Below are positions 1 to 64,000 of a DNA stretch of 64,000 nt, in pieces. Numbering within the stretch: position 1 is the stretch's first letter; the number at the start of each line of letters is the position of its first letter. The notes beneath the pieces are model-generated. The model made no database searches, had not been told where the DNA came from, and saw only the letters and a program-made list of their open reading frames with translations. The translations under genes were made by a program, and so were the position numbers. The stretch covers positions 1-64,000 of the forward strand of contig NZ_AKGD01000001.1 of the NCBI RefSeq assembly GCF_000271305.1, read 5' to 3'. The DNA comes from Hydrocarboniphaga effusa AP103. Lineage in GTDB: Bacteria; Pseudomonadota; Gammaproteobacteria; Nevskiales; Nevskiaceae.

Positions 1-158
1 GAAGTGACGGAGTGCGTCAACAGGAGATTTCGCCGAATATTGCAATTACATGAATGCAAAGGTTTTTTAGTTCAGGAATGACACGGACAGAAGAATCCCC
101 GCTGCTTGAAAATGCCTCGATCCGGCCACTTTGGTCATTTTCCGCTCATCTGTCTCGT

Positions 159-3100
159 TTATTGGGGCAACCGCGGCTGGGCCAGGTAGCTGATCGACTT
201 CTGCTGCCGAAGCAGCAGATTGCGAATCTCCCACTGATCATGGAGATCGGCCGACTTCAGGTATTGGGTGTCACCGCCTGACTGAACGGCGACGGGCACT
301 CCGTCTTCGAACAGGATGCGGTTGCCGGCCACCCGCGGCACCCGCTCGCCCGGGACGATCACGCCGACCAGATTGAGGGGGTCGCTCGCTCCGATGCAGA
401 CGCGCTCGATCGCCCCCCGCCCGCTTTGCGCTTGCTGTCCGTAACGGCGCAGCGCGCCAGCCGCTTCGCTCAAGGCGAACTGCTCCCCGGCGAATCCACT
501 GACGAAACGTCCGCCGAGCACCTCGCCACGCGCCTCGAGCCGCCGATAGACGTAATGCAGCTCCCGCCACGGCGGCAAGCCGGTCTCGCGCTCGAGCAGT
601 GCGCGAAACACGACGCCGTAGCGGCGCAGCAGAACGCGCGCGACATGCTCGACGCGCGGATCGGCCAAAGCGTTGACGTTGAGCTGCGAAGCGGGTTTGC
701 GCCGATGGCGCGTCAGCGCCCAGCGACCCGCATCGTCGAATGCGACGTCTCCGCGACCGAAATGCCGGCGCAGGCGATCGCGCTTGTCGCCACTCATCGT
801 GAGCGCCCGCAAGCCGGCGAAAGTGTCGCAACTCACGAGCCCCTGGCTCACGAGTTCGCCGAGCGCCTCTTCGAGCTCCGCGCCGAGCAATCCGCTATCT
901 GCGAGCAAGTCGGCAAAGAAACTCGCACCACATTGCTGCAAGGCTTCGAGCAGGCGCTCGGCCCTCGACGAAAGCTTGCGCTCGCCAGGCGGCGCTTCTT
1001 CTGCGAGCTGCCACATGGGCAGGAACTCGCGCTCACAAAACAGAATGGGGGTGCTGCGAACCGGGCCGCTGCGCTTCTTGCCCGGGTCGAGCTCACTCGC
1101 CGGGCGCTGCCAAATGATGCGGCCACTCGCGCAAAGGCGATCGAGCATCATCGGGTTGTACGCTTCGACTCTCGTCGGCAGCAGATCGTCCTCCCACGAA
1201 GCCGTCGCGCCCGCATAGCCTTCCAGTTGCTGCAGCGAAGCGAGCAGCCCGTTGTCGCCCTGATATCGGATCTCGGCCGCACTGCCCGCGAGCCGATGCC
1301 ATGCGAACAGAAAGCGCATGAAGCCCGCTGGCGGCACCGGCGCAATCTCCGAGCGGCGCTTGTCGCGTGTCTGCCGATGGATGCGCGCCATCAATCGGCG
1401 ATCGCACCACTCCTCGATCCCCGCTCCGGTGAAGTATCCGCGCACGATCGCGCCTTCCGCCTCGAGTGCATAAAGACTGGCTTCGATTGCAGAGACATCG
1501 AGGCCCAGCGGGCGGGCGAGCTGCTGCAGGCTGATGACGCCAATGAGTTCGAGCCGGCTGCGCACGAGCTCCTGCAATGCCGATCCGGCATCGGGCTCCG
1601 CCATCGTCACTGCGCGAATCGGATGCGATGGCGTGGCTTGGGGCCAAACCACACGCGCCTCGTGCCAGCGTTCCGCTGCAAGCCACAGCGGCTCGCCGCC
1701 CGCGGGATGCAGTCGCGTCACGCGTTTTTGAGCGACGAGCGTGTCGAGCCAGGCACGACCGGCCCAGTTCGTCTCATCGAGCCGGCCAACACCGCCCACG
1801 CGCCCCTGGAGCATCTCTCCCTCGAGCAGGAAACCGTGCACGACGAGCGCATCGTGCAGCTCGTCGGCGTTGCGGATCAGCGGCCAGACGTCGCCGTGCA
1901 CGCGCTCGATCGTCTCGATATCGAGTCTGGCCATGCGCTCGGCGGTCGGCAGATCCATCAGCGGCTGCATCGCGAGCGTGCGCGTGCGTCGCTCTTCTGC
2001 GGCGCCGTCATCGAGGAAGGCCGACGGCTTGGCGTTCAGGATCGCTTGCGACAGCGGTGATGGCGATGCGAGATCGCAGCAGATCACGCGAATCTCGCCG
2101 GATTCCATGCGCGCGAGCACGCGCTCGAAGCCTTCGACATCCATGGTTTCGCGCAGGCAATCGTCGATGGTCTGCTGCACGAGTGGATGATTCGGGATCT
2201 GTCGTTCGCCAACGAGGTTCTCGGCGCAGGCCACCTGGTCCGGGAACACCAGCGTCAGCAAGTCCTCCGAATCCGAGCGCTGGAATTGCGGAGGCACGCG
2301 CTTGCCGCCGTTCATGCGCCGAATGCCGAGCGCGACGGTAGCGTTCCAGCGCCAGCGCGTACCGAACATCGGGGCATCGAGCAGCGCCTGAATCAAGACG
2401 TCACGCGCCGTCGCCGACTTCAGGTAATGCTGGATCGTGTCGAGCGGAAAGCTGTGCGTGGGGCCGAGCGACAGCACGATGCTGTCTTCGAGCGCGCTGG
2501 CCTGCAGTTCGAAGTTGAAGGTGCGGCAGAAGCGCTTGCGCAGCGCGAGGCCCCAGGCGCGATTCACGCGCGAGCCGAACGGCGAATGGATCACCAGATG
2601 CGTGTCGCCCACTTCGTCGAAGAAGCGCTCGAAGATGACGCAGTTCTCGGATGGCAAGGCGCCGAGCATGGCGTATGAGCTCGCCCAGTATTCGGCGAGC
2701 TGTTGCGCTGCGGCTTCGGCGACGCCGAGCTCCTGCGCGAGCCATCGCGCGCAAGCCTCAATGCCTTGCGCGAGCCTCGCTTCGGCCTGCGTGCTGAGCT
2801 TGGAAACCGCGGCGCTGAGCTCATCGGTTCTGCCTGGCGCTTCGCCGAACCAGAACGGAATGCTCGGCGGCAAGCCTTGCGCGTCCTCGACGAGCACGCG
2901 CGTGGTTTCGACCTTGAGTATGCGATACGAGGTATTGCCGAGCTGGAAGATATCGCCGGCCATGCTCTCGAACGCGAAGTCTTCGTTGAGCGAGCCGACG
3001 CGGTGGCCTTCGGGCTGCAGCACGACGTCGTAGTCGAACTGATCGGGAATCGTGCCGGCGTTCATGACCGCCGCAAGCTTGGCGCCGGGCCGCGCACGCA

Positions 3101-4562
3101 GGCGTCGATTCACCGCGTCGAGATGCAGATAGGCGCCGCGCCGGCCGCGCCGCGTGACATAGCCATCGGCGAGCATTTGAACCACCTGCTCGAAATCTTC
3201 CTTGAGCAGGGTTCGATAAGGATCAGCGCGGCGAGCCAGCGCATAGAGCTCGTCGACGCCCCATTCGCCGCAACCGATCTCGGCGACGATCTGCTGCGCA
3301 AGCACATCGAGCGGCCGCTGCGGCAGCCGGATGCGGTCGAGCTCGCCTGCGCTGACCGCGGACAGCAAGGCCGTGCATTCGAGCAGGTCGTCCTGCGTAA
3401 GCGGGAACAGGCGACCTTTCGGAATCGCGCCGATGGCGTGGCCGGCGCGGCCCACGCGCTGAAGAAACGCATTGATCGCGCGCGGCGAGCCGAGCTGGCA
3501 GACCAGATCGACGTCGCCGATGTCGATGCCGAGCTCGAGCGAACTCGTGGCGACGAGCGCCTTGAGCTCGCCGTTCTTGAGCTGTTGCTCGGCACGCAGC
3601 CGATGCTCGCGCGACAAGCTGCCGTGGTGCGAGGTGACGAACTCCGCGCCGATGCGCTCGGCCAGGTGACGCGCGGTGCGCTCGGCGATGCGACGCTGGT
3701 TGACGAAGATCAGCGTGGTCTTGTGCGCGGCGACGAGTTCGGCGAGACGATCGTAGGTTTCGCCCCAGACTTCGCCGGACATCACCGGGGTCAGCGGCGA
3801 CTTCGGCAGCTCCATCGCGATGTCGCGCTGACGCACATGACCGGTGTCGACGATGGTGACGGGTTCATCGCGCCCACCGATCAGGTAGCGCGCCATCGCC
3901 TCGAGCGGCTTGACCGTCGCCGACAGGCCGATGCGGACGAACGGCCGGTCGCACAAGGCGGCGAGCCGTTCGAGCGTGAGCATCAGGTGCGCTCCGCGCT
4001 TGCCGCCGGCGACCGCGTGCAACTCGTCGATGATCAGCGAGCGCACGCAGCGCAGCATCTCGCGGCCGCCCTGCGAGGTCAGCAGGATGAACAAGGACTC
4101 CGGTGTGGTCACGAGAATGTGCGGCGGCGTCTTGCGCATGCGCTCGCGCTCGAACATCGGCGTATCGCCGGTGCGCACGGCATCGCGAATGCCGACATCG
4201 GGCAAACCCATCGCTGCCAGTTGGGCGCGGATGCCGCTCAGCGGTTCCTGCAGGTTCTTCTGGATGTCGTTCGACAGCGCCTTGAGCGGCGACACATATA
4301 AGACATAGACCCGATCCTGCAGCGGCTGCTCGAGCCCTTCTTCGACGAGATCGTTGATCGCGGCGAGGAACGCGGCGAGCGTCTTGCCCGAGCCGGTCGG
4401 GGCCGCGATCAGGGCATGGCGGTTCTGCGAGGTGACCGCCCAGGCGCGCTGCTGCACCTCGGTGGGCTGGCCGAAGCGGGAGTGAAGCCATCGGGTGACG
4501 GCGGGATGGAACGGACCATCCCGGCCTTGCCGCAGGGCAGCGAGATCGAGGCGGTATTGCAT
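159..4562 (-). CDS. lhr: Lhr-type large ATP-dependent helicase
   Basis: Superfamily 2 helicase of the Lhr (large helicase-related) family, acting on nucleic acids in the cytoplasm and thought to serve DNA repair. The 1467-aa length fits full-length Lhr. Visible motifs are Walker A APTGSGKT (residues 54-61), the DEAH-type box DELH near residue 178, SAT motif III (GLSATV), and the motif V/VI region ending QRVGRAGH near residue 400. The long C-terminal part (about 450-1467) is the Lhr-specific extension with winged-helix-like and Lhr C-terminal regions. It stands alone and divergent from the TonB receptor downstream of its start, with about 110 bp of AT-richer DNA between them. The start ATG gives the expected N-terminus just ahead of the Q-motif region (TEVQQRAW). 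A long open antisense frame under it is a GC-composition artefact. Confidence 0.95.
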   Translation of the reverse strand: MQYRLDLAALRQGRDGPFHPAVTRWLHSRFGQPTEVQQRAWAVTSQNRHALIAAPTGSGKTLAAFLAAINDLVEEGLEQPLQDRVYVLYVSPLKALSNDIQKNLQEPLSGIRAQLAAMGLPDVGIRDAVRTGDTPMFERERMRKTPPHILVTTPESLFILLTSQGGREMLRCVRSLIIDELHAVAGGKRGAHLMLTLERLAALCDRPFVRIGLSATVKPLEAMARYLIGGRDEPVTIVDTGHVRQRDIAMELPKSPLTPVMSGEVWGETYDRLAELVAAHKTTLIFVNQRRIAERTARHLAERIGAEFVTSHHGSLSREHRLRAEQQLKNGELKALVATSSLELGIDIGDVDLVCQLGSPRAINAFLQRVGRAGHAIGAIPKGRLFPLTQDDLLECTALLSAVSAGELDRIRLPQRPLDVLAQQIVAEIGCGEWGVDELYALARRADPYRTLLKEDFEQVVQMLADGYVTRRGRRGAYLHLDAVNRRLRARPGAKLAAVMNAGTIPDQFDYDVVLQPEGHRVGSLNEDFAFESMAGDIFQLGNTSYRILKVETTRVLVEDAQGLPPSIPFWFGEAPGRTDELSAAVSKLSTQAEARLAQGIEACARWLAQELGVAEAAAQQLAEYWASSYAMLGALPSENCVIFERFFDEVGDTHLVIHSPFGSRVNRAWGLALRKRFCRTFNFELQASALEDSIVLSLGPTHSFPLDTIQHYLKSATARDVLIQALLDAPMFGTRWRWNATVALGIRRMNGGKRVPPQFQRSDSEDLLTLVFPDQVACAENLVGERQIPNHPLVQQTIDDCLRETMDVEGFERVLARMESGEIRVICCDLASPSPLSQAILNAKPSAFLDDGAAEERRTRTLAMQPLMDLPTAERMARLDIETIERVHGDVWPLIRNADELHDALVVHGFLLEGEMLQGRVGGVGRLDETNWAGRAWLDTLVAQKRVTRLHPAGGEPLWLAAERWHEARVVWPQATPSHPIRAVTMAEPDAGSALQELVRSRLELIGVISLQQLARPLGLDVSAIEASLYALEAEGAIVRGYFTGAGIEEWCDRRLMARIHRQTRDKRRSEIAPVPPAGFMRFLFAWHRLAGSAAEIRYQGDNGLLASLQQLEGYAGATASWEDDLLPTRVEAYNPMMLDRLCASGRIIWQRPASELDPGKKRSGPVRSTPILFCEREFLPMWQLAEEAPPGERKLSSRAERLLEALQQCGASFFADLLADSGLLGAELEEALGELVSQGLVSCDTFAGLRALTMSGDKRDRLRRHFGRGDVAFDDAGRWALTRHRRKPASQLNVNALADPRVEHVARVLLRRYGVVFRALLERETGLPPWRELHYVYRRLEARGEVLGGRFVSGFAGEQFALSEAAGALRRYGQQAQSGRGAIERVCIGASDPLNLVGVIVPGERVPRVAGNRILFEDGVPVAVQSGGDTQYLKSADLHDQWEIRNLLLRQQKSISYLAQPRLPQ

Positions 4563-4709
4563 GTTCCGATTATGCGCCCGTGGCGATCGCGGCCGAGGCA
4601 GCGGCCCGCGCTGTTTCCCGGCTCTTTAGATAGCTCGATAAGTTATTTCTCGAAAAATTCTTAGATACCTAGAGTGCGCGCCTCAGTGGGAAGATCATTT
4701 TTATTGGGG

Positions 4710-7160
4710 ATGAGCACTTTGAAATACCAAAAAGTTATTACTAAAGAATTCACGAACCGTGTGACGCCGTCGCTCGTCTCGATGGCCTCGGTCGCCGTGC
4801 TGTCCCTCTGGACCGCGCCGGGTCTCGCCCAGGAAAGCTCCGCAGGAGGCATCGAAGTCGCCGTGGCCCCGGAGGCCGTCCAGGCCAGCTCACAGGTCGA
4901 GGAGATTCTGGTCACCGCACGCCGTCGCGAAGAAAGCGTGCAGGAAGTGCCGATCCCGATCTCGGTCGTCGACGACGCCCTGCTGACGCAGACCGGCGCC
5001 TTCAACGTGAACCGCCTGAAGGAGCTGATTCCGACGGTGCAGTTCTACTCCACCAATCCGCGTAATTCGGCGATCAACATCCGCGGTCTCGGTGCGCCAT
5101 ACGGTCTCACCAACGACGGCCTCGAACCGGGCGTCGGCCTCTACGTGGATGGCGTGTTCAACGCGCGCCCGGCCGCCGCGACGCTGGATTTCATCGACGT
5201 GCAGCAGATCGAAGTGCTGCGCGGCCCGCAGGGCACGCTGTACGGCAAGAACACCACCGCCGGCGCGATCAACGTCACCACCAAGAAGCCGAGCTTCACG
5301 CCCGAAACGCGCTTTGAACAGTCGTTCGGCAACTACGGATTCATCCAGTCCAAGGCTTCGATCACCGGCGGCCTGAGCGACAAGCTCGCCGCGCGCCTGT
5401 CGTTCGCCGGCACCCAGCGGGACGGCTTCCTGCACAACGTCGCCACCGATGACGACCTCAACGACCTGAACAACCTCGGCTTCCGCGGCCAGCTGCTCTA
5501 CAACGCCAGCGACGATCTGCAGTTCATCCTGGCCGGCGACCTCACCCGCCAGCGTCCCGAAGGCTATGCGCAGGTTTACGCCGGCGTCGCGCCGACACTG
5601 CGTGCACCCAACCGCCAGTACGCCGCGATCACCGCCGATCTCGGTTACACGGTGCCGAGCACCAACCCGTTCGATCGCCTGACCGACACCGACACCGCCT
5701 GGCGCTCGCGCCAGGACATGGGCGGAATCTCGCTGACCGCCGACTACAAGACCGCCATCGGCCAGCTGACTTCGATCACCGCCTGGCGCTTCTGGAACTG
5801 GGATCCGTCCAACGACCGCGACTACCTCGGCCTGCCGATCACGACGATCTCGGCCGCTCCGTCGACCCAGGAACAGTGGACGCAGGAAGTCCGCCTCACC
5901 GGCGACATCACGCCGAGCCTGAACTACGTCGTCGGCGTGTTCGGCTTCTACCAGAACATCAAGTCCGACCCGGTCCACGTGCAGGAGCAGGGCGCCGCCG
6001 CTGCGCGCTTCCTGCTGAACCCAGGCGCCGCGGGCTATCGCGCCGACTTGCTGACCGGCTACGGTCAGAACACCAAGATCGACTTCGATACCGAGAGCGC
6101 CGCGCTGTTCGGCCAGCTCGACTGGAGCATCACCGAGAAGCTGCACCTGTTGCCCGGCCTGCGCCTCAACTACGACAAGAAGAAGATGGACTTCGCGGCC
6201 ACCACCTATGGTGGCCCGGCCAACCCGACGCCTGCCGAGCGCACACTGCTTCTCGGCGTGCTGTCGCCGCAGGCCTATAAAGCCGATGTCGACGACACCA
6301 ACGTTTCGGGCCAGTTGACGCTCGCCTATTCGGTGACCGACACCATCAATACCTATGCGACTTACGCCAAGAGCTACAAGTCGGTGGGAATGAACAGTGC
6401 GGCCCTGCCGACCGTCACCGATGCGCAAACGGGTGAAACAGTTCCGGTGCTGAGCGCGGCAACGGTCAAGCCCGAAGACGTCAACCACTACGAAGTCGGC
6501 ATCAAGACCCAGCCGCTGCCCGGCGTGACCGCCAACCTGTCGGTGTTCAACACCGACATCGAGGACTTCCAGGCGCAGGTACAGAACAACGCGGTCGGCG
6601 CGCTGCGCGGCTACCTCGCCAACGCCAAGAAGGTGCGCGTGCGCGGCGTCGAGTTCGACAGCAGCGCCCGCCTCGGCGCCTTCAGCCTGTTCGCGAACGC
6701 GGCCTACACCGACGGCGAGTACCGCTCGTTCAAGGATGCGCCGGCCCCGCTGGAGCGCAGCGGCGGCAGCGACCCCTTGACCCAGGTCGTCGATGCCTCC
6801 GGCACGCGCCTGCCCGGCATTTCGAAGTGGGCGGGGTCGCTCGGCGGCGAATACGTGATCACGGGCGGCCTGCTCGGTCGCGCTGGCGACTACTACATCG
6901 GGGCCGATGCGAGCTCGCGTTCCGACTTCTCGTCGGCGGCAACGGAGTCGGCTTATCTGAACGTGGGCGGCTACACGCTGTACAACGCCCGCGCCGGTTT
7001 CCGCGCCAACGACGGCTGGGAATTCTCGTTCTGGATCCGCAACCTCACGGACAAGGATTACTTCGAACTGCTGGCCGCCGCTTCGGGTAGCACCGGCCTG
7101 TACGTCGGCCAGCCCGGCGACCCGCAGACCTACGGTCTGACGATCCGCGCCCGCTTCTAA
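4710..7160 (+). CDS. TonB-dependent outer-membrane receptor
   Basis: Outer-membrane beta-barrel receptor energised by TonB-ExbBD. Residues 1-41 look like a signal peptide, with cleavage near GLAQ/ES. A TonB-box/plug start follows (EEILVTARRREE), then the plug domain with the typical VLRGPQGTLYGKNTTAG segment, and a barrel ending in a C-terminal Phe (TIRARF), as the BAM complex requires. At 816 aa it is of normal length. I prefer ATG 4710 over a GTG at 4674 because it starts at the signal peptide; neither has a strong ribosome site. No transporter, sigma factor or catabolic gene sits beside it, so the substrate cannot be inferred. The sequence style (single plug, no secretin/TonB N-terminal signalling domain) is that of the many receptors found in Xanthomonadales and sphingomonads. 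A strong terminator follows. Confidence 0.93.
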   Translation: MSTLKYQKVITKEFTNRVTPSLVSMASVAVLSLWTAPGLAQESSAGGIEVAVAPEAVQASSQVEEILVTARRREESVQEVPIPISVVDDALLTQTGAFNVNRLKELIPTVQFYSTNPRNSAINIRGLGAPYGLTNDGLEPGVGLYVDGVFNARPAAATLDFIDVQQIEVLRGPQGTLYGKNTTAGAINVTTKKPSFTPETRFEQSFGNYGFIQSKASITGGLSDKLAARLSFAGTQRDGFLHNVATDDDLNDLNNLGFRGQLLYNASDDLQFILAGDLTRQRPEGYAQVYAGVAPTLRAPNRQYAAITADLGYTVPSTNPFDRLTDTDTAWRSRQDMGGISLTADYKTAIGQLTSITAWRFWNWDPSNDRDYLGLPITTISAAPSTQEQWTQEVRLTGDITPSLNYVVGVFGFYQNIKSDPVHVQEQGAAAARFLLNPGAAGYRADLLTGYGQNTKIDFDTESAALFGQLDWSITEKLHLLPGLRLNYDKKKMDFAATTYGGPANPTPAERTLLLGVLSPQAYKADVDDTNVSGQLTLAYSVTDTINTYATYAKSYKSVGMNSAALPTVTDAQTGETVPVLSAATVKPEDVNHYEVGIKTQPLPGVTANLSVFNTDIEDFQAQVQNNAVGALRGYLANAKKVRVRGVEFDSSARLGAFSLFANAAYTDGEYRSFKDAPAPLERSGGSDPLTQVVDASGTRLPGISKWAGSLGGEYVITGGLLGRAGDYYIGADASSRSDFSSAATESAYLNVGGYTLYNARAGFRANDGWEFSFWIRNLTDKDYFELLAAASGSTGLYVGQPGDPQTYGLTIRARF

Positions 7161-7178
7161 GTCTTTCGCTTGACCCCA

Positions 7179-7223
7179 CCGGGGCCGGGATGCCGCTATG
7201 GCATCCTGCGCCCCGGTTTTTTT
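7179..7223 (+). terminator. Rho-independent terminator after the TonB receptor
   Basis: A long stem made of CCGGGGC/GCCCCGG at the base and GGATGCC/GGCATCC near the loop, followed by seven T residues. It ends the receptor transcript about 20 nt past its stop codon, so the ogt gene immediately downstream probably has its own promoter or depends on read-through. Confidence 0.9.
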
Positions 7224-7238
7224 GTTGGGGGTCCGCAA

Positions 7239-7730
7239 ATGAGCAGCGCCCTGTTCGCATCGACGCTCGAAAGCCCGGTCGGCGACCTGCTGCTGCTCGC
7301 CGACGAGTTCGGGCTGCGCGCGCTCTACATGGAGTACCGCCGCTATCCGCCCATCGCGGCCGACTGGCAACACGACGAGGCCCGCTTTGCCCGGGCCAAG
7401 CAGCAGTTGCGCGCCTATTTCGGCCGTGAGCTGCGCGATTTCGATCTGCCGCTGTCGGTGGTCGGCAGTCCGTTCCAGAAACGCGTCTGGGATGAGCTGC
7501 TGAGGATTCCGTACGGCGAGACCGTGAGCTACGGTTCACTCGCCAGAACGCTCGGCGATGCCAAGGCCTCACGCGCGGTCGGGCTCGCGAACGGGCGCAA
7601 TCCGATCAGCATCATCGTGCCGTGCCATCGCGTGGTCGGAAGCACCGGCTCGCTGACCGGCTACGGTGGCGGAATCGAGCGCAAGCGCTGGCTGCTCGCG
7701 CACGAAAGCGGCGAAGCCCAGCTGTTCTGA
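7239..7730 (+). CDS. ogt: Methylated-DNA--protein-cysteine S-methyltransferase (Ogt type)
   Basis: Suicide DNA repair enzyme that moves the alkyl group from O6-alkylguanine (and O4-alkylthymine) to its own cysteine. The signature PCHRVVG, with the acceptor Cys, is present near residue 128. The preceding helix-turn-helix region (SYGSLARTLG, SRAVGLANGRNP) is also typical. ATG 7239 gives 163 aa, the usual length for Ogt, and lies just after the terminator. An upstream in-frame extension to 7170 would run through the terminator stem and is unlikely. It has no Ada-type N-terminal domain. It converges on prpR, whose stop codon is 19 nt downstream. Confidence 0.93.
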   Translation: MSSALFASTLESPVGDLLLLADEFGLRALYMEYRRYPPIAADWQHDEARFARAKQQLRAYFGRELRDFDLPLSVVGSPFQKRVWDELLRIPYGETVSYGSLARTLGDAKASRAVGLANGRNPISIIVPCHRVVGSTGSLTGYGGGIERKRWLLAHESGEAQLF

Positions 7731-7748
7731 TCGCGCTTCGTAAGCGGC

Positions 7749-9371
7749 CTATCCCAGCGATCGCTCGCGCAGCCAACGCCACAGCGTGGTGCGCGAAACT
7801 CCGAGCTGGTCGGCCAGCTTTTCGCGGCTGCCGCCGACGGCGGCGAGCGCACGCTGCAAGCTCGCGGCGTCGGGCCTGACGACGCGCGAGGACAGTGCGT
7901 GGGCCTGCAGGCGCGCCGTGTCGTTCGACAGCGAGCCGGCCGGCTCCGCGATCGTCTGCGCGCCTCCGAACAGCTCCGGCGCGCAGCGCAGCAGCAGCGG
8001 ACGCGTGATCGCGGACAGTGGCGATTCGGCATGTGCGAGCACGGCGAGGCGCTCGGCGAGATTGCGCAGCTCGCGCAGGTTGCCGGGCCAGCCGTGGCGC
8101 TGCAGCAAAGCATGCGCGGGACCGTCGAGCACCATCGCGCCGGCGCCGGCCGCGCGCAGGAAGTTCATCAGCAGCAGCGGGATGTCGTCGACCCGTTCGC
8201 GCAGCGGAGCGAGCGCGATGCGCAGCACGTTGAGACGGTAGTAAAGATCGCGACGAAAACGCCCGTCGGCGACGCGTGCATCGAGTTCCACATGTGTGGC
8301 CGCGATCACGCGCACGTCGACCGGCGTCGGTCGCACGCTGCCGACGCGCAGTACCTCGCGCTCTTCGAGCACGCGCAGCAGACGCGTCTGCAAGGCCAGC
8401 GGCATTTCGCCGATCTCGTCGAGGAATAAAGTGCCGCCGTTGGCCGCTTCGATGAGGCCGACGCGCCCGCCGCGACGCGAGCCCGTGAACGCGCCTTCCT
8501 CGTAGCCGAACAGCTCGGATTCGAGCAGCGATTCGGCGATCGCGCCGCAATTCACGGCCACGAACGGCGACGAACGACGCGCGCTCGCGCCATGCAGGGC
8601 CTGGGCGACGAGTTCCTTGCCGGTGCCGGTTTCGCCGGTCACGAGCACGGTGCGATCGCTCGCCCCATACAGGCGGATCTGGTCGCGCAGCACCGTGGTC
8701 GATTCGCTGTTGCCGATCAGCCGGCGCAGGCTGAATTTCGAGTCGGCCGGCTTCGCCGCGAGCGCGCGACGCGGACCACTGCGAGCCGCCGAGAGCATGC
8801 GCGCGAGATCGATCGCCTGCTGGAAGCTCTTGCGGATCGAATCGGCCGAATACATCAGGATCCCGACCACGCCGAGCCGCTCGGCGAGCTCGGAAATGAA
8901 GCCGGTGCCGACGATCGCGCCACAGCCCAGCGCGATCAGTTCGGCCACCAGGTCGCGCGCCTCTTCGGTGTTCGTATACGAGCGCAGCTCGATCTGCAGG
9001 CCGAACTGCTGCTTGAACGCGGTGAACGCCGGCAGATCGGTGCCGTAGACGACCACGCCGATGCGATTCGAGTGGCGTCTTGCCCGCGCGAGCGCCTGCA
9101 TCAGGTCGAAGCCATCGGGCTGGATCAGCACGAGGGGCTTGTCGATGCGATTGCGCAGGTATTCGCCGTTGGCGCCGGCGGACAGCAGCACGTCGCAGTC
9201 TTCGGTGCGCAGGCGCTCGCGAATCAGCGTGACGGCCTCTTCGAAGCCGAGATTGATCGTGTCGATCTGAGCCCGTCCGTCGAACTCGGGCGTGACGTCG
9301 CGCAGCAGGCTCGAAAGCCGGGTCACGCTGACCGTCCAGATGATGGGCAGGCTGCTGTCCTGGGTTTGCAT
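7749..9371 (-). CDS. prpR: Propionate catabolism sigma-54 activator PrpR
   Basis: Bacterial enhancer-binding protein that senses 2-methylcitrate and activates prp genes with sigma-54 RNA polymerase. Domain order: PrpR N-terminal sensory domain (about 1-200); AAA+ domain with Walker A GETGTGKE near residue 245, the sigma-54-contacting GAFTG loop near 290 and the Walker B/GEMPLALQ region; and a C-terminal Fis-type helix-turn-helix ([17 protein letters not shown]). 540 aa is normal for the family. It is transcribed away from prpB, and its start codon lies 24 bp from a perfect palindrome that is probably its own operator, so autoregulation is likely. The convergent neighbour ogt is unrelated. Confidence 0.95.
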
Positions 9372-9395
9372 GTTTCGGATTATGTCGCAATCGAC

Positions 9396-9427
9396 GTTTC
9401 ATTGTTTCATGAAACTCAGAATGAAAC
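9396..9427. promoter_or_regulatory. PrpR-type upstream activating palindrome
   Basis: A perfect 12-bp palindrome GTTTCATGAAAC (9404-9415) lies between an outer GTTTCAT (9396-9402) and ATGAAAC (9421-9427), giving nested dyad symmetry. It sits about 100 bp upstream of the sigma-54 promoter and next to the prpR start, the place expected of an enhancer site for PrpR. Assigning it to PrpR is inference from position. Confidence 0.7.
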
Positions 9428-9514
9428 GCCAGCTGAATGTCCGATGGACTTGCGCGAGGACAAAGTCATTTCAGATTCAGTCAGTTAGCAGTCGCGGATA
9501 TCGCGGGCCGGGCG

Positions 9515-9530
9515 TGGCACAAGCCTTGAA
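9515..9530 (+). promoter_or_regulatory. Sigma-54 (-24/-12) promoter of prpB
   Basis: TGGCAC, five bases, then TTGAA matches the sigma-54 consensus TGGCAC-N5-TTGCA at all but one conserved position. It lies 83 bp before the prpB ATG and faces it. This agrees with control by the sigma-54 activator encoded divergently. Confidence 0.7.
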
Positions 9531-9612
9531 ACCCGACGGCACCCGCGAACCTGCGGTCACCCACCCGCACGGTCCGGCCGGCCGCCTTGCCCCTCAACCA
9601 TCGGAGCCGCTC

Positions 9613-10497
9613 ATGACGACTTCCGCCGGCGCAGCCTTCCGCGCCGCCCTCGCCGCCGAAAAACCCTTGCAGGTCATCGGTGCGATCAACGCCAATCACG
9701 CCCTGCTCGCCAAGCGCGCCGGCTTCAAGGCCATCTACCTGTCGGGCGGCGGCGTCGCCGCGGGCTCGCTGGGCCTGCCCGACCTCGGCATCAACAATCT
9801 CGACGACGTGCTGACCGACGTGCGTCGCATCACCGATGTCTGCGACCTGCCGCTGCTCGTCGACATCGACACCGGCTTCGGCGCGAGCGCGTTCAACATC
9901 GAGCGCACGATCAAGACGCTGATCAAGGCCGGCGCGGCCGCCTGCCACATCGAAGACCAGGTCGGCGCCAAGCGCTGCGGCCATCGTCCGGGCAAGGAGA
10001 TCGTGTCGAAGGACGAAATGGTCGATCGCGTGAAGGCCGCCGCCGACGCCAAGACCGATCCGGACTTCTTCATCATCGCGCGCACCGACGCGATCCAGGC
10101 CGAAGGCGTGGATGCGGCGATCGAGCGCAGCATCGCCTGCGTCGAAGCCGGCGCCGACGCGATCTTCGCCGAGGCCGCCTACGATCTGCCGACGTACAAG
10201 AAGTTCGTCGATGCGGTGAAGGTTCCGGTGCTCGCCAACATCACCGAATTCGGCGCCACGCCGCTGTTCACGCGCGACGAACTCGCCAGCGTCGGCGTCG
10301 CGATCCAGCTGTATCCGCTGAGCGCCTTCCGCGCCGCGAACAAGGCGGCCGAAGCGGTCTACACCTCGATCCGCACGCAGGGCCATCAGAAGGACGTGCT
10401 CGACCTCATGCAGACGCGCGCCGAACTCTACGACCGCATCGGCTATCACGCCTTCGAGAACAAGCTCGACGCGCTGTTCGCCGCCAAGAAGAAGTAA
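9613..10497 (+). CDS. prpB: 2-methylisocitrate lyase PrpB
   Basis: Cleaves 2-methylisocitrate to pyruvate and succinate, the last step of the methylcitrate cycle for propionyl-CoA disposal. It is a member of the isocitrate lyase/PEP mutase superfamily. The catalytic signature [10 protein letters not shown] is present near residue 121, and the PrpB-like N-terminus [17 protein letters not shown] is clear. 294 aa is the usual PrpB length and is too short for AceA. ATG 9613 is chosen because the family N-terminus begins here and GGAG lies just upstream; the longer in-frame extension runs across the sigma-54 promoter. First gene of prpB-prpC-acnD-prpF. Confidence 0.95.
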
Positions 10498-10557
10498 GGA
10501 CTCTGCAGCACCGCTTTGCGCTTTCACCGTAAAGACAAACATCCAACGGAGATCAAG

Positions 10558-11724
10558 ATGAGCGAAACCACCGCACCCGCCGCAGGCGGCTTCAAGCCCA
10601 AAAAGTCCGTCGCGCTGAGCGGCACCGCTGCGGGCAATACCGCGCTGTGCACCGTCGGCCGCAGCGGCAACGACCTGCACTATCGCGGCTACGACATCCT
10701 CGACGTCGCCGCCCAGTGCGAATTCGAAGAGATCGCCCACCTGCTCGTGCACGGCAAGCTGCCGACCACGGCCGAACTGGCCGCCTACAAGACCAAGCTC
10801 AAGTCGCTGCGCGGCCTGCCCGCCGCGGTCAAGACCGCGCTCGAACAGCTGCCGCCGTCCTCGCATCCGATGGACGTGATGCGCACGGGCGTCTCCGTAC
10901 TCGGCTGCGTCAAGCCCGAGAAGGACGATCACAACCACGCCGGCGCTCGCGACATCGCCGACAAGCTCATGGCCTGCCTCGGTTCGATGCTGCTGTACTG
11001 GTATCACTACGCCTACAACGGCAAGGTCATCGAAGTCGACGAATCCGACGAAGACTCCATCGGCGGTCACTTCCTGGAGCTGCTGCATCAGGAAAAGCCC
11101 AAGGCTTCGTGGGTCAAGGCGATGCACACCTCGCTGGTGCTCTATGCCGAACACGAGTTCAACGCGTCGACCTTCACCTCGCGCGTAATCGCGGGTACCG
11201 GCTCGGATATGTACTCGTGCATCGCCGGCGGCATCGGCGCTCTGCGTGGTCCCAAGCATGGCGGCGCCAACGAGGTCGCCTTCGAAATCCAGAAGCGCTA
11301 CGACAACCCCGACGAAGCGGAAGCCGACATCAAGGCCCGCGTCGAGAAGAAGGAAGTCGTGATCGGCTTCGGCCACCCGGTCTACACGATCGCCGATCCG
11401 CGCAACAAGGTCATCAAGCAGGTGGCCAAGGATCTATCGGTGGAAGCCGGCAGCACCAAGATGTTCGACATCGCCGAGCGTCTCGAAACGGTGATGTGGG
11501 ACATCAAGAAGATGTTTCCGAACCTCGACTGGTTTTCCGCCGTCAGCTACCACGTCATGGGCGTGCCGACCGACATGTTCACCCCGCTGTTCGTGATCGC
11601 CCGCACCTCCGGCTGGAGCGCGCACATCATCGAGCAGCGCATCGACGGCAAGATCATCCGTCCTTCGGCCAACTACGTGGGCCCGGAAGATCTGAAGTTC
11701 GTGCCGATCAAGGATCGCAAGTAG
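10558..11724 (+). CDS. prpC: 2-methylcitrate synthase PrpC
   Basis: Condenses propionyl-CoA with oxaloacetate. Citrate-synthase fold with the catalytic histidine regions GPKHGGANE and GFGHPVY and a C-terminal catalytic Asp region ([15 protein letters not shown]). At 388 aa it is the short type II-like form typical of PrpC rather than the longer GltA. ATG 10558 has GGAG 8 bp upstream. It lies 60 bp after prpB and is followed by a 148-bp spacer with two perfect hairpins before acnD. Confidence 0.95.
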
Positions 11725-11746
11725 CGCAGCGAGCAGCGTGGAGGGC

Positions 11747-11820
11747 CCCAGCGCGCAAGCGCTGGGATCCTAGCGTCGCGAGTCTGCGCCGCTGGTGCCT
11801 CGCGTAGAGAGGCACCAGCG
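11747..11820. repeat. Two perfect hairpins between prpC and acnD
   Basis: Hairpin 1 is CCCAGCGC, GCAA tetraloop, GCGCTGGG (11747-11766). Hairpin 2 is CGCTGGTGCCTC, 7-nt loop, GAGGCACCAGCG (11790-11820). Neither has a T-run, so they are unlikely simple terminators. They may set mRNA stability between prpC and acnD, or be a REP-like repeat pair. The GNRA loop on hairpin 1 favours a folded RNA. Confidence 0.6.
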
Positions 11821-11872
11821 CTGCGACTCACCATGCGTCATTCACTGTTGTTGCCAGCTTAAAGTGCAAGCC

Positions 11873-14485
11873 ATGACCAACACCGCCTTTCGCAAATCCC
11901 TTCCCGGCACGACGCTCGATTACTTCGATGCGCGCGCCGCCGTCGACGCCATCAAGCCGGGCGCTTACGACAAGCTCCCCTACACCTCGCGCGTCAAAGC
12001 CGAGAACCTCGTCCGCAAGGCCGATCCTGCGCAGCTCAACGCTTATCTGGGCCAGCTGATCGAGCGCAAGCGCGATCTCGACTTCCCGTGGTTCCCGGTG
12101 CGCGTGGTGTGCCACGACATCCTCGGCCAGACCGCGCTCGTCGACCTCGCCGGCCTGCGCGATGCGATCGCCGACATGGGCGGCGATCCTGCGAAGGTGA
12201 ATCCGGTGGTGCCCGTGCAGCTGATCGTCGATCACTCGCTCGCGGTGGAGCACGGCGGTTTCGAGAAGGATGCATTCGCCAAGAATCGCGCGGTGGAAGA
12301 CCGTCGCAACGACGATCGCTTCCACTTCATCAACTGGACCAAGGGCGCGTTCAAGAACGTCGACGTGATCCCGCCCGGCAACGGCATCATGCATCAGATC
12401 AATCTGGAGCGGATGTCGCCGGTCATCTACACCAAGGACGGCCTCGCGTTCCCGGATACCTGCGTCGGAACCGACAGCCACACGCCGCACGTCGATGCGC
12501 TCGGCGTGATCGCGATCGGCGTCGGCGGCCTGGAAGCCGAGAACGTCATGCTCGGCCGCGCGTCGTGGATGCGCCTGCCCGACATCACCGGCGTCGAACT
12601 CAGCGGCAAGCCGAACCCCGGCATCACCGCCACCGACGTGGTGCTCGCGCTGACCGAATTCCTGCGCAAGGAAAAAGTCGTCGGCCACTACCTGGAGTTC
12701 TACGGCCCCGGCGCCGCGGCGCTCACGCTCGGCGATCGCGCCACCATCTCCAACATGGCGCCCGAATACGGCGCCACCGCGGCGATGTTCTTCATCGACC
12801 AGAACACGCTCGACTACCTCACGCTGACCGGCCGCGAAGCCGAGCAGGTGAAGCTCGTGAAGACCTACGCGCAGCACACCGGCCTATGGGCCGATGCGCT
12901 GAAAACCGCCGAATACGAGCGCCTGCTCAAGTTCGATCTGTCGACGGTCGTGCGCAACATGGCCGGCCCGTCGAACCCGCACAAGCGCCTGCCCACTTCG
13001 GCCCTGGCCGAGCGCGGCATCGCCGCACCGTGGGAGCTGCCGGCCGATGGCAAGATGCCCGACGGCGCGGTGATCATCGCGGCGATCACCTCGTGCACGA
13101 ATACGAGCAACCCGCGCAACGTCGTCGCCGCCGGCATCCTGGCGCGCAACGCGGTCGCCAAGGGCCTCGCGCGCAAGCCGTGGGTCAAGACCTCGCTGGC
13201 GCCCGGCTCCAAGGCGGTCGAGCTGTACCTGAAGGAAGCCAATCTGCTGGGCGACCTGGAGCAGCTCGGCTTCGGCGTCGTCGCCTTCGCCTGCACCACC
13301 TGCAACGGCATGAGCGGCGCGCTGGACCCGAAGATCCAGCAGGAAATCATCGACCGCGATCTGTACGCGACGGCCGTGCTGTCCGGCAATCGCAACTTCG
13401 ACGGCCGCATCCATCCGTACGCCAAGCAAGCCTTCCTCGCGAGCCCGCCGCTGGTGGTGGCTTACGCCATCGCCGGCACCGTGCGCTTCGACATCGAGAA
13501 GGACGTGCTGGGCCTCGACGGCAACGGCCAGCCGGTGACGCTCAAGGACATCTGGCCGACCGACGAGGAGATCGACGCGATCATCGCCAAGAGCGTGAAG
13601 CCCGAGATGTTCCGCCAGGTCTACGACCCGATGTTCACGTTCAAGGTCATCGAAGACAAGGTCAGCCCGCTGTACGAGTGGCGCCCGATGAGCACCTATA
13701 TCCGCCGTCCGCCGTACTGGGACAAGGAAGGTCAGGGCGCGCTCGCCGCGCGTCCGCGCACGCTCAAGGGCATGCGCCCGCTGGCCGTGCTGCCCGACAA
13801 CATCACCACCGACCATCTGTCGCCGTCGAACGCGATCATGATGGACAGCGCCGCCGGCGCTTACCTGCACAAGATGGGCGTGCCGGAAGAGGACTTCAAC
13901 AGCTACGCCACGCATCGCGGCGATCACCTCACCGCTCAGCGCGCGACCTTCGCCAACCCGCAGCTGGTGAATGAGATGGCCGTGGTCGACGGCAAGGTGA
14001 AGAAGGGCTCGCTCGCTCGCGTGGAGCCGGAAGGCACCGTCATGCGCATGTGGGAAGCGATCGAAACCTACATGGATCGCGGCCAACCGCTGATCATCAT
14101 CGCCGGCGCCGACTACGGCCAGGGCAGCTCGCGTGACTGGGCGGCCAAGGGCGTGCGCCTGGCGGGCGTGGAAGCGATCGTCGCCGAAGGCTTCGAGCGC
14201 ATTCACCGCACCAACCTGATCGGCATGGGCGTGCTGCCGCTGGAGTTCAAGCCGGGCCAGAACCGCAACACCTACGGCATCGACGGCACCGAAACCTACG
14301 ACGTGATCGGCAAGCTCACGCCGCGCGCCACGCTGACGGTGGTGTTCACGCGCAAGAACGGCGAGAAGGTGGAGATTCCGGTGACCTGCCGCCTGGATTC
14401 GGACGAAGAAGTGTCGGTGTACGAAGCCGGCGGCGTGCTGCAACGCTTCGCGGTGGACTTCCTGGCTTCGAACAAGGCCGCCTGA
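11873..14485 (+). CDS. acnD: Fe/S-dependent 2-methylcitrate dehydratase AcnD
   Basis: Aconitase-family enzyme that dehydrates 2-methylcitrate to a 2-methylaconitate isomer which then needs PrpF. It replaces PrpD in this version of the pathway. The three [4Fe-4S] ligand cysteines are visible in SCTNTSNPRN (near residue 405) and in ACTTCNG (near 470). The swivel domain carries GADYGQGSSRDWAAKG near residue 745. 870 aa matches AcnD. ATG 11873 gives the usual N-terminus; an upstream in-frame ATG at 11795 lies inside hairpin 2. AcnD rather than AcnA is called mainly because of its place between prpC and prpF. Confidence 0.92.
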   Translation: MTNTAFRKSLPGTTLDYFDARAAVDAIKPGAYDKLPYTSRVKAENLVRKADPAQLNAYLGQLIERKRDLDFPWFPVRVVCHDILGQTALVDLAGLRDAIADMGGDPAKVNPVVPVQLIVDHSLAVEHGGFEKDAFAKNRAVEDRRNDDRFHFINWTKGAFKNVDVIPPGNGIMHQINLERMSPVIYTKDGLAFPDTCVGTDSHTPHVDALGVIAIGVGGLEAENVMLGRASWMRLPDITGVELSGKPNPGITATDVVLALTEFLRKEKVVGHYLEFYGPGAAALTLGDRATISNMAPEYGATAAMFFIDQNTLDYLTLTGREAEQVKLVKTYAQHTGLWADALKTAEYERLLKFDLSTVVRNMAGPSNPHKRLPTSALAERGIAAPWELPADGKMPDGAVIIAAITSCTNTSNPRNVVAAGILARNAVAKGLARKPWVKTSLAPGSKAVELYLKEANLLGDLEQLGFGVVAFACTTCNGMSGALDPKIQQEIIDRDLYATAVLSGNRNFDGRIHPYAKQAFLASPPLVVAYAIAGTVRFDIEKDVLGLDGNGQPVTLKDIWPTDEEIDAIIAKSVKPEMFRQVYDPMFTFKVIEDKVSPLYEWRPMSTYIRRPPYWDKEGQGALAARPRTLKGMRPLAVLPDNITTDHLSPSNAIMMDSAAGAYLHKMGVPEEDFNSYATHRGDHLTAQRATFANPQLVNEMAVVDGKVKKGSLARVEPEGTVMRMWEAIETYMDRGQPLIIIAGADYGQGSSRDWAAKGVRLAGVEAIVAEGFERIHRTNLIGMGVLPLEFKPGQNRNTYGIDGTETYDVIGKLTPRATLTVVFTRKNGEKVEIPVTCRLDSDEEVSVYEAGGVLQRFAVDFLASNKAA

Positions 14486-14509
14486 GTTGGCCCCACAGTG
14501 GTGATTCCC

Positions 14510-14543
14510 GAGGCGGCCCGGCAACGCGCCGCCTCTTTTCTTT
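14510..14543 (+). terminator. Intra-operon terminator or attenuator between acnD and prpF
   Basis: GAGGCGGC (14510-14517) pairs with GCCGCCTC (14528-14535), followed by TTTTCTTT. The imperfect T-run and its place 24 nt after the acnD stop suggest partial termination that would lower prpF expression relative to acnD. Confidence 0.55.
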
Positions 14544-14562
14544 GAGAATTGAGGACAGACCA

Positions 14563-15750
14563 ATGCTCCGCGTCCCCCAGATCAAAATCCCCGCCACCTA
14601 CATGCGTGGCGGCACCAGCAAGGGTGTTTTCTTCAAGCTCAGCGATCTGCCCGAAGCGGCGCAAGTCCCCGGCGAAGCGCGCGACAAGCTGCTGCTGCGC
14701 GTGATCGGCTCGCCCGATCCGTATGGCGCGCAGATCGACGGCATGGGCGGCGCCACGTCTTCGACGTCCAAGACCGTGATCCTGTCCAAGAGCAACAAGG
14801 CCGATCACGACGTCGACTATCGCTTCGGCCAGGTATCGATCGACAAGGCCTTCGTCGATTGGTCCGGCAACTGCGGCAACCTCACGGCGGCGGTCGGATC
14901 GTTCGCGATCAGCAACGGTCTGGTCGACGCGGCGCGCGTTCCGCAGGACGGCATCTGCATCGTTCGCATCTGGCAGACGCAGATCAACAAGACCATCATC
15001 GCGCACGTGCCGATCACCGACGGACAAGTGCAGGAAACCGGTGATTTCGAGCTCGACGGCGTGACCTTCCCGGCCGCCGAAGTGCAGATCGAATTCCTCG
15101 ATCCGGCCGAAGAAGGCGACGAGGGCGGCTCGATGTTCCCGACCGGCAACCTCGTCGACGATCTCGAAGTGCCCGGCATCGGCACGCTCAAGGCGACGAT
15201 GATCAATGCGGGCATCCCGACCGTATTCATCAAGGCCGAGGAGATCGGCTACACCGGCACCGAGCTGCGCGAGGCGATCAACACCAGTCCCGAGGCGCTG
15301 CTCAAGTTCGAGACGATTCGCGCCTATGGCGCGCTGCGCATGGGCCTGATCAAGGACGTGTCCGAAGCCGCCAAGCGTCAGCACACGCCCAAGGTCGCGT
15401 TCGTGGCCCCGCCGGCGAGCTACCTGTCGTCGAGCGGCAAGCAGGTGAATGCCGAGGACATCGACCTCAACGTGCGCGCGCTGTCGATGGGCAAGCTTCA
15501 CCACGCGATGATGGGCACGGCCGCAGTGGCGATCGGCACCGCCGCCGCCATTCCGGGAACGCTGGTGAATCTCGCGGCGGGCGGCGGCGAGCGCGAGGCG
15601 GTGCGCTTCGGCCATCCGTCGGGCTCGCTGCGCGTCGGCGCGGCGGCGGTGAAGGAGAACGGCCAGTGGGTCGTCAAGAAAGCCATCATGAGCCGCTCCG
15701 CGCGCGTGCTGATGGAAGGCTGGGTGCGCGTGCCGGGCGATTCGTTCTAA
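14563..15750 (+). CDS. prpF: 2-methylaconitate cis-trans isomerase PrpF
   Basis: Isomerises the AcnD product so that aconitase can hydrate it to 2-methylisocitrate. PrpF family, diaminopimelate-epimerase-like fold. The family N-terminus YMRGGTSKGVFF and the DWSGNCGNL segment near residue 105, which carries a conserved Cys, are present. Length 395 aa, as expected. ATG 14563 follows a GAGGA ribosome site; an in-frame upstream start at 14542 overlaps the attenuator. Last gene of the operon, closed by a strong terminator. Confidence 0.95.
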   Translation: MLRVPQIKIPATYMRGGTSKGVFFKLSDLPEAAQVPGEARDKLLLRVIGSPDPYGAQIDGMGGATSSTSKTVILSKSNKADHDVDYRFGQVSIDKAFVDWSGNCGNLTAAVGSFAISNGLVDAARVPQDGICIVRIWQTQINKTIIAHVPITDGQVQETGDFELDGVTFPAAEVQIEFLDPAEEGDEGGSMFPTGNLVDDLEVPGIGTLKATMINAGIPTVFIKAEEIGYTGTELREAINTSPEALLKFETIRAYGALRMGLIKDVSEAAKRQHTPKVAFVAPPASYLSSSGKQVNAEDIDLNVRALSMGKLHHAMMGTAAVAIGTAAAIPGTLVNLAAGGGEREAVRFGHPSGSLRVGAAAVKENGQWVVKKAIMSRSARVLMEGWVRVPGDSF

Positions 15751-15772
15751 GCCGCGCCAGACCCTTCAGCCG

Positions 15773-15806
15773 CAAAAAAAGCCCGGACTCGTACCGGGCT
15801 TTTTTC
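15773..15806. terminator. Terminator after prpF
   Basis: AGCCCGG, 7-nt loop, CCGGGCT, flanked by a run of seven A on the left and six T on the right, so it can work in both directions. It ends the prp operon. Confidence 0.9.
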
Positions 15807-15956
15807 TGGACGCGGCGGCGCGGATTCGACGGAGTGGGCTCGGCTTTGGCTGGAGGTCAGCTTGAATTCAGAGCGTCGGGGCTACAGCATCTGGGCATCA
15901 CCACGCGACGCCGCCTCGGGCGGCCCGGATTTCGAAGCCGAAGGGAGCGAACGGCC

Positions 15957-16118
15957 ATGATCGGTCTGACCACCGTCCAAATCGTCAGCGGCGTGCAGGG
16001 AACCGTTACGGTCGCCATTCCGGTGCGCCGCAAGGCATTGAATCAAAGACGATTCCCCCGAGCCATCGTATTCGCGGCCCTGCTGTGCGGCCTGATGTCG
16101 AGCTTCGCAGCCGCCTGA
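15957..16118 (+). CDS. Possible small hydrophobic peptide (53 aa)
   Basis: Not recognised. An ATG at 15957 is preceded by GAAGGGAG at a workable distance, and the reading frame gives 53 aa. It has a basic middle (RRKALNQRRF) and a hydrophobic C-terminal stretch ending SSFAAA, like a small membrane or signal-anchored peptide. Against it: no recognisable family, and the surrounding 15.8-16.26 kb region otherwise holds nothing I can name. Treat as tentative. Confidence 0.25.
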   Translation: MIGLTTVQIVSGVQGTVTVAIPVRRKALNQRRFPRAIVFAALLCGLMSSFAAA

Positions 16119-16262
16119 ATCGCCCTCCAGCGGCCTCAGCATTTAAAATCCGGCTCCGATCACCGGCGAGCACCGGGCCGTCACGAGTCGGCAAACCGCT
16201 TGCATTGAAACTTCGAGGATCGTCAATGGCGATGATCCCCCAAGCGCCGCCGCTGAAGAACC

Positions 16263-17033
16263 ATGAAAATTTCGTATGTGCTGGCTGTCGTCGCCGCGCT
16301 CGTCGTCGGCCCCGCAAGGTCTGCACCCTCACCGTTCAACCAGCCCGAGCTGACCGATCAGGCGGCGCTTTATCTGTCGGCTTCCTGCCAGAAGGATCTG
16401 CTGGAGAAAGTCGGACGACCGATGCTCGCAGCCGGACAGCGCAGCGTGCTCGGCAACAGTGCCCCGGCCTCGGCCTCGACGGTTCAGGCCATGGGACTGG
16501 CGCCGGTGGCTTCGGCGCAGTTGTTCTACATGGCCAACGACAGCATCAGCCGCACGCTGCACGAGCAGATCGCCGGCCGCATGATGCGCTACGATCCCAA
16601 GCAGGCGCCGCGCATCCAATCGCTGATGCTCAGCGGGGCGATCTGGCGCGACTACGATGCGCTGCTGAATCGGCTCGGCTACTCAGGCCGTAACGTCGCC
16701 GACGTGCTGACCTCGTATTACATCGGCTCCTGGGAGATCGTGAACCAGTCGGTGGTCACGCCTGATCGCTGGCGCGCAGTGCGCAACCAAGTGGCGCGCT
16801 CGCTATCGCGCAGCCCCGAAATCATGCTGATGTCCGATATCGAAAAACAGCGTTCGTCCGAGACGCTCGGCATCGTCACTGCGGTGACCAACGCCAACCG
16901 CCAGTCGCTGACGATACAGGGCGACCAGATCGGCCTGCTGGCCCTGCAGAGCGCGGTCTACGAATCACTGATGGCGCAGGGCGTGGATCTCAAAAGACTG
17001 TTCATCACCGCGCGTGGATTCACGCAGCGCTGA
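16263..17033 (+). CDS. Secreted protein of unknown function (256 aa)
   Basis: I do not recognise this with certainty. It begins with a clear signal peptide (MKISYVLAVVAALVV, cleavage near ARSA). The mature part is mostly helical by composition, with one Cys at residue 40 and a conserved-looking segment NRLGYSGRNVADVLTSYYIG near residue 140. That last motif resembles uncharacterised secreted families in which a short 'ADv..Y...W' helix repeats (DUF6683-like), but this is a weak impression. No cofactor or catalytic motif is visible. It is followed by 265 bp without a gene. Confidence 0.75.
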   Translation: MKISYVLAVVAALVVGPARSAPSPFNQPELTDQAALYLSASCQKDLLEKVGRPMLAAGQRSVLGNSAPASASTVQAMGLAPVASAQLFYMANDSISRTLHEQIAGRMMRYDPKQAPRIQSLMLSGAIWRDYDALLNRLGYSGRNVADVLTSYYIGSWEIVNQSVVTPDRWRAVRNQVARSLSRSPEIMLMSDIEKQRSSETLGIVTAVTNANRQSLTIQGDQIGLLALQSAVYESLMAQGVDLKRLFITARGFTQR

Positions 17034-17239
17034 AACCGGGCCAAGACCCCGATCGTGTACGCAGCTGCCGGCTCGACGGCGATACGCTCCTGACAAGCCG
17101 ATGCGAACGGACATGATCGGGCAGTCAAAACCTTGCATCGTCGCAATGCCTGCCCGTCTATCCCCGACAGTTCGCCACTGAATCTCGGCTGTCCGCACCC
17201 CGCATCTCGATTCCACATTCGCTGCACATTGTCTGCGCA

Positions 17240-17258
17240 GTCCAGGCCTAGTCTGGAC
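17240..17258. promoter_or_regulatory. Small inverted repeat upstream of the glycine-zipper gene
   Basis: GTCCAG, 7 nt, CTGGAC, 41 bp before the next start codon. Size and place suit an operator, but no regulator can be assigned. The rest of 17034-17298 shows only the ribosome site AAAGGAG near 17285. Confidence 0.3.
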
Positions 17259-17298
17259 TCGACCTCAAGAGAGGTTCAATGCAGAAAGGAGCAACGTC

Positions 17299-17703
17299 AT
17301 GAACAAGATCTTCAAGCCCGCGATTGTCCTGGCCGCCGTTCTGATGGCCGGGGTGTCGGCCCCCAGCTCCGCCAGCGACAAGGCCACAGGCGGCGTGATC
17401 GGCGCGGTCTTGGGCGGTGTCGTCGGCCACAGCGTCGGCGGCAACCAGGGCGCTGCGATCGGCGCGGTGGCCGGCGCGGGCCTGGGCGTGGCGGTTGGCG
17501 ATCACTACGACGACAAGAAGGATCGTCGCAACGAGGCTCGCTACTACGATCAGCGCAACCGCGACTATCGCTATTCGCGCTATGACAATCATCGCCATGA
17601 CCATCGTCACGACCACCGCGACAACCGTCGCTACGATCATCGAAAAAACCACCAGCATGATCACAAGCATGACCGCTACGAGCAGGTGCGCTATCACCGC
17701 TGA
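17299..17703 (+). CDS. Glycine-zipper envelope protein with histidine-rich tail
   Basis: A signal peptide (about residues 1-25, ending SSAS) leads to a glycine-zipper block (GGVIGAVLGGVVG, then GAAIGAVAGAGLGVAVG) of the kind that forms paired membrane helices in SlyB/RcnB-like envelope proteins. After residue 70 the chain becomes a highly charged tail dominated by His, Asp, Arg and Tyr (for example HDHRHDHRDN and KNHQHDHKHDRYEQ). Such a tail could bind divalent metals; that is inference. AAAGGAG precedes the ATG at good spacing. Single gene with its own terminator. Confidence 0.85.
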   Translation: MNKIFKPAIVLAAVLMAGVSAPSSASDKATGGVIGAVLGGVVGHSVGGNQGAAIGAVAGAGLGVAVGDHYDDKKDRRNEARYYDQRNRDYRYSRYDNHRHDHRHDHRDNRRYDHRKNHQHDHKHDRYEQVRYHR

Positions 17704-17731
17704 AGCCCGACTCGAACCGATGCAGATGCAG

Positions 17732-17758
17732 ACGCCGCCCGCAAGGGCGGCGTTTTTG
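17732..17758 (+). terminator. Terminator after the glycine-zipper gene
   Basis: ACGCCGCCC, GCAA loop, GGGCGGCGT, then a run of T. It lies between convergent genes. Confidence 0.9.
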
Positions 17759-17781
17759 TTGGGCCGCTGTCGGCGAAGCCT

Positions 17782-18798
17782 TCAGTACAGATTGCGCTTG
17801 TAGTCGATCGCCAGGCCTTTCTCCATGAAGCCCGGAATCGAGATCGCGGCACGCACGAGACTCGCCTGCAGGCCTTTATGCTTGCTGTGCTTGACGTGCG
17901 CCACCATCAGCGCCGCCGGATCGATGCCTTGGGCGACCTCTCCGACCGGCCACAAGCGCGCACGCGCCACGGCCTGGCTCTCACGCAATTCGATGCGCGG
18001 ATGCTCGACGCGCGTCGCCACGATGGGCGTCTTGCCTTCCACAGCGAACAGCTCGCGCATGCGTGCATCGGTGCCGATGCGCCCGATACCGCTTACGAGC
18101 GCAATCCGCGTCGAGCCCGGGATCAGCGCCACCGCGGCGATGCGCGGCTGCGTGAGGATGTTCCGAAAGCCATCCGCACGACGATTGCCGGGCCTGTCCG
18201 CATACCAGACCGCGCCTTCGTGCAGACGCAGCAGGGCGCCTTGCGGATCACCCTTCGGGCTCACGTCGGCGTGGCCTTGCGCATCCATCGTCGCGAGCGC
18301 CATGAAGCGGCTTGCGAACAGAAACGCCTCGTCGCCGTTCGTCGCTGGCGTCGCCGGCCGTGCCGACCAGAAGCCCGAGCGAATCAAGGCTTTCGCGCAA
18401 TGCACGAAGCATTCCTCGACCGCGATCTCGATGCGGTCGCGATCGATGCCTGCGACGCGGCCATTGACGCGCAAGGTTTCGCCGATGCCGGGCGTCAGAA
18501 ACAAGGCGCCGAAACCCTGCCCGATCCGCGCGATGCCCGCATCGTCCATCGCGGCCCGCGACAAGGCCAGCGTCGAGGCGTCCATCGCATGCGTGAATCC
18601 AGGCTCACCGCCGCATGCGCTGATGCGCAGATCGCTTTCGCCACTGCGATTTCCAAATGCGGCGAAGCAGAATGGCGAGCTCGCCGCCCAGCGCTGCGCA
18701 CCGGCGTCGAGATGATCGATGACCTTGAGATGCATCGGCCCTGGCGTCTTGCCGATGCAGGCTTCGAGACCGGCGACGTCGGCGATGTCCGTGCTCAT
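17782..18798 (-). CDS. Pyridoxamine-phosphate-oxidase-fold flavin-binding protein
   Basis: 338-aa protein with two split-barrel (PNPOx-like) halves. The second half carries the characteristic ATMDAQGHADVSPKGDPQG segment near residue 170 and VWYADRPGNRRADGFRNI near 197, typical of FMN-binding members. Proteins of this type often sit in siderophore or iron-uptake operons and may reduce ferric complexes; the exact reaction is unknown. It is the last gene of the Fur-box operon. Its start overlaps the end of the small membrane gene by 4 nt (ATGA), so translation is probably coupled. A true pyridoxine-phosphate oxidase role is unlikely given the length and context. Confidence 0.8.
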   Translation of the reverse strand: MSTDIADVAGLEACIGKTPGPMHLKVIDHLDAGAQRWAASSPFCFAAFGNRSGESDLRISACGGEPGFTHAMDASTLALSRAAMDDAGIARIGQGFGALFLTPGIGETLRVNGRVAGIDRDRIEIAVEECFVHCAKALIRSGFWSARPATPATNGDEAFLFASRFMALATMDAQGHADVSPKGDPQGALLRLHEGAVWYADRPGNRRADGFRNILTQPRIAAVALIPGSTRIALVSGIGRIGTDARMRELFAVEGKTPIVATRVEHPRIELRESQAVARARLWPVGEVAQGIDPAALMVAHVKHSKHKGLQASLVRAAISIPGFMEKGLAIDYKRNLY

Positions 18799-18986
18799 GC
18801 TTTCGACTCCTTCGCTCGCGCCTTGCGCTGCAACCAGGCGCGTTCCGCGCCCACGATCAGCGGCGAAGCCGCGAACAGCAGAAGCGCATAGTCCCAGACG
18901 CCGTCAACGAGCAGCATGCCGATGATGGCGCCCGCGCTCAGCAGCGAAAGCGCGAGCAGCGGCAACAGACGGGACCGCGCGCTCAT
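18795..18986 (-). CDS. Small two-helix membrane protein (63 aa)
   Basis: Two hydrophobic segments (LLPLLALSLLSAGAIIGMLL and YALLLFAASPLIVG) with a basic C-terminus (WLQRKARAKE). The start codon overlaps the PepSY stop by 4 nt and the stop overlaps the next start by 4 nt, which strongly supports translation. Proteins of this size are often found after PepSY genes in iron-uptake operons, but no function is known. A longer in-frame extension upstream is only antisense-free frame within the PepSY gene. Confidence 0.8.
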   Translation of the reverse strand: MSARSRLLPLLALSLLSAGAIIGMLLVDGVWDYALLLFAASPLIVGAERAWLQRKARAKESKA

Positions 18987-20140
18987 GCCGGCGCTCCGGC
19001 CGCTTTCGGTACGCGCCTGCGACGCCGATCCCACCAGAGCCAGGCGCCGTTCGCGGTGATGAACAGGGTCAGCCAGCTGCACAGCGTCCACAGCAGCTTG
19101 AGCAGCAAGCCGCCGTAGTCGCCGAAGTGCAGCGGCTGCGACAGCACGATGGCTTTCAGATATGCGGGCGGCTGCACGGCGGCGGCGACTTCGCCGGTTG
19201 CCGCATCGATCGCCGCGACGCGGAACAAGCGCTGCTGAATGCCTTCGTCGCCGACGAGCAGCGCGGTGTAGTGGCGCGGCGTCGAGAACGTGGTGCCCGG
19301 AAAGATCACCGTCTCCACGTGCCAGCCCGCTTCGGCCGTGGAGCGTGCCGCCGCGAATACGCGATCGAGGTCGATCGGCGGATTCAGCACGTCGACCGGC
19401 TCGGCCGCATCGGCCATGCGCTGCAAGTCGTGCAGCTCGGTCGCTTGCCAGACCCCGATCGCGATCGTCGAAAAGCCGAGCAGAAAACCCGTGATCGTCA
19501 CCACCAGCGCCCAACCGAGCACCACCATGCCGATGAAGTTGTGCAGGTCCAGCTGCAGCAGACGCGCATCCTTGCCACGACGCAGGACGCCGAAGGCGAT
19601 GCGCTTGACGTAAGGCGCGTAGACGACGAGCCCGGACAGCAGGGACAGCAGCACGAACAGCGCGATCAGCGCGCCGAGCAGCTCGCCCGCCGGCCCGAGA
19701 AACCACTGCGCATGCAGCTCGAGCAGAAGGCCCGTCAGCGTCTTCTGCGGATTCGATTCGCCGATCAGCTGCGCCGAGGCCAGATCGACGAAGCGCAGCT
19801 GCGCGCCGGTGAAATCCTGGTTCGCCTTCGGCCCGGTGACGACGAGCTGCACGCCCGGATGATCGTCCGGATCGATACCCGTGCTGAGCACGCGCTCGTC
19901 CGGATACGCGGCCTGCACGGTGGCGATCGCACGCGCCATCGATTGCGCGTCGCCGCCCGTGCTCTGCGCGGTCGGCACCACGCCCAAGGCATGGTCGATT
20001 TCTTCGTGAAAGATCAGCACGGTTCCGGTGATGCAGAGCACCAGGAACGGCAGCGTGGCGACGAGGCTGGCCCAGCGATGCAGCCAGAGATTGGCGCGAA
20101 ACCAGCGCGAGGCGCCGCTCTTTTGCGTGGGCTTGCTCAT
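18983..20140 (-). CDS. PepSY-associated transmembrane protein
   Basis: Inner-membrane protein of the PepSY_TM family, found with TonB receptors and thought to reduce iron from siderophores or pass electrons through heme. Four membrane segments are visible: after WLHRWASLVATLPFLVL, near GALIALFVLLSLLSGL, near LHNFIGMVVLGWALVV, and near the C-terminus LWTLCSWLTLFITANG. Histidines at the membrane faces (LHRW, FHEEIDH, LHNF, LHFGDY) could ligate heme. ATG 20140 gives 385 aa and begins 14 nt after the receptor stop; the upstream extension lies inside the receptor gene. Confidence 0.88.
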   Translation of the reverse strand: MSKPTQKSGASRWFRANLWLHRWASLVATLPFLVLCITGTVLIFHEEIDHALGVVPTAQSTGGDAQSMARAIATVQAAYPDERVLSTGIDPDDHPGVQLVVTGPKANQDFTGAQLRFVDLASAQLIGESNPQKTLTGLLLELHAQWFLGPAGELLGALIALFVLLSLLSGLVVYAPYVKRIAFGVLRRGKDARLLQLDLHNFIGMVVLGWALVVTITGFLLGFSTIAIGVWQATELHDLQRMADAAEPVDVLNPPIDLDRVFAAARSTAEAGWHVETVIFPGTTFSTPRHYTALLVGDEGIQQRLFRVAAIDAATGEVAAAVQPPAYLKAIVLSQPLHFGDYGGLLLKLLWTLCSWLTLFITANGAWLWWDRRRRRVPKAAGAPA

Positions 20141-20153
20141 GCCCGGACCCTGC

Positions 20154-22433
20154 TCAGAACTGCAGCTCGAAGCCACCGACCATGCGCCGGTGCTCGCCGA
20201 GGCTGACGACATCGATCTGCGAGGTGTTGTAGCGGTTGGCATCGCGACGATACGTCTCGTCGGTCAGGTTGGTGCCCGAGAAGAACAGCCCGAAATGGCC
20301 GATCTGCCAGCGCACGGCGACATTGACCAGGTGAAACGCCGGCAGCTCGTGCAGCGGCTCGTTGTCGGAGTTGGCCGCCGCGCTGCCCACGAAGGTGATG
20401 TCCGGGCGGATCAGCAGACTCCGCCAGGGGTTGATCTCGAGCGCGACGGTGCCGGTGTATTCGGGCGCTTTCGGCAGGCGGTTGCCGGAATAGTCGGCGC
20501 CGTTGGCCACCGGCGCCATGTCGCTCGCGAAGCGGCCCCAGGTGACGCCGTAGCCGCCGATGAGCTGCAGCATGCGATGCGCGCGCCACTGGAACTCGAA
20601 CTCGCCGCCGCGAACGTAGGCCGGCCCGGTGTTGCCCATGTAGTTGTCGACACCTTCGCCGAGCTGGATCTGCATGTCGCTCCAGCGCGTGTAGAACAGG
20701 TTCAGCGCGCTCTGCACGCGCCACGGCCGGTAGCTGCCCTTGAGCGACAGCTCGGTGTTCTGCGTGCGCTCGGAATCGAAGCTGAACTGGCGTCCGGACA
20801 CCGCGTTGTAGCCGTCGCCGCCCGGACGATAGCCCTCGGAATACGTGGCGCCGAGAAACCAGCCGTCGAACAGCTCGTAGCGAAGGCCGAGCTTGGGCAT
20901 CACCTCGGAGAACTCGCGCGACACCGGCACCGAGCCGTCCGGCGGCAGCACCGAGCCCTGCAGCGAGGCGACCAGCAGCCTGGAGGCGAGTGAGTCGCCG
21001 TCGTAGCTCGAGGTGGTGACGCGGCTGTTCTTCTCGCGATCGACGCGCAGTCCGCCGGTCAGCGTGAGCCGCTCGGTCAGCAGCCAGTCGAGCTCGCCGA
21101 ACAGCGCCATGTCCTTCACCTTGGACGGCGAGCCCGAGTCGTACACCACGTTGCCGAGCTGCGGCGCGGGAAGGCCGATCAGGAAGTTGAGGTTGATGAA
21201 GCCGCTGGAATCGTCGCGGTTCTTCTCGTCGTAGTAGTACGCGCCGAAAGTGCCGTGCAGGCGCTCGCCGAGATAGCTCAGCCGCAGCTCCTGCGAAAAG
21301 CCGTCGGAGTCTTCCCACTGCGTGGTCGCGCCGCCGGATTCGGCGCCGTAGTCGATATCGAAATGGCTCAGGGTCTTGGAGCGGAACCAGGCGCTGACGG
21401 CACGCAGCTCCCAGGCATCGCCGAAGCGCAGCGATTGGTTCAGCGCGTAGAGCTGGGCCTGGTTGTCGTAATCCTGCGGCGCATCGCTCAGCGAGACGCG
21501 GCTGCGCTCGTTGGCGAGCGGAACATAGGTGCTGCCCTGGAAGCGCTGCAGGTCCATCACGCTCAGCAGCGCCTTGTAGGCGCCGTCCGCACCGCCTGGC
21601 GTAAACGCCAGCCTCGCGCGCAGGCTGCGGCTGTCACGCCGCGACGCGTGGTCGTCGTCGCGCGTCGCGTTGGTGATGTCGCCGTCGTCGCGGCGATCGT
21701 CGATCACCACGCGCATCGCCAGCGCATCCGGCCACAGCGTGGCTTCGGCGGCGCCGGCGTACTGGCGCACTCCGTGTTCGCCGGCGGCGAAGCGCCCGCG
21801 CAACTGCGGCGAGAAGCGAGCCAGCGCTTGCGGAGCGACGCTGTTGAGAATCACCGCGCCGGCCATGGCATTGCGGCCCTGGCTGGTCGACTGCGGACCG
21901 CGGAAGATTTCGACCGTATCGAGATCGAAGGCGGACAGATCGGCGTACGCGAGCGCCGAGCGCGGCAGGCCGACGCCATCGAGCACGACGACCGACGTGG
22001 TGCCGTACGACGCATACGCGCCGGAGCCGCTGGCCCCGTAGCTGCCGATGCCGCGCAGGGTCATGCCGCCGACGCCGTAGTCACTGTCTTCGAGGCTTGC
22101 GTTGGGCGTGGCGCGGATCACGTCGTAGACATCGCGCGCGGTGCTGCGCTCGATCTCGGCCCCGCTCCTGACCGCGACGCTGCTGGTGGTCTGGACGATC
22201 TCGCGACGCAGCAGCTCGCCCGTCACGATCACCGTTTCGATGGCCGTCTCGACCCGATCGGAGGGTTCGTCCGTCGAGCGCTCGAGCGTCTCGGAGGCAG
22301 GGGATTCGAGCGGGATCGCGGAAACCGGCTCCCGCGCAGGCTGGCTCTCATCCGCGCTCTGCGCCTGGGCCGCCGCGCAGGCGATCAACATCAGCGCAGG
22401 CCAGCCCCGAGCCTTCTTCCACGTCGTACCCAT
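20154..22433 (-). CDS. TonB-dependent receptor, probably for a ferric siderophore
   Basis: 759-aa outer-membrane receptor. Signal peptide to about residue 25 (ACAAAQAQ), then a low-complexity Ser/Glu-rich stretch. The TonB-box-like ETVIVTGELLRR near 67 leads into the plug with VEIFRGPQSTSQGRNAMAGA near 157. The barrel ends in Phe (GGFELQF). It heads an operon with a PepSY protein, a small membrane protein and a flavin-fold protein, and a Fur-type palindrome lies 21 bp before its start. Together these point to iron-complex uptake; the ligand is unknown. The GGGGAG before the ATG is unusually close to the start codon. Confidence 0.93.
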   Translation of the reverse strand: MGTTWKKARGWPALMLIACAAAQAQSADESQPAREPVSAIPLESPASETLERSTDEPSDRVETAIETVIVTGELLRREIVQTTSSVAVRSGAEIERSTARDVYDVIRATPNASLEDSDYGVGGMTLRGIGSYGASGSGAYASYGTTSVVVLDGVGLPRSALAYADLSAFDLDTVEIFRGPQSTSQGRNAMAGAVILNSVAPQALARFSPQLRGRFAAGEHGVRQYAGAAEATLWPDALAMRVVIDDRRDDGDITNATRDDDHASRRDSRSLRARLAFTPGGADGAYKALLSVMDLQRFQGSTYVPLANERSRVSLSDAPQDYDNQAQLYALNQSLRFGDAWELRAVSAWFRSKTLSHFDIDYGAESGGATTQWEDSDGFSQELRLSYLGERLHGTFGAYYYDEKNRDDSSGFINLNFLIGLPAPQLGNVVYDSGSPSKVKDMALFGELDWLLTERLTLTGGLRVDREKNSRVTTSSYDGDSLASRLLVASLQGSVLPPDGSVPVSREFSEVMPKLGLRYELFDGWFLGATYSEGYRPGGDGYNAVSGRQFSFDSERTQNTELSLKGSYRPWRVQSALNLFYTRWSDMQIQLGEGVDNYMGNTGPAYVRGGEFEFQWRAHRMLQLIGGYGVTWGRFASDMAPVANGADYSGNRLPKAPEYTGTVALEINPWRSLLIRPDITFVGSAAANSDNEPLHELPAFHLVNVAVRWQIGHFGLFFSGTNLTDETYRRDANRYNTSQIDVVSLGEHRRMVGGFELQF

Positions 22434-22453
22434 CTCCCCAGACGCCCCGACAA

Positions 22454-22470
22454 TTGAGAATTCTTCTCAA
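22454..22470 (-). promoter_or_regulatory. Fur-box-like palindrome
   Basis: TTGAGAA, TTC, TTCTCAA is a perfect 7-3-7 inverted repeat resembling the AATGAGAAT-type Fur boxes of Xanthomonads. It lies 21 bp before the receptor start, where it would cover the promoter of the iron-uptake operon. Confidence 0.65.
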
Positions 22471-22519
22471 CTATACCAAGCGCCGGATCGCTTCGGCCCA
22501 GCTGGATCGGCATTTACCA

Positions 22520-22535
22520 TCGCCCATCCGGGCGA
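22520..22535 (-). terminator. Weak hairpin at the end of the lipid-synthase operon
   Basis: TCGCCC, four bases, GGGCGA, 12 nt past the stop of the last operon gene and without a T-run. It is the only candidate end signal before the next promoter. Confidence 0.25.
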
Positions 22536-22546
22536 GGCTGGAGCCT

Positions 22547-23284
22547 TCAGTCGACCCGCCCGCGCCGCTCCCCGAGCAGGCGCGCGATCTCGTTTTCGCC
22601 GAGCGGAAGCTCGCTCTTGATGCGCAGGCTCTCGCTCCATTCGCGGGCGAAATCCCGCTGCAGCCGGAAGTTGAGCCCAGCGGTGATCAGCATGGCGATC
22701 AGCGCCCCGGTTCCCGCGCAGCCCATGTCCTTCTGCGCGTCCCAGACGTCGCCCTGGGTGCCGAGGTAGGCCACACCGAGATCACCGCCGAAGAACTCGG
22801 CCGCTGCCCACTCGACGAGCTCGTAAAGCGCCGAGGTCGACAGCGTGAAGTCCAGCGGCAGGAAGTAACCCCAGAAGCCGCGCGCATCGGCCACGCGCAG
22901 AAAGATTTCGCGCAGCGGATACGCCAGCAGCAGGCCGTACGAGAAGTGCACGAGCCGGTCGAAGTTGTTGCGCTCCCATCCGAGCATGGCGTTGAAGCTG
23001 CGCCCCGTGAGCGCCTGCCAGGCCTGCTCGTACGGCACCTCGGCGTAGGTGTAATGGCTGCCGACCGCGTGCAGGCACATGAAGACGAAGATCAGCGTGT
23101 ACGAAATGCGCGAGAACACGAACTGCCTGTGCAGGGCGAACAGGCCGACGCCGAACAGCAGCACGAGCACGTTTTCGAGCAGCCAGTCGTGGCGATCGAA
23201 CGGCGCGATCGCCAGCACCGCCCAAAGCACCGCGTAGATCGCGATCAGCGTGAACACGTAGCCGCGATAGTTCGGAATCGACAC
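22547..23284 (-). CDS. DUF2238 (YjdF-like) multi-pass membrane protein
   Basis: About six membrane segments in 245 aa. Family hallmarks are HAVGSHYTY near residue 72, FDRLVHFSYGLLLAYP near 107, ALYELVEW near 152, and YLGTQGDVWDAQKDM near 173. The molecular function of this family is not established. The conserved His, Glu and Asp residues at membrane faces suggest an enzyme or a metal or lipid-handling site rather than a simple channel. It is the last gene of the lipid-synthase operon, 15 nt after the alpha/beta hydrolase, so it may act on or export the lipid product (inference). Confidence 0.85.
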   Translation of the reverse strand: MSIPNYRGYVFTLIAIYAVLWAVLAIAPFDRHDWLLENVLVLLFGVGLFALHRQFVFSRISYTLIFVFMCLHAVGSHYTYAEVPYEQAWQALTGRSFNAMLGWERNNFDRLVHFSYGLLLAYPLREIFLRVADARGFWGYFLPLDFTLSTSALYELVEWAAAEFFGGDLGVAYLGTQGDVWDAQKDMGCAGTGALIAMLITAGLNFRLQRDFAREWSESLRIKSELPLGENEIARLLGERRGRVD

Positions 23285-23299
23285 TCGATAGCCTCCAGC

Positions 23300-24127
23300 T
23301 CAGACCGCAACAAAAGCTTCCAGCCGCGACCGCACGCTCTGCGCGTGAGAAAGCGGAAAGAAATGCCCGCCGCCCGGCACGATCTCGACTTCGGCCTTCG
23401 GCAGCAGGCCCTGCAAGCTCCGGCACGAGGGCATGCAGCGCGACAGCTCGCCGTAGATCAGCAGCAGGCGCACGTCGGCCAGCCGCGAGGCGATGGTCTG
23501 CGCATCGGCGCCCGCCATCAGCAGCTCCTCGCGTACGCCGGGCTTGTCGATCAGCTCGACCCAGGCCCTGGCCGTGCGCAGGGCGCCGCGGCCTTCGCCG
23601 AACGGCGTCACCGAATCGCGCGTCGGAATCTCTTCACCCGAGGTCTTGAGCCGGGCCACGGCTTCGAGGAAGCGCAGGCCGATCTGTTCCTCCCGATCCC
23701 AATCGATGCCGGAACGCTTGGCCACTTCGATCTCGAACGCGGACAGATACGGCATGTCGGCGAGCATCTGCCGGGGCTGCAAGGCGTTGACCTTGGTATC
23801 CATGATGCAGAGCGACGAAACACGCTGCGGATTGCGCACGGCGAATTCCAGCGCCACGCCGCCGCCGTAGCTATGCCCGACGAGCCCGCAGCGCTCGATG
23901 CCGGCCTCGTCGAGCACCGCGGCGAGATCATCGGCCTGCGCGCTCGCCGAATAGCCCGCATCCGCCGCCTCGCTGTAGCCGTGCCCGCGCAAATCGTAGA
24001 GCGTGCAGCGATAGCGGCCGGCGAGCGGCAGCGCGTACTGCGCGAACCAGAACGCCCGGCTCGCCGCGAGCCCATGCACGAAGACCAGATCGGGCCCTTC
24101 GCCGATCTGCTGCCAGGCGAGCTTCAA
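23300..24127 (-). CDS. Alpha/beta hydrolase
   Basis: 275 aa with the oxyanion motif VFVHGLAAS near residue 17, the nucleophile elbow GHSYGG near 94, and a C-terminal catalytic His in GGGHFFPLS near 255; the acid is probably Asp in the preceding strand region. No signal peptide, so cytoplasmic. Its place 10 nt after a free-standing ACP gene, in the synthase operon, suggests it releases the acyl chain as a thioesterase or edits misprimed carriers. Other hydrolase roles cannot be excluded from sequence. Confidence 0.85.
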   Translation of the reverse strand: MKLAWQQIGEGPDLVFVHGLAASRAFWFAQYALPLAGRYRCTLYDLRGHGYSEAADAGYSASAQADDLAAVLDEAGIERCGLVGHSYGGGVALEFAVRNPQRVSSLCIMDTKVNALQPRQMLADMPYLSAFEIEVAKRSGIDWDREEQIGLRFLEAVARLKTSGEEIPTRDSVTPFGEGRGALRTARAWVELIDKPGVREELLMAGADAQTIASRLADVRLLLIYGELSRCMPSCRSLQGLLPKAEVEIVPGGGHFFPLSHAQSVRSRLEAFVAV

Positions 24128-24137
24128 GTGCCGCGAC

Positions 24138-24419
24138 TCAGAGCTTGGTGGCGAGGAAATCGGCGATCTGGCCGATCGACAGATCGTCGACGTAGCGGCC
24201 GTCCCGCATGAGCAGCTCGTTGAACGGAAGCTTGCGCTTGCCGACCATCTCCTCGATGGCGACGACGAGCTGGATGATGTCGATCGACTCGAAGCCGAGG
24301 TCGGCGAGCAGCTTGGTCTGCCGCGTCATCTCGCCTTCGAATTCGTTATCCCAGTCCTGAGTGAAATCCTGCAACAGCTCGGCCAGCTTGCCGACCAGTT
24401 CCTCGCTCGTGGCGCTCAT
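24138..24419 (-). CDS. Free-standing acyl carrier protein
   Basis: 93-aa acidic carrier protein with the phosphopantetheine site in DLGFESIDIIQL near residue 45. The usual DSL is replaced by ESI, as in some specialised carriers. The C-terminal extension YVDDLSIGQIADFLATKL completes helix IV. The sequence is far from housekeeping AcpP and from the tandem ACPs of the megasynthase next door. It is probably loaded by the fused phosphopantetheinyl transferase of the operon and may receive or supply an acyl chain for the neighbouring acyltransferase. Spacing to both neighbours is 6-10 nt. Confidence 0.9.
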   Translation of the reverse strand: MSATSEELVGKLAELLQDFTQDWDNEFEGEMTRQTKLLADLGFESIDIIQLVVAIEEMVGKRKLPFNELLMRDGRYVDDLSIGQIADFLATKL

Positions 24420-24425
24420 AAGGTT

Positions 24426-25214
24426 TTAATCGTTGTAGTAGAGAGGTGTCGCCAGTTTATCGATCCGCAGGCCCTGTGCGCTCCTGGAGACGTGGTAGGT
24501 CGGCGGCCGCAGCGCTTCGAGCTCGCCGTCCGCGAGCTTCTGCTCGAAGAAGGCCAGTGTCGCTTCCATCTTGGAATAGTCCACCTGCTTCTTGAACGGA
24601 GCCAGGTCGTAGCGCCACCACTCGAGTTTGAGCAGGCGTTCGACGATGGATTCGCCGAAGCGCAGCCTGATCACGCGAGCCGGAGAGCCGACCGCGATCG
24701 CATAGGCCGGAATATCGCGCGTGACCACCGAGCGGGCGCCTATCGTCGCGCCCGGGCCGATCGTGACGCCGCGCTTCACGAAGCAGCCCGCCCCGACATA
24801 GGCCTCGTGGCCGATGAAGGTCTCGGACGGCACGGTATCGACGTACGAAGGCCCGCCTTCGGCCTCCGGCGCGAGCCGCGCGAACTCCTCGAATTCGTAC
24901 ATGCCCGGCGTGAAACGCGGCCGCGTGAACGCGAACGGGTGCGAGCTGAACCAGTCCTGCGGATGCTCGGGCGGACCGAGGATCGACGATTCGCCGATTT
25001 GCGCGTAGCGCCCGAAATGCACACGGAACGCGCTCGTCATGCCCGCTGCGTTGAAGAACGTGAAGGCCCCCATGGTGCAGTGCTTGAGCCTGTGCCCCTG
25101 CGGCCAGCACGGCCGCTCGAAGCGCAAGCTTCCATGCAGTCCTGCACCGATACCAACCCCGCCCAACCCGGCCTCGAACAGAGGCCTTCCCTCGCCCACA
25201 CTATGTTCTTCCAT
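24426..25214 (-). CDS. Left-handed beta-helix (hexapeptide) acyltransferase
   Basis: Trimeric hexapeptide-repeat acyltransferase of the xenobiotic/CatB-like branch. The catalytic-His region DWFSSHPFAF lies near residue 92. The hexapeptide coils IGHEAYVGAGCFVKRGVTIG and the VVTRDIPAYAIAVGSPARVI loop follow from about 140. The C-terminal third (SIVERLLKLEWWRYD onward) is longer than in antibiotic acetyltransferases. It lies 6 nt before the free ACP gene and may use that ACP as acyl donor, placing an acyl group on a lipid head group (inference). 29 nt separate it from the phosphodiesterase gene. Confidence 0.85.
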   Translation of the reverse strand: MEEHSVGEGRPLFEAGLGGVGIGAGLHGSLRFERPCWPQGHRLKHCTMGAFTFFNAAGMTSAFRVHFGRYAQIGESSILGPPEHPQDWFSSHPFAFTRPRFTPGMYEFEEFARLAPEAEGGPSYVDTVPSETFIGHEAYVGAGCFVKRGVTIGPGATIGARSVVTRDIPAYAIAVGSPARVIRLRFGESIVERLLKLEWWRYDLAPFKKQVDYSKMEATLAFFEQKLADGELEALRPPTYHVSRSAQGLRIDKLATPLYYND

Positions 25215-25243
25215 GACCCGCCAGAACTGGCTCCCCTATAGAT

Positions 25244-26857
25244 TCATTCCATGTAGCCGAGCATCTGCAGCTGCTCGATGATCTGCTGCTTCTCCGACGC
25301 ATCCATGTCTTCGCCGGCCTGGCGCTGGGACTTCCTGGTCGGCGCGCCTTTTTTCTGCGGATGGGCGGCCTTGTAGGCATCGGTAAAGAAAGTATCCGCG
25401 ACCTTGCCTTCCATGTCTTTGGGAATCGCCAGACCGAGGCTGTAAAGCAATGTCGGACAGACATCGCGAATATCGCGGCGCTCGACCATGTCGGCCGCGA
25501 CGATGCCCGCGCCCGCCGCCATGAAGATGCCGTCCGGATGATGCGTGCCGGCCGGCGTCGGCCGCTTGACCACGGCCGGCTGGATGTTGCGGATCGAGAC
25601 GAAGCCGTTGTCTCGCAGCACCAGCGTCAGATCGCAGGCCTTGTCCATGTGCGCGCCCGGGAACCACTCCTCGCGCTTGAGCACGTCGACGACCACGGGC
25701 TCGCCGTCTTCGTTGCGCAGCGATTTCAGATCGGCGATGAGCCTTTCGCGGAAGCTCTCGTATTCTTCGGGCTTGATGCCCGGCTCGCCGGGCTGGTTCG
25801 CCACGCGGATATGGATGCCGTTGCTCGACGGCGTGCGGCAGTACGCGGTGGTCTTGCTCCAGTCCAGGTTGGCGAAATCAGAAGCCTCGCGGCGCAGCGC
25901 CTGCTCGCTGCCGTCGTTGACGGCCCACTTCAGGTAACCCTTCTCTTCGAGGAACACGTTGATGCGCAGCACTTCGACCGAGGCGGTGAAACCATGGTCT
26001 GACGCGAAGAACACCTGCACGTCCGGGCCGCAGAGCTTGACGAGCTGCTCGATGTAATCGTCGACGTTGCGGAAGTATTCGAGGCAGACCTCGCGCATGC
26101 GCAGGTCGTGCGCGCTCGGATCGTTCTTGAGCAGCGCCGGATCGAGATACGGCCAGGCCTGATGCTGGATCTTGTCGGTGCCGTCGAACATCACCGCCAT
26201 GAGCTCGGGCTGCTCGGTCTTGAGCACGTACTCGGCGACCTGGAACCACTGGTGCTCGCGCGGCAGGTGATAGCTCACCCACTTGTAGGTCTCTTCCTCC
26301 GAGAGCACTTCGGTAGCCTGCTTCTCGTTGTCGAAATCCCAGGCCAGTTCCTTGGGATCGAAGCCCGGAATCTCGCTCTTGAGCGTCTCGAACAGCCCGC
26401 TCGGATGGCTGTTGCGGCGCAGATGCTTGGCCGGAATGAAGCCCGGAACGATGACGCCGCTGGTTTCGGGAGGCGGCGGCGCCGTGAGCGGAAAATTGAG
26501 CGCCGCGATCTTCTTGCCGTTGCGATTGGCGATCGACCAGATCATTTCCGAATCGACGTCGCGGCTGTCGTAGAGCGTCCAGTAGACCTCGCCGCCCTTG
26601 TCTTCGGCGCGGATGAAATCGAACACGCCGTGCGCGCCCGGATTCTTGCCGGTCATGATGCTGGTCCAGGCCGGCGGCGTCAGCGGGTTCGGCGTCGAGC
26701 GCAGCTTGGCGCGCACGCCGCCTTTGAGCAGCCTGGCGAGAAACGGCATGGTCACGCCCACGTCCGGCAGCTCGCGCGTCATCTCGTCGAGCACCGTGTA
26801 GGTGCAGCCGTCGAGGCCGATGAAGAGTGTCTTGGTCTTGCTGTTCTGCGCGCTCAT
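25244..26857 (-). CDS. Alkaline-phosphatase-superfamily phosphodiesterase/phosphatase
   Basis: 537-aa enzyme of the type I phosphodiesterase/nucleotide pyrophosphatase group. All metal-site pieces are present: Asp in GLDGCTYT near residue 16, the nucleophile Thr in PPAWTSIMTG near 65, Asp and His in MFDGTDKIQHQAW near 228, FASDHGF near 297, and the late His in GTHHPDG near 440. There is no signal peptide, so it probably acts inside the cell. The C-terminal tail is basic and Gln-rich (KKGAPTRKSQRQAGEDMD). In this operon it may hydrolyse or transfer a phosphate-linked group on the lipid or an activated precursor. It starts 81 bp after the second synthase gene, with a hairpin between. Confidence 0.85.
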   Translation of the reverse strand: MSAQNSKTKTLFIGLDGCTYTVLDEMTRELPDVGVTMPFLARLLKGGVRAKLRSTPNPLTPPAWTSIMTGKNPGAHGVFDFIRAEDKGGEVYWTLYDSRDVDSEMIWSIANRNGKKIAALNFPLTAPPPPETSGVIVPGFIPAKHLRRNSHPSGLFETLKSEIPGFDPKELAWDFDNEKQATEVLSEEETYKWVSYHLPREHQWFQVAEYVLKTEQPELMAVMFDGTDKIQHQAWPYLDPALLKNDPSAHDLRMREVCLEYFRNVDDYIEQLVKLCGPDVQVFFASDHGFTASVEVLRINVFLEEKGYLKWAVNDGSEQALRREASDFANLDWSKTTAYCRTPSSNGIHIRVANQPGEPGIKPEEYESFRERLIADLKSLRNEDGEPVVVDVLKREEWFPGAHMDKACDLTLVLRDNGFVSIRNIQPAVVKRPTPAGTHHPDGIFMAAGAGIVAADMVERRDIRDVCPTLLYSLGLAIPKDMEGKVADTFFTDAYKAAHPQKKGAPTRKSQRQAGEDMDASEKQQIIEQLQMLGYME

Positions 26858-26914
26858 GGCAGGTTCCTCGCTTGTTCGTTATCCATCTCGTTATGGTTCG
26901 CCTCGCGCATCGTG

Positions 26915-26940
26915 GATCGCCCGATGATCACCGGGCGATC
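26915..26940 (-). repeat. Intercistronic hairpin after the second synthase gene
   Basis: GATCGCCCG, 8-nt loop, CGGGCGATC; the right arm ends inside the synthase stop codon. With no T-run it is more likely an mRNA-stability or processing element than a terminator. Confidence 0.5.
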
Positions 26941-29900
26941 AGCTGATGCGCTGCACCGCGCCATCGTTCATCTCACGCGGCTGCGCCACGGCCTTCACCG
27001 TCGCCGCGCTGGCCTTTCGACACAGCGCGATCAGGGCATCGCCGCCGAAGTAGAGCTCGACGTCGTAATCGATTCCGCCCCTGCGTACGCTCACGAGTGG
27101 CTGATTGGATGCCCGGCGCTCGAGATTCGCGCTGGCGATCACCCACTCCTGGGGTTTTCCTTCAAGACCCGTGCCGGATGCCTTGGCGGCGGCTTCCTTC
27201 GAACACCAAAGCGCCGTCGCGGCGCGGCGCTGATCGCTCTTGGGCCAGCCGTGGATGAAGGCCTGCGCCTCCGCGAGCGTGAATGCGCCGGCGATCAAGT
27301 CGTCCACGTTGACGCGCTCGATCGCCTGATGCGGCAAAAAATCGATGCCGAGCATCGCACTGTTGCCGCAGACCGCCACCGCCGAGCGGCGGCTATGGCT
27401 GATCGAAACCGCCGGCAGCGCCATGCCTTCGGGCCAGCCGGGCACCGAAACGACGCAAGGCGCACCGCTGTCGCGATAGCCGATCTCGATATCCGCGCCC
27501 GCGATATCGAGCTGCCATTCGCGTGCGGCCCATTCGCGCACGGCCTCTTTGGCACAGACGCGGCCGAGCAGCCATTCCTCGCGGCGCGGGCCGCTGCGCG
27601 GCAGCACGCGATAGAACTCGTGACGCTCGCGCTCGGTCAGCGTCAGATGCGCGAGCAGGCGCATCCACACCGCCCCGCCCTGTTCGAGATAGCCCTCGTC
27701 GAAGGCATCGATGCGCCGTGCGACGAGCCCCGACGACGCGAGTTCGCGCTGCAGCGTCGGCAGCGACAGCGAGTGCCGCAAGGGTGCCAGGCGCAGCTGG
27801 AACAGGTTCTGCGGCACCGCGTACTTGCGATCCTCCCAGCCGGTAGCGCGTGAGAGCAGCGCGCCATGGGCATCGAGCAGATCGAACTGGCAATCGAGCT
27901 TGAGCCCTTCGAGACGGAACTCGCCGCGGCCGAGCATCGCGCGCGACGCGGGCTGCGGATCGGCGTACTGCTCGTAGCGCCCGATCTGGAACGGGAAGCA
28001 GTTGTACTCCCAGCTCAGTTTCTCGGTGAGCCAGAATCCGGCGAGCTGGCCGGCCGCATCGAGCAGCGCCGGGTCGGTGCGCAAGCGCGGCGTTTGCGTG
28101 AAGCCGAAATAATCGTGCGTCGGAATCGTCGCCATGTCGGCTTCGATGCCCTGCTCGTTCCAGCCGCGCAGCCGCTTGACGCCCTGCAGGCGCGGACCGT
28201 GGAACATGCCATGACGGTAGAGCTCGCCGGCCGGATTGTTGCGCGCCGCGTTGAGCGGCTGCGCGAGCGCCGGCATCGGCGTCGGTGCAAGCAAATAGCG
28301 ATCCGCGAGCAAGACATGGCCTTCGAACACGAGCAAGGGCTTGGCCTCGTTCGTATCGAGCTGGAACAGCTTCACCGCGACGCGCGGTGTCGCATCGGGC
28401 GAAGGCTGGCGCTCGGCAACGATGCGCAGTGACAGCTTTCCGAGCTCGTCGAGCGCCAGCCAGCGATGGCCGCGCGCGTTCTCGACCACGGTGACCTTGA
28501 GCGCATCGCCGCAGAGCCGGCAGGCGGCCTCGGCGATGATCTCGACGCTGAAGGTGAACGGCACCACGATCAGCGGAAGCAGCTTGGCGTTGCGCCCGGA
28601 CGGCGCCTCGCCCATCGCGTGGTCGAGCAGGAACGGATCGGTTTCGACGCTGTAGACGCGTTCGCTGAGCAGATGCGCGGCGTCGAGTTCGACGATGCGG
28701 CCGAGCAGCGGATACTGCGGATCGAGATCATCGCCCCTCGTCGCGAGGGGCGCGGCCGAGGCGACGGCGGCCGCTGCACCGCTACCGATGCCGGCGCTGA
28801 TGCCGAGCACGCGCGCCTGCGACTGCATGAAATCCTGCATCAGCGCGAAGTGCGATTGGAGCGCGGCCATGCGCGGATCGATCGGTGTCGCGGGCGTGGC
28901 GATCGCCGCCTGTGGCAGCGTCGCGTCGACCGGCCTGGGCCCGGCCACGACCGCAGGCTTCGGCGCTTCGCTCGCCGGCACCGGCAGCGGACGCTTGGCC
29001 GGAGCCCAGTCCTGCGGCATGCGCAGCGTCGGCATCTGCAGCTTGAGCGTGATCGTGCGGCGCGTGGATTTGACGGGCTCGGCGAGCAGATCGATCTCGC
29101 CATCGATGCGCCGGTGCGCATACAGCGCGGCCGGATCGAAGCTCACGCCGCAGGCGAACAGCTGCGCGAGCATCGCATGCAGCTGCGCCATGTCGGCCTT
29201 GCGGCGGCTGTTGCTCGATACCGCGATCACGTCGTCGACGCCGCGCAAGGTGTCGGAAACGAAAGAAGTCAGGTTGCCGCTCGGGCCCACTTCGACGAAC
29301 ACGCGATAGCCGTCGTCGTAGAGCTTGCGCAGCGTGTCGGTGAAGCGAACCGGGTTTTCCCATTGCTGGGCCGCAAGCTCGCGAATCGCATCGGGCTCGG
29401 TCGGAAACGGCGCCACCGAACGCGCCGAATACAGCGTCGTGCGTCCGCGACCGAAATCGGCCTCGCGGAAATACTCGCGGTACGCGTCGGCGAGCGGCTT
29501 GAACAGCGGCGTGTGATACGCGCGGCCGAACGGCAGCTCCTGGCAGATCGCGCCTTCTTCCGCGAGCTTCTTGGCCAGCGCCTGCGCTTCATCCGGCGGA
29601 CCGAACATCACCAGCTGGTTCGGACAGTTGTCCATCGCCACCTGCATCGAACCCGGATCGGCGAGCAGCGCTTCGCGCATTTCGCCACGCAGGGCGCCGA
29701 TCGTCAGCAGCGTGCCTTCGGCGATGCGTCCTTCGGCTTCGAGCTTGCGGAAGATCAGGTTCAGGTCGCGCACCGATTCGGCGATCTCTTCGCGCGTCTT
29801 GAAGCGGCGCACGCCGCAGGCGGTCACGGCGGTGTTCTCGCCGGTGCTGTGGCCGAGCATCGCATCGGGCGCGAGCTTCAGGTCATCGAGCAGGCTTTGA

Positions 29901-31867
29901 ATCGCCATGCTCGCGGCGAACACACTCTCGGCCGCCACATCCATTTCGAACAGCCGTGCTTCGAGCGCCTTGCGCTGCGCCTCGTCGTAGCCGGTCGGAG
30001 CCGCAAAGACCGCCGAGGCGCGTGATTCGCGGCCGGTTTCGAGCGCGGTGCGCTCGATGAAATCGAACCAGTCGCGCACCTGCGGAAACTGCAGGCACAG
30101 ATCGGCGAGCATGTTGGGGTACTGCGCACCTTCGCCCGGATAGACGAAGCACAGTTTTCCGGGCGCGGCGCCCGTTCCGTAGTGCAGGCCCGAGCGCGTC
30201 TTGAACGGCTTGGCATCCGCACGCTGCAGCTTGTCGATCGCCTGCGCGAGCTTCTTGCCGAGATCGGCGATGTCGTCTGCGACGATCGCGAGACGATGCG
30301 CGCCCGCGGTCTGCGCGACACTGGCCTTGGCGAGCACCGCGAGGTCGGCGCCGGCTTCGACGTGCCTGAGCATCGCGGCTGCCTTGCTCGCGAGTTCGGC
30401 GGGCGAATTCGCAGCGAGCAATACGAGTTCGGTCGGTGCAGGACGGTGCAGAACCTGCACCTGCGTCTTCGACGGTCCGCGATATTCCTCGAGAATCACG
30501 TGCGCGTTGATGCCGCCGAAGCCGAAGGCATTCACGCCGGCCCGACGCGCATGCGACTTGCCGTGCACCCACGGGCGCGTTTCGGTATTCAGATACAGCG
30601 GCGACTGGTCGAGCCGCAATTCCGGATCGGGCTCGTCGCAGAGCGTCGGCGGCAGCACCTTGTGATGCAGCGCGAGCGCGGTCTTGATCAGCGAAGCCGA
30701 GCCCGATGCCGGCAGGCAATGGCCGATCATCGACTTGACCGTTCCGATCGCGATCTGCGGGCCGATGCCGCGGCCGCCGTAGATCGCCTTGAGCGTGTCG
30801 ATCTCGGTGCGATCGCCGACATCGGTGCCGGTGCCATGCGCTTCGATGAGATCGATCGTATGCGGATCGATGCCGCTCGATTCGTAGGCGCGGCGCATCG
30901 CGAGCACTTCGCCTTCTGGCCGCGGCGTCAGCAGGCCCTTGGCGCGACCGTCCGACGCCACGCCGATGCCCTTGATGACGCTGTAGACGCGATCGCCGTC
31001 GCGCTCGGCATCGGCAAGGCGCTTGAGCACGAGCATGCCGACGCCTTCACCGAGCAAGGTGCCCGAATGGCCTTTCTGGAACGGACGCAGCTGGCCGTTC
31101 GACAGCGCCTTGATCTGCGTGAACTGCACATAGAGCTGCGGCGGCGTCTGCGCCTGCACGCCGCCCGTGATCATCAGATCGCAGCGCCCGGTGACGAGTT
31201 CGCGCACCGCCTGGTCGAGCGCCATCATCGTCGAAGCACAGGCCGCGTCGACGATGTAGTTGGGACCCATCAGATCGAGACGATTGCAGATCAGACCGGT
31301 GATGACGTTCGGCGTGAGCTGGCCGACGAGTTCGCCGCTGTAAGGCGGCAGCTGCTGCTTGAGCCTGGCATGCAGATCGCGCATTTCGGCTTCGGAAAAA
31401 TCAGGCCGCAGGCCGCGCACCGCATCCATCAGCTCGTCGACGAACAGCGCATGCGCGAGCACATTGGCCTGGCCGCGATTGGTGTAGGTGCCGCGGCCGA
31501 GGATCACGCCGGCGCGCTGGCGATCGAAATCCTTCTTGCGATAGCCCGCGTCGGCGAGCGCATCGCCCGCATGCTTCAAGGCGAGCAGATGATCGGGGTC
31601 GCCGCCGTCGGCCTGGCTCGGCATCACGCCATATTCGGTCGGATCGATCACCGCGAGATCGCGCAAAAAGCCGCCACGGTTCGTGTAGATGCGATCGTTG
31701 CGCTGCTGCCAGTGATCGCGGTCGAGAAAGTGACGCGTCCACTCCTCATCCGCGGGCGCCACCGCATCGACCTTGTCGAGAATGTTCTGCCAATAGCGCT
31801 GCGCGTTGGCCGCGCCCGCGTAGCAGCCCGACAGGCCGATGATCGCGATGTCGACCGGAGCGGCCAT
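26939..31867 (-). CDS. Pfa-like synthase subunit: KS-AT-DH-phosphopantetheinyl transferase
   Basis: 1642-aa multidomain synthase. KS (about 1-450): active Cys in VDAACAST near 209, then EAHGTGT and IGHCLPASG histidines. AT (about 565-870): PGEGAQYP near 573, nucleophile GHSTGE near 673, AYHTPLF near 780. Pro/Ala linker, then a hot-dog dehydratase-like region (about 1050-1330) with DHAMGE near 1081 and DAAGQLAGFW in the second half. Finally a phosphopantetheinyl transferase (about 1420-1620) with SISHSRRSA, GIDF and WCSKEAAAKASG. There is no ACP, so it must work on the ACPs of the partner protein. The start ATG overlaps the partner's stop as TGATG, tying their translation. It corresponds to PfaC-type KS/DH plus PfaB-type AT plus PfaE in one chain. 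The reading frame stays open for 358 codons upstream of ATG 31867, but that part is the partner gene in another frame. Confidence 0.9.
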   Translation of the reverse strand: MAAPVDIAIIGLSGCYAGAANAQRYWQNILDKVDAVAPADEEWTRHFLDRDHWQQRNDRIYTNRGGFLRDLAVIDPTEYGVMPSQADGGDPDHLLALKHAGDALADAGYRKKDFDRQRAGVILGRGTYTNRGQANVLAHALFVDELMDAVRGLRPDFSEAEMRDLHARLKQQLPPYSGELVGQLTPNVITGLICNRLDLMGPNYIVDAACASTMMALDQAVRELVTGRCDLMITGGVQAQTPPQLYVQFTQIKALSNGQLRPFQKGHSGTLLGEGVGMLVLKRLADAERDGDRVYSVIKGIGVASDGRAKGLLTPRPEGEVLAMRRAYESSGIDPHTIDLIEAHGTGTDVGDRTEIDTLKAIYGGRGIGPQIAIGTVKSMIGHCLPASGSASLIKTALALHHKVLPPTLCDEPDPELRLDQSPLYLNTETRPWVHGKSHARRAGVNAFGFGGINAHVILEEYRGPSKTQVQVLHRPAPTELVLLAANSPAELASKAAAMLRHVEAGADLAVLAKASVAQTAGAHRLAIVADDIADLGKKLAQAIDKLQRADAKPFKTRSGLHYGTGAAPGKLCFVYPGEGAQYPNMLADLCLQFPQVRDWFDFIERTALETGRESRASAVFAAPTGYDEAQRKALEARLFEMDVAAESVFAASMAIQSLLDDLKLAPDAMLGHSTGENTAVTACGVRRFKTREEIAESVRDLNLIFRKLEAEGRIAEGTLLTIGALRGEMREALLADPGSMQVAMDNCPNQLVMFGPPDEAQALAKKLAEEGAICQELPFGRAYHTPLFKPLADAYREYFREADFGRGRTTLYSARSVAPFPTEPDAIRELAAQQWENPVRFTDTLRKLYDDGYRVFVEVGPSGNLTSFVSDTLRGVDDVIAVSSNSRRKADMAQLHAMLAQLFACGVSFDPAALYAHRRIDGEIDLLAEPVKSTRRTITLKLQMPTLRMPQDWAPAKRPLPVPASEAPKPAVVAGPRPVDATLPQAAIATPATPIDPRMAALQSHFALMQDFMQSQARVLGISAGIGSGAAAAVASAAPLATRGDDLDPQYPLLGRIVELDAAHLLSERVYSVETDPFLLDHAMGEAPSGRNAKLLPLIVVPFTFSVEIIAEAACRLCGDALKVTVVENARGHRWLALDELGKLSLRIVAERQPSPDATPRVAVKLFQLDTNEAKPLLVFEGHVLLADRYLLAPTPMPALAQPLNAARNNPAGELYRHGMFHGPRLQGVKRLRGWNEQGIEADMATIPTHDYFGFTQTPRLRTDPALLDAAGQLAGFWLTEKLSWEYNCFPFQIGRYEQYADPQPASRAMLGRGEFRLEGLKLDCQFDLLDAHGALLSRATGWEDRKYAVPQNLFQLRLAPLRHSLSLPTLQRELASSGLVARRIDAFDEGYLEQGGAVWMRLLAHLTLTERERHEFYRVLPRSGPRREEWLLGRVCAKEAVREWAAREWQLDIAGADIEIGYRDSGAPCVVSVPGWPEGMALPAVSISHSRRSAVAVCGNSAMLGIDFLPHQAIERVNVDDLIAGAFTLAEAQAFIHGWPKSDQRRAATALWCSKEAAAKASGTGLEGKPQEWVIASANLERRASNQPLVSVRRGGIDYDVELYFGGDALIALCRKASAATVKAVAQPREMNDGAVQRIS

Positions 31868-34800
31868 CAAAGACGCTCGCTGCCGATGCGATTGAGCGCG
31901 GCGCTCAAGGTGCTTTCGGCATCGAGCATCGCCAGTCGCACTCGCCCTTCTTCGTCGATGAACACCGCATCGTAGCGCACCGCCTGATCGTGATCGGCCG
32001 GCTTGATGCGGAAGCGCAGCGACAGCGAGCCCTTGGGCTTCGGCAGGCCCGGCACGCGCAGCACACGTCCGAAGCGGCTCGGCAGCGCCGATTGCTGCCT
32101 GTGCGTGCGTCCCCAGATCCAGGCGAGCTGCGCGGCCACGTCGATGAGGCCCGGGTCGAACAGCCACTCGCCCTCGGCATCGATCCACTCGCCAAGCGAA
32201 CTCGGCGACACCATCGCATCGACGCCGGCCGGCGCCACCGCCGTGATCCCGGTCAACAGGCGGAAACGACCGGTATGGAACAGCATGCGCTCGTAGGTCT
32301 GATGCGGGTCCATGCGCAGGCCTGCTATCGGCTGCGGCACATCGACGACGGGCGCCTCGAGATGTTCGACGAGCCGTACGGAGGCGCGATACAGCGGCGC
32401 CTTGCGCGTTGGATCGGCGATATCGACCGTCACGGTCTGCTCGCCGGGGCCCGAATGGCTCGTGGCCTTGGCGCGGATTTCGATCTCGCGCGTCGCGCCG
32501 GGTTCGAGCACCACGCCGGCCAGCGTGCGCAGCTCCTGTACTTCGGCGACCTGCCAGCCCGGCCAGCCCTGGCCGACGACCTGCGCGACCCATTCGGTCG
32601 CAGCCGCTGCAGGCAGAACGGGCTTGCCGTCGATCATGTGATCGCCGAGATAGGGATCGCTGTCGAGCCCGAAGCGATGCGTGAGCACGAGCGCGCCGCC
32701 CGCGCCCATGCGCAAAGGGCCACGCACGAGCGGATACTGCGAAGCCGCCGCCTTGCTCGACACGCTCGCCACTTCGGCTTGCTGCCAAGGCCCTTTGCCG
32801 ATCACGAGTTCGACTTCGTGCTTGGGTCCGCAGGCGAGCTCGCGCAGGAAGTAGCGGCGTCCGCCGTCGACCGGAATCGGCTCGATGCCGCGCTCGCGGA
32901 ACTGGCGCTTCACGCCTTCGCTCGCCATGCCGGCGTCCCACGGTCCCCAGTTCGCCGCGATCACGCGCGTTTCGGGCCAGCGACGCGACAGCGTCCAGGC
33001 CAGGCGATTGCAGGCCTCGTTGGCGGCGGCGTAGTCGATCTGCCCGCGATTGCCGTAGCGACCCGCGACCGAGGTGAAGAACACCAGCAGCTTGAGCGTT
33101 TCGGGCCTGAGCTTCTGCGTGAGGATGAAGCTCGAATCGAGCTTGGTGTTGAGCACGCGCGCGAACGAATCGTCGGACTTGTCGGCGATGCGCTTGTCCT
33201 CGATCACGCCCGCGCCATGCAGCACCGCGTCGATGCGGCCATAGTTCGCGTAAATGCCATCGATCACGCCGCCGAACGCCGCCTCGTTGCGCACGTCGCA
33301 GGCGAAGTAGCCGACGGTCGCCCCCTTGGCACGCAGGCGTTGCAGGTTCGCGCGCACTTCGCGCTCGGTCAGGATCTTCTGTACCGCGCGATCGATCTCG
33401 ACGGGCTTGGGCATTTCACCGCGCTCGCGCATCTGCTCGATCAGCACGCGCTTGAGCGAGGCCGGGTCGGTCGCGCTCGCGATGGCGCCCCCAAAAATTG
33501 ATGATTCAGGTGCCGGCTCCGGCGTGCGGCCGAGCAGCACGAGCGTGATGCCCGGAACCACCATTTCTTCGAGCAGCTCGGCGGTGATACCGCGCGCACC
33601 GCCGGTCGCCAGCACGACCCAATCCGCAGCGGGTTGCAGATGCGGTGCGAACGGCGTGTCGGCCAGCGCTTCTTCGACGGTCGCCACGCTGTAGCGCGCA
33701 TCGCCGGTGTGGCCGGCTTCGACGCTGCGATCGTCGGCGAGCAGCTCGTCGGCGAGATGCGAGGCGATGGTGTCGTCGGTCTGGCCGTTGAAGTCGACCG
33801 CGCGCAAAGTCGCTTGCGGATACTCGTCGCGCACGCAATTGAGCATGCCGTTGAGGCCGCCCGCGAGCGGCGTGCCGGGGCCGACCGCATCGCGGCCGAA
33901 GGTTCCGCCGAGACGGCTCGCGGCGATCACGCGAATGTTCGCGAGCCCCTCGCCGATCGGCTGCAGCAGGCGGAACAGCGAAATCACGCTGCGCTCGCCG
34001 AGCTGCTGCCATTCGACGAGCGTCTGCGGCTGGTCTTCGGACAAGCCGTGCAGATGAATCACGCCAGCGATGACGCCGTGTTCCGCGCGAATGCGGGCGA
34101 CCGAGGACGCCAGCGTCGCCGCATCGATCGCATCGAGGCGGATCGGCTTGAGCCCGGCGCTCTCGAGCCGCCTGATCAGTGGCAGCACGATGGCATCGCG
34201 TCCGCCTGCGACGATGACCGGACCGCTCAGCTTTACGCGGGCGCCGGTCAGCGGAGCCGGACGCGGGCGGATCACGTATCGGGGCACGTCGGCGGCTTGC
34301 GCGACGACGGGTTCGCTCGCAGCCGTCGGGATCGGTGCACTCGGGATGCTCGGCGCAGCGGACCCGGAGCCCAGGGCAGCGATGCGTTCGAGAATGATCG
34401 CGAGCGACTTGGCCCGCGTGAAACTCTCCATCGCGGCCTGCATCGCAGCGCCGATCTCGGTCGGCAGCTGCTTCTGCAGCGCGCCGACGATCTCGACGCG
34501 CTTGATCGAATCGATGCCGAGATCAGCTTCGAGATCCGCGTCGAGCGCAAGCATTTCCGCCGGGTAGCCGGTGCGATCGGCGACGATGCCCAGCAGCAGT
34601 TCGCGCGCATCGAAGCTCGTCGCAACGCTCGCCTGCACGATGACCGGCGCCGCGGCGACGGCCGCCGATGCGGGCGACGAAGCACCGAGCGCGGACAGGC
34701 GTTCGAGGATCGTCGCGAGCGACTTGGCGCGCGTGAAGCTTTCCATCGCGGCCTGCATCGCAGCGCCGATCTCGGTCGGCAGCTGCTTCTGCAGCGCGCC

Positions 34801-37800
34801 GACGATTTCGACGCGCTTGATCGAATCGATGCCGAGATCGGCTTCGAGGTCCGCATCGAGCGCAAGCATTTCGGACGGGTAGCCGGTGCGATCGGCGACG
34901 ATCGTCAGCAGCAGGTCGCGCGCATCGAACGAGACGGCGGCCGCAACTGCGAGCGGCGCGGGAGCCGTCACGGAGACCGTGATCGAGACCGGCACCGCGG
35001 AGGACAGCAGCGGCTGCACGGCATCGACGATGCTGCGCAGGTTCTTCGCCCGCGTGAGCTTCTCCATCTGCGACTGCAAGGCTTCGGAAACCGAAGCCGG
35101 CAGCGATTTCTGGAACGCGCCGACGATCTCGACGCGCTTGATCGAATCGATGCCGAGGTCGGCCTCGAGATCGGCATCGAGCGACAGCATGTCTTCCGGA
35201 TAGCCCGTGCGATCGGCGACGAGCTTGAGCAGCGAGGCCTGTACGTCGATCGAAACAGGCGGAGCCGCCGGGGAAGGCATCGTCGACGCAACCGACTGCG
35301 TCACCGCGATCGACGTCGCTGCGGCCGGCAGCAAGGTCGAGGCGATGCCTGCGAGCGGCTCGACGATCGCACGCAAGGTCTTGGCGCGCGTATAGCGCTC
35401 CATTTGCGATTGCATCGCCTCGCCGAGTGCGGCCGGCAGCGCCTTCTGCAAGCTGCCGGCGATCTCGACACGCTTGATCGAATCGATGCCGAGCTCGGCT
35501 TCGAGATCGGCATCGAGCGACAGCATGTCTTCCGGATACCCCGTGCGATCGGCGACCAGACGCAGCAGCATCGCGGAAAGCGCTGCGGTGTCGAGCGTCG
35601 GCGCTGCGGATGCTGCCGGTGTCGGCACGGCTGCAACCATCACGGCAGGAGCAACCACGACGACCGGTGCCGGAATTTGAACCGGCGCAGCAACGGGAAC
35701 CTGCACAGGCGCCACCACATGCACAGGCATCTGCACCGGAGCCGCCATCGGCATCGCCGCAGGCGCGGCAGAACCACCGAGGAATTGCGCCATCACGCGT
35801 TCCTGCAAGCTCAGGAACTGGCGCATGGTTTCGTGATACGCCGCGAGCGCATCGCCGCTTTGCGCCGACGCCGCAACCGGCATCGCCGGAGCGTGAACCG
35901 GCGCCGAAACGGGAGCCGCTGCCTGCACGACGACAGGCTCTGGCTTCGGCAGCGAATCGGCGATCTTCTGCACGATCGCCTGCTTGGCCTCGGCGGCCTT
36001 TTCGAGCGTCATCGGCGGCTCGACGCCGGTACGCTTGATCGGGTCGGCATGCGGGCGCGCATAGCCGCCCGACAGATACCAGGCGGTGGGCTTGACCGTC
36101 GCGGGCTTGGCGAGCTCGGCGACGCGAGCGAGCGGCAGGGCTTCGATCGGGCGTCCCGCGAACAAGCGCGAAAGTTCGAAATCGACACCGGCCGCGAGCA
36201 AGTCGGCAAGGCCCGACAGCAGGCCGCGCAAACCACCGCCCTGCCCGTCGAGCGACACGCAGCGCGCATCGCGACCGGCGAGCGTCGCGCCGATCATGTT
36301 GCTCAGAATGCTCTTGGGACCGAGTTCGAGAAACACGCGCACGCCATCGGCGTACATCGCCTCGATCTCGCGCACGAACTCGACGCTGGATAGCAGATGC
36401 GCATCGAGCTGGGCGCGCATCGCGGCGATCGATTCCGGATAGCGCGCACCGCTACCGTTCGAGTACACCGCGATCGTCGGCGCGTTGAAGCTGGCGTCGG
36501 CGATCGCCGCCGACAGCGGCGCTTTCGCGGGCTCCATGAGTTCGGTATGGAAAGCGCCCGAAACCGGCAGCCGGGTCACCCGCAAGCCGGCAGCCGACAA
36601 GGCCGCGACGGCCGCATCGATCTGCGCCGCCGGGCCCGAAATGACGGTCTGCTCGGGCGCGTTGTGATTGGCGACTTTCACACCCGCGAATGCCGCGATC
36701 GCATCGGCGACCTTGTCGCGCGCAGCGGAGACCGCCGCCATGCCGCCCGGCGTTCCGCTGCTTGCCGCTGCGGCCATCACGCTGCCGCGCGTGGCCGAGA
36801 GCTTGAGGAAATCGGCTTCGTCGATCACACCGGCCGCATGCAGCGCCGCGAATTCGCCATAGCTGTGACCGGCCGTCGCAACCGCCTGCAAGCCGAGCCG
36901 GCGCGCGAGATTGAGATAGCCGAGCGAGAGCGTGCCGATCGCCGGCTGGGCGTAACGGGTATCGGTCAGTTGCTGTTGCTGCGCGACCTCGATGGCCGCA
37001 TTGAACGCGGACTCCGGCCAGACGCGGCGCGACAAGCGCTCGGGCAACAGCGTCGCGAGCGTGCGATCGGCGCGTTCGAGCGCGGAGCGCAGTTCTTCGA
37101 CGAACAGCGCGGACTCCAGGCCCATGTTGACGTACTGCGCGCCCTGCCCCGGAAACACGAAGGCGAGCGTCGGCGCCGTGAGCGGACGCTCGAGCGCGAG
37201 CTTGATGTGCGGCGGCAGCGGCTTGGCATCGCCCGCGAGTCTGGCGAGCGCGAGTTCGAGATCGGCGATCAGCGTGGCGCGATTGCGCGTCGCGAACGCG
37301 AGCAGCGCACGCGAGCCCCGCTTGCGGTCGGCTTCACGAGCAAGGCTCGCGGCGAGCAGCGCAAGCTTGAGTCGCGGGCCGGCTTTCGCGAGTTCGAGTA
37401 CGCGTTCGACATCGGCCTTGAGACTCGCCGCATCGGCCGCGCGAAACACGATGAGTTCCTGCGTCCAGCTGCGAGCGCCCGGCACTTCGGCGTGCGCCAT
37501 GCCGTCGCGATACTCCTCGAGCACCGCATGGAAATTGGTGCCGCCGAAACCGAACGCGGAGACACCGCCGCGACGCGGCGTTCCATCGACGTTCGCGAGC
37601 CAGGGCTTGGGCTCCTTGAGCAGGAAGGCCGGCGAGGATTGCTCGGCGATCGCATCCAGAGGATCGTCGACATTGGCGTGCGCCGGCAGCACGCGGTGAT
37701 GCAGCGAGAGCGCGAGTTTCACCAGGCCCGCGATACCCGCGCTGGCCTTGGTGTGGCCAAGGATGGTTTTCACCGAGCCGAGCGCGACCGTTTTCGCCGA

Positions 37801-40800
37801 CGCGCCATGCGCTTTCAGCGCGCGCGTGATCGTCTCCGCTTCGGCCTTGTCGCCGACGGCGGTTCCGGTGCCGTGCGCTTCGAGCATGCCGAGCGTCGCG
37901 GGAGAGAAGCCGGCCTTGCCGTAAGCACGGTTGAGCGCGCGAATCTGCCCGTCCGGACGCGGAGCGGTCATGCCGAGCGCCTTGCCGTCGCTCGATCCGG
38001 CCACCGCCTTGATCACCGCATAGATGCGATCGCCCGCGGCTTCGGCGTCGGCCAGGCGCTTGAGCACCACCATCGTGACGCCTTCCGAGATCACGATGCC
38101 GTCGGCCTTCTTGTCGAAAGCCTTGGCCTTGCCATCGGGCGACAGCGCGCCGGTCTTGGCGAAGCACATGAAGCCATAGGGGCTCTGCACGGTGTCGACG
38201 CCGCCGGTGATGGCGACGTTGCTGCGCCCCGATTCGAGTTCGTTGCAGGCCATCGACAGCGCCGCGAGCGACGAGGCGCAGGCCGCGTCGATCGTGAAGT
38301 TGAGCCCGCCGAAATCCATGCGGTTGGTGACGCGGCCCGCGGCCACATTGAGCAGCACGCCGGCGAAGGATTCGTTGCTCCACTCGGGCAGGCGCTTGTA
38401 GGCGTCGGCATCGAGATCGGCGACGAAGCGCGGAAGCTCCGAGCGCACGCCGTATTGCAGGCCGAGGTCGCCCGCGCCTCCGCTCGCACCGAGAATCACG
38501 CTGGTGTGCTCGCGATCGAAATCCGCATGGCTCTGGTCGAGCCCGGCGTCTTCGAGCGCGCGATTGACCGCTTCGAGCGTGAGCAGCTGCAGCGGATCGA
38601 TCGACTTCATCGAGTTCGGCGGAATGCCGTAGCGCGTCGGGTCGAACAGCACCTCGTCGATGAAGCCGCCCCACTTGCTGTAGATCTTGTCCTTGGCGTT
38701 GCGGTCGGCGTCGAAGTACAGGCGCCAGTCCCAGCGATCGCGCGGCACTTCTGTGATCGCGTTGACCTTGCCGAGCACGTTGTCCCAATACGCTTCGGCG
38801 TCCTGCGCCTTCGGCAGCATCAGGCCGATGCCGACGATCGCGATGTCGCTCGGCTGCGCCTTTTCGATCCGGACCGAGACCGCGTCGTCGAACCGCTGCA
38901 ACAGCGCGTGGCCGCCGTTGCTGACGCGATCGTGCAGTTCGGCGATCGACAGCGGCGCATCGGTGAGCGTCGCCACCTGGCCGATCATGTACATGCCATC
39001 GGTCAGCTGCTGCGCCGGATCGATGTCGACGACCTTGCCGGACTCGTCGCGGTTCTTGCCTTTGGAGGCGATGCGCAAACGGCCGAGGTTCAGGTCTTCG
39101 AGCGTGTCTCGAATCTCGTCGGCATTGCGGTTCTCGCGCATGAGCGCGCGGCGCGCCTCGAAAAAGTCGTGCGCGAATTTCGTGTCCGCGCAACGCGTCG
39201 CATGGCCCGGCCCGGTTTCGAGATTGACGGTGCGCGCGCAGGCCACGGCCTGCTCCTGGAAGCCCTGCACGATCGCGCCAGTGGCGACGATCTCGTGCGT
39301 GAACAGATACGCGGTGCCCATCAGCGCGCCGACCTTCATGCCACGCGCGGCGAGCGGCGCCGTCAGCGCGGCGAGCATCGCGCCCGAGCGCGCATCGCTG
39401 ATGCCGCCCGCGAACAGCAGGTGAATGTCGGCTTCGCTGCCGGGCTTCACGTTCTCGAGCAGCACCTCGATCATCTGCTCCCACAGCGGGAAACTCGCGA
39501 TCGGGCCGATATGGCCGCCGCATTCGCGGCCTTCGAACACGAAGCGCTTGGCGCCCTGTTCGAGATACATCTTGAGCAGCGCCGGCGCCGGCGCGTGGAT
39601 GTAGGTCTTGATGCCGCGCGATTCGAAAGCCGCGGCCTGGTCCGGACGCCCGCCCGCGATCAGCGCATACGGCGGCTTGCACTTCCAGATCGCCTCGCAC
39701 TGCTCGTCGCGCAGGGCCTGCGGAATGAAGCCGAGCATGCCGACGCCCCAGGCGCGATCGCCCGCGAGCGCCGCGGTCTGCTCGAGCATGTCGAGCACCT
39801 GGTCACCGCGCATCAGCGCGAGCGCGAGAAACGGCAGCGCGCCGTTTTCGGTCACGCTCGCCGCGAAAGCCGGGCTGTCGGAGACGCGCGTCATCGGCCC
39901 CTGGGCGAGCGGATAGCGCGTGCCCTGCGATTGCGCGAGCGCGCTGCCTTCGGCCAGATGACCGAGTTCGGCAGCCTGCCGCAGCGCGTCGAAACTGCTT
40001 TTGCGCAAGGCCTGAATCAGGCGTCCGATGCGCTTGAAACGCGCGCGATAGATCGCCGCGGCACCGATGCCCTGGCCCACCGGAAGCAGCGAGGCTTCGT
40101 CCCAGCCGATGCGCGCGTCGAGGGCCTGCCGCCAGGATTCGATCGCCAGCGTTCCGGCTTCGGCGAGCCTTGCATCCGCGTCAGCGTGCTTGAGCTGTGC
40201 CGCAGCGGGCTTGGCATAAACGCGGCAGGGCGCATCGATGAGCTCGCCGAACAGCCGCGTCTCGGCACCGACCAGGCGCGCGAGTTCGTTCTTGAGGCTT
40301 TCGGGCAGCGCCGAATCGTCGAGCAGCAGAACCTGATCGTCGAGCACCACGCCGGCCGCGCCGGCCGCACGACAACCGGCCGCCGTGTGCAGGCCGACGC
40401 CGCCGCGCACATAGATCGGCAGCGAGGTCTTGCGCAGGAGTTTCTGGATCAGGATGTAGCTCGAATCCTCACCGACCCAGCCCGGAGCCTCATGGCCCTT
40501 GGCGACGAGGCCGGTGACCTTCGGCAGCGCCGCGAGCTGCACGTCGAGATCGTCGGCCCGCGTGACTTGCAGCCACGTGCGGTGATGCGCAAGCACGGCC
40601 CCGTCGAGCGACTTCAAGCCGTCGAACGGCCCCGAGAGCAGCACGGTCAGCGCGCGCTCGCCCGCATGCGCGAGCAAGTCGCGCGCGAGTTCGAATTGCG
40701 CGGCCGGAACATGCAGGCCGACGGAGCCCGACGTGGCGCTCAGCAGTCGCGCGAAGTTCGCATGCGCGAGCCCCGCGTCGGTGCAGAACTCGAGATCCAG

Positions 40801-40899
40801 CAGACCGACGCCGCCCGCTCGCGCCGCCGACACGGCGACTCCGGGATGCGCCCAGGCTGCGGGGGCCAATGCAAGGACATCGAAGCTTGGTTCGCTCAT
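31867..40899 (-). CDS. Pfa-like synthase subunit: ER-KS-AT-(ACP)4-KR-DH megasynthase
   Basis: 3010-aa iterative lipid/polyketide synthase. Residues 1-230 and 330-600 are two nitronate-monooxygenase/PfaD-like TIM barrels, the second with the FMN-site segment GRECGGHIGP near 455. KS (about 680-1130): Cys in DAACASS near 871, EAHGTGT, LGHTKAS. AT (about 1240-1560): PGQGAQY, GHSYGE near 1346. A Pro/Ala/Val linker follows, then four ACPs centred near 1806, 1917, 2025 and 2130, each with LGIDSIKR. KR (about 2200-2680): TGGARGI near 2431 and the SVAG...Y active site. DH (about 2720-3000): HMIDGKPVLP fits HxxxGxxxxP, with DVAAQ as the second-half acid. Pfa synthases usually keep PfaD separate; here it is fused in front. 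It starts 73 bp after the sulfatase-like gene. Confidence 0.93.
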   Translation of the reverse strand: MSEPSFDVLALAPAAWAHPGVAVSAARAGGVGLLDLEFCTDAGLAHANFARLLSATSGSVGLHVPAAQFELARDLLAHAGERALTVLLSGPFDGLKSLDGAVLAHHRTWLQVTRADDLDVQLAALPKVTGLVAKGHEAPGWVGEDSSYILIQKLLRKTSLPIYVRGGVGLHTAAGCRAAGAAGVVLDDQVLLLDDSALPESLKNELARLVGAETRLFGELIDAPCRVYAKPAAAQLKHADADARLAEAGTLAIESWRQALDARIGWDEASLLPVGQGIGAAAIYRARFKRIGRLIQALRKSSFDALRQAAELGHLAEGSALAQSQGTRYPLAQGPMTRVSDSPAFAASVTENGALPFLALALMRGDQVLDMLEQTAALAGDRAWGVGMLGFIPQALRDEQCEAIWKCKPPYALIAGGRPDQAAAFESRGIKTYIHAPAPALLKMYLEQGAKRFVFEGRECGGHIGPIASFPLWEQMIEVLLENVKPGSEADIHLLFAGGISDARSGAMLAALTAPLAARGMKVGALMGTAYLFTHEIVATGAIVQGFQEQAVACARTVNLETGPGHATRCADTKFAHDFFEARRALMRENRNADEIRDTLEDLNLGRLRIASKGKNRDESGKVVDIDPAQQLTDGMYMIGQVATLTDAPLSIAELHDRVSNGGHALLQRFDDAVSVRIEKAQPSDIAIVGIGLMLPKAQDAEAYWDNVLGKVNAITEVPRDRWDWRLYFDADRNAKDKIYSKWGGFIDEVLFDPTRYGIPPNSMKSIDPLQLLTLEAVNRALEDAGLDQSHADFDREHTSVILGASGGAGDLGLQYGVRSELPRFVADLDADAYKRLPEWSNESFAGVLLNVAAGRVTNRMDFGGLNFTIDAACASSLAALSMACNELESGRSNVAITGGVDTVQSPYGFMCFAKTGALSPDGKAKAFDKKADGIVISEGVTMVVLKRLADAEAAGDRIYAVIKAVAGSSDGKALGMTAPRPDGQIRALNRAYGKAGFSPATLGMLEAHGTGTAVGDKAEAETITRALKAHGASAKTVALGSVKTILGHTKASAGIAGLVKLALSLHHRVLPAHANVDDPLDAIAEQSSPAFLLKEPKPWLANVDGTPRRGGVSAFGFGGTNFHAVLEEYRDGMAHAEVPGARSWTQELIVFRAADAASLKADVERVLELAKAGPRLKLALLAASLAREADRKRGSRALLAFATRNRATLIADLELALARLAGDAKPLPPHIKLALERPLTAPTLAFVFPGQGAQYVNMGLESALFVEELRSALERADRTLATLLPERLSRRVWPESAFNAAIEVAQQQQLTDTRYAQPAIGTLSLGYLNLARRLGLQAVATAGHSYGEFAALHAAGVIDEADFLKLSATRGSVMAAAASSGTPGGMAAVSAARDKVADAIAAFAGVKVANHNAPEQTVISGPAAQIDAAVAALSAAGLRVTRLPVSGAFHTELMEPAKAPLSAAIADASFNAPTIAVYSNGSGARYPESIAAMRAQLDAHLLSSVEFVREIEAMYADGVRVFLELGPKSILSNMIGATLAGRDARCVSLDGQGGGLRGLLSGLADLLAAGVDFELSRLFAGRPIEALPLARVAELAKPATVKPTAWYLSGGYARPHADPIKRTGVEPPMTLEKAAEAKQAIVQKIADSLPKPEPVVVQAAAPVSAPVHAPAMPVAASAQSGDALAAYHETMRQFLSLQERVMAQFLGGSAAPAAMPMAAPVQMPVHVVAPVQVPVAAPVQIPAPVVVVAPAVMVAAVPTPAASAAPTLDTAALSAMLLRLVADRTGYPEDMLSLDADLEAELGIDSIKRVEIAGSLQKALPAALGEAMQSQMERYTRAKTLRAIVEPLAGIASTLLPAAATSIAVTQSVASTMPSPAAPPVSIDVQASLLKLVADRTGYPEDMLSLDADLEADLGIDSIKRVEIVGAFQKSLPASVSEALQSQMEKLTRAKNLRSIVDAVQPLLSSAVPVSITVSVTAPAPLAVAAAVSFDARDLLLTIVADRTGYPSEMLALDADLEADLGIDSIKRVEIVGALQKQLPTEIGAAMQAAMESFTRAKSLATILERLSALGASSPASAAVAAAPVIVQASVATSFDARELLLGIVADRTGYPAEMLALDADLEADLGIDSIKRVEIVGALQKQLPTEIGAAMQAAMESFTRAKSLAIILERIAALGSGSAAPSIPSAPIPTAASEPVVAQAADVPRYVIRPRPAPLTGARVKLSGPVIVAGGRDAIVLPLIRRLESAGLKPIRLDAIDAATLASSVARIRAEHGVIAGVIHLHGLSEDQPQTLVEWQQLGERSVISLFRLLQPIGEGLANIRVIAASRLGGTFGRDAVGPGTPLAGGLNGMLNCVRDEYPQATLRAVDFNGQTDDTIASHLADELLADDRSVEAGHTGDARYSVATVEEALADTPFAPHLQPAADWVVLATGGARGITAELLEEMVVPGITLVLLGRTPEPAPESSIFGGAIASATDPASLKRVLIEQMRERGEMPKPVEIDRAVQKILTEREVRANLQRLRAKGATVGYFACDVRNEAAFGGVIDGIYANYGRIDAVLHGAGVIEDKRIADKSDDSFARVLNTKLDSSFILTQKLRPETLKLLVFFTSVAGRYGNRGQIDYAAANEACNRLAWTLSRRWPETRVIAANWGPWDAGMASEGVKRQFRERGIEPIPVDGGRRYFLRELACGPKHEVELVIGKGPWQQAEVASVSSKAAASQYPLVRGPLRMGAGGALVLTHRFGLDSDPYLGDHMIDGKPVLPAAAATEWVAQVVGQGWPGWQVAEVQELRTLAGVVLEPGATREIEIRAKATSHSGPGEQTVTVDIADPTRKAPLYRASVRLVEHLEAPVVDVPQPIAGLRMDPHQTYERMLFHTGRFRLLTGITAVAPAGVDAMVSPSSLGEWIDAEGEWLFDPGLIDVAAQLAWIWGRTHRQQSALPSRFGRVLRVPGLPKPKGSLSLRFRIKPADHDQAVRYDAVFIDEEGRVRLAMLDAESTLSAALNRIGSERL
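34393..35590 (-). repeat. Tandem ACP-coding repeats in the megasynthase
   Basis: Four direct repeats, one per ACP, about 315-335 bp apart (LGIDSIKR codons near 34510, 34824, 35148 and 35481). The third and fourth ACPs in protein order (34707-34929 and 34393-34614) are almost identical at DNA level over about 222 bp, implying a recent duplication or gene conversion. The first two (35366-35575 and 35033-35240) are more diverged. Confidence 0.9.
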
Positions 40900-40972
40900 G
40901 ACACCACCCTACCAATCAGACGCAACAGCCGACGCCGCAAGCGGCCGTCGCTGGCCGCAAACGCCTTTTGCG

Positions 40973-41791
40973 CTATCGCTTGCGACCTTCCAGAAACGGC
41001 ACTTCGAGCACCTTCTCGTGCACGATCGGACCGTGGCCGAAATAGCCCCCTTCACCGAAACACTCGCCGTGATCGGCGGTGATGATGAAATGCGTATCGA
41101 CGGGCGCTTTCGAGATCAGCGCGCCGAGCACCTGATCGACGTATTCGACGGTCTTGACCTGCTGGGTATGCAGATCCTTCATCTGGTCATCGTCGAAGAA
41201 CCGGTCGTCGCTGGCATGCCCGAGTTCGTCATCCATGCGCTTGAACACGCCGTGCACGCCGGAGATGTGCGGCAGCGACTTGGGATCGAGCATGTAGGGG
41301 TAATGCGTCTCGCCCAGGTTCAGGAAATGGAAGCTGGGCTCGTCATCGTAGAACTCGATCTCCTCGACCATGCCGGCGAAATCGCTGTGGTTCGCCATGA
41401 GCTTGTAGTCGTCGAAATGCTTGTTCAGATGCGAGAACGGATTGAGCACCGGCATCGACACGCGCGCGACGTTGCGATAGCCGTTGTCCTTGAGCACCTT
41501 GGGCAGCGAAAGCTGCGGCACGAAGCTCTTGAACGACAGGTCGGCGATGCCGAGCCGGCCGACCCACTGGCTGAATTCTTTCTTGTAGACCTCGGAAGCG
41601 AAGACGCCCTGCGGGCTCTCATGCGGAACCATTCCCATGAGATAGGTGTAGTGCGACGGCGAAGTCCAGGAGGCATAGGAGTACCGGCGGCTACCGGCTC
41701 CAATGCGATCCATGTTCGGACGCTTGGCGCGCTGATAGCTGTCGAACCGGCAGCTGTCCATGACGATGAAAACGAGATTGTGTCCAGCCAT
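40973..41791 (-). CDS. Sulfatase-like alkaline-phosphatase-superfamily enzyme
   Basis: 272 aa, short for a sulfatase. The metal-site Asp lies in FIVMDSCRFDS near residue 12. The nucleophile region is WTSPSHYTYLMG near 43. The later metal site is TADHGECFGEGG with HGPIVHE near 240-255. The formylglycine signature C/S-x-P-x-R is absent (T-S-P-S-H), so true sulfatase activity is doubtful; phosphatase, phosphodiesterase or phosphotransferase chemistry with Ser or Thr is more likely. There is no signal peptide. It is the first gene of the 19-kb lipid-synthase operon, preceded by an AT-rich 190-bp region that should hold the operon promoter. Confidence 0.8.
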   Translation of the reverse strand: MAGHNLVFIVMDSCRFDSYQRAKRPNMDRIGAGSRRYSYASWTSPSHYTYLMGMVPHESPQGVFASEVYKKEFSQWVGRLGIADLSFKSFVPQLSLPKVLKDNGYRNVARVSMPVLNPFSHLNKHFDDYKLMANHSDFAGMVEEIEFYDDEPSFHFLNLGETHYPYMLDPKSLPHISGVHGVFKRMDDELGHASDDRFFDDDQMKDLHTQQVKTVEYVDQVLGALISKAPVDTHFIITADHGECFGEGGYFGHGPIVHEKVLEVPFLEGRKR

Positions 41792-41821
41792 GAAAAAGGG
41801 CGGCCTCGGCGTGTGAGCGCT

Positions 41822-41908
41822 TATTGATATGTAAGTTTATTTGCCGGTTCGCATATTCACCGACCGTTCAGAGGCTACACGCGGCCTTTTCATTTCGATA
41901 TATCAATA
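41822..41908. promoter_or_regulatory. AT-rich leader with a split 9-bp inverted repeat before the lipid operon
   Basis: TATTGATAT (41822-41830) and its exact complement ATATCAATA (41900-41908) flank 69 bp. They sit 31-117 bp upstream of the first operon gene, in a stretch (about 41820-41990) clearly richer in A+T than the rest of the window. The layout fits two half-sites for a regulator that loops or brackets the promoter. No -35/-10 pair is convincing by eye. Confidence 0.45.
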
Positions 41909-41982
41909 TTCCTACAGAAGCTGAACGGAACTCCTTCTTTTATATCGGTTATCCAAGTTACGTCCGAAAGCGGGCCACACCA

Positions 41983-42210
41983 TCAGCCTGGGACCGAAGC
42001 CACAAACCTCACCAGCAGGGTCAGGAATCCGACCAGCAGCAACGTCAGTAAAATACCGACAAGGACAAAGGGGATGGCGCTGCCATGCGTGAAATCACGG
42101 GCCCGATTGCGGCTGTTCTGGACTCCGAAGAACGCCGCCAGAACGCTCAGAACGATCTGCAGCAGCGTGGGCTTGCAGCCGCCCTCGATCATTGGCTTTC
42201 GTGCCGGCAT
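41983..42210 (-). CDS. DUF2970 small membrane protein
   Basis: 75 aa. The first half matches the DUF2970 pattern (LLQIVLSVLAAFFGVQNSRNRARDF), followed by a single strong membrane helix (FVLVGILLTLLLVGFLTLLV). ATG 42210 is chosen because GGAGAAGG lies just upstream and the family begins here; the longer frame passes through a terminator hairpin. Function unknown. Single gene downstream of the peroxiredoxin terminator. Confidence 0.8.
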   Translation of the reverse strand: MPARKPMIEGGCKPTLLQIVLSVLAAFFGVQNSRNRARDFTHGSAIPFVLVGILLTLLLVGFLTLLVRFVASVPG

Positions 42211-42256
42211 GGCCTTCTCCACAGCGAGTGACAGCGGTCGGGTGTGCATGATGGAC

Positions 42257-42286
42257 AAAAAAACGGCGCCACCGGCGCCGTTTTTA
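42257..42286. terminator. Terminator between peroxiredoxin and DUF2970 genes
   Basis: ACGGCGCC (42263-42270) pairs with GGCGCCGT (42273-42280), with seven A before and a T-run after, so it is active on either strand. It ends the peroxiredoxin transcript on the minus strand. Confidence 0.88.
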
Positions 42287-42341
42287 CGCACCGGGCGCCG
42301 AAGGCCGGCACCCGTCTGTCGAAACCGTGCCGCGTGCCGGC

Positions 42342-42983
42342 TCAGCGCTTCGGCGACGGCACCACGCGCAGGTAGGGCTTGATCTCGTTCCATCCGCCTG
42401 GGAACAGTTTCTTTGCGTCCTCGTTATTGACCGACGGTACGATGATCACGTCGTCGCCGGGCTTCCAGTTCACCGGCGTCGCCACCTTGTACTGGTCGGT
42501 GAGCTGCAGTGAGTCGATCACGCGCAGGATCTCGTCGAAGTTGCGGCCCGTGCTGGCCGGATAGGTCAGCGTCAGGCGCACTTTCTTGTTCGGGTCGATC
42601 ACGAACACCGAGCGCACGGTGAAACGGTCCGAGGCGTTCGGGTGGATCATCCCGTACAGATTGGCCACCTTGAAGTCCGGATCGGCGATCAGCGGGAAGT
42701 TCAGCGGCGTTCCCTGCGTCTCGGCGATGTCCTTGCTCCAACCCTCGTGATCCTTGAGCTCGTCGACCGACAGGCCGATGGCCTTGACGTTGCGCTTGTC
42801 GAACTCCGGCTTGAGCTTGGCGGTGTAGCCGAGCTCGGTGGTGCAGACCGGCGTGTAGTTCTTGGGGTGCGAGAACAGCACGCCCCAGGAATTGCCGAGC
42901 CATTGGTGGAACGACACACGGCCTTCGGTGGTGTCCGCTTCAAAATCGGGGGCGATATCGCCGAGTTGCAGGGTCATGCTCAT
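42342..42983 (-). CDS. 1-Cys (Prx6-like) peroxiredoxin
   Basis: Thiol peroxidase reducing hydrogen peroxide and organic peroxides in the cytoplasm. The peroxidatic Cys lies in PVCTTE near residue 47, with the upstream FSHPKNYTP segment. The chain runs to 213 aa with the C-terminal extension of the Prx6 group, and there is no second Cys, so an external thiol must regenerate it. ATG 42983 gives the family N-terminus; a GGAGATGAGC sequence overlaps the start. Isolated gene ending at a strong terminator. Confidence 0.93.
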   Translation of the reverse strand: MSMTLQLGDIAPDFEADTTEGRVSFHQWLGNSWGVLFSHPKNYTPVCTTELGYTAKLKPEFDKRNVKAIGLSVDELKDHEGWSKDIAETQGTPLNFPLIADPDFKVANLYGMIHPNASDRFTVRSVFVIDPNKKVRLTLTYPASTGRNFDEILRVIDSLQLTDQYKVATPVNWKPGDDVIIVPSVNNEDAKKLFPGGWNEIKPYLRVVPSPKR

Positions 42984-43073
42984 CTCCTTGTCAGTCGAAC
43001 CGGTATCAGGCTGTTCAGCCAGATTCCTGAGACCGCCGAGCCTCGGCTCTTATTCCTTCCTTGACAAGGAAGA

Positions 43074-44453
43074 TCAAGTCATAAGAACAGAACCACTGCG
43101 ATCGAACGCCAGTCGGCGCGTCCGGCGACGGAAGCGCAACACCAGTCCGACCGCCGCAACCGACAGCCCGGCGATGAAGCCACACCATACGCCTGCGGGG
43201 CCGATCGGCGTATGGAACGACACCAGCGCGGCGACCGGCAGGCCGACGAACCAGTACGCGACCAGGGTCACCGCCATCGGCACACGCGTGTCCTTGAACC
43301 CTCGCAGCGCCCCGTTGGCCGTGGCCTGCACGCAGTCGAAGATCTGGAACAGCGCCGCGAAGCCGAGAAAGCGCACCGCGAGCTCGGAGACCTCGGGCAC
43401 CTTCGTGTAGAGCCCGACGATGGCGCCCGGCAGCAGCACCATGATCCCCGCCGACAGCAGTGCGAACGCCGCGCCGAGCCAGATGCCCGCATAGCCACTC
43501 AAGGTCGCCGCCCCGGTATCGCGCGCGCCGACTTTCTGGCCGACGCGGATCGTCGTCGCCAGCCCGATCGACAGCGGCACCATGAAGGCCAGCGAGGCGA
43601 AGTTCAGCGCCACCTGGTGCGCGGCCACCACGGTGTCGCCGAAGCGCGCCATCAGCAGCCCGCCGAGATTGAACAGCCAGGCTTCGGCGATCACGGTCGC
43701 GGCGATCGGCGCGCCGAGCCGGAAGATCTCCCAGAGCTCGGGCCTCCAGCGTGGCGCGTGTGCATATAACCGCAGCCCGGCCAGCGTCGGCTCCAAGCGG
43801 TAGCAGACCAGGTAGACGCTGAGCATTGCGCTGATCGCGACGACCGTTCCCCAGGCGGTTCCAACCGCTCCGAATCCGGGCCAGCCGAAGGCCCCGTACA
43901 TGAGCGGGAAGTTCACCGCGATGTTGGTGCCGAGCCCCACCAGGCCGGCGATCAGCGGAACCCGCGTCACGCCCAGGCCCTCGCAGCCGTTGCGCAGGGC
44001 GAAGCACAGGCAGAACGGAATCGCGCCGTAGGAGATCGTGCGCAGGTAAGCCTCGGCGATCCGCGCCGTTTCCGCACTCAGGCCGAGCCGGCTCATGACC
44101 GGATGGGCGATCAGATGCACGATCGCGGTCCACGACAGGCCGAGCCCGACCGCGAGCAACAGCGTGTTGCGTAGGAAATCGCCGGTCTCGGCCGCGAAGC
44201 GGCCGGCTCCGACGCGCTGGGCCACTATCGGGGACACCGACATGAACAGGCCCATGAACACGATGAAGCTCAGGAACCAGACATTGGCCCCGACCGCGAC
44301 GGCCGCCAGCGCGGTCTCGCCGAGCTGCCCGGCCATGATCGTGTCGACGGTATGCATGCCGACGAAGGACAGCTGGGCCGCGATCAGGGGCGCAGCGAGA
44401 AACAGGTTATCCCGGGCCTCGCGAACGAGGCTCCGAACGGTGAAGGATTTCAT
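43074..44453 (-). CDS. MATE family multidrug/cation antiporter
   Basis: 459-aa inner-membrane exporter with about twelve hydrophobic segments and the internal twofold layout of MATE/NorM transporters. The first-helix region ends MHTVDTIMAGQLGE, and the second half repeats it around GDTVVAAHQVALNFAS. It expels cationic compounds with Na+ or H+ exchange; the substrate is unknown. ATG 44453 is chosen because it starts at the typical short cytoplasmic leader (MKSFTVRSLVREARD); an upstream in-frame ATG would add a Ser/Pro-rich stretch without homologue character. The upstream 515 bp are non-coding and hairpin-rich. Confidence 0.93.
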   Translation of the reverse strand: MKSFTVRSLVREARDNLFLAAPLIAAQLSFVGMHTVDTIMAGQLGETALAAVAVGANVWFLSFIVFMGLFMSVSPIVAQRVGAGRFAAETGDFLRNTLLLAVGLGLSWTAIVHLIAHPVMSRLGLSAETARIAEAYLRTISYGAIPFCLCFALRNGCEGLGVTRVPLIAGLVGLGTNIAVNFPLMYGAFGWPGFGAVGTAWGTVVAISAMLSVYLVCYRLEPTLAGLRLYAHAPRWRPELWEIFRLGAPIAATVIAEAWLFNLGGLLMARFGDTVVAAHQVALNFASLAFMVPLSIGLATTIRVGQKVGARDTGAATLSGYAGIWLGAAFALLSAGIMVLLPGAIVGLYTKVPEVSELAVRFLGFAALFQIFDCVQATANGALRGFKDTRVPMAVTLVAYWFVGLPVAALVSFHTPIGPAGVWCGFIAGLSVAAVGLVLRFRRRTRRLAFDRSGSVLMT

Positions 44454-44619
44454 GACGCCTCTCGGGCAAGCCGTGACGTCTGATGCGTCACTGGGACTGC
44501 CCTGACTACCAGGGGGCCGGAATGGTAGAGGCCGAAGACTGCATTGCCAAGACAAGACCGACAACAGCGCGAGTCACTGTGCCGTTGCCGTGGCTGTAGA
44601 GGTTCAACCCCTGGCAGCG

Positions 44620-44759
44620 CCGGCTGAAGCGTCGCGCGCAGCGGCTCAGCCGGCCAGGACGGCCGGCTGAGCTTCGCCGCGACAGGATGTCGCGTCGAAG
44701 CGACCCCGAGCACGGCGCTTCAGCCGGGGGGCCCGTTTGTCGGGAACCGACAAACGGGC
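44620..44759. repeat. Cluster of perfect hairpins (branched REP-like element)
   Basis: Outer stem CCGGCTGAAGCG (44620-44631) pairs with CGCTTCAGCCGG (44716-44727). Inside are hairpin A, GCTCAGCCGGCC/GGCCGGCTGAGC (44644-44672), and hairpin B, CTTCG-nn-GCGACA/TGTCGC-nn-CGAAG (44672-44700). A separate 13-bp hairpin GCCCGTTTGTCGG/CCGACAAACGGGC follows (44731-44759). An RNA would fold as a three-way junction plus a hairpin; DNA could form cruciforms. It lies in the 44454-44968 gap between putA and the MATE gene, in which I see no gene. Confidence 0.75.
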
Positions 44760-44888
44760 GCGGACTTCGGGGCGTGCTTTCTCTAGCCTACGGATCGATG
44801 CACGAGCAAAGAGAAGTAGGGCCCGACCGGCGAGGTCGAAACTCTAAGTTCACAACGAAGCCCGAGCGGAGCGCCCACGAACAAAGCC

Positions 44889-44938
44889 CCTCTCTCCCTC
44901 GCTGTCGCGAGGACTCTCTCCCGCAAGCGGGAGAGAGG
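44889..44938. repeat. Second hairpin group with alternative pairings, after putA
   Basis: Hairpins CCTCGC/GCGAGG (44897-44912) and CTCTCTCCCGC/GCGGGAGAGAG (44914-44937). Alternatively CCTCTCTCCC (44889-44898) can pair with GGGAGAGAGG (44929-44938), excluding the second. It lies 31-80 nt past the putA stop and has no T-run. Similar CTCTCCCGC-AA-GCGGGAGAG palindromes are common intergenic repeats in Xanthomonads. Confidence 0.65.
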
Positions 44939-44968
44939 AACGGCAGTCCAGCTCGACATTGCCAACCT

Positions 44969-47900
44969 TCAACCACCCGCCAGCAGCCGCGCATTCCCAC
45001 CCACCGCCGCCGTATTCACCGTCAAGGTCCGCTCGGTCACGAACCTCAGCAAATAATGCGGCCCGCCCGCCTTCGGGCCCGTTCCCGACAGACCCTCGCC
45101 TCCGAACGGCTGCACGCCGACGACCGCGCCGGTCATGCCGCGATTGATGTAGCAGTTGCCGACCCGCGCCCTCGCCTGCACGCGCCGCCAGGTGGTTTCG
45201 ATGCGCGAATGCACGCCGAGCGTGAGCCCGTAGCCGGTCGCGTTGATCGCGTCGATCACCTGGTCGAGATCCTTCGCGCGATAGCGCACCAAGTGCAGCA
45301 TCGGGCCGAAATACTCGCCGTCGAGCTGCTCGATGTCCTCGATCCTCGCCACCGTCGGCGCGAAATAGGTTCCGTGCGCGCAGGCCTGTGGCAACGCCAC
45401 TTCGGCGACGATGCGCCCCTGCCAGCGCAGCTCGTCCGCATGCCGCTTGAGCCGTGCGAGCGCGGCGTCGTCGATGACCGGGCCGACGTCGGTTTCGAGC
45501 AGGCCCGGATCGCCGACAGCGAGTTCCTGCATCGCCCCGCGCAGCATCTGCTCGACCTTGTCGGCGATCTCCTCCTGCACGTAGAGCACGCGCAGGGCCG
45601 AGCAGCGCTGGCCGGCCGAGTGGAAGGCCGATGCGATCGCGTCCTTGACGACCTGCTCGGGCAAGGCGGACGAATCGACGATCATCGCGTTCTGGCCGCC
45701 GGTTTCGGCGATCAGCGTGGCGATCGCGCCGGGCCTTGCGGCGAGCTGGCGATTGATGGCCTGCGCCACTTCGACCGAGCCGGTGAACACCACGCCGGCG
45801 ATGCCCACGCCGGCGCACAGCGCGGCGCCGACCTCGCCGTCGCCGAGCACGCATTGCAGCACGGTGGCCGGCACGCCGGCCTCGTGCAGCAGGCGCACCA
45901 TCTGCACCGCGATCAGGTTGGTCTGCTCGGCCGGCTTGGCGACCACCGCATTGCCGCAGACCAGCGCGGCCGCGATCTGGCCCGTGAAGATCGCGAGCGG
46001 GAAGTTCCATGGCGAAATGCAGACGAACACGCCCTTGCCATGCAGCTGCAGTTCGTTGTGTTCGCCGGTGGGGCCGTTCATGACTTCGGGCGTCGACAAC
46101 AGACGACGCGCATGTGTCGCGTAGTAGCGCAGGAAATCGGCGGCCTCGCGCACTTCGGCCATCGCGTCGGGCAAGGTCTTGCCGGCTTCGCGCACGAGCA
46201 GGTGCAGGAATTCGGCGCGACGCGCTTCGAGCCGGTCGGCGGCGCGATCGAGCGCATCGGCGCGCAGCGCGACCGGCGTCGCAGCCCAGGCCGGTTGCGC
46301 TCTTGCCGCGGCCGACAGCACCGCCGGCACCGTGGCGACGTCGAGCGCCATCCATTCGCCGAAGCGACGACGGCGGTCCGACGGATCGGTGATCGCATAA
46401 CGCGGCCCGGAGTTCGGCAAACCCTCGGCGAGCAGGGACGCGGCCTGCGTCGGAACCGCAGCCGAACGCAGCGCCTGCGCGAGCGCCGCCACGCCCGCTT
46501 CGTCGGCGAAGTTGAAGCCTTCCGAATTGCGTCGGGCGGCGCCGTAGAGATCGCGCGGCAGCGGCAGACTCGGATGGGTCTTGACCGGCAACTCGGCGAC
46601 CTGCGCAACCGGATCGGCGACCAGCGATTCGGGCGGCGCCTGCTCGTCGAAGATGCGATTGACGAACGAAGTGTTGGCTCCGTTCTCGAGCAGGCGACGC
46701 ACGAGATACGGCAGCAGGTCTTCGTGCGAGCCGACCGGCGAATAGACGCGGCAAGGCACCGGCCATTGCTCGCGCACGACTTCGTAGAGCGCCTCGCCCA
46801 TGCCGTGCAGGCGCTGGAACTCATAGCCTGACGCCGCCGTCGAGACGGAGGCTGCATAACCCGCTGCGGCTCGCGCCGCATGCTCATCGCCCGCGAAGCT
46901 GCGCACGGCCGCGATCGTGTGCGCGTTGTGCGTCGCGAACATCGGGTAGAACACGTCGCGCGCCGCGAGCAGCTTGCGTGCGCAGGCCAGATACGCGACA
47001 TCGGTGTTGGGCTTGCGCGTGAACACCGGATAGCCCGGCAAGCCCTGCTCCTGGCTGCGCTTGACCTCGGTGTCCCAGTACGCGCCCTTGACGAGCCGAA
47101 CCGCGAGCTTGCGGCCCGCCTTGCGTGCGACCGATTCGAGCCAGTCGATCACGGCCGGCGCGCGCTTCTGGAAGGCCTGCACGGCCAGGCCGTAGCCGCT
47201 CCAGCCGGCCAGCGAGGCATCGAGGAACACCGGCACGATCACGTCGAGCGACAGTTCGAGCCGATCGGCTTCTTCGGCATCGACGGTCAGGCCGATGTTC
47301 TGCTCGCGCGCCATCTGCGCGAGCACCAGCAGGCGCGGCGTGAGTTCGGCGAGCACGCGCTCGCGCTTGGCGAACTCGTAGCGCGGATGCAGCGCCGAGA
47401 GCTTGATCGAAATGCCCGGTCTTTCGGCCACATCACCGTCGCGGTTCGAATCGGCTCGACTGCCGATCGCCACGATCGCATCGCGATACGCCTGGTAATA
47501 GCGATCCGCATCGGCCTGCGTGAGTGCGGCTTCGCCGAGCATGTCGAAGGAATGCAGGTAGCGGATCTGATCGCGATCGCGCGTGTTCTTGAGCGCCTCG
47601 GCGATCGTGCGCCCCATCACGAACTGATGCCCCATGAGCTTCATCGCCTGGCGTACCGCGAGCCGGATCACCGGTTCGCTCGATCGGCCGATCAGACGGT
47701 TCATCGCCGACTTGAAATTGCCTTCGGTCTGCGGCGCTACCCGCACGATCTTGCCGGTGAGCATGAGGCCCCAGGTCGAGGCATTGACGAACAGCGAGTC
47801 GCTGCGACCGAGATGCCTTTCCCAGTCGGCGCCCGCGAGCTTGTCGGCGATCAGCGCTTCGGCGGTGTCGTCGTCCGGAATGCGCAGCAGCGCCTCGGCC

Positions 47901-48178
47901 AGGCACATCAGCAGCACACCTTCTTCGGACGACAGATCGTACTGGCGCATGAAGGCATCGAGCGGGCTCTGATCGTCGCGCCTCGCGCGCACGCGCCGGA
48001 CCCAGTCGACCGCTTGCGCCTGCACGGCCGCGGCGCGCTCCGCGGGCAGCTCGGCCAGGGCGCAAAGCCGGTGCAACAAGCTGGTTTCATCGGCCAGCCA
48101 GGCCGAGGTGATGGCGGTGAAAAGAGCGTCGCGCAACGGCGCGGGACGGCTGACGACGAATTCGCTGGAGTCGGTCAC
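44969..48178 (-). CDS. putA: Bifunctional proline dehydrogenase / P5C dehydrogenase PutA
   Basis: Oxidises proline to glutamate in two channelled steps. The PRODH barrel (about 130-500) shows SIKLSALHPRYE, VRLVKGAYWDTEVKRSQ and EFQRLHGMGEALY. The P5C dehydrogenase domain (about 530-1060) shows NFPLAIFTGQ, AKPAEQTN, FTGSVEVAQ, AETGGQNA and the catalytic Cys in GQRCSALR. 1069 aa, with no ribbon-helix-helix DNA-binding domain at the N-terminus and little C-terminal extension, so this is a minimal enzyme-only PutA that cannot repress its own gene. Transcribed alone, divergent from the lipoprotein gene across 219 bp. Confidence 0.96.
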   Translation of the reverse strand: MTDSSEFVVSRPAPLRDALFTAITSAWLADETSLLHRLCALAELPAERAAAVQAQAVDWVRRVRARRDDQSPLDAFMRQYDLSSEEGVLLMCLAEALLRIPDDDTAEALIADKLAGADWERHLGRSDSLFVNASTWGLMLTGKIVRVAPQTEGNFKSAMNRLIGRSSEPVIRLAVRQAMKLMGHQFVMGRTIAEALKNTRDRDQIRYLHSFDMLGEAALTQADADRYYQAYRDAIVAIGSRADSNRDGDVAERPGISIKLSALHPRYEFAKRERVLAELTPRLLVLAQMAREQNIGLTVDAEEADRLELSLDVIVPVFLDASLAGWSGYGLAVQAFQKRAPAVIDWLESVARKAGRKLAVRLVKGAYWDTEVKRSQEQGLPGYPVFTRKPNTDVAYLACARKLLAARDVFYPMFATHNAHTIAAVRSFAGDEHAARAAAGYAASVSTAASGYEFQRLHGMGEALYEVVREQWPVPCRVYSPVGSHEDLLPYLVRRLLENGANTSFVNRIFDEQAPPESLVADPVAQVAELPVKTHPSLPLPRDLYGAARRNSEGFNFADEAGVAALAQALRSAAVPTQAASLLAEGLPNSGPRYAITDPSDRRRRFGEWMALDVATVPAVLSAAARAQPAWAATPVALRADALDRAADRLEARRAEFLHLLVREAGKTLPDAMAEVREAADFLRYYATHARRLLSTPEVMNGPTGEHNELQLHGKGVFVCISPWNFPLAIFTGQIAAALVCGNAVVAKPAEQTNLIAVQMVRLLHEAGVPATVLQCVLGDGEVGAALCAGVGIAGVVFTGSVEVAQAINRQLAARPGAIATLIAETGGQNAMIVDSSALPEQVVKDAIASAFHSAGQRCSALRVLYVQEEIADKVEQMLRGAMQELAVGDPGLLETDVGPVIDDAALARLKRHADELRWQGRIVAEVALPQACAHGTYFAPTVARIEDIEQLDGEYFGPMLHLVRYRAKDLDQVIDAINATGYGLTLGVHSRIETTWRRVQARARVGNCYINRGMTGAVVGVQPFGGEGLSGTGPKAGGPHYLLRFVTERTLTVNTAAVGGNARLLAGG

Positions 48179-48397
48179 GACGGCGCTCCTCGATAGTGTC
48201 GTGAGATTCTAGGCCTGCAACGGCGATCGAACCTGCCGGGAAAACGCCCAGCCTGCCCCTCGCTGGACTCGCATCCGCCGTTGGTCCGATCTTCAGCCCG
48301 GATCAAGCCGGCCGATTCAGACTCGCGCGGTCGGCAGGACCGAAAACCGGTCATCGATACCGGTAGCCAGAGTCACAACGAGGAGGACACAGGGGGA

Positions 48398-49543
48398 ATG
48401 AGGGGCCAGTCATCACGCAGCCTGTGCGCGTCGTATCGTCCTGGACGGCTCGTATGGCAACGCCTGCTGGTGATCTTCGGCTGTCTCGCGTTGTTGAACG
48501 CCTGCTCAGTGTTCCGCCACAAGCCAGAGCCCGGCTCCCCTGAAGCGATCGCGGCCGAGCAGGCCAAAGCCGAGAAGGAAGAACGTAAGCGCCGGCTCAA
48601 GGACGAGCGCAAACGCAACAACCCCTGCGAATTCCAAAGCGAAGACGAAGTGCCGGTGATCGACGACACGCGCGTGATGCTGCAGAAGCGCACCTGCACC
48701 GCCGCGCTGTGGCTCGACGGCCTGTTCGGCGACGAAGGCGGCGACGTCGAAGCAGCCAAGCGCACGCACGGTTTCGTGCAGCTCAACAACACCTGGTCGG
48801 AGTTCGACGGCTACAACTCGCGCATGCGCATGCGCGTCGAGTTCGACCTGCCGACGATGGAAGACCGGCTTTCAGCCTTCATCGGCCGCGACAGCGACGA
48901 AGACTTCGTGCGCGGCCGAACCGAGACCTCCGAACTGCGCGATACCTTTCCGACGCTCGACGGCCAGAACCAATGGCTCGCCGGCCTTGGCTATGCCTTG
49001 CCTTCCAGCACCAACCTGCAGACGCAGTTTCGCGTGGGCGTGCGCGGGGCGACCTCGCCTCGCGCGTTCGTGCAATCGCGCGTTCGCTACATGCTCTACT
49101 CGGATGACAATGACGTCGCCTACCTGCGCACAACCCCGTTCTGGAACACGCGCGATGGCTTCGGCATCACCCAGAACTTCGATTTCAGCCACGTGCTGAC
49201 GCCCAAGCACCTGCTGCGCTGGTACACCATCGGCACCATCTCCGAGCGCAGCGAAGGACTCAACTGGCGCAACTCGCTGGTGCTCTACCAAAACCTCAAC
49301 TACCGGCGTGGCCTGGCCTACGAAGCGTTCATCCGTGGCGAAACCGACGAGCCCGAGCCGCTCTACGAATACGGGGCGCGCATCCTGTTCCGCCATCCGT
49401 TCCTCAAGCGGAGGATGTATCTGGAGTGGGCCGCGGGCTACAGCTGGCCACGCATCGATCCGAACAAGCCGCGCGACGGCTCGACCAACATCGGCCTGTC
49501 GCTGGAACTGCCGTTCGGCACCGAATTCGTCGAGAAGAACTGA
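48398..49543 (+). CDS. Putative outer-membrane lipoprotein of unknown function
   Basis: Not a family I can name. The N-terminus is a lipoprotein signal with lipobox LLNAC (Cys near residue 36). A strongly charged stretch follows (AEQAKAEKEERKRRLKDERKRNN), then about 280 residues with alternating aromatic/polar strands (QLNNTWSEFDGY, RMRMRVEFDLP, LEWAAGYSWPRI) that look like a small beta-barrel, ending GTEFVEKN. AGGAGG lies ahead of ATG 48398, which is preferred to an upstream frame start at 48281. It may be an envelope barrel tethered by a lipid. Followed 83 bp on by cutA. Confidence 0.75.
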   Translation: MRGQSSRSLCASYRPGRLVWQRLLVIFGCLALLNACSVFRHKPEPGSPEAIAAEQAKAEKEERKRRLKDERKRNNPCEFQSEDEVPVIDDTRVMLQKRTCTAALWLDGLFGDEGGDVEAAKRTHGFVQLNNTWSEFDGYNSRMRMRVEFDLPTMEDRLSAFIGRDSDEDFVRGRTETSELRDTFPTLDGQNQWLAGLGYALPSSTNLQTQFRVGVRGATSPRAFVQSRVRYMLYSDDNDVAYLRTTPFWNTRDGFGITQNFDFSHVLTPKHLLRWYTIGTISERSEGLNWRNSLVLYQNLNYRRGLAYEAFIRGETDEPEPLYEYGARILFRHPFLKRRMYLEWAAGYSWPRIDPNKPRDGSTNIGLSLELPFGTEFVEKN

Positions 49544-49626
49544 TCACGGCAAAGCGGCGTTGTGACGCGGCGCGCCCATGGCTTCTACAATGCGTGCTGT
49601 CCTGGTTTGGCCTCCCCAACAACGCC

Positions 49627-49956
49627 ATGAGCACCGAAGCATCCGAAGCTGTGCTCATGGTCACCGTGAGCTGTCCACCCGAGCGCGCCGAGCCCCTCGC
49701 CGCCCAGCTCGTCGACGCCCGCCTCGCCGCCTGCGTGAACATCGTGCCGACCGTGCGCTCGATCTATCGCTGGAACAACGAAGTGCGAAGCGATGACGAG
49801 TCGCTGATGCTGATCAAGACCGCCGAATCGCGCTTCGAAGCGCTCAAGGCCTTCGTGCTCGACCATCATCCTTACGAACTTCCCGAAATCGTCGCGGTCA
49901 AGCTCACGCCCGCACACACGCCTTATCTCGCATGGGTTCTCGAAAACACACTCTGA
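49627..49956 (+). CDS. cutA: CutA divalent-cation tolerance protein
   Basis: Small trimeric cytoplasmic protein of the PII-like fold, named for copper tolerance but of uncertain role. The family pattern is clear: VTVSCPPERAEPLAAQLVDARLAACVNIVP near residues 12-40 with its conserved Cys, YRWNNEV near 48, LIKT near 62 and a Trp near the end (AWVLENTL). 109 aa is standard. Its 3' end overlaps the DsbD-alpha gene by 25 nt, so the two are co-expressed. Confidence 0.94.
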   Translation: MSTEASEAVLMVTVSCPPERAEPLAAQLVDARLAACVNIVPTVRSIYRWNNEVRSDDESLMLIKTAESRFEALKAFVLDHHPYELPEIVAVKLTPAHTPYLAWVLENTL

Positions 49957-50399
49957 GCCTGGTCGCCGGTCTGCTGATCGGCTCGCTGTCGATGGCGACC
50001 CCGATGCCGGCGGCCGCCGTCGACTGGCTAAAGCCCAAAACCGACGACGATCTGCTGCCCGCCGACGAGGCGATTCAGGTGCAGGCCGCGGTCTGGCAGA
50101 ACGGCGAGCTCAGCGTCGGCCTCGAAGCCGCCAAAGGCGTCTATGTGTATCGCGACAAGCTCAGCCTCGAGGCCCTGCAGCCCGCGAGCGCCAGGCTCGG
50201 CAAGCTCAAGCTTCCCGATGGCGAGCCGCATCACGACGACCACTTCGGCGACGTGCGCGTGCTGCGCGGTAGCGTGCTCGCACGCGCCGCGGTCGCCAAC
50301 GCGCCGCAGCAGGTTCGCGTCCGTTACCAAGGCTGTGCCGAAAACCGCGTCTGCTATCCGCCGCAGACCCGCATCCTGACCGTGGAGAAGCTCAACTGA
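49932..50399 (+). CDS. Stand-alone DsbD N-terminal (alpha) domain protein
   Basis: Periplasmic thiol-disulfide protein. After a signal peptide (to about AAAVDW, residue 31) the 120-residue immunoglobulin-like DsbD-alpha domain follows, with the active CX5C pair in YQGCAENRVCYPP near residue 135. It ends there: the membrane (beta) and thioredoxin (gamma) parts of full DsbD are missing and are not found in any frame downstream. It overlaps cutA by 25 nt and the TlpA-like gene by 1 nt (TGATG), so it probably exchanges electrons with the next protein. Start chosen at the signal peptide. Confidence 0.85.
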   Translation: MGSRKHTLSLVAGLLIGSLSMATPMPAAAVDWLKPKTDDDLLPADEAIQVQAAVWQNGELSVGLEAAKGVYVYRDKLSLEALQPASARLGKLKLPDGEPHHDDHFGDVRVLRGSVLARAAVANAPQQVRVRYQGCAENRVCYPPQTRILTVEKLN

Positions 50400-50941
50400 T
50401 GTCACGCAAGTTCTCGCAGCTGGCCGTGGTGCTCGGCCTGGGCGTGGTCGCGGCCGCCGGCGGCTACGGCGCCTATCGCTATCTCGCGAGCCCCACCGTC
50501 ATCGACGAGCCGGGCGGCCAGGCGCCCGCGATCTCGCTGCCCGACCTGACCGGCCAGCCGCGCACGCTCGCGGAATTTCGCGGCAAGCTCGTGCTGGTGA
50601 ATTTCTGGGCGACCTGGTGCACGCCCTGCCTCAAGGAAATTCCGATGCTGATCGACATGCAGACCCGCTTCGGCGAACAGGGCCTGCAGATCGTCGGCCC
50701 GGCGATGGATACTCCGGAGGCCGTGCGCAACAAGGCGCCGCAGCTCGGCATCCCGTACCCGGTGCTCGTCGGCGACGCCGAAATCGTCGATGCGATGCAG
50801 GCGCTCGGCGACACGCTCGGGGCGCTTCCATACTCCGTTCTGATTGATGCGAATGGAGAAATCGTGTTCCGCAAGCATGGCGAGTTCGAGCGGGATGAGC
50901 TCGAAAAGCTCATCGCAAGCCATCTTCCGAAGGCCGGTTGA
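50399..50941 (+). CDS. TlpA/ResA-like membrane-anchored thioredoxin
   Basis: 180 aa. An N-terminal membrane anchor (QLAVVLGLGVVAAAGGYGAY) holds a thioredoxin-fold domain in the periplasm, with redox site WCTPC near residue 80 and cis-Pro in GALPYSVLID near 143. The AhpC/TSA-Redoxin type insert marks it as TlpA/ResA/CcmG-like, reducing disulfides in cytochrome c or copper-site maturation. Start codon overlaps the DsbD-alpha stop by 1 nt, so the pair may form one electron relay. Confidence 0.9.
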   Translation: MSRKFSQLAVVLGLGVVAAAGGYGAYRYLASPTVIDEPGGQAPAISLPDLTGQPRTLAEFRGKLVLVNFWATWCTPCLKEIPMLIDMQTRFGEQGLQIVGPAMDTPEAVRNKAPQLGIPYPVLVGDAEIVDAMQALGDTLGALPYSVLIDANGEIVFRKHGEFERDELEKLIASHLPKAG

Positions 50942-51083
50942 ACGAGCGGTCGAGTGGCGCTACGGCCAACCTGCGGCTAAATCCATGCCATCGGCGCCCA
51001 TCGTGTAGGCAAAATCTGGCAATTTGGCTTTTTGCCAAGAGCTAGGGCAGAATCCGGTTCTCTCGACCACGGACCATCGCCAC

Positions 51084-51530
51084 GTGAGCCATCTGCTGCT
51101 GCTGAATGGCCCCAATCTGAATCTGCTCGGCACGCGAGAGCCCGAGGTCTACGGCTCGACCACGCTCGCCGACATCGAGACCCAGCTGGCTCGCGAAGCC
51201 CAGGCACTCGGCCATCAGCTGTCGGTCTTCCAGAGCAACCATGAAGGCGCCCTGGTCGATCGGGTCCACCGGGCACGCGATGAAAAAGTCGGTTTCATCC
51301 TGATCAACCCCGGCGCGTACACGCACACCAGCATCGCCCTGCGCGACGCCCTGCTCGGGGTCTGCATCCCGTTCATCGAAATTCATCTCTCCAACGTGCA
51401 TGCGAGAGAGCGCTTCCGCCATCACTCGTATCTGTCCGACGTCGCGGCGGGCGTGATCCTGGGCCTCGGCGCCCAGGGCTACAGCCTGGCGCTACAGGCC
51501 GCGCATGCGCGCCTGTCCAACAACACCTGA
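51084..51530 (+). CDS. aroQ: 3-dehydroquinate dehydratase, type II
   Basis: Third step of the shikimate pathway, dodecameric type II enzyme. [16 protein letters not shown] near the N-terminus, the catalytic Tyr in VYGS, the [10 protein letters not shown] segment near residue 76 and the [14 protein letters not shown] active-site loop near 100 are all present. The GTG at 51084 puts the conserved LLLNGPNLN at the usual distance from the start and gives 148 aa. An in-frame ATG at 51024 would add 20 residues with no family counterpart. It precedes accBC, the usual order in this group. Confidence 0.94.
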
Positions 51531-51566
51531 GCTGCACAGTCAAATTTAAGGGGAAGAGACATCACA

Positions 51567-52037
51567 ATGGATCTCAGAAAAATCAAGACGCTGATCGAGC
51601 TCGTCGAGCAGTCCGGAATTTCCGAGCTCGAAGTGCGCGAAGGCGAGGAATCGGTGCGCATCAGCCGCCAGACCGCGCCGGTGCAATACATCGCATCGGC
51701 CGCCGCTCCGGCCGCCCAGCCAGCCGTCGCTCCAGCCGCCGCCCCAGCTCCCGCTGCCACACCGGCCGCTGCGCCCGCCCCGGCCGAAGCGCCGAAGCCG
51801 AGCGGACACGTGGTCCGCGCGCCGATGGTCGGCACCTTCTATCGCTCGCCGTCGCCCAACGCCAAGTCGTTCGTCGAAGTGGGCCAGACCGTCAAGGTCG
51901 GCCAGACGCTCTGCATCATCGAGGCGATGAAGATGCTCAACCAGATCGAATCCGATCGCGCCGGCGTGGTCGTCGACATCCTGGTCGACAACGAGCGCCC
52001 GGTGGAATTCGACCAGCCGCTCTTCGTCATCGAGTAA
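51567..52037 (+). CDS. accB: Biotin carboxyl carrier protein of acetyl-CoA carboxylase
   Basis: Carries biotin between the carboxylase and transferase of acetyl-CoA carboxylase, feeding malonyl-CoA to fatty acid synthesis (and here also to the lipid megasynthase). The biotinyl Lys is in [10 protein letters not shown] near residue 122. The Ala/Pro-rich flexible linker lies at about 48-78 and the thumb segment [12 protein letters not shown] near 90. 156 aa, standard. AAGGGGAAG is the ribosome site. Followed 37 bp later by accC. Confidence 0.96.
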
Positions 52038-52074
52038 GCGCCCCCATGACGAAGCCGATGGGCTGCATCGCGCC

Positions 52075-53433
52075 ATGAAAGACATCAAGAAAATCCTGAT
52101 CGCCAACCGCGGCGAGATCGCGCTGCGCATCCTGCGCGCCTGCCGCGAAATGGGCATCAAGACGGTGGCCGTGTATTCGCAGGCCGACCGCGACCTCAAG
52201 CACGTGCTGCTGGCCGACGAAGCCGTCTGCATCGGCCCGCCGGCCGCGCAGAAGAGCTACCTCAACATGGCGGCCATCATCAGCGCCGCCGAGGTCACGC
52301 AGGCCGACGCGATCCACCCGGGCTACGGCTTTCTGTCCGAGAATGCCGACTTCGCCGAAAGCGTCGAGCGCTCGGGCTTCCGCTTCATCGGTCCGCGCGC
52401 GGAAACCATCCGCCTGATGGGCTCCAAGACCAACGCCAAGGCCGAGATGATCGCGGCCGGCGTGCCGTGCGTGCCGGGCTCCGACGGCGCCCTGCCCGAG
52501 AACGACGAGGAGTGCCTCGCGATCGCGGCCAAGGTCGGCTATCCGGTGCTGATCAAGGCGGCATCCGGTGGCGGCGGTCGCGGCATGCAGGTGGTCAAGA
52601 CCGAGGCCGAGCTGATCGACAAGATCGGCATCGCGCGCACCGAGGCGCTCAATGCGTTCAAGGATGCGACGGTGTTCCTCGAGAAATATCTCGAGACGCC
52701 GCGCCACGTCGAAGTGCAGGTGCTTGCCGACGGCCAGGGCAACGCGATCCATCTCGGCGAGCGCGACTGCTCGATGCAGCGCCGCAACCAGAAAGTGGTC
52801 GAGGAATGCACCGCTCCGGGCGTCACCGACGAGCAGCGCGACCAGATCGGCCAGCTCTGCGTCGAGGCCTGCAAGCGCATCGGCTATCGCGGCGCGGGAA
52901 CCTTCGAGTTCCTCTACGACCAGGGACAGTTCTACTTCATCGAAATGAACACGCGTATCCAGGTCGAGCACCCGGTGACCGAGATGGTCACCGGCGTCGA
53001 CCTGATTCGCGAGATGATCCGCATCGCCGACGGCAAGCCGCTGACGAAGAAGCAGGGCAACATCCGCATGCGCGGTCACGCGATCGAATGCCGCATCAAC
53101 GCCGAGAACCCGCGCACCTTCGTGCCCTCGCCCGGCACCATCACCAAGTACCATCCGCCGGGCGGACCGGGCGTGCGCATGGATACGCACATCTACGCGG
53201 GCTATCGCGTGCCGCCGCATTACGACTCGATGATCGGCAAGCTGATCTGCTGGGGCAACACGCGCCAGTCGGCGATCGCGCGCATGCAGGTGGCGCTGTC
53301 CGAGATGATCATCGAGGGCATCGAGACCAACATCAACCTGCAGCGCCGGATCATGGCCGACAAGGTGTTCCAGCGCGGCGAGCACAACATTCACTATCTG
53401 GCGGACATGCTCGCGGAGTGGCAGACGGAATAA
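52075..53433 (+). CDS. accC: Acetyl-CoA carboxylase, biotin carboxylase subunit
   Basis: ATP-dependent carboxylation of BCCP-biotin. ATP-grasp enzyme of 452 aa with the N-terminal [14 protein letters not shown], the Gly-rich ATP loop [11 protein letters not shown] near residue 160, the [16 protein letters not shown] segment near 228 and [15 protein letters not shown] near 288. Complete and typical. Forms an operon with accB. A repeat-rich spacer separates it from prmA. Confidence 0.97.
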
Positions 53434-53438
53434 AAGCC

Positions 53439-53532
53439 GGGAGACGGGAGACGGGAGACGGGAGACGTAAAAGCTTGAGGCATCGAGAAGTGTTGGTTAA
53501 CGCGATGCCGCTGCTGTAACGTCTCCCGTCTC
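53439..53532. repeat. Heptamer repeat with complementary arm (foldback element)
   Basis: Four tandem copies of GGGAGAC (53439-53466) are followed by ACGTCTCCCGTCTC (53519-53532), complementary to the end of the array (GAGACGGGAGACGT). An inner stem GGCATCG/CGATGCC (about 53480-53510) closes the loop. The whole spacer would fold into one long hairpin in RNA. Tandem short G-rich units with a complementary arm are a known style of dispersed intergenic element in Xanthomonads. Confidence 0.7.
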
Positions 53533-53554
53533 TCGTTCCCCGTCCCCCGCAAAA

Positions 53555-54904
53555 ATGGCCTGGCTCCAGCTGCGCATCCACACCGAATACCCCGAGTTCG
53601 CCGACGAGATCCTGCAGGCTCAAGGCGCATCGGCCGTGAGCTTCGTCGATGCCGAGGACGATCCGGTGCTCGAACCCGCGCCGGGTGAAACCCCGCTATG
53701 GACCAATACGGTCACGCTCGGCCTGTTCGCGGAGCAGACCGACATCGCGCCGGTGCTCGAAGCCCTGGCCGAGCAGTTGCCCGATGGCGATCACCTGAAG
53801 ATCGAAACCGAGCTCGTCGAGGATCGCGACTGGGTGCGCGTCTGGCTCAAGGATTGTCCGCCGATCAAGTTCGGCGATCGCCTGTGGGTCTGCCCGCACG
53901 AGAAGAAGATCGAAGAGCCCGGCGCGGTAACCCTGCTGCTCGATCCGGGCCTGGCGTTCGGAACCGGCACCCATCCGTCGACTGCGCTGTGCCTCGATTG
54001 GCTGGCGACGCACGAAATCAATCACTGGCGCGTGCTCGACTACGGTTGCGGCTCGGGCATCCTGGCGATCGCCGCGCTCAAGCTCGGGGCCGCGAGCGCC
54101 ATCGGCTACGACATCGATCCGCAGGCGATCCAGGCGTCACAGGACAATGCGGCCGCCAACGGCGTCGCCGCCCGGCTCACCACGGTGCCGCCGGAAGAAT
54201 CGGTCACGCCGTTCCCGGCCGATCTGGTGCTCGCCAACATTCTCGCCAAGCCGCTGATCTCGCTCGCCCCGCTGCTGTGCTCCAGCGTGCGCCAGGGCGG
54301 CTGGATCGTGCTCGCCGGCCTGCTTGATCGCCAGGCCGACGAAGTGCGCAGCGCCTACGAGGCCTGGATCGAATTCGAACCCGACGTCAGCCGCGACGGC
54401 TGGACCCGCCTGGCCGGCCGCTGCCGCATGCCGGCGATGATCAGCCCGCGTCGCCTGGGCCCGGAACTGCTCACGGCCGGCCAGCCACGTCCCGAACATT
54501 TCCCGGTACTCGCGGGCAGCGGCTTCACCGCCGTCATCAATCTGGCGATGCCGACCTCGCCGAACTTCCTCGCCAACGAAGGCGATCTCGTGCGCGCCGC
54601 CGGCATGGACTACCACTGGCTACCGATCGAGTGGGCGAATCCGACAGCCGCAGACTTCGAACGCTTTCGCGTGCTCATGGATCAGCTCGGCGATCGTCGC
54701 CGCCTCGTGCACTGCGCGCTCAACCTGCGCGTCTCGGCTTTCGTGTTCCTGTGGCGCGTGCTGCATCGCAGCGTGAACCTGGCCGACGCTGCGCGCGATC
54801 TGTATTCGGTATGGACGCCCGACGCGGTCTGGTCACGCTTCATTTCGGAGCAGCTCGCGACGCGAGGCCTTGATTTACCGAGCCCCGCGGAACTCGAGAG
54901 TTGA
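53555..54904 (+). CDS. prmA: Ribosomal protein L11 methyltransferase fused to a phosphatase-like domain
   Basis: Residues 1-290 are PrmA, which trimethylates L11 with SAM. It has the AFGTGTHPSTALCL region near 132, motif I LDYGCGSGILAIA near 160 and the NILAKPLISLAPLL segment near 228. Stand-alone PrmA ends about here (GWTRLAGRC). The frame runs on without a stop for another 155 residues that resemble the small protein-tyrosine-phosphatase-like family, with RLVHCALNLRVSAFVF near 388. Its Cys-to-Arg spacing is CX4R, not CX5R, so catalysis is uncertain. An internal Met at PAMISPRR could also start the second domain separately. Followed by fis. Confidence 0.88.
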   Translation: MAWLQLRIHTEYPEFADEILQAQGASAVSFVDAEDDPVLEPAPGETPLWTNTVTLGLFAEQTDIAPVLEALAEQLPDGDHLKIETELVEDRDWVRVWLKDCPPIKFGDRLWVCPHEKKIEEPGAVTLLLDPGLAFGTGTHPSTALCLDWLATHEINHWRVLDYGCGSGILAIAALKLGAASAIGYDIDPQAIQASQDNAAANGVAARLTTVPPEESVTPFPADLVLANILAKPLISLAPLLCSSVRQGGWIVLAGLLDRQADEVRSAYEAWIEFEPDVSRDGWTRLAGRCRMPAMISPRRLGPELLTAGQPRPEHFPVLAGSGFTAVINLAMPTSPNFLANEGDLVRAAGMDYHWLPIEWANPTAADFERFRVLMDQLGDRRRLVHCALNLRVSAFVFLWRVLHRSVNLADAARDLYSVWTPDAVWSRFISEQLATRGLDLPSPAELES

Positions 54905-55058
54905 GCCGAAAAAAACGCCGGCTTTAACATCGTCGCCACATTTCGGTGCTGGCTTTTTTCGGTCCAGACTTGGCGCTATCATTCGCGCCCCCAAAAACAT
55001 GACCCGGGCGGATGTTCTCGCCGTCAGGAAAGTCAGTTGTAGTGCCCGAGGGCCGCGC

Positions 55059-55328
55059 ATGTCTGCTTACAAGTCGTCTCACGACATCAAACCGCTCAGC
55101 CATTCGGTGTCGGAGTGCTTGGACGACTACTTCAGCAGCCTCAACGGTCATGCGCCGGCCGAACTCTACGAAATGATCCTCGGCCAGATCGAACCGCCGC
55201 TGCTGCGCGCCACCTTGCGTTATTGCGACCACAACCAATCGCGTGCCGCCGAAATGCTCGGCCTCAACCGCGCCACCTTGCGCAAGAAGCTGCGCCAGCA
55301 CCGCATCACCGCGAAGCCCGAACACTGA
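55059..55328 (+). CDS. fis: Fis nucleoid-associated DNA-binding protein
   Basis: 89-aa DNA-bending regulator of growth-phase transcription. The C-terminal helix-turn-helix NQSRAAEMLGLNRATLRKKLRQHRI is unmistakably Fis-type, and 89 aa is close to the E. coli length. ATG 55059 is chosen for that; the longer open frame upstream overlaps prmA. The prmA-fis-purH order, rather than dusB-fis, is the Xanthomonad arrangement as I recall it. Confidence 0.93.
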   Translation: MSAYKSSHDIKPLSHSVSECLDDYFSSLNGHAPAELYEMILGQIEPPLLRATLRYCDHNQSRAAEMLGLNRATLRKKLRQHRITAKPEH

Positions 55329-55415
55329 GTCGACCGTCGGGCGCTCTCGAGACGACATGAATCGGGCGCCGACTCACTCACCGATTCTTCATTTTTTGCT
55401 GTCGAAGGCCCGACC

Positions 55416-57035
55416 ATGAGCACTGTCACCTCCACCGGGCTGTGCCCGATCCGCCGCGCCCTGATTTCCGTCTCGGACAAGACCGGCGTCGTCGACCTCG
55501 CCCAGCAGTTGCACGCACTCGGCGTCGAACTGCTCTCCACCGGCGGCACCTACAAGCTGCTCGTCGACCACGGCATCGCGGCGACGGAAGTGAGCCAGCA
55601 CACGGGCTTCCCCGAGATCATGGACGGCCGCGTCAAGACGCTGCATCCGAAGATCCACGGCGGCATTCTCGGCCGTCGCGGCCAGGACGACGCGGTCATG
55701 GCCCAGCATGGCATCGACGCGATCGATCTCGTGGTGCTGAACCTCTATCCGTTCGAGAAGACCGTCGCCAAGCCCGGCGTCTCGCTCGAGGACGCGATCG
55801 AGAACATCGACATCGGTGGCCCGGCGATGCTGCGCGCCGCCGCGAAGAACTGGGCGCACGTCGCGATCCTGACCGAGCCCTCGCAGTACCAGGGCCTGCT
55901 CGCCGAGCTGCGGCAGGCCGGCGGCGTGACCAAAGCGCGTCGCTTCGAACTCGCGGTGACCGCGTTCAATCACGTGTCGAACTACGACGGTGCGATCAGC
56001 GATTTCCTGTCCTCGGTCAAGCTCGACGACACGCAGAGCGAAATCGCCTCGCGCGAGGCCTTTCCGGGCCAGGTCAACGGCCGCTTCGTGAAGGTCATGG
56101 ACCTGCGCTACGGCGAGAACCCGCACCAGAGCGCCGCGTTCTATCGCGACCTGTATCCGGCGCCCGGCACGCTCGCCACCTTTCGCCAGCTGCAGGGCAA
56201 GGAACTGAGCTTCAACAACATCGCCGATGCCGACGCCGCCTGGGAATGTGTGCGCAGCTTCGTCAAGCCGGCCTGCGTGATCGTCAAGCACGCCAACCCC
56301 TGCGGTGTCGCCGTGAGCCTCGACGGCATCGGCCGCGCCTACGAGCTCGCCTTCCAGACCGACCCGACTTCGGCCTTCGGCGGCATCATCGCGTTCAACC
56401 GTCCGGTCGACGGCGAAACCGCGCGCAGCATCACGGGCCGCCAGTTCGTCGAAGTGGTGCTCGCGCCGGGCTACGACGACGAGGCGCTCGCGGCCTTCGC
56501 GGCCAAGGCCAACGTGCGCGTGCTGCTGATTCCGCCGCCGGAGAACGGCGACCTGCGCGCCGCGCATCCGGGCAACGACTCGCGCCGCGTCGGCTCCGGC
56601 CTGCTGATCCAGACCGCGGACCGCGGCATGATCACGGCCGACGATCTCAAAATCGTCACCGAGCGCGCACCGACACCGGCCGAGATCGACGACCTGATCT
56701 TCGCCTGGAAGGTCGCCAAGTACGTCAAGAGCAACGCTATCGTCTACGCCAGGAACCGCCAGACCATCGGCGTCGGCGCCGGCCAGATGAGCCGCGTCTA
56801 CAGCGCCAGGATCGCCGGCATCAAGGCCGCCGACGAGAAGCTCGAAGTGCGCGGCTCGGTAATGGCCAGCGACGCCTTTTTCCCGTTCCGCGACGGCATC
56901 GACGCGGCCGCGGCGGCCGGCATCTCGGCGGTGATCCAGCCGGGCGGCTCGATGCGCGACGCCGAAGTCATCGCCGCAGCCAACGAGGCCGGCATGGCGA
57001 TGGTGTTCACGGGCATGCGCCACTTCCGCCACTGA
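55416..57035 (+). CDS. purH: AICAR formyltransferase / IMP cyclohydrolase
   Basis: Last two steps of purine synthesis. N-terminal cyclohydrolase (about 1-200) with [23 protein letters not shown] and [14 protein letters not shown]-terminal transformylase (about 205-539) with [14 protein letters not shown], the catalytic Lys-His in [10 protein letters not shown] near 288 and [14 protein letters not shown] near 490. 539 aa. Ends GMRHFRH, the typical C-terminus. Own 87-bp leader after fis. Confidence 0.97.
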
Positions 57036-57154
57036 GTCGCGTTCGCGTAGCGCGCAGGCGGCGTCCGGACGGCCTTCATTCACTTAAGACGCCTAAGCTC
57101 TCGACCGACCAGAAAGTTCTTCACAGCCGCCGTTTGGCGCCGCCAAGACTTACG

Positions 57155-58186
57155 ATGCCCGACTCGACCACCGCCTCAGCAACCGCCCCTGCGATTGAGC
57201 AGACGGGCCGTGTCGCGCTGAGCGGCGAGGACGCGGAGATGCTCGGGCTCGTCGATGCATGGCTAAGCCGCTGGCAACTGCAGCGCGTCGACGGCAGCGA
57301 GGCCGATCTGTACATCAGCCTGGGCCGCTGCTCGCCGAACTGCGAAGCGGCGGCGGCGATGAGCCTCTGCATCGGCAGCGAAACTGCCGATGCGTCGGAA
57401 ATCCCCCACCTGCCCTGGCCGATCGACGAATCGGTACTGCGCACCGTGGTCATGAGCCTGCTGCAGACCGGCGCGGCACGCCGCGAAAGCGAAAACGCGC
57501 GCCGGGTACGCGACCAGTTTGTGTCGACGCTCTCGCACGACCTGCGCACGCCGCTCAACGCGATCCTGGGCTGGGCCGACATTCTCGTGCGCCAGCCTCG
57601 CGAGGCCGATTTCACCCAGGGCCTGCAGGCGATCGAGCGCAACGCCAAGGCGCAGGCGCAGATGCTGTCCGACCTCGTCGACGTGTCGCGGCTCGAGGCC
57701 GGAACGCTCGAGCTCGAGATCGAGACCGTCGATCCGGCACCCGTCGTCAGCGCCGCGATCACCGGGCTCAGGCAGCAGGCCGAGGCCCGCAAGATCGAGG
57801 TGCATTACACGCCCGGCGCGGTCCCCGCGACGATCCAGGCCGACGCCGGGCGCCTGCAGCAATCGCTGCATCACCTGCTCGCGAACGCGATCAAGTTCAC
57901 GCCCAAGGGCGGACGCATCGATGTCGAACTGCAGAGCGAGGCCGGCGCGCTGAACCTTCGCGTTCGCGACAGCGGTCGCGGGCTCGATGCGAACAAGCTC
58001 GCGGCCTTGCGCGCTTCCGTCGCCGCTGCGCCCGGCGTCAACCCCGGCGGTCTCGGCACCGGGCTGCGCATCGCGCGCGAAGTGGCACGCCTGCATGGCG
58101 GCCGGCTCGACATCAGCAGCGACGGTCCCAACACCGGCGCCTGCTTTTCGCTGCGACTGCCGGCCCAAGGCGCCGCGACCGCCTGA
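57155..58186 (+). CDS. Soluble sensor histidine kinase
   Basis: 343 aa with no membrane segment or recognisable sensor fold in the first 120 residues, which contain three Cys (LGRCSPNC and LCIGS). HisKA dimerisation domain with the phospho-acceptor His in STLSHDLRTPLNAILGW near 128. HATPase_c with N-box LLANAIKFTPKGG near 243, DSGRG near 275 and GLGTGLRIAREVARLHGG near 300. No response regulator is next to it. It may belong with the REC-kinase 600 bp away on the opposite strand. ATG 57155 is preceded by no clear ribosome site. Confidence 0.88.
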   Translation: MPDSTTASATAPAIEQTGRVALSGEDAEMLGLVDAWLSRWQLQRVDGSEADLYISLGRCSPNCEAAAAMSLCIGSETADASEIPHLPWPIDESVLRTVVMSLLQTGAARRESENARRVRDQFVSTLSHDLRTPLNAILGWADILVRQPREADFTQGLQAIERNAKAQAQMLSDLVDVSRLEAGTLELEIETVDPAPVVSAAITGLRQQAEARKIEVHYTPGAVPATIQADAGRLQQSLHHLLANAIKFTPKGGRIDVELQSEAGALNLRVRDSGRGLDANKLAALRASVAAAPGVNPGGLGTGLRIAREVARLHGGRLDISSDGPNTGACFSLRLPAQGAATA

Positions 58187-58302
58187 GCGCTATCCCGAGA
58201 TCGTGCAGGCGCAGGCGGGCGCCACGAAAACGACACACGCCCCCGATCTAATGGCGAGTCCGCGGTTCGCGCGGGAAACGACGGGATCCAGGGCAGCAAC
58301 CC

Positions 58303-58701
58303 ATGAAGAATGCCATCGCCATGCTGATGTTCTCGGCCTGGTCGCTCTCGGCCACAGCGGCCGACGCGGTGCAGTGCGACGTGCCGAACAAGACCTACAG
58401 TTCGATCGACCTCAAGTGTCCGCTCCAAGGTGCGGAGCAGCCGCTTCGCTATCGCTTCAAGGTGGGCTTTTCGGGTGGCCATGACGACACCCAGGCCGAT
58501 CTGGTCGCGCTCGATGGCACCCCGCTGGCGGGCTGCGACGAGGGCAGCAAGACGCATCTGTTCGGCGAAGAAGGCGAAGTGAGCCTCGAATGCACCGTCA
58601 CCGTTCCGGCCGGGCTCAAGGACAAGCCGCCGCTCGAACTGCGCGTCAAATGGACGCACTGCGACTACATGGAACATTCCTTCACGCGCGAAGCGCTGTG
58701 A
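58303..58701 (+). CDS. Small secreted protein of unknown function (132 aa)
   Basis: Signal peptide to about residue 20 (SLSATAADA), then a beta-rich-looking 110-residue domain with four Cys (QCDVPNK, LKCPLQG, AGCDEG, LECTV) and a fifth near the end (THCDYMEH), so periplasmic disulfides are likely. No family recognised. It lies between two kinase genes and might be linked to their signal, but there is no direct evidence. Confidence 0.7.
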   Translation: MKNAIAMLMFSAWSLSATAADAVQCDVPNKTYSSIDLKCPLQGAEQPLRYRFKVGFSGGHDDTQADLVALDGTPLAGCDEGSKTHLFGEEGEVSLECTVTVPAGLKDKPPLELRVKWTHCDYMEHSFTREAL

Positions 58702-58757
58702 AGTAAGGCGGGCGAAGCGTGTTGGCCCGGCGCCGCGTGATCAGCGCGTTGCCGCGG

Positions 58758-59846
58758 TCAAGGCCGCGGAGCAGCCTTGCCGGCCAGCGGCAGCACGAAC
58801 GAAAACACGGCGCCGCCGTTCTCGCGATCCTCGTACCAGAGGTGTCCGGACATGCGCGTGATCTCCTCCTTCGAAATCGCCAGGCCCAGGCCGCTCGCAT
58901 GCTGCACTTCGGAGTCGGCCTGCAGGCGCACGTAGCGCTTGAATAGCTGCTGCTGGCGTTCGCGCGGCACACCGGGGCCGCGATCGGCCACCGACACGCG
59001 GGCCATGCCCGAGCGCCCGGTCTCGCAGCGCACCGTCACTTCGCTACCGCGCGGGGCGTAGCGCAGCGCGTTCGAGATCAGGTTTTCGAGCACGTGGCGG
59101 ATCGCCGTCGCGTTGCCGAGCACTTCGGGGTCTTCGACGATGTCGGCGCTCACCTTCATCTCGCGCTCCTGCGACAGCAACGCGAAGCTGTCGACCGTGC
59201 CGCGCACCACCGGGGCAAGTCGCAAGGGCGTGATCTCGACCTTGCGCAGGTCCTGCGACTTGGCCCAGCGGCCGAGATAGCTGTCGATGAAGCTCAGGCA
59301 ATGCTTGGCGGACTCGCGCACCTCGGCCGCCATCTTCTCGGGGCTGTCCTTGCCGCGTTCGAGCAGATCGACCGCGAACAGGATGCTCGACAGCGGGTTC
59401 TTGAGATCGTGCGCGACGATCTGGGTGAGGTCGGCACGCTCCTGCGCGACCAGCGCGAGATGATCGCGCGCGCGCTTGAGTTCGACGTGCGTCTTCACGC
59501 GGGCGAGCAGTTCTTCGGCGACGAAAGGCTTGGTGACGTAGTCGACCGCCCCATGCTGGAAACCCTGGATCACGCTTTCGCGCTCGCGCGCGGCGGTCAG
59601 GAAGATGATCGGCACGTCGGCGGTGCGCGGGTTCGCGCGCAGGTGCTCGCAGACTTCGAAGCCGTCCATCACCGGCATGCGCATGTCGAGCAACACCAGG
59701 CTCGGCGTGCGGCGCAGGCAGTGCTCGAGCACCTCTTCACCCGACAGCGCGGGCACCACCTCGTAGTTCGCGCGCTCGAGCAGCGCGGTAACGACCTCGA
59801 TATTGGACGTTTGATCGTCCACCACGAATATGACGTCTCGGTCCAT
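58758..59846 (-). CDS. Response-regulator/histidine-kinase hybrid (REC-HisKA-HATPase)
   Basis: 362-aa soluble protein. N-terminal receiver with the acid pair VVDD, phospho-acceptor Asp in VLLDMRMPVMDG near 53, and the conserved Thr/Lys (FLTA, VTKPF near 106). A short coiled linker (LKRARDHLALVAQERADL) leads to HisKA, IVAHDLKNPLSS near 147, and HATPase_c with LENLISNALRYAPRG near 260, DRGPGVP near 293 and GLGLAIS near 325. REC before kinase in a soluble protein means it is a phosphorelay hub that takes phosphate from another kinase; the soluble kinase across the convergent gap is a candidate. ATG 59846 is preferred to a GTG 9 nt upstream because GAGA precedes it. Confidence 0.9.
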   Translation of the reverse strand: MDRDVIFVVDDQTSNIEVVTALLERANYEVVPALSGEEVLEHCLRRTPSLVLLDMRMPVMDGFEVCEHLRANPRTADVPIIFLTAARERESVIQGFQHGAVDYVTKPFVAEELLARVKTHVELKRARDHLALVAQERADLTQIVAHDLKNPLSSILFAVDLLERGKDSPEKMAAEVRESAKHCLSFIDSYLGRWAKSQDLRKVEITPLRLAPVVRGTVDSFALLSQEREMKVSADIVEDPEVLGNATAIRHVLENLISNALRYAPRGSEVTVRCETGRSGMARVSVADRGPGVPRERQQQLFKRYVRLQADSEVQHASGLGLAISKEEITRMSGHLWYEDRENGGAVFSFVLPLAGKAAPRP

Positions 59847-59954
59847 TGATCTCACGAATTAGGCGCGATGGCCGGGGGCTGAACGGAGGCGTGCGCGGTG
59901 CATCCTGCAATTTAACCGGACCGGCTGCTCGACGGTTGTACCCATGGGAGAGAC

Positions 59955-60299
59955 CTAGTCCTCAACCCTCAACACACGTTCGACAGGCAAACCCGACTCG
60001 AGCTCCCAGGCGCGCATCTCGAGCACGCCCTTGGTGTTGAGCGAGACGACGAGGTTCAGGATGCCTTCGCGCAATTCGTTCGCCTGCGGTACCGCCGGCG
60101 AGGTCGGGTTGGACCACAGCCGCGCCCACAGGTCTTCGTCCGCACGGTGGGTTCCCATGTCGGCGGCCGCGAGCCGGAACACCGCTGGACGCCCGCCGCG
60201 CTCGTAGACCCAGCCGTGTATCGGATTGGGCTGGGCGATCTGGGCCTCGTGCAGGATCTGGATGGCGAGGCGGCGCGGGACGAGCAGGTCTGGGTTCAT
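59955..60299 (-). CDS. Degenerate JAB/MPN-like small protein
   Basis: 114 aa. The start (LAIQILHEAQIAQPNPIHGWVYERGG) is shaped like the first helix and strand of JAB/MPN (Mov34) metalloproteases, which often sit beside ThiF/MoeB genes. The Glu of the family and the HxHP zinc motif are missing (only GTHRADED is near the expected place). It is therefore probably a non-catalytic relative; I cannot name it firmly. It begins 3 nt after the MoeB-type gene, so it is last in the hemA operon. Confidence 0.65.
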   Translation of the reverse strand: MNPDLLVPRRLAIQILHEAQIAQPNPIHGWVYERGGRPAVFRLAAADMGTHRADEDLWARLWSNPTSPAVPQANELREGILNLVVSLNTKGVLEMRAWELESGLPVERVLRVED

Positions 60300-60302
60300 G
60301 GC

Positions 60303-61070
60303 CTAGAGGTTCGATTCGTGGGGTTTGTCGCCGCGTGCATCGCCACAGGCGGGGCACCGCAGTTCACGACGGAGATTGAGCGTGCGCCACTGCTGGCGAT
60401 CGAGTGCGTTCCAGAGCCGCAGCGTACCGGCTTCGGCATCCTGGCCGAGCAGCAGCTTGATCGCCGCGAGCGCCTGCAGGCTGCCGATGGTGCCGACCAC
60501 CGGGCCGAGAATGCCGGCCTCCTCGCAGGTTTCGGCGGCTTCGCCGCCTTCGGCGTAGAGGCAGGCGTAGCACGGTCCGCCGCGACGCAGGTCGAACACC
60601 GCGAGCTGGCCTTCGAAGCGGATCGCGGCGCCCGAAACGAGCGGCTTGCGCGCGGCCACGCAGGCGCGGTTGATCGCAAAGCGCGTGGGGAAATTGTCGG
60701 TGCAGTCGAGCACCACATCGGCCTCGCGCGCGGCCGCGAGCAAGGCCGCGTCGGACAGCGGGCCAGGCAGCAGGTCGAGCTCGCATTCGGGGTTCAGCGC
60801 GCGCAGCGTTTCGGCGGCCGCCGCGAGCTTGTCGCGGCCGACATCGGCCTGGCGGTACAGCGTCTGCCGCTGCAGGTTGCTCAGGTCGACGCGATCGAGA
60901 TCGGACAGCAGCAGTCGCCCGATTCCGGCACCGGCCAGGTACGGGGCGGCCGCGCTGCCGAGCCCGCCGAGCCCGATCACGAGCACGCTCGAATCGCGCA
61001 GCAGCTGCTGGCCGTTGACGCCGACTTCGCGCAGCACGATCTGGCGGCGATAGCGCGAAAGATTGCTCAC
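60303..61070 (-). CDS. moeB: MoeB/ThiF/HesA-type sulfur-carrier adenylyltransferase
   Basis: Adenylates the C-terminal glycine of MoaD- or ThiS-like carriers for molybdopterin or thiazole synthesis. It has the nucleotide loop VIGLGGLGSAAAPYLAGAGIG near 32-52, the DLDRVDLSNLQRQTLY motif near 58-73 and DVVLDCTDNFPTR near 118. Zinc CxxC pairs are CYAC near 168 and CPAC near 242. The conserved Cys after ETCEEAG is present. 255 aa, as in MoeB. Whether it serves molybdenum cofactor or thiamine is not shown. Start overlaps prmC stop by 4 nt. Confidence 0.9.
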   Translation of the reverse strand: MSNLSRYRRQIVLREVGVNGQQLLRDSSVLVIGLGGLGSAAAPYLAGAGIGRLLLSDLDRVDLSNLQRQTLYRQADVGRDKLAAAAETLRALNPECELDLLPGPLSDAALLAAAREADVVLDCTDNFPTRFAINRACVAARKPLVSGAAIRFEGQLAVFDLRRGGPCYACLYAEGGEAAETCEEAGILGPVVGTIGSLQALAAIKLLLGQDAEAGTLRLWNALDRQQWRTLNLRRELRCPACGDARGDKPHESNL

Positions 61071-61918
61071 GCGCCGAGTCTCCCGCCGCTCGCTCGCTCG
61101 TTGCCACCGAGATCGCGGCGCGTCTGCACATCCAAATAGCCCGCCTGCGCGAACAACTCACGAACGGCCGCAGCCTGATCGTAGCCGTGCTCGACCAGCA
61201 GCCAGGCGCCCGGCTTCAGGTGCGCTCGCGCACCCGCGACGATTTCACGCAAACAGTTCAAGCCGTCTGCGCCATCGGTCAGCGCGGACAGCGGCTCGTG
61301 GCGCAGCGCGGGCAGGTGCGGATCGCCGGCCGCGATGTAGGGCGGATTCGAAACGATCAGGTCGAAGCGCTCATCGGTCAGCGGCTCGAACCAGCTGCCT
61401 TGAGCAAAGCGCACATTGGCGATGTGGTTGAGCCGCGCATTGCGCTCGGCCACGTCCAGCGCGGCTTGCGACACATCGGTCGCGAGCACGCGCGCTTTCG
61501 GGCATTCGCGCGCAATCGCGAGCGCGATCGCGCCGCTACCGGTGCCGAGATCGGCAACCTCCGCTTCAGCCTTCGGCGGCAACATGGCGCGCGACCATTC
61601 GACGAGCAGCTCGGTATCCGGACGCGGAATCAGCACCGCCGGACTCACCTGCAGATCGAGCGTCCAAAAGCCTTGAGTCCCCAGCAGATAAGCGACCGGC
61701 TCGCCCTGCTCGCGCCTTGCAAGCTGTTGCTCGTAACGAGTGCGCTGCGCCTCATCGAGCGCCTGCCGGCTGCGCGCCGGCAAAGCGCCCGGCGAAATCG
61801 CGAGCACGTCGGCCAGCAGCCATTCGGCATCGAGCCGCGCCGAGTCGGAGCACGGCGCCAAGCGCGCCTTGCCGCTGGCGAGCGCCTCGGCCATGGTCAT
61901 GCGAGTCGCTTCACTCAC
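61067..61918 (-). CDS. prmC: Release factor glutamine methyltransferase
   Basis: Methylates the GGQ glutamine of release factors with SAM. Motif [17 protein letters not shown] near residue 115 and the diagnostic IVSNPPYIA near 185, with the N-terminal helical release-factor-binding domain ahead. 283 aa. It overlaps prfA, its substrate gene, by 8 nt, the usual arrangement. Confidence 0.95.
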
Positions 61919-62987
61919 CGAGCTCGGCCAACAGCTCGGCCTGATGCTCGTTGAGCAACGGCACGATCACGCCGTCTAGCTCGCCTTCCATCACGCGTTC
62001 GAGCTGATACAGCGTCAGATTGATGCGGTGATCGGTCACGCGGCCTTGCGGAAAGTTGTAGGTGCGGATGCGCTCGGAGCGGTCACCCGAGCCGACCAGC
62101 TTCTTGCGCGTGGCCGCAACATCGCCCTGCTGCCTGCTGCGCTCGGCATCGAGCAGCCGCGACGCGAGCAGCGCCATCGCCTTCGCGCGGTTCTTGTGCT
62201 GGCTGCGCTCTTCCTGGCATTCGACGACGACGCCGCTCGGGATGTGCGTGATGCGGATCGCCGATTCGGTCTTGTTGACGTGCTGGCCGCCCGCTCCGGA
62301 CGCGCGATACGTGTCGACTTTCAGATCGGCCGGATTGATCTCGATGGCCTGTGTTTCTTCGATCTCGGGCAGCACCGCGACGGTCGCGGCCGAGGTGTGG
62401 ATGCGTCCCTGCGCCTCGGTCTCCGGCACGCGCTGCACGCGATGCGCGCCGCTCTCGAATTTGAGCTGCGAATACGCGCCGAAGCCGGCGATGCGGCTGA
62501 TGATTTCCTTGTAGCCGCCGTGCTCGCCTTCGGACAGCGACAGCACTTCGAGCTGCCAGCCGCGCGCTTCGGCGTACTTGCTGTACATGCGATGCAGGTC
62601 GCCCGCGAAGATCGCGGCCTCGTCGCCGCCGGTACCCGCGCGGATTTCGAGGAAGACGTTGTTGCCGTCGAGCGGATCGCTCGGCACCAGATAGGCCTGC
62701 AGCGATTTCTCGAGTTCTTCGAGCCGGGCACGCGCGGCCGGCAGATCGGCTTCGGCAAGCTCGCGCATCTCGGGATCGCCGAGCATCGCATCGAGGCTCT
62801 CGATCTCGTCCTGCGTGCTGCGGTAAGCCGAGAACGATTCGACCAGCGGCCCGAGCTGCGCGTATTCCTGCGACAGCCGCCGGAACTTGTCCGGATCGCC
62901 GAGCACCTCGGGCGTCGACAGCTCGCCCGCGATCTCTTCGCGGCGTTCGACCATGTTCTGCAGCTTGGACAGGAGAGAAGGCTTCAT
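61911..62987 (-). CDS. prfA: Peptide chain release factor 1
   Basis: Terminates translation at UAA/UAG. The catalytic GGQ lies in [14 protein letters not shown] near residue 230. The stop-codon-reading region contains the RF1-type segment near 185-190 ([15 protein letters not shown]). 358 aa, full length. Between hemA and prmC in the classic operon. Confidence 0.97.
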
Positions 62988-63064
62988 CGGCCCATTATCG
63001 CCTGACGGCGGCTCCGCTTGCTTCCGGGTGCCGCGCTGCGGTTGAGAAACCGCGCGAGGAAGGA

Positions 63065-64000
63065 CTACGCGTCCTCGTCGGGCAGATCGAACAGCTGACG
63101 CGCCGCGGTCACCAGCAAGGCCTGCTCCACACTGCTCGCGCCGCGCAGCTTGCTGCTCGGGGCATGCAGCAGCTTGTTGCTGAGGGTGTCGGCAACGAAG
63201 GCCATAACGTCTTCGGCCGAAGCGCCCGAAGCCAGGCGGCGACGCGCCTTCTCCAGCACTTCGTCGCGATGGGCGCGCGCATTGGCGCGAATCTGGGCGA
63301 TGGTGGTGCCGGCGTCGCGGCTTTCGAGCCAGCGGGTGAATTCGATCGCGTATTCGCCGATCAGCACCTCGGCCTGCTTGGCCGCCTCGGTGCGCGCCTT
63401 CATGTTGTCCTGCACCACGTCGCGCAGGTCGTCGAGCGTGTACAGGTAGACGTCTTCGAGCTGGGCGATGCGCGGATCGATGTCGCGCGGCATCGCGAGG
63501 TCGATCATGAAGACCGGCTTGCGGCGACGCTTCTTGGTCGCCGCGACCATCGCGTCGCGCTCGATCACGTGGCCGCGCGCGGCGGTCGAGGACACCAGCA
63601 GGTCGGCGTCCGGCAGATACAGCGGCAGGTCGGACAGCGGAATCGCATAGCCGTGCACCTCGCGTGCGAGCTTCTCGGCCTTGTCGAGACTGCGGTTGGC
63701 GACGATCAGCCGGCCCACGCCCTGCCCGCGCAGATGGCGCGCGAGCAGCTGCACGGTTTCACCGGCGCCGACCAGCAGCGCGGTAGTTTCGCGAAAGTCC
63801 GCGAAGATGCGCTTGGCCATCTGCACGGCGGCGTAGGCGACCGAAACCGGATGCGCCCCGACCTGGGTGCGGCTGCGCGCGAGCTTGGCGACCGCGAAGG
63901 CATGCTGGAACAGGCGGGACAGCACCGGCCCGAGCACGCGCTGGCTTTGCGCGGTGGCGAAGCTCTGCTTCATCTGGCCGAGAATCTGAGGCTCGCCGAG
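63065..64000 (-). CDS. hemA: Glutamyl-tRNA reductase (5' end beyond the window)
   Basis: First committed step of tetrapyrrole synthesis, reducing glutamyl-tRNA to glutamate-1-semialdehyde. The window contains about 311 C-terminal residues, starting in the conserved [11 protein letters not shown] segment. The NADPH-binding domain has [16 protein letters not shown] near its middle and [11 protein letters not shown], and is followed by the helical dimerisation domain. The catalytic Cys lies in the missing N-terminal part. 77 bp to prfA include a short GCGGTT/AACCGC hairpin. Confidence 0.95.

Follow-up and report, generated by a model that had tools for sequence, protein, structure and literature searches.

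A predicted ACP-less KS-AT-DH-PPTase subunit of a two-protein Pfa-like lipid synthase in Hydrocarboniphaga effusa, with a replaceable PPTase domain

The first 64,000 nucleotides of contig NZ_AKGD01000001.1 of Hydrocarboniphaga effusa AP103 (the window; the contig is called C1 below) code for a large synthase protein, P0001, that ends in a phosphopantetheinyl transferase (PPTase) and has no acyl carrier protein (ACP). This raises the questions of where its catalytic domains find their ACPs and whether the fused PPTase activates them. With a probability of roughly 0.7, P0001 serves as the second subunit, itself without an ACP, of a two-protein iterative Pfa-like type I FAS/PKS, in which it would contribute a PfaB-like acyltransferase and a PPTase that activates the ACPs but can be replaced. 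The gene has the span given in the initial annotation and lies on the minus strand among the following features:

40973..41791, minus strand: small alkaline-phosphatase-superfamily (sulfatase/phosphodiesterase-like) protein, upstream
31867..40899, minus strand: partner P0002, 3010 aa, with NMO/FabK-like ER, KS, MAT, four ACPs, KR and DH (PfaD-PfaA fusion type)
31865..31869, minus strand: TGATG stop/start overlap of the P0002 and P0001 genes
26939..31867, minus strand (31867..26939): P0001, KS-AT-DH-PPTase, 1642 aa, no ACP
25244..26857, minus strand: type I phosphodiesterase/nucleotide pyrophosphatase family protein, the most conserved neighbour (about 60-94% identity)
24426..25214, minus strand: hexapeptide-repeat acyl/acetyltransferase
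24138..24419, minus strand: free ACP, 93 aa, GFESID, downstream of P0001
23300..24127, minus strand: alpha/beta hydrolase

The junction of the two synthase genes reads ..CTTTGATGGCC.., confirming the TGATG overlap reported earlier. The added proposal, that this overlap fixes a 1:1 supply of the two proteins, finds no support. The intergenic distance in relatives varies from an overlap to well over 100 nt, which rules out a conserved TGATG coupling.

P0001 is divided into the following parts:

30641..31852, minus strand: KS domain, Cys-His-His intact (DAACAS, EAHGTG, KSMIGH)
29168..30148, minus strand: AT domain, Ser (GHSTG) and His present, malonyl-binding Gln replaced by Glu, Arg absent (PfaB-like)
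28797..28866, minus strand: linker helix HFALMQDFMQSQARVLG, similar to the helix preceding the P0002 ACP array
27833..28711, minus strand: PKS-type dehydratase, double hot-dog, His (DHAMG) and Asp (DAAGQ) present
27071..27586, minus strand: group II (Sfp-type) PPTase, VSISHS, GIDFLPHQ (Asp ... Gln), WCSKEAAAK

Pfam places the KS at residues 6-409 (E 5e-52), the AT at 574-900 (9e-21), the PKS-type DH at 1053-1345 and the ACPS/PPTase domain at 1506-1599 (3e-9), with E-values far beyond chance. No PP-binding domain was found in P0001 by Pfam, and a profile built from the four ACPs of P0002 detected no ACP in P0001 or in its 40 full-length relatives. The motif [DE]S[ILM] has zero occurrences in P0001. 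AlphaFold models residues 1001-1642 (mean pLDDT 88) as a helix, a disordered linker, the double hot-dog DH and the PPTase, residues 1001-1050 being helix and disordered linker rather than an ACP. The linker of residues 900-1050, where the initial annotation allowed for an overlooked ACP, gave none in the profile search, and one concealed there is ruled out by Pfam, the ACP profile and AlphaFold together. The original description of KS, AT and DH-like domains without an ACP is thus borne out by both Pfam and the profile. Because P0001 has no ACP, its KS, AT and DH have to use ACPs supplied in trans; the adjoining upstream P0002 has four, in agreement with the earlier view that these are the ones used.

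The linker helix shares the motif M..F...Q.RV with residues of about 1677-1710 in P0002, situated ahead of the ACP array. This common helix may be what is left of a lost ACP array, or else it may serve in docking.

The partner P0002 was assigned ER (FabK/NMO-like), KS, AT, four ACP, KR and DH domains by Pfam and NCBIfam. It has the KS-MAT-tandem ACP-KR arrangement of PfaA and scores 1343 bits against the PfaA model TIGR02813, whose cut-off is 1010. Its tandem ACPs carry the active Ser in four LGIDSI motifs, at residues 1803, 1915, 2022 and 2127. The ER, at residues 326-614, is of the PfaD type and matches the FabK model TIGR03151 with 80 bits, which is under the model cut-off; its counterpart in a Streptomyces relative matches NMO. 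The third and fourth ACPs (residues about 1988-2171) are 90% identical in DNA, the other ACP pairs being 69-74% identical, a difference suggesting that a tandem duplication or gene conversion took place recently.

The MAT of P0002 would load malonyl units onto its four ACPs, and the KS, KR, DH and ER of the same protein would run elongation and reduction. P0001 would add in trans another condensing KS and another DH. The KS of P0001 is predicted to be a condensing enzyme and not a chain-length factor (CLF), the latter being ruled out because Cys-His-His is present. Across the aligned relatives the KS Cys and both His, the AT Ser and His, and the DH His and Asp are kept, with rare substitutions.

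The AT of P0002 retains its malonyl features, unlike that of P0001. Glu stands in place of the malonyl Gln in all 40 of 40 aligned Nevskiales and cyanobacterial orthologues of P0001, and there is no conserved Arg. The malonyl Gln/Arg pair is thus lost while Ser and His are kept, which is the signature of the terminal AT of PfaB-like proteins. PfaB is a long-chain terminal acyltransferase without the malonyl pair; its Arg position is taken by Asn and, in the DHA type, its Gln position by Glu (PMC12895367). Since this signature is shared with the long-chain PfaB, the P0001 AT is predicted to move acyl chains rather than malonyl. Judging by these residues, it would release the finished long chain from the ACP array and pass it on, perhaps to the free ACP, perhaps to some other acceptor. 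The likeness to the PfaB of PUFA synthases, in which Glu and Asn likewise replace the malonyl pair, is limited in two respects: P0001 has GHSTG where bacterial PfaB has GYSMG, and its AT is fused to an active KS, whereas that of PfaB is fused to a KS lacking the cysteine.

Loss of the malonyl Arg would also fit uncharged starter acyl groups, and the P0001 KS is complete and has no CLF partner. The AT might therefore be a loader of starter units (acetyl-CoA or another acyl-CoA) instead of a terminal acyltransferase, with the P0001 KS performing the first condensation. This alternative, which concerns the AT and KS roles only and is compatible with the rest of the scheme, is somewhat unlikely. 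Pfa systems begin with decarboxylation of malonyl-ACP in PfaA, which argues against a separate loader. In addition, the Glu/Asn signature is that of DHA-type PfaB, which has been shown to transfer long chains (PMC12895367), in favor of the terminal role.

The P0001/P0002 pair reads as a 'secondary lipid' (Pfa-like) type I FAS/PKS, and the two-protein design with a fused PPTase is already known from related lipid factories. Pfa-like secondary lipid synthases have been sorted into classes that include Types M-T, and their PPTases distinguished by the P1b' motif, hShxH as against (F/S)NxSH (PMC3098273). The VSISHS of P0001 conforms to hShxH and fits secondary lipid Types M-T. The overall likeness of P0002 to PfaA (TIGR02813, 1343 bits) might suggest that the operon makes polyunsaturated fatty acids as PfaA-E do. 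However, Pfam finds neither a KS-CLF didomain nor a FabA-type DH/isomerase in P0001 and P0002, the dehydratases being of PKS type only, and VSISHS is the PPTase motif of Types M-T rather than of the PUFA type (PMC3098273). The pair is not a canonical PUFA synthase because CLF and FabA-type DH are lacking, and with no FabA-type DH found a PUFA product is very improbable.

Fusions of the PfaD-PfaA and PfaBC-PPTase kinds have been described in Aquimarina, Flavobacterium and Renibacterium, and Ottowia has a PfaBC that lacks KS-CLF (PMC13291983). Renibacterium salmoninarum (Type M, PMC3098273), Aquimarina sp. TRL1 and Flavobacterium (PMC13291983) resemble the window in having two proteins with the PPTase at the end of the KS/AT/DH partner. 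As far as these systems can be compared by the papers' descriptions, their products are unknown or PKS-NRPS hybrids; the present operon, in contrast, has neither an NRPS nor a PKS module and includes a free ACP together with two alkaline-phosphatase-superfamily hydrolases.

Similarity extends to the ars system (Type P; Azotobacter, Beijerinckia), where ArsD is reported to be the PPTase for ArsA (PMC4824345). Beijerinckia ArsD, likewise a DH-PPTase without an ACP, is a homologue (31% identity over 81%, E 1e-43), and ArsA is a PfaA-like partner with 39% local identity. ArsD nevertheless lacks the KS-AT part, its PPTase has Asp-x-Glu where P0001 has Asp-x-Gln, and ars includes type III PKSs. No type III PKS was found by Pfam among the operon proteins and their neighbours, and identity with the ars system was rejected on this ground.

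A plasmid cluster of Streptomyces sp. NBC_01243 (L007) has the same order of PfaA-like protein, KS-AT-DH-PPTase, ACP and alpha/beta hydrolase, and its KS2 falls in the same clade. It differs in sequence (about 33% identity), in being followed by glycosyltransferase and methyltransferase genes, and in having one Pfam ACP in its PfaA-like protein. In a KS tree that took in this cluster and left out Frankia and Renibacterium, the KS domains of P0001 and P0002 form two separate clades, each shared with the Streptomyces cluster, the second system of the host and cyanobacteria; some branches are long and their joins uncertain. Because each clade holds the Streptomyces and cyanobacterial pairs, the two-protein design appears to be old.

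The C-terminal PPTase has the GIDF(LP) and WCSKEA motifs as originally described. Its model (pLDDT 90) is two-lobed and matches the structures of Sfp (4mrt, E 2.8e-10) and human AASDHPPT (2cg5, E 6e-9). Of the metal triad, both essential acids are present, Asp1509 and Glu1558, with Gln as the middle residue. The domain thus resembles the two-magnesium group II PPTases of the Sfp/AASDHPPT kind in its fold and in the Asp and Glu of its triad, its second residue being Gln as in the prokaryotic Asp-Gln-Glu enzymes; it differs from them in being fused to a megasynthase and in having decayed in place in some relatives.

The missing second acidic residue had been named as something that may alter metal binding. 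The absence is real, but the concern is largely answered by what is known of such enzymes. The first and third metal residues of PPTases are essential and the second is not, the known prokaryotic two-residue enzymes being Asp-Gln-Glu (Wang et al., PMC4103896), and the human PPTase, with Met at the middle position, binds magnesium through Asp129 and Glu181 (PMC2148441). The missing acid is therefore no argument for inactivity, and a non-functional metal site is unsupported. The residue following GID-x is Gln, instead of the canonical Glu, in the intact Nevskiales orthologues; a three-residue insertion beside the Asp, ahead of the Gln, is found in the window copy and its closest relative (L029). 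Since the canonical Glu is kept in ArsD, in the paralogous second synthase of the host and in one Fischerella copy (L072), Gln seems to be the derived state. The stand-alone PPTase of the host (L005, 262 aa, C1:191791-192027) also has Gln at the second metal position, in GVDIQ.

The PPTase would convert the apo-ACPs into holo-ACPs, with magnesium held by Asp1509 and Glu1558 and Gln as the middle residue. That it does so, as the initial annotation proposed, receives partial support from a census of PPTases in genomes of the order Nevskiales, in which genomes at least 90% complete were counted as good. In at least eight of these (G016, G032, G033, G040, G041, G043, G044, G046) AcpS and the fused domain are the only PPTase matches, supporting in-trans ACP activation by the fused domain. 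Nearly all Nevskiales orthologues outside a decayed Nevskia clade keep the essential Asp and Glu, and where these residues are intact ACP activation is likely.

The proposal is not general, however. Seven Nevskia-type genomes (G012, G014, G018, G019, G020, G021, G024) have a fused PPTase in which the third motif lacks its Trp and Glu and the SHS motif is lost, the third metal residue being Arg and SISHS having become SISEH or similar. In Fischerella-type copies either the first or the third metal residue has gone, and Pelatocladus has a truncated domain. The synthase itself stays conserved where its PPTase domain has decayed, both in the seven Nevskia-type genomes and in cyanobacteria. Since essential residues are gone in these lineages, another enzyme must act there, and the PPTase activity would be useful but in general replaceable. 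A stand-alone EntD-like PPTase is present in six of the seven decayed genomes, the seventh genome being 88% complete. This complementarity is suggestive but is not independent evidence, because the decayed genomes form one clade and many intact genomes also have the stand-alone enzyme. The host has two further group II PPTases, one stand-alone (C1:191791) and one fused (C1:939521), so the P0001 domain need not be the activator here.

The same losses, together with the additional PPTases of the host, would suit a purely structural or ACP-docking module whose catalytic residues, also in the window copy, would be relics or redundant, the ACPs being activated by stand-alone group II PPTases or AcpS. 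The decayed domain also keeps its reading frame, with a dN/dS of 0.21-0.42 against 0.10-0.20 for the DH, about double but still below 1. Such a role is nevertheless quite unlikely for the window copy, in view of the retained Asp and Glu and of the good genomes where the fused domain is the only group II enzyme beside AcpS. Moreover, when pairs of matched divergence are compared, the decayed domain proves less conserved than the intact one: the PPTase has 70% identity against 89% for the DH within the decayed clade, and 79% against 85% in intact pairs of similar KS identity. An activating but replaceable PPTase is therefore preferred, and activation is perhaps not its sole role. An apparent frameshift at locus L065 proved to be a run of N in the assembly.

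P0001 is conserved over its whole length at about 45 loci. A genome scan for the DH-PPTase part found it in Hydrocarboniphaga, Nevskia, Solimonas, Sinimarinibacterium, Panacagrimonas, Stagnimonas, Algiphilus and other Nevskiales, and outside the order in Fischerella, Westiellopsis and Pelatocladus. A whole-genome search covering 85 genomes of the order gave hits with E 1e-10 or better in 54; in a few of these, the hit comes from the paralogous system alone. Nevskiales largely keep the order partner, P0001, phosphodiesterase, hexapeptide transferase, free ACP and alpha/beta hydrolase, and the PfaA-like gene adjoins the P0001 orthologue wherever the sequence of a relative covers that side. Cyanobacteria keep the partner, P0001, ACP and phosphodiesterase, which suggests an old horizontal transfer between them and Nevskiales. 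The operon core occurs in Fischerella-type cyanobacteria at six loci (L062-L064, L066, L072, L074), followed in L062 by a membrane/secretion-like protein.

The upstream alkaline-phosphatase-superfamily protein (40973..41791) has 80-89% identity in the three relatives checked. Neither it nor its counterpart at 25244-26857 has an obvious N-terminal signal, and the conservation of both exceeds that of the synthase. These two proteins are probably central to the product of the operon. With the terms used, a literature search on Nevskiales lipids gave nothing. It is conceivable, though doubtful, that the PPTase has repeatedly lost its catalysis and been preserved by purifying selection for a structural or ACP-docking role, so that the fusion matters for assembly beside or instead of activation, and that the operon, with its two cytosolic-looking phosphodiesterase-like enzymes, makes an undescribed lipid typical of Nevskiales. 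The operon is in any case common across the order and uncharacterised, joining a long-chain synthase to two conserved alkaline-phosphatase-superfamily enzymes, with a lipid product to be found. Its relatives form a natural series on the purpose of a megasynthase-fused PPTase: intact and the only group II enzyme, intact and redundant, and decayed in place.

The host contig from C1:1 to 203532, including the window, is repeated in tandem at 203533-407064. This repeat of 203,532 bases is likely to be an assembly artefact, because all compared stretches are base-identical and the start of the repeat coincides exactly with the contig end. Farther along the contig (L136, C1:930000-946000) the host has a paralogous pair, consisting of a PfaA-like protein and a KS-AT-DH-PPTase with GIDIE, accompanied by an ACP, a UGT-like glycosyltransferase and an ABC transporter. 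The KS and the AT-DH-PPTase of this second system lie in different frames, an apparent frameshift.

Follow-up and report, generated by a model that had tools for sequence, protein, structure and literature searches.

FabK-type enoyl reductases (ERs) form homodimers, contain FMN and work by a ping-pong mechanism, according to the available part of one report (PMC9260719), and the ERs built on a TIM barrel are said, in the sections available of another, to need dimerization for their activity (PMC13311796). In the same sections, the isolated ERb of thraustochytrids is described as aggregated and colourless, and as FMN-bearing in a dimer with ERc, while PfaD is described as having a subdomain of about 80 amino acids ahead of its barrel (PMC13311796). 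Fused pfaDA genes have been described in Ottowia, Aquimarina and Flavobacterium and likened to Renibacterium, and a pfaBC fusion with a PPTase domain has been described in Aquimarina and Flavobacterium (PMC13291983, accessible part of the text). The secondary lipid synthases include Type N (Chitinophaga) and Type M (with Renibacterium); the accessible text on these types mentions no tandem ER, and Figure 1 of that paper may draw ER-KS fusions (PMC3098273).

The window, i.e., the whole stretch of 64,000 nucleotides of Hydrocarboniphaga effusa AP103 that was analyzed, contains two adjacent megasynthase genes. Megasynthase A scored 1343 bits against TIGR02813 (cut-off 1010) and carries the KS, AT, repeated ACP and KR domains of the PfaA-type PUFA synthases; about 650 residues precede its KS. 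The features of the locus are as follows.

31867..40899, minus strand: open reading frame encoding megasynthase A (3010 aa), PfaA-type (TIGR02813), barrel 1-barrel 2-KS-AT-ACPx4-KR-DH
39964..40899, minus strand: barrel 1 (residues 1-312), predicted full FabK-fold unit, degenerate (putative pseudo-ER)
38965..39963, minus strand: barrel 2 (residues 313-645), predicted FabK/nitronate monooxygenase (NMO)-type FMN ER, all the catalytic and FMN motifs checked being retained
37669..38847, minus strand: ketosynthase KS (residues 685-1077; Pfam/NCBIfam)
36277..37161, minus strand: acyltransferase AT (residues 1247-1541; Pfam/NCBIfam)
34384..35570, minus strand: four tandem acyl carrier domains (Pfam/NCBIfam; limits approximate, by self-similarity)
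32935..33615, minus strand: ketoreductase KR (residues 2429-2655; Pfam/NCBIfam)
31909..32733, minus strand: polyketide-type dehydratase DH (residues 2723-2997; Pfam/NCBIfam)
26939..31867, minus strand: megasynthase B (1642 aa), KS-AT-(weak DH)-PPTase, pfaBC-like
39511..39513, minus strand: His463, catalytic His of barrel 2, motif EGRECGGH, conserved in 80/80 loci
40477..40479, minus strand: Trp141 of barrel 1, occupying the position of the catalytic His; His in 0/78 loci with this column filled
40339..40341, minus strand: Asp187 of barrel 1, replacing the FMN-phosphate-binding Gly (D70 E8 of 78)
40973..41791, minus strand: AlkP-superfamily sulfatase-like gene (STM4013 family, below cut-off), directly upstream of megasynthase A

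Since the ATG of megasynthase B overlaps the stop codon of megasynthase A, the two genes look translationally coupled. The sulfatase-like gene (40973-41791, minus strand) was identified at 42 of the 80 best related loci (of 91 in all) and is better conserved than the synthase, at about 77-90% in Nevskiales-type loci and 64-65% in Pseudomonas and some cyanobacteria, which suggests that one step of the lipid pathway involves sulfate or phosphate. Downstream of megasynthase B, a type I phosphodiesterase-like protein (25244-26857, minus strand) and a protein judged by eye to be hexapeptide-acyltransferase-like (24426-25214, minus strand) may tailor the product. The entire window (1-64000) is repeated without gaps at 100% identity 203,532 bases further along the same contig (G000:C1:203533-267532); taken with the estimated contamination of 8.28%, the repeat looks like an assembly duplication. 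The same genome harbors a second, divergent megasynthase (G000:C1:~928200-936500; loci L003 and L178), in which a degenerate and a catalytic barrel again stand before the KS and which is followed by further KS/AT genes.

The two halves of the N-terminal region were compared with profiles of known families. In the first half alone (residues 1-310), the FabK model TIGR03151 (NCBIfam) was matched at 128-260 with E 1.2e-5, and Pfam NMO with E 0.21 only, below its cut-off; in the second half, the corresponding values were 3.7e-18 and 9.1e-14, the latter above the Pfam cut-off. With 52.0 bits against PF03060 (curated cut-off 28), barrel 2 falls within the NMO/FabK superfamily, and both barrels (65.8 bits for barrel 2, 24.8 for barrel 1) lie far below the 453.1 bits of the curated FabK equivalog cut-off (TIGR03151). 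Profile-profile comparisons with 30 FabK/NMO proteins gave 99.4% (E 3e-21) for half 1 and 99.8% (E 1e-28) for half 2; the values were 70% and 90%, respectively, with ten PfaD-model proteins, and 89.8% (E 1.8e-6) between the two halves.

The AlphaFold2 model of residues 1-650, which was built on an alignment of this megasynthase family only (61 sequences), has a mean pLDDT of 93.3 and a pTM of 0.94. Eight beta strands were predicted in each half (7-186 and 331-527), each forming a (beta/alpha)8 barrel with a lid, and the junction (300-330) contains no low-confidence linker. FabK was the top structural match of both barrels. Barrel 1, modelled alone from 57 sequences (pLDDT 95.9), was superimposed on FabK 2z6i with Z 30.6 and rmsd 3.0 over 294 residues spanning 3-312, i.e., its whole length including the lid, so that its predicted structure is a full FabK fold; its Z was about 25 with PfaD and 17.8 with an IMPDH barrel, the last of the matches listed. 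Barrel 2 gave Z 32.0 and rmsd 2.2 with FabK over 285 residues spanning 317-650, and Z of about 27-30 with PfaD. At the level of predicted structure, the N-terminus is thus shown to carry two complete FabK/NMO-type units at about 1-312 and 313-645. A preliminary description of this DNA had announced two tandem NMO-type TIM barrels at about 1-230 and 330-600: the two barrels are borne out by the model and the profiles, whereas those limits leave out the lids. Structure prediction of residues 1-650, which it had proposed as the check, showed neither a single barrel nor a first half that is folded differently.

The residues contacting FMN in TIM-barrel ERs are the motif-I Met, the Glu before GGH, the catalytic His, the phosphate-binding Gly-Gly and Gly-Thr, and a lid residue, which is Met in FabK and the mutation of which abolishes FMN binding in the FabK of T. 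maritima (PMC13311796, available sections). These sites were counted over all 80 loci (the best 80 of 91), the gaps being due to truncated contigs. In barrel 2, Met336, Glu456, His463, Gly528, the lid Met638 and the Gly-Gly are each conserved in 80/80 loci, and the Thr of the Gly-Thr site is T in 68 and S in 12; this barrel therefore presents the whole set of NMO/FabK motifs (motif-I Met, His of xGGH, GG and GT phosphate sites, lid Met). GRECGGHIGP is located at 457-466, in the second barrel as previously described, and barrel 1 has KGHEAPGWVGEDSS at 134-147.

In barrel 1, the position of the FMN-contacting Glu is occupied by K in 51 loci, R in 23, and H, L, T and V in one each (n=78), that of the catalytic His by W47 R11 F9 I3 V3 K3 Y1 L1, with His in 0/78, and that of the phosphate-binding Gly by an acid in 78/78 (Asp 70, Glu 8). 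Met is found at the lid site in 0/79 loci (P61), and no motif-I Met was found among the 61 aligned rows, this column being the least surely aligned. Barrel 1 has therefore lost the Met, Glu, His, Gly-Thr and lid Met and kept GG166-167 (78/78) and GQ275-276 (79/79), in line with the earlier suggestion that it is degenerate and perhaps non-catalytic. Since an acid stands at the phosphate site, barrel 1 is unlikely to bind FMN. It also shows conserved polar residues (Asp187, Gln189, Glu195, Glu213, Arg226), and Gln189, Glu195, Ser196, Glu213 and Arg226 are nearly invariant.

The label "PfaD-like" given to the barrels in the preliminary description is not the best one. The PfaD model TIGR02814 matched neither half at E up to 1 and nothing in the whole genome of the strain at E up to 0.001, and a PfaD-type N-terminal subdomain (about 80 aa) is not present directly before barrel 2, where barrel 1 stands instead, only 18 residues separating the end of the first unit from the first strand of barrel 2 in the AlphaFold2 model. 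Judged by profile, the nearest kin of both barrels is FabK/NMO. In a quick tree of 24 barrel pairs, in which long branches were flagged, barrel 1, barrel 2 and PfaD each form one clade, so that the pair could well have a single origin. When barrels 1 and 2 were held together, the likelihood exceeded that of the free quick search (lnL +36.2, p 0.93), as it did when barrel 2 was held with PfaD (lnL +23.6, p 0.83); since both constrained trees score above the free one, the tree singles out neither an internal duplication nor a PfaD origin. The term "duplicate" used earlier is compatible with the first grouping, and a duplication inside the gene is plausible; the tree also allows the second. In one genome (G114; loci L088 and L151), a PfaD scoring above its curated cut-off is found alongside a synthase with the barrel pair, which shows that the two types of ER can coexist.

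The loci were found using peptide patterns of the window protein, and the set of 80 (the best of 91) therefore leans towards its relatives. They span Nevskiales, Pseudomonas, cyanobacteria, Melainabacteria-type lineages, Planctomycetota, Chloroflexi, Chitinophaga and one Pyrinomonadaceae MAG. Both barrels are present in 78 of these best 80 loci, and the contigs of the other two (L061 and L081) start inside the gene; the frame extends at least 900 residues beyond the start of the match in 77/80. The alignments included 60 of the 80 loci (A1), 56 (A2) or 19 (A3), each with the window. Over 61 rows, the mean pairwise identity is 37% in barrel 1 and 62% in barrel 2, barrel 1 having the lower identity in all 1830 pairs, and the correlation between the halves is 0.89, which indicates that the two halves travel together and that barrel 1 appears to be under looser sequence constraint.

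Because the pattern search had started from the window protein, genomes were then sampled evenly, and profiles were used to locate the pair (domain E <1e-3). Among 398 Pseudomonadota genomes, the phylum of the window, the catalytic barrel was matched 12 times at E <=1e-40 in 10 genomes, and strong matches of the barrel 1 profile (E <1e-33) occurred in the same 10. Barrel 1 precedes barrel 2 in the same frame at each of the 12: 11 loci were checked, and the twelfth is an exact copy of the window gene. The catalytic barrel was found in 3 of 244 genomes sampled from the phylum of Fischerella and in 3 of 247 from that of Chitinophaga, with barrel 1 upstream in all six. Over the three phyla, the degenerate barrel precedes the catalytic barrel in the same open reading frame in 18/18 matches. 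These matches lie in 16 of the 889 genomes, and the phylum samples were drawn around three of the 16. The weakest barrel 1 match in these evenly sampled genomes (E 9e-22) is that of the most distant synthase (L196, genome G590), where barrel 1 is present, though even the Gly-Gly is lost. In genome G251, the frame has 571 aa and barrel 2 is incomplete.

Local decay of one gene was ruled out, since His is found in 0/78 loci and barrel 1 precedes barrel 2 in 18/18 sampled matches. A free-standing barrel 1 enzyme encoded elsewhere was also ruled out: in the scan of the 398 Pseudomonadota genomes, where up to five of the best first-look candidates were scored per genome, matches at E <1e-33 occurred only in fused frames (571-3013 aa), and weaker matches, from E 7e-25 on, were mostly in ordinary proteins of about 320-540 aa.

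What barrel 1 might do was considered in the light of these data. It is fairly probable, in our view, that it acts as a covalent pseudo-protomer, standing in where a FabK-type dimer has its second subunit. Of the two rigidly joined copies, one is catalytic, and the other, non-catalytic one is most simply read as the second protomer. The iterative PUFA-synthase-like megasynthase would then carry its own FabK-type ER at the N-terminus as a covalent pseudo-dimer. Barrel 2, judging from its retained residues, would bind FMN, be reduced by NAD(P)H and reduce the enoyl chain on the four ACPs. Barrel 1, with its predicted full FabK fold and its lost FMN and catalytic residues, would be FMN-free and would pack rigidly on barrel 2, offering the surface for which FabK-type reductases depend on a second subunit; a free partner chain would then be unnecessary, and one active ER would stand at the KS end of each chain. 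In this reading, barrel 1 retains its fold, lid and Gly-Gln while its flavin site is free of selection. The pTM of 0.94 over 650 residues and the high pLDDT at the junction argue for one rigid body, and a dimer-like packing of the barrels, the weakest step of this reading, can be inferred. The structural role previously suggested for the first barrel is supported as probable by its fold, by the conservation at its sites and by the fact that it accompanies the catalytic barrel without exception in the sampled genomes. Three points stand against the pseudo-dimer: the rigid packing could involve a surface other than the FabK dimer face, both thraustochytrid ERs keep the His and bind FMN and are thus no precedent for a pseudoenzyme, and the conserved polar residues of barrel 1 could mark a pocket with a function of its own.

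These polar residues, present besides the lost FMN site, would also suit a docking or scaffold domain binding the ACPs, megasynthase B or the KS dimer and orienting the chain for barrel 2, which would itself dimerise with the barrel 2 of the other chain. Synthase chains with a KS dimerise, and this would unite two copies of barrel 2. The high pTM and the lack of a low-confidence linker suggest, however, that barrel 1 contacts barrel 2 directly, and it retains the FabK-type lid and the Gly-Gln, so that a docking function seems possible but rather doubtful. We regard as unlikely a further proposal, in which several phyla have retained a dead ER as a covalent subunit devoid of FMN, whose own surface or pocket (Asp187, Gln189, Glu195, Glu213, Arg226) is under selection and which serves as a gatekeeper choosing the elongation cycles for reduction by barrel 2; if true, it would mean that a pseudoenzyme controls unsaturation in an iterative synthase. 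There is little to recommend the idea that barrel 1 has gained some other activity, such as an FMN-independent acyl-binding or gating pocket choosing the cycles of enoyl reduction: the Asp or Glu at the old phosphate site in 78/78 loci and the near-invariance of Gln189, Glu195, Ser196, Glu213 and Arg226 point to selection beyond the fold, but the old catalytic position is highly variable (W, R, F, I, V, K, Y, L), barrel 1 diverges fast and the distant L196 lacks even the Gly-Gly. That barrel 1 is an ordinary second ER still binding FMN is very improbable, since the complete fold and the retained Gly-Gly are outweighed by the loss of the motif-I Met, Glu, His, phosphate Gly-Thr and lid Met. A first half consisting of part of a single barrel or of an unrelated fold, as the sub-threshold Pfam NMO match might have indicated, can practically be dismissed in view of the FabK profile, the profile-profile, AlphaFold2 and structural matches of barrel 1, and is ruled out at the level of prediction by the strands, the lids and the FabK match.

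A widespread group of secondary lipid synthases thereby gains a concrete N-terminal architecture, namely a predicted FabK-type pseudo-ER/ER pair rather than PfaD, and annotating a single "ER" at the N-terminus of such megasynthases hides a second domain. If the pseudo-dimer reading is true, the pair shows how a dimeric reductase can be built into a single chain, and the choice of reduction cycles in iterative synthases becomes testable on a compact unit of 650 residues.

No tandem pseudo-ER/ER was found in the text of the papers searched in one open-access library; within the reach of this search, neither the degenerate barrel, nor its occurrence at every match in the sampled genomes, nor the affinity with FabK rather than PfaD has been described. 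The ER-PfaA fusion itself is not new, since the published fused pfaDA/pfaBC-PPTase layout matches the gene pair of the window: in the pfaDA systems, the ER is joined to a PfaA homolog and two strains also have pfaBC-PPTase, but the available text mentions no second, degenerate barrel, the comparison being based on the published description (PMC13291983). FabK (2z6i, 5gvh, 7l00, 9pl0) has in common with barrel 2 the fold, the lid, the motif-I Met, EGxExGGH, GG, GT and the lid M-x-G-Q, and is about 22-26% identical to barrel 2 and 13-18% to barrel 1; unlike FabK, the barrels described here are in tandem and fused to a megasynthase, one copy being degenerate. The PfaD of the PUFA synthases (4yx6, 4z9r, 6lkc) resembles the pair in its likely role, gene context and barrel fold, but the barrels of the window lie in a fused chain, do not match TIGR02814 and belong to a separate clade in the quick tree. 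Like the pair, the thraustochytrid ERb and ERc are two related TIM-barrel ERs of one synthase, forming a heterodimer in which ERc has been proposed to stabilise ERb; according to the available sections, they are separate polypeptides, 75-80% identical, both with FMN and the His (PMC13311796), whereas the pair of the window consists of one chain with two very different copies, one of which is without the site.
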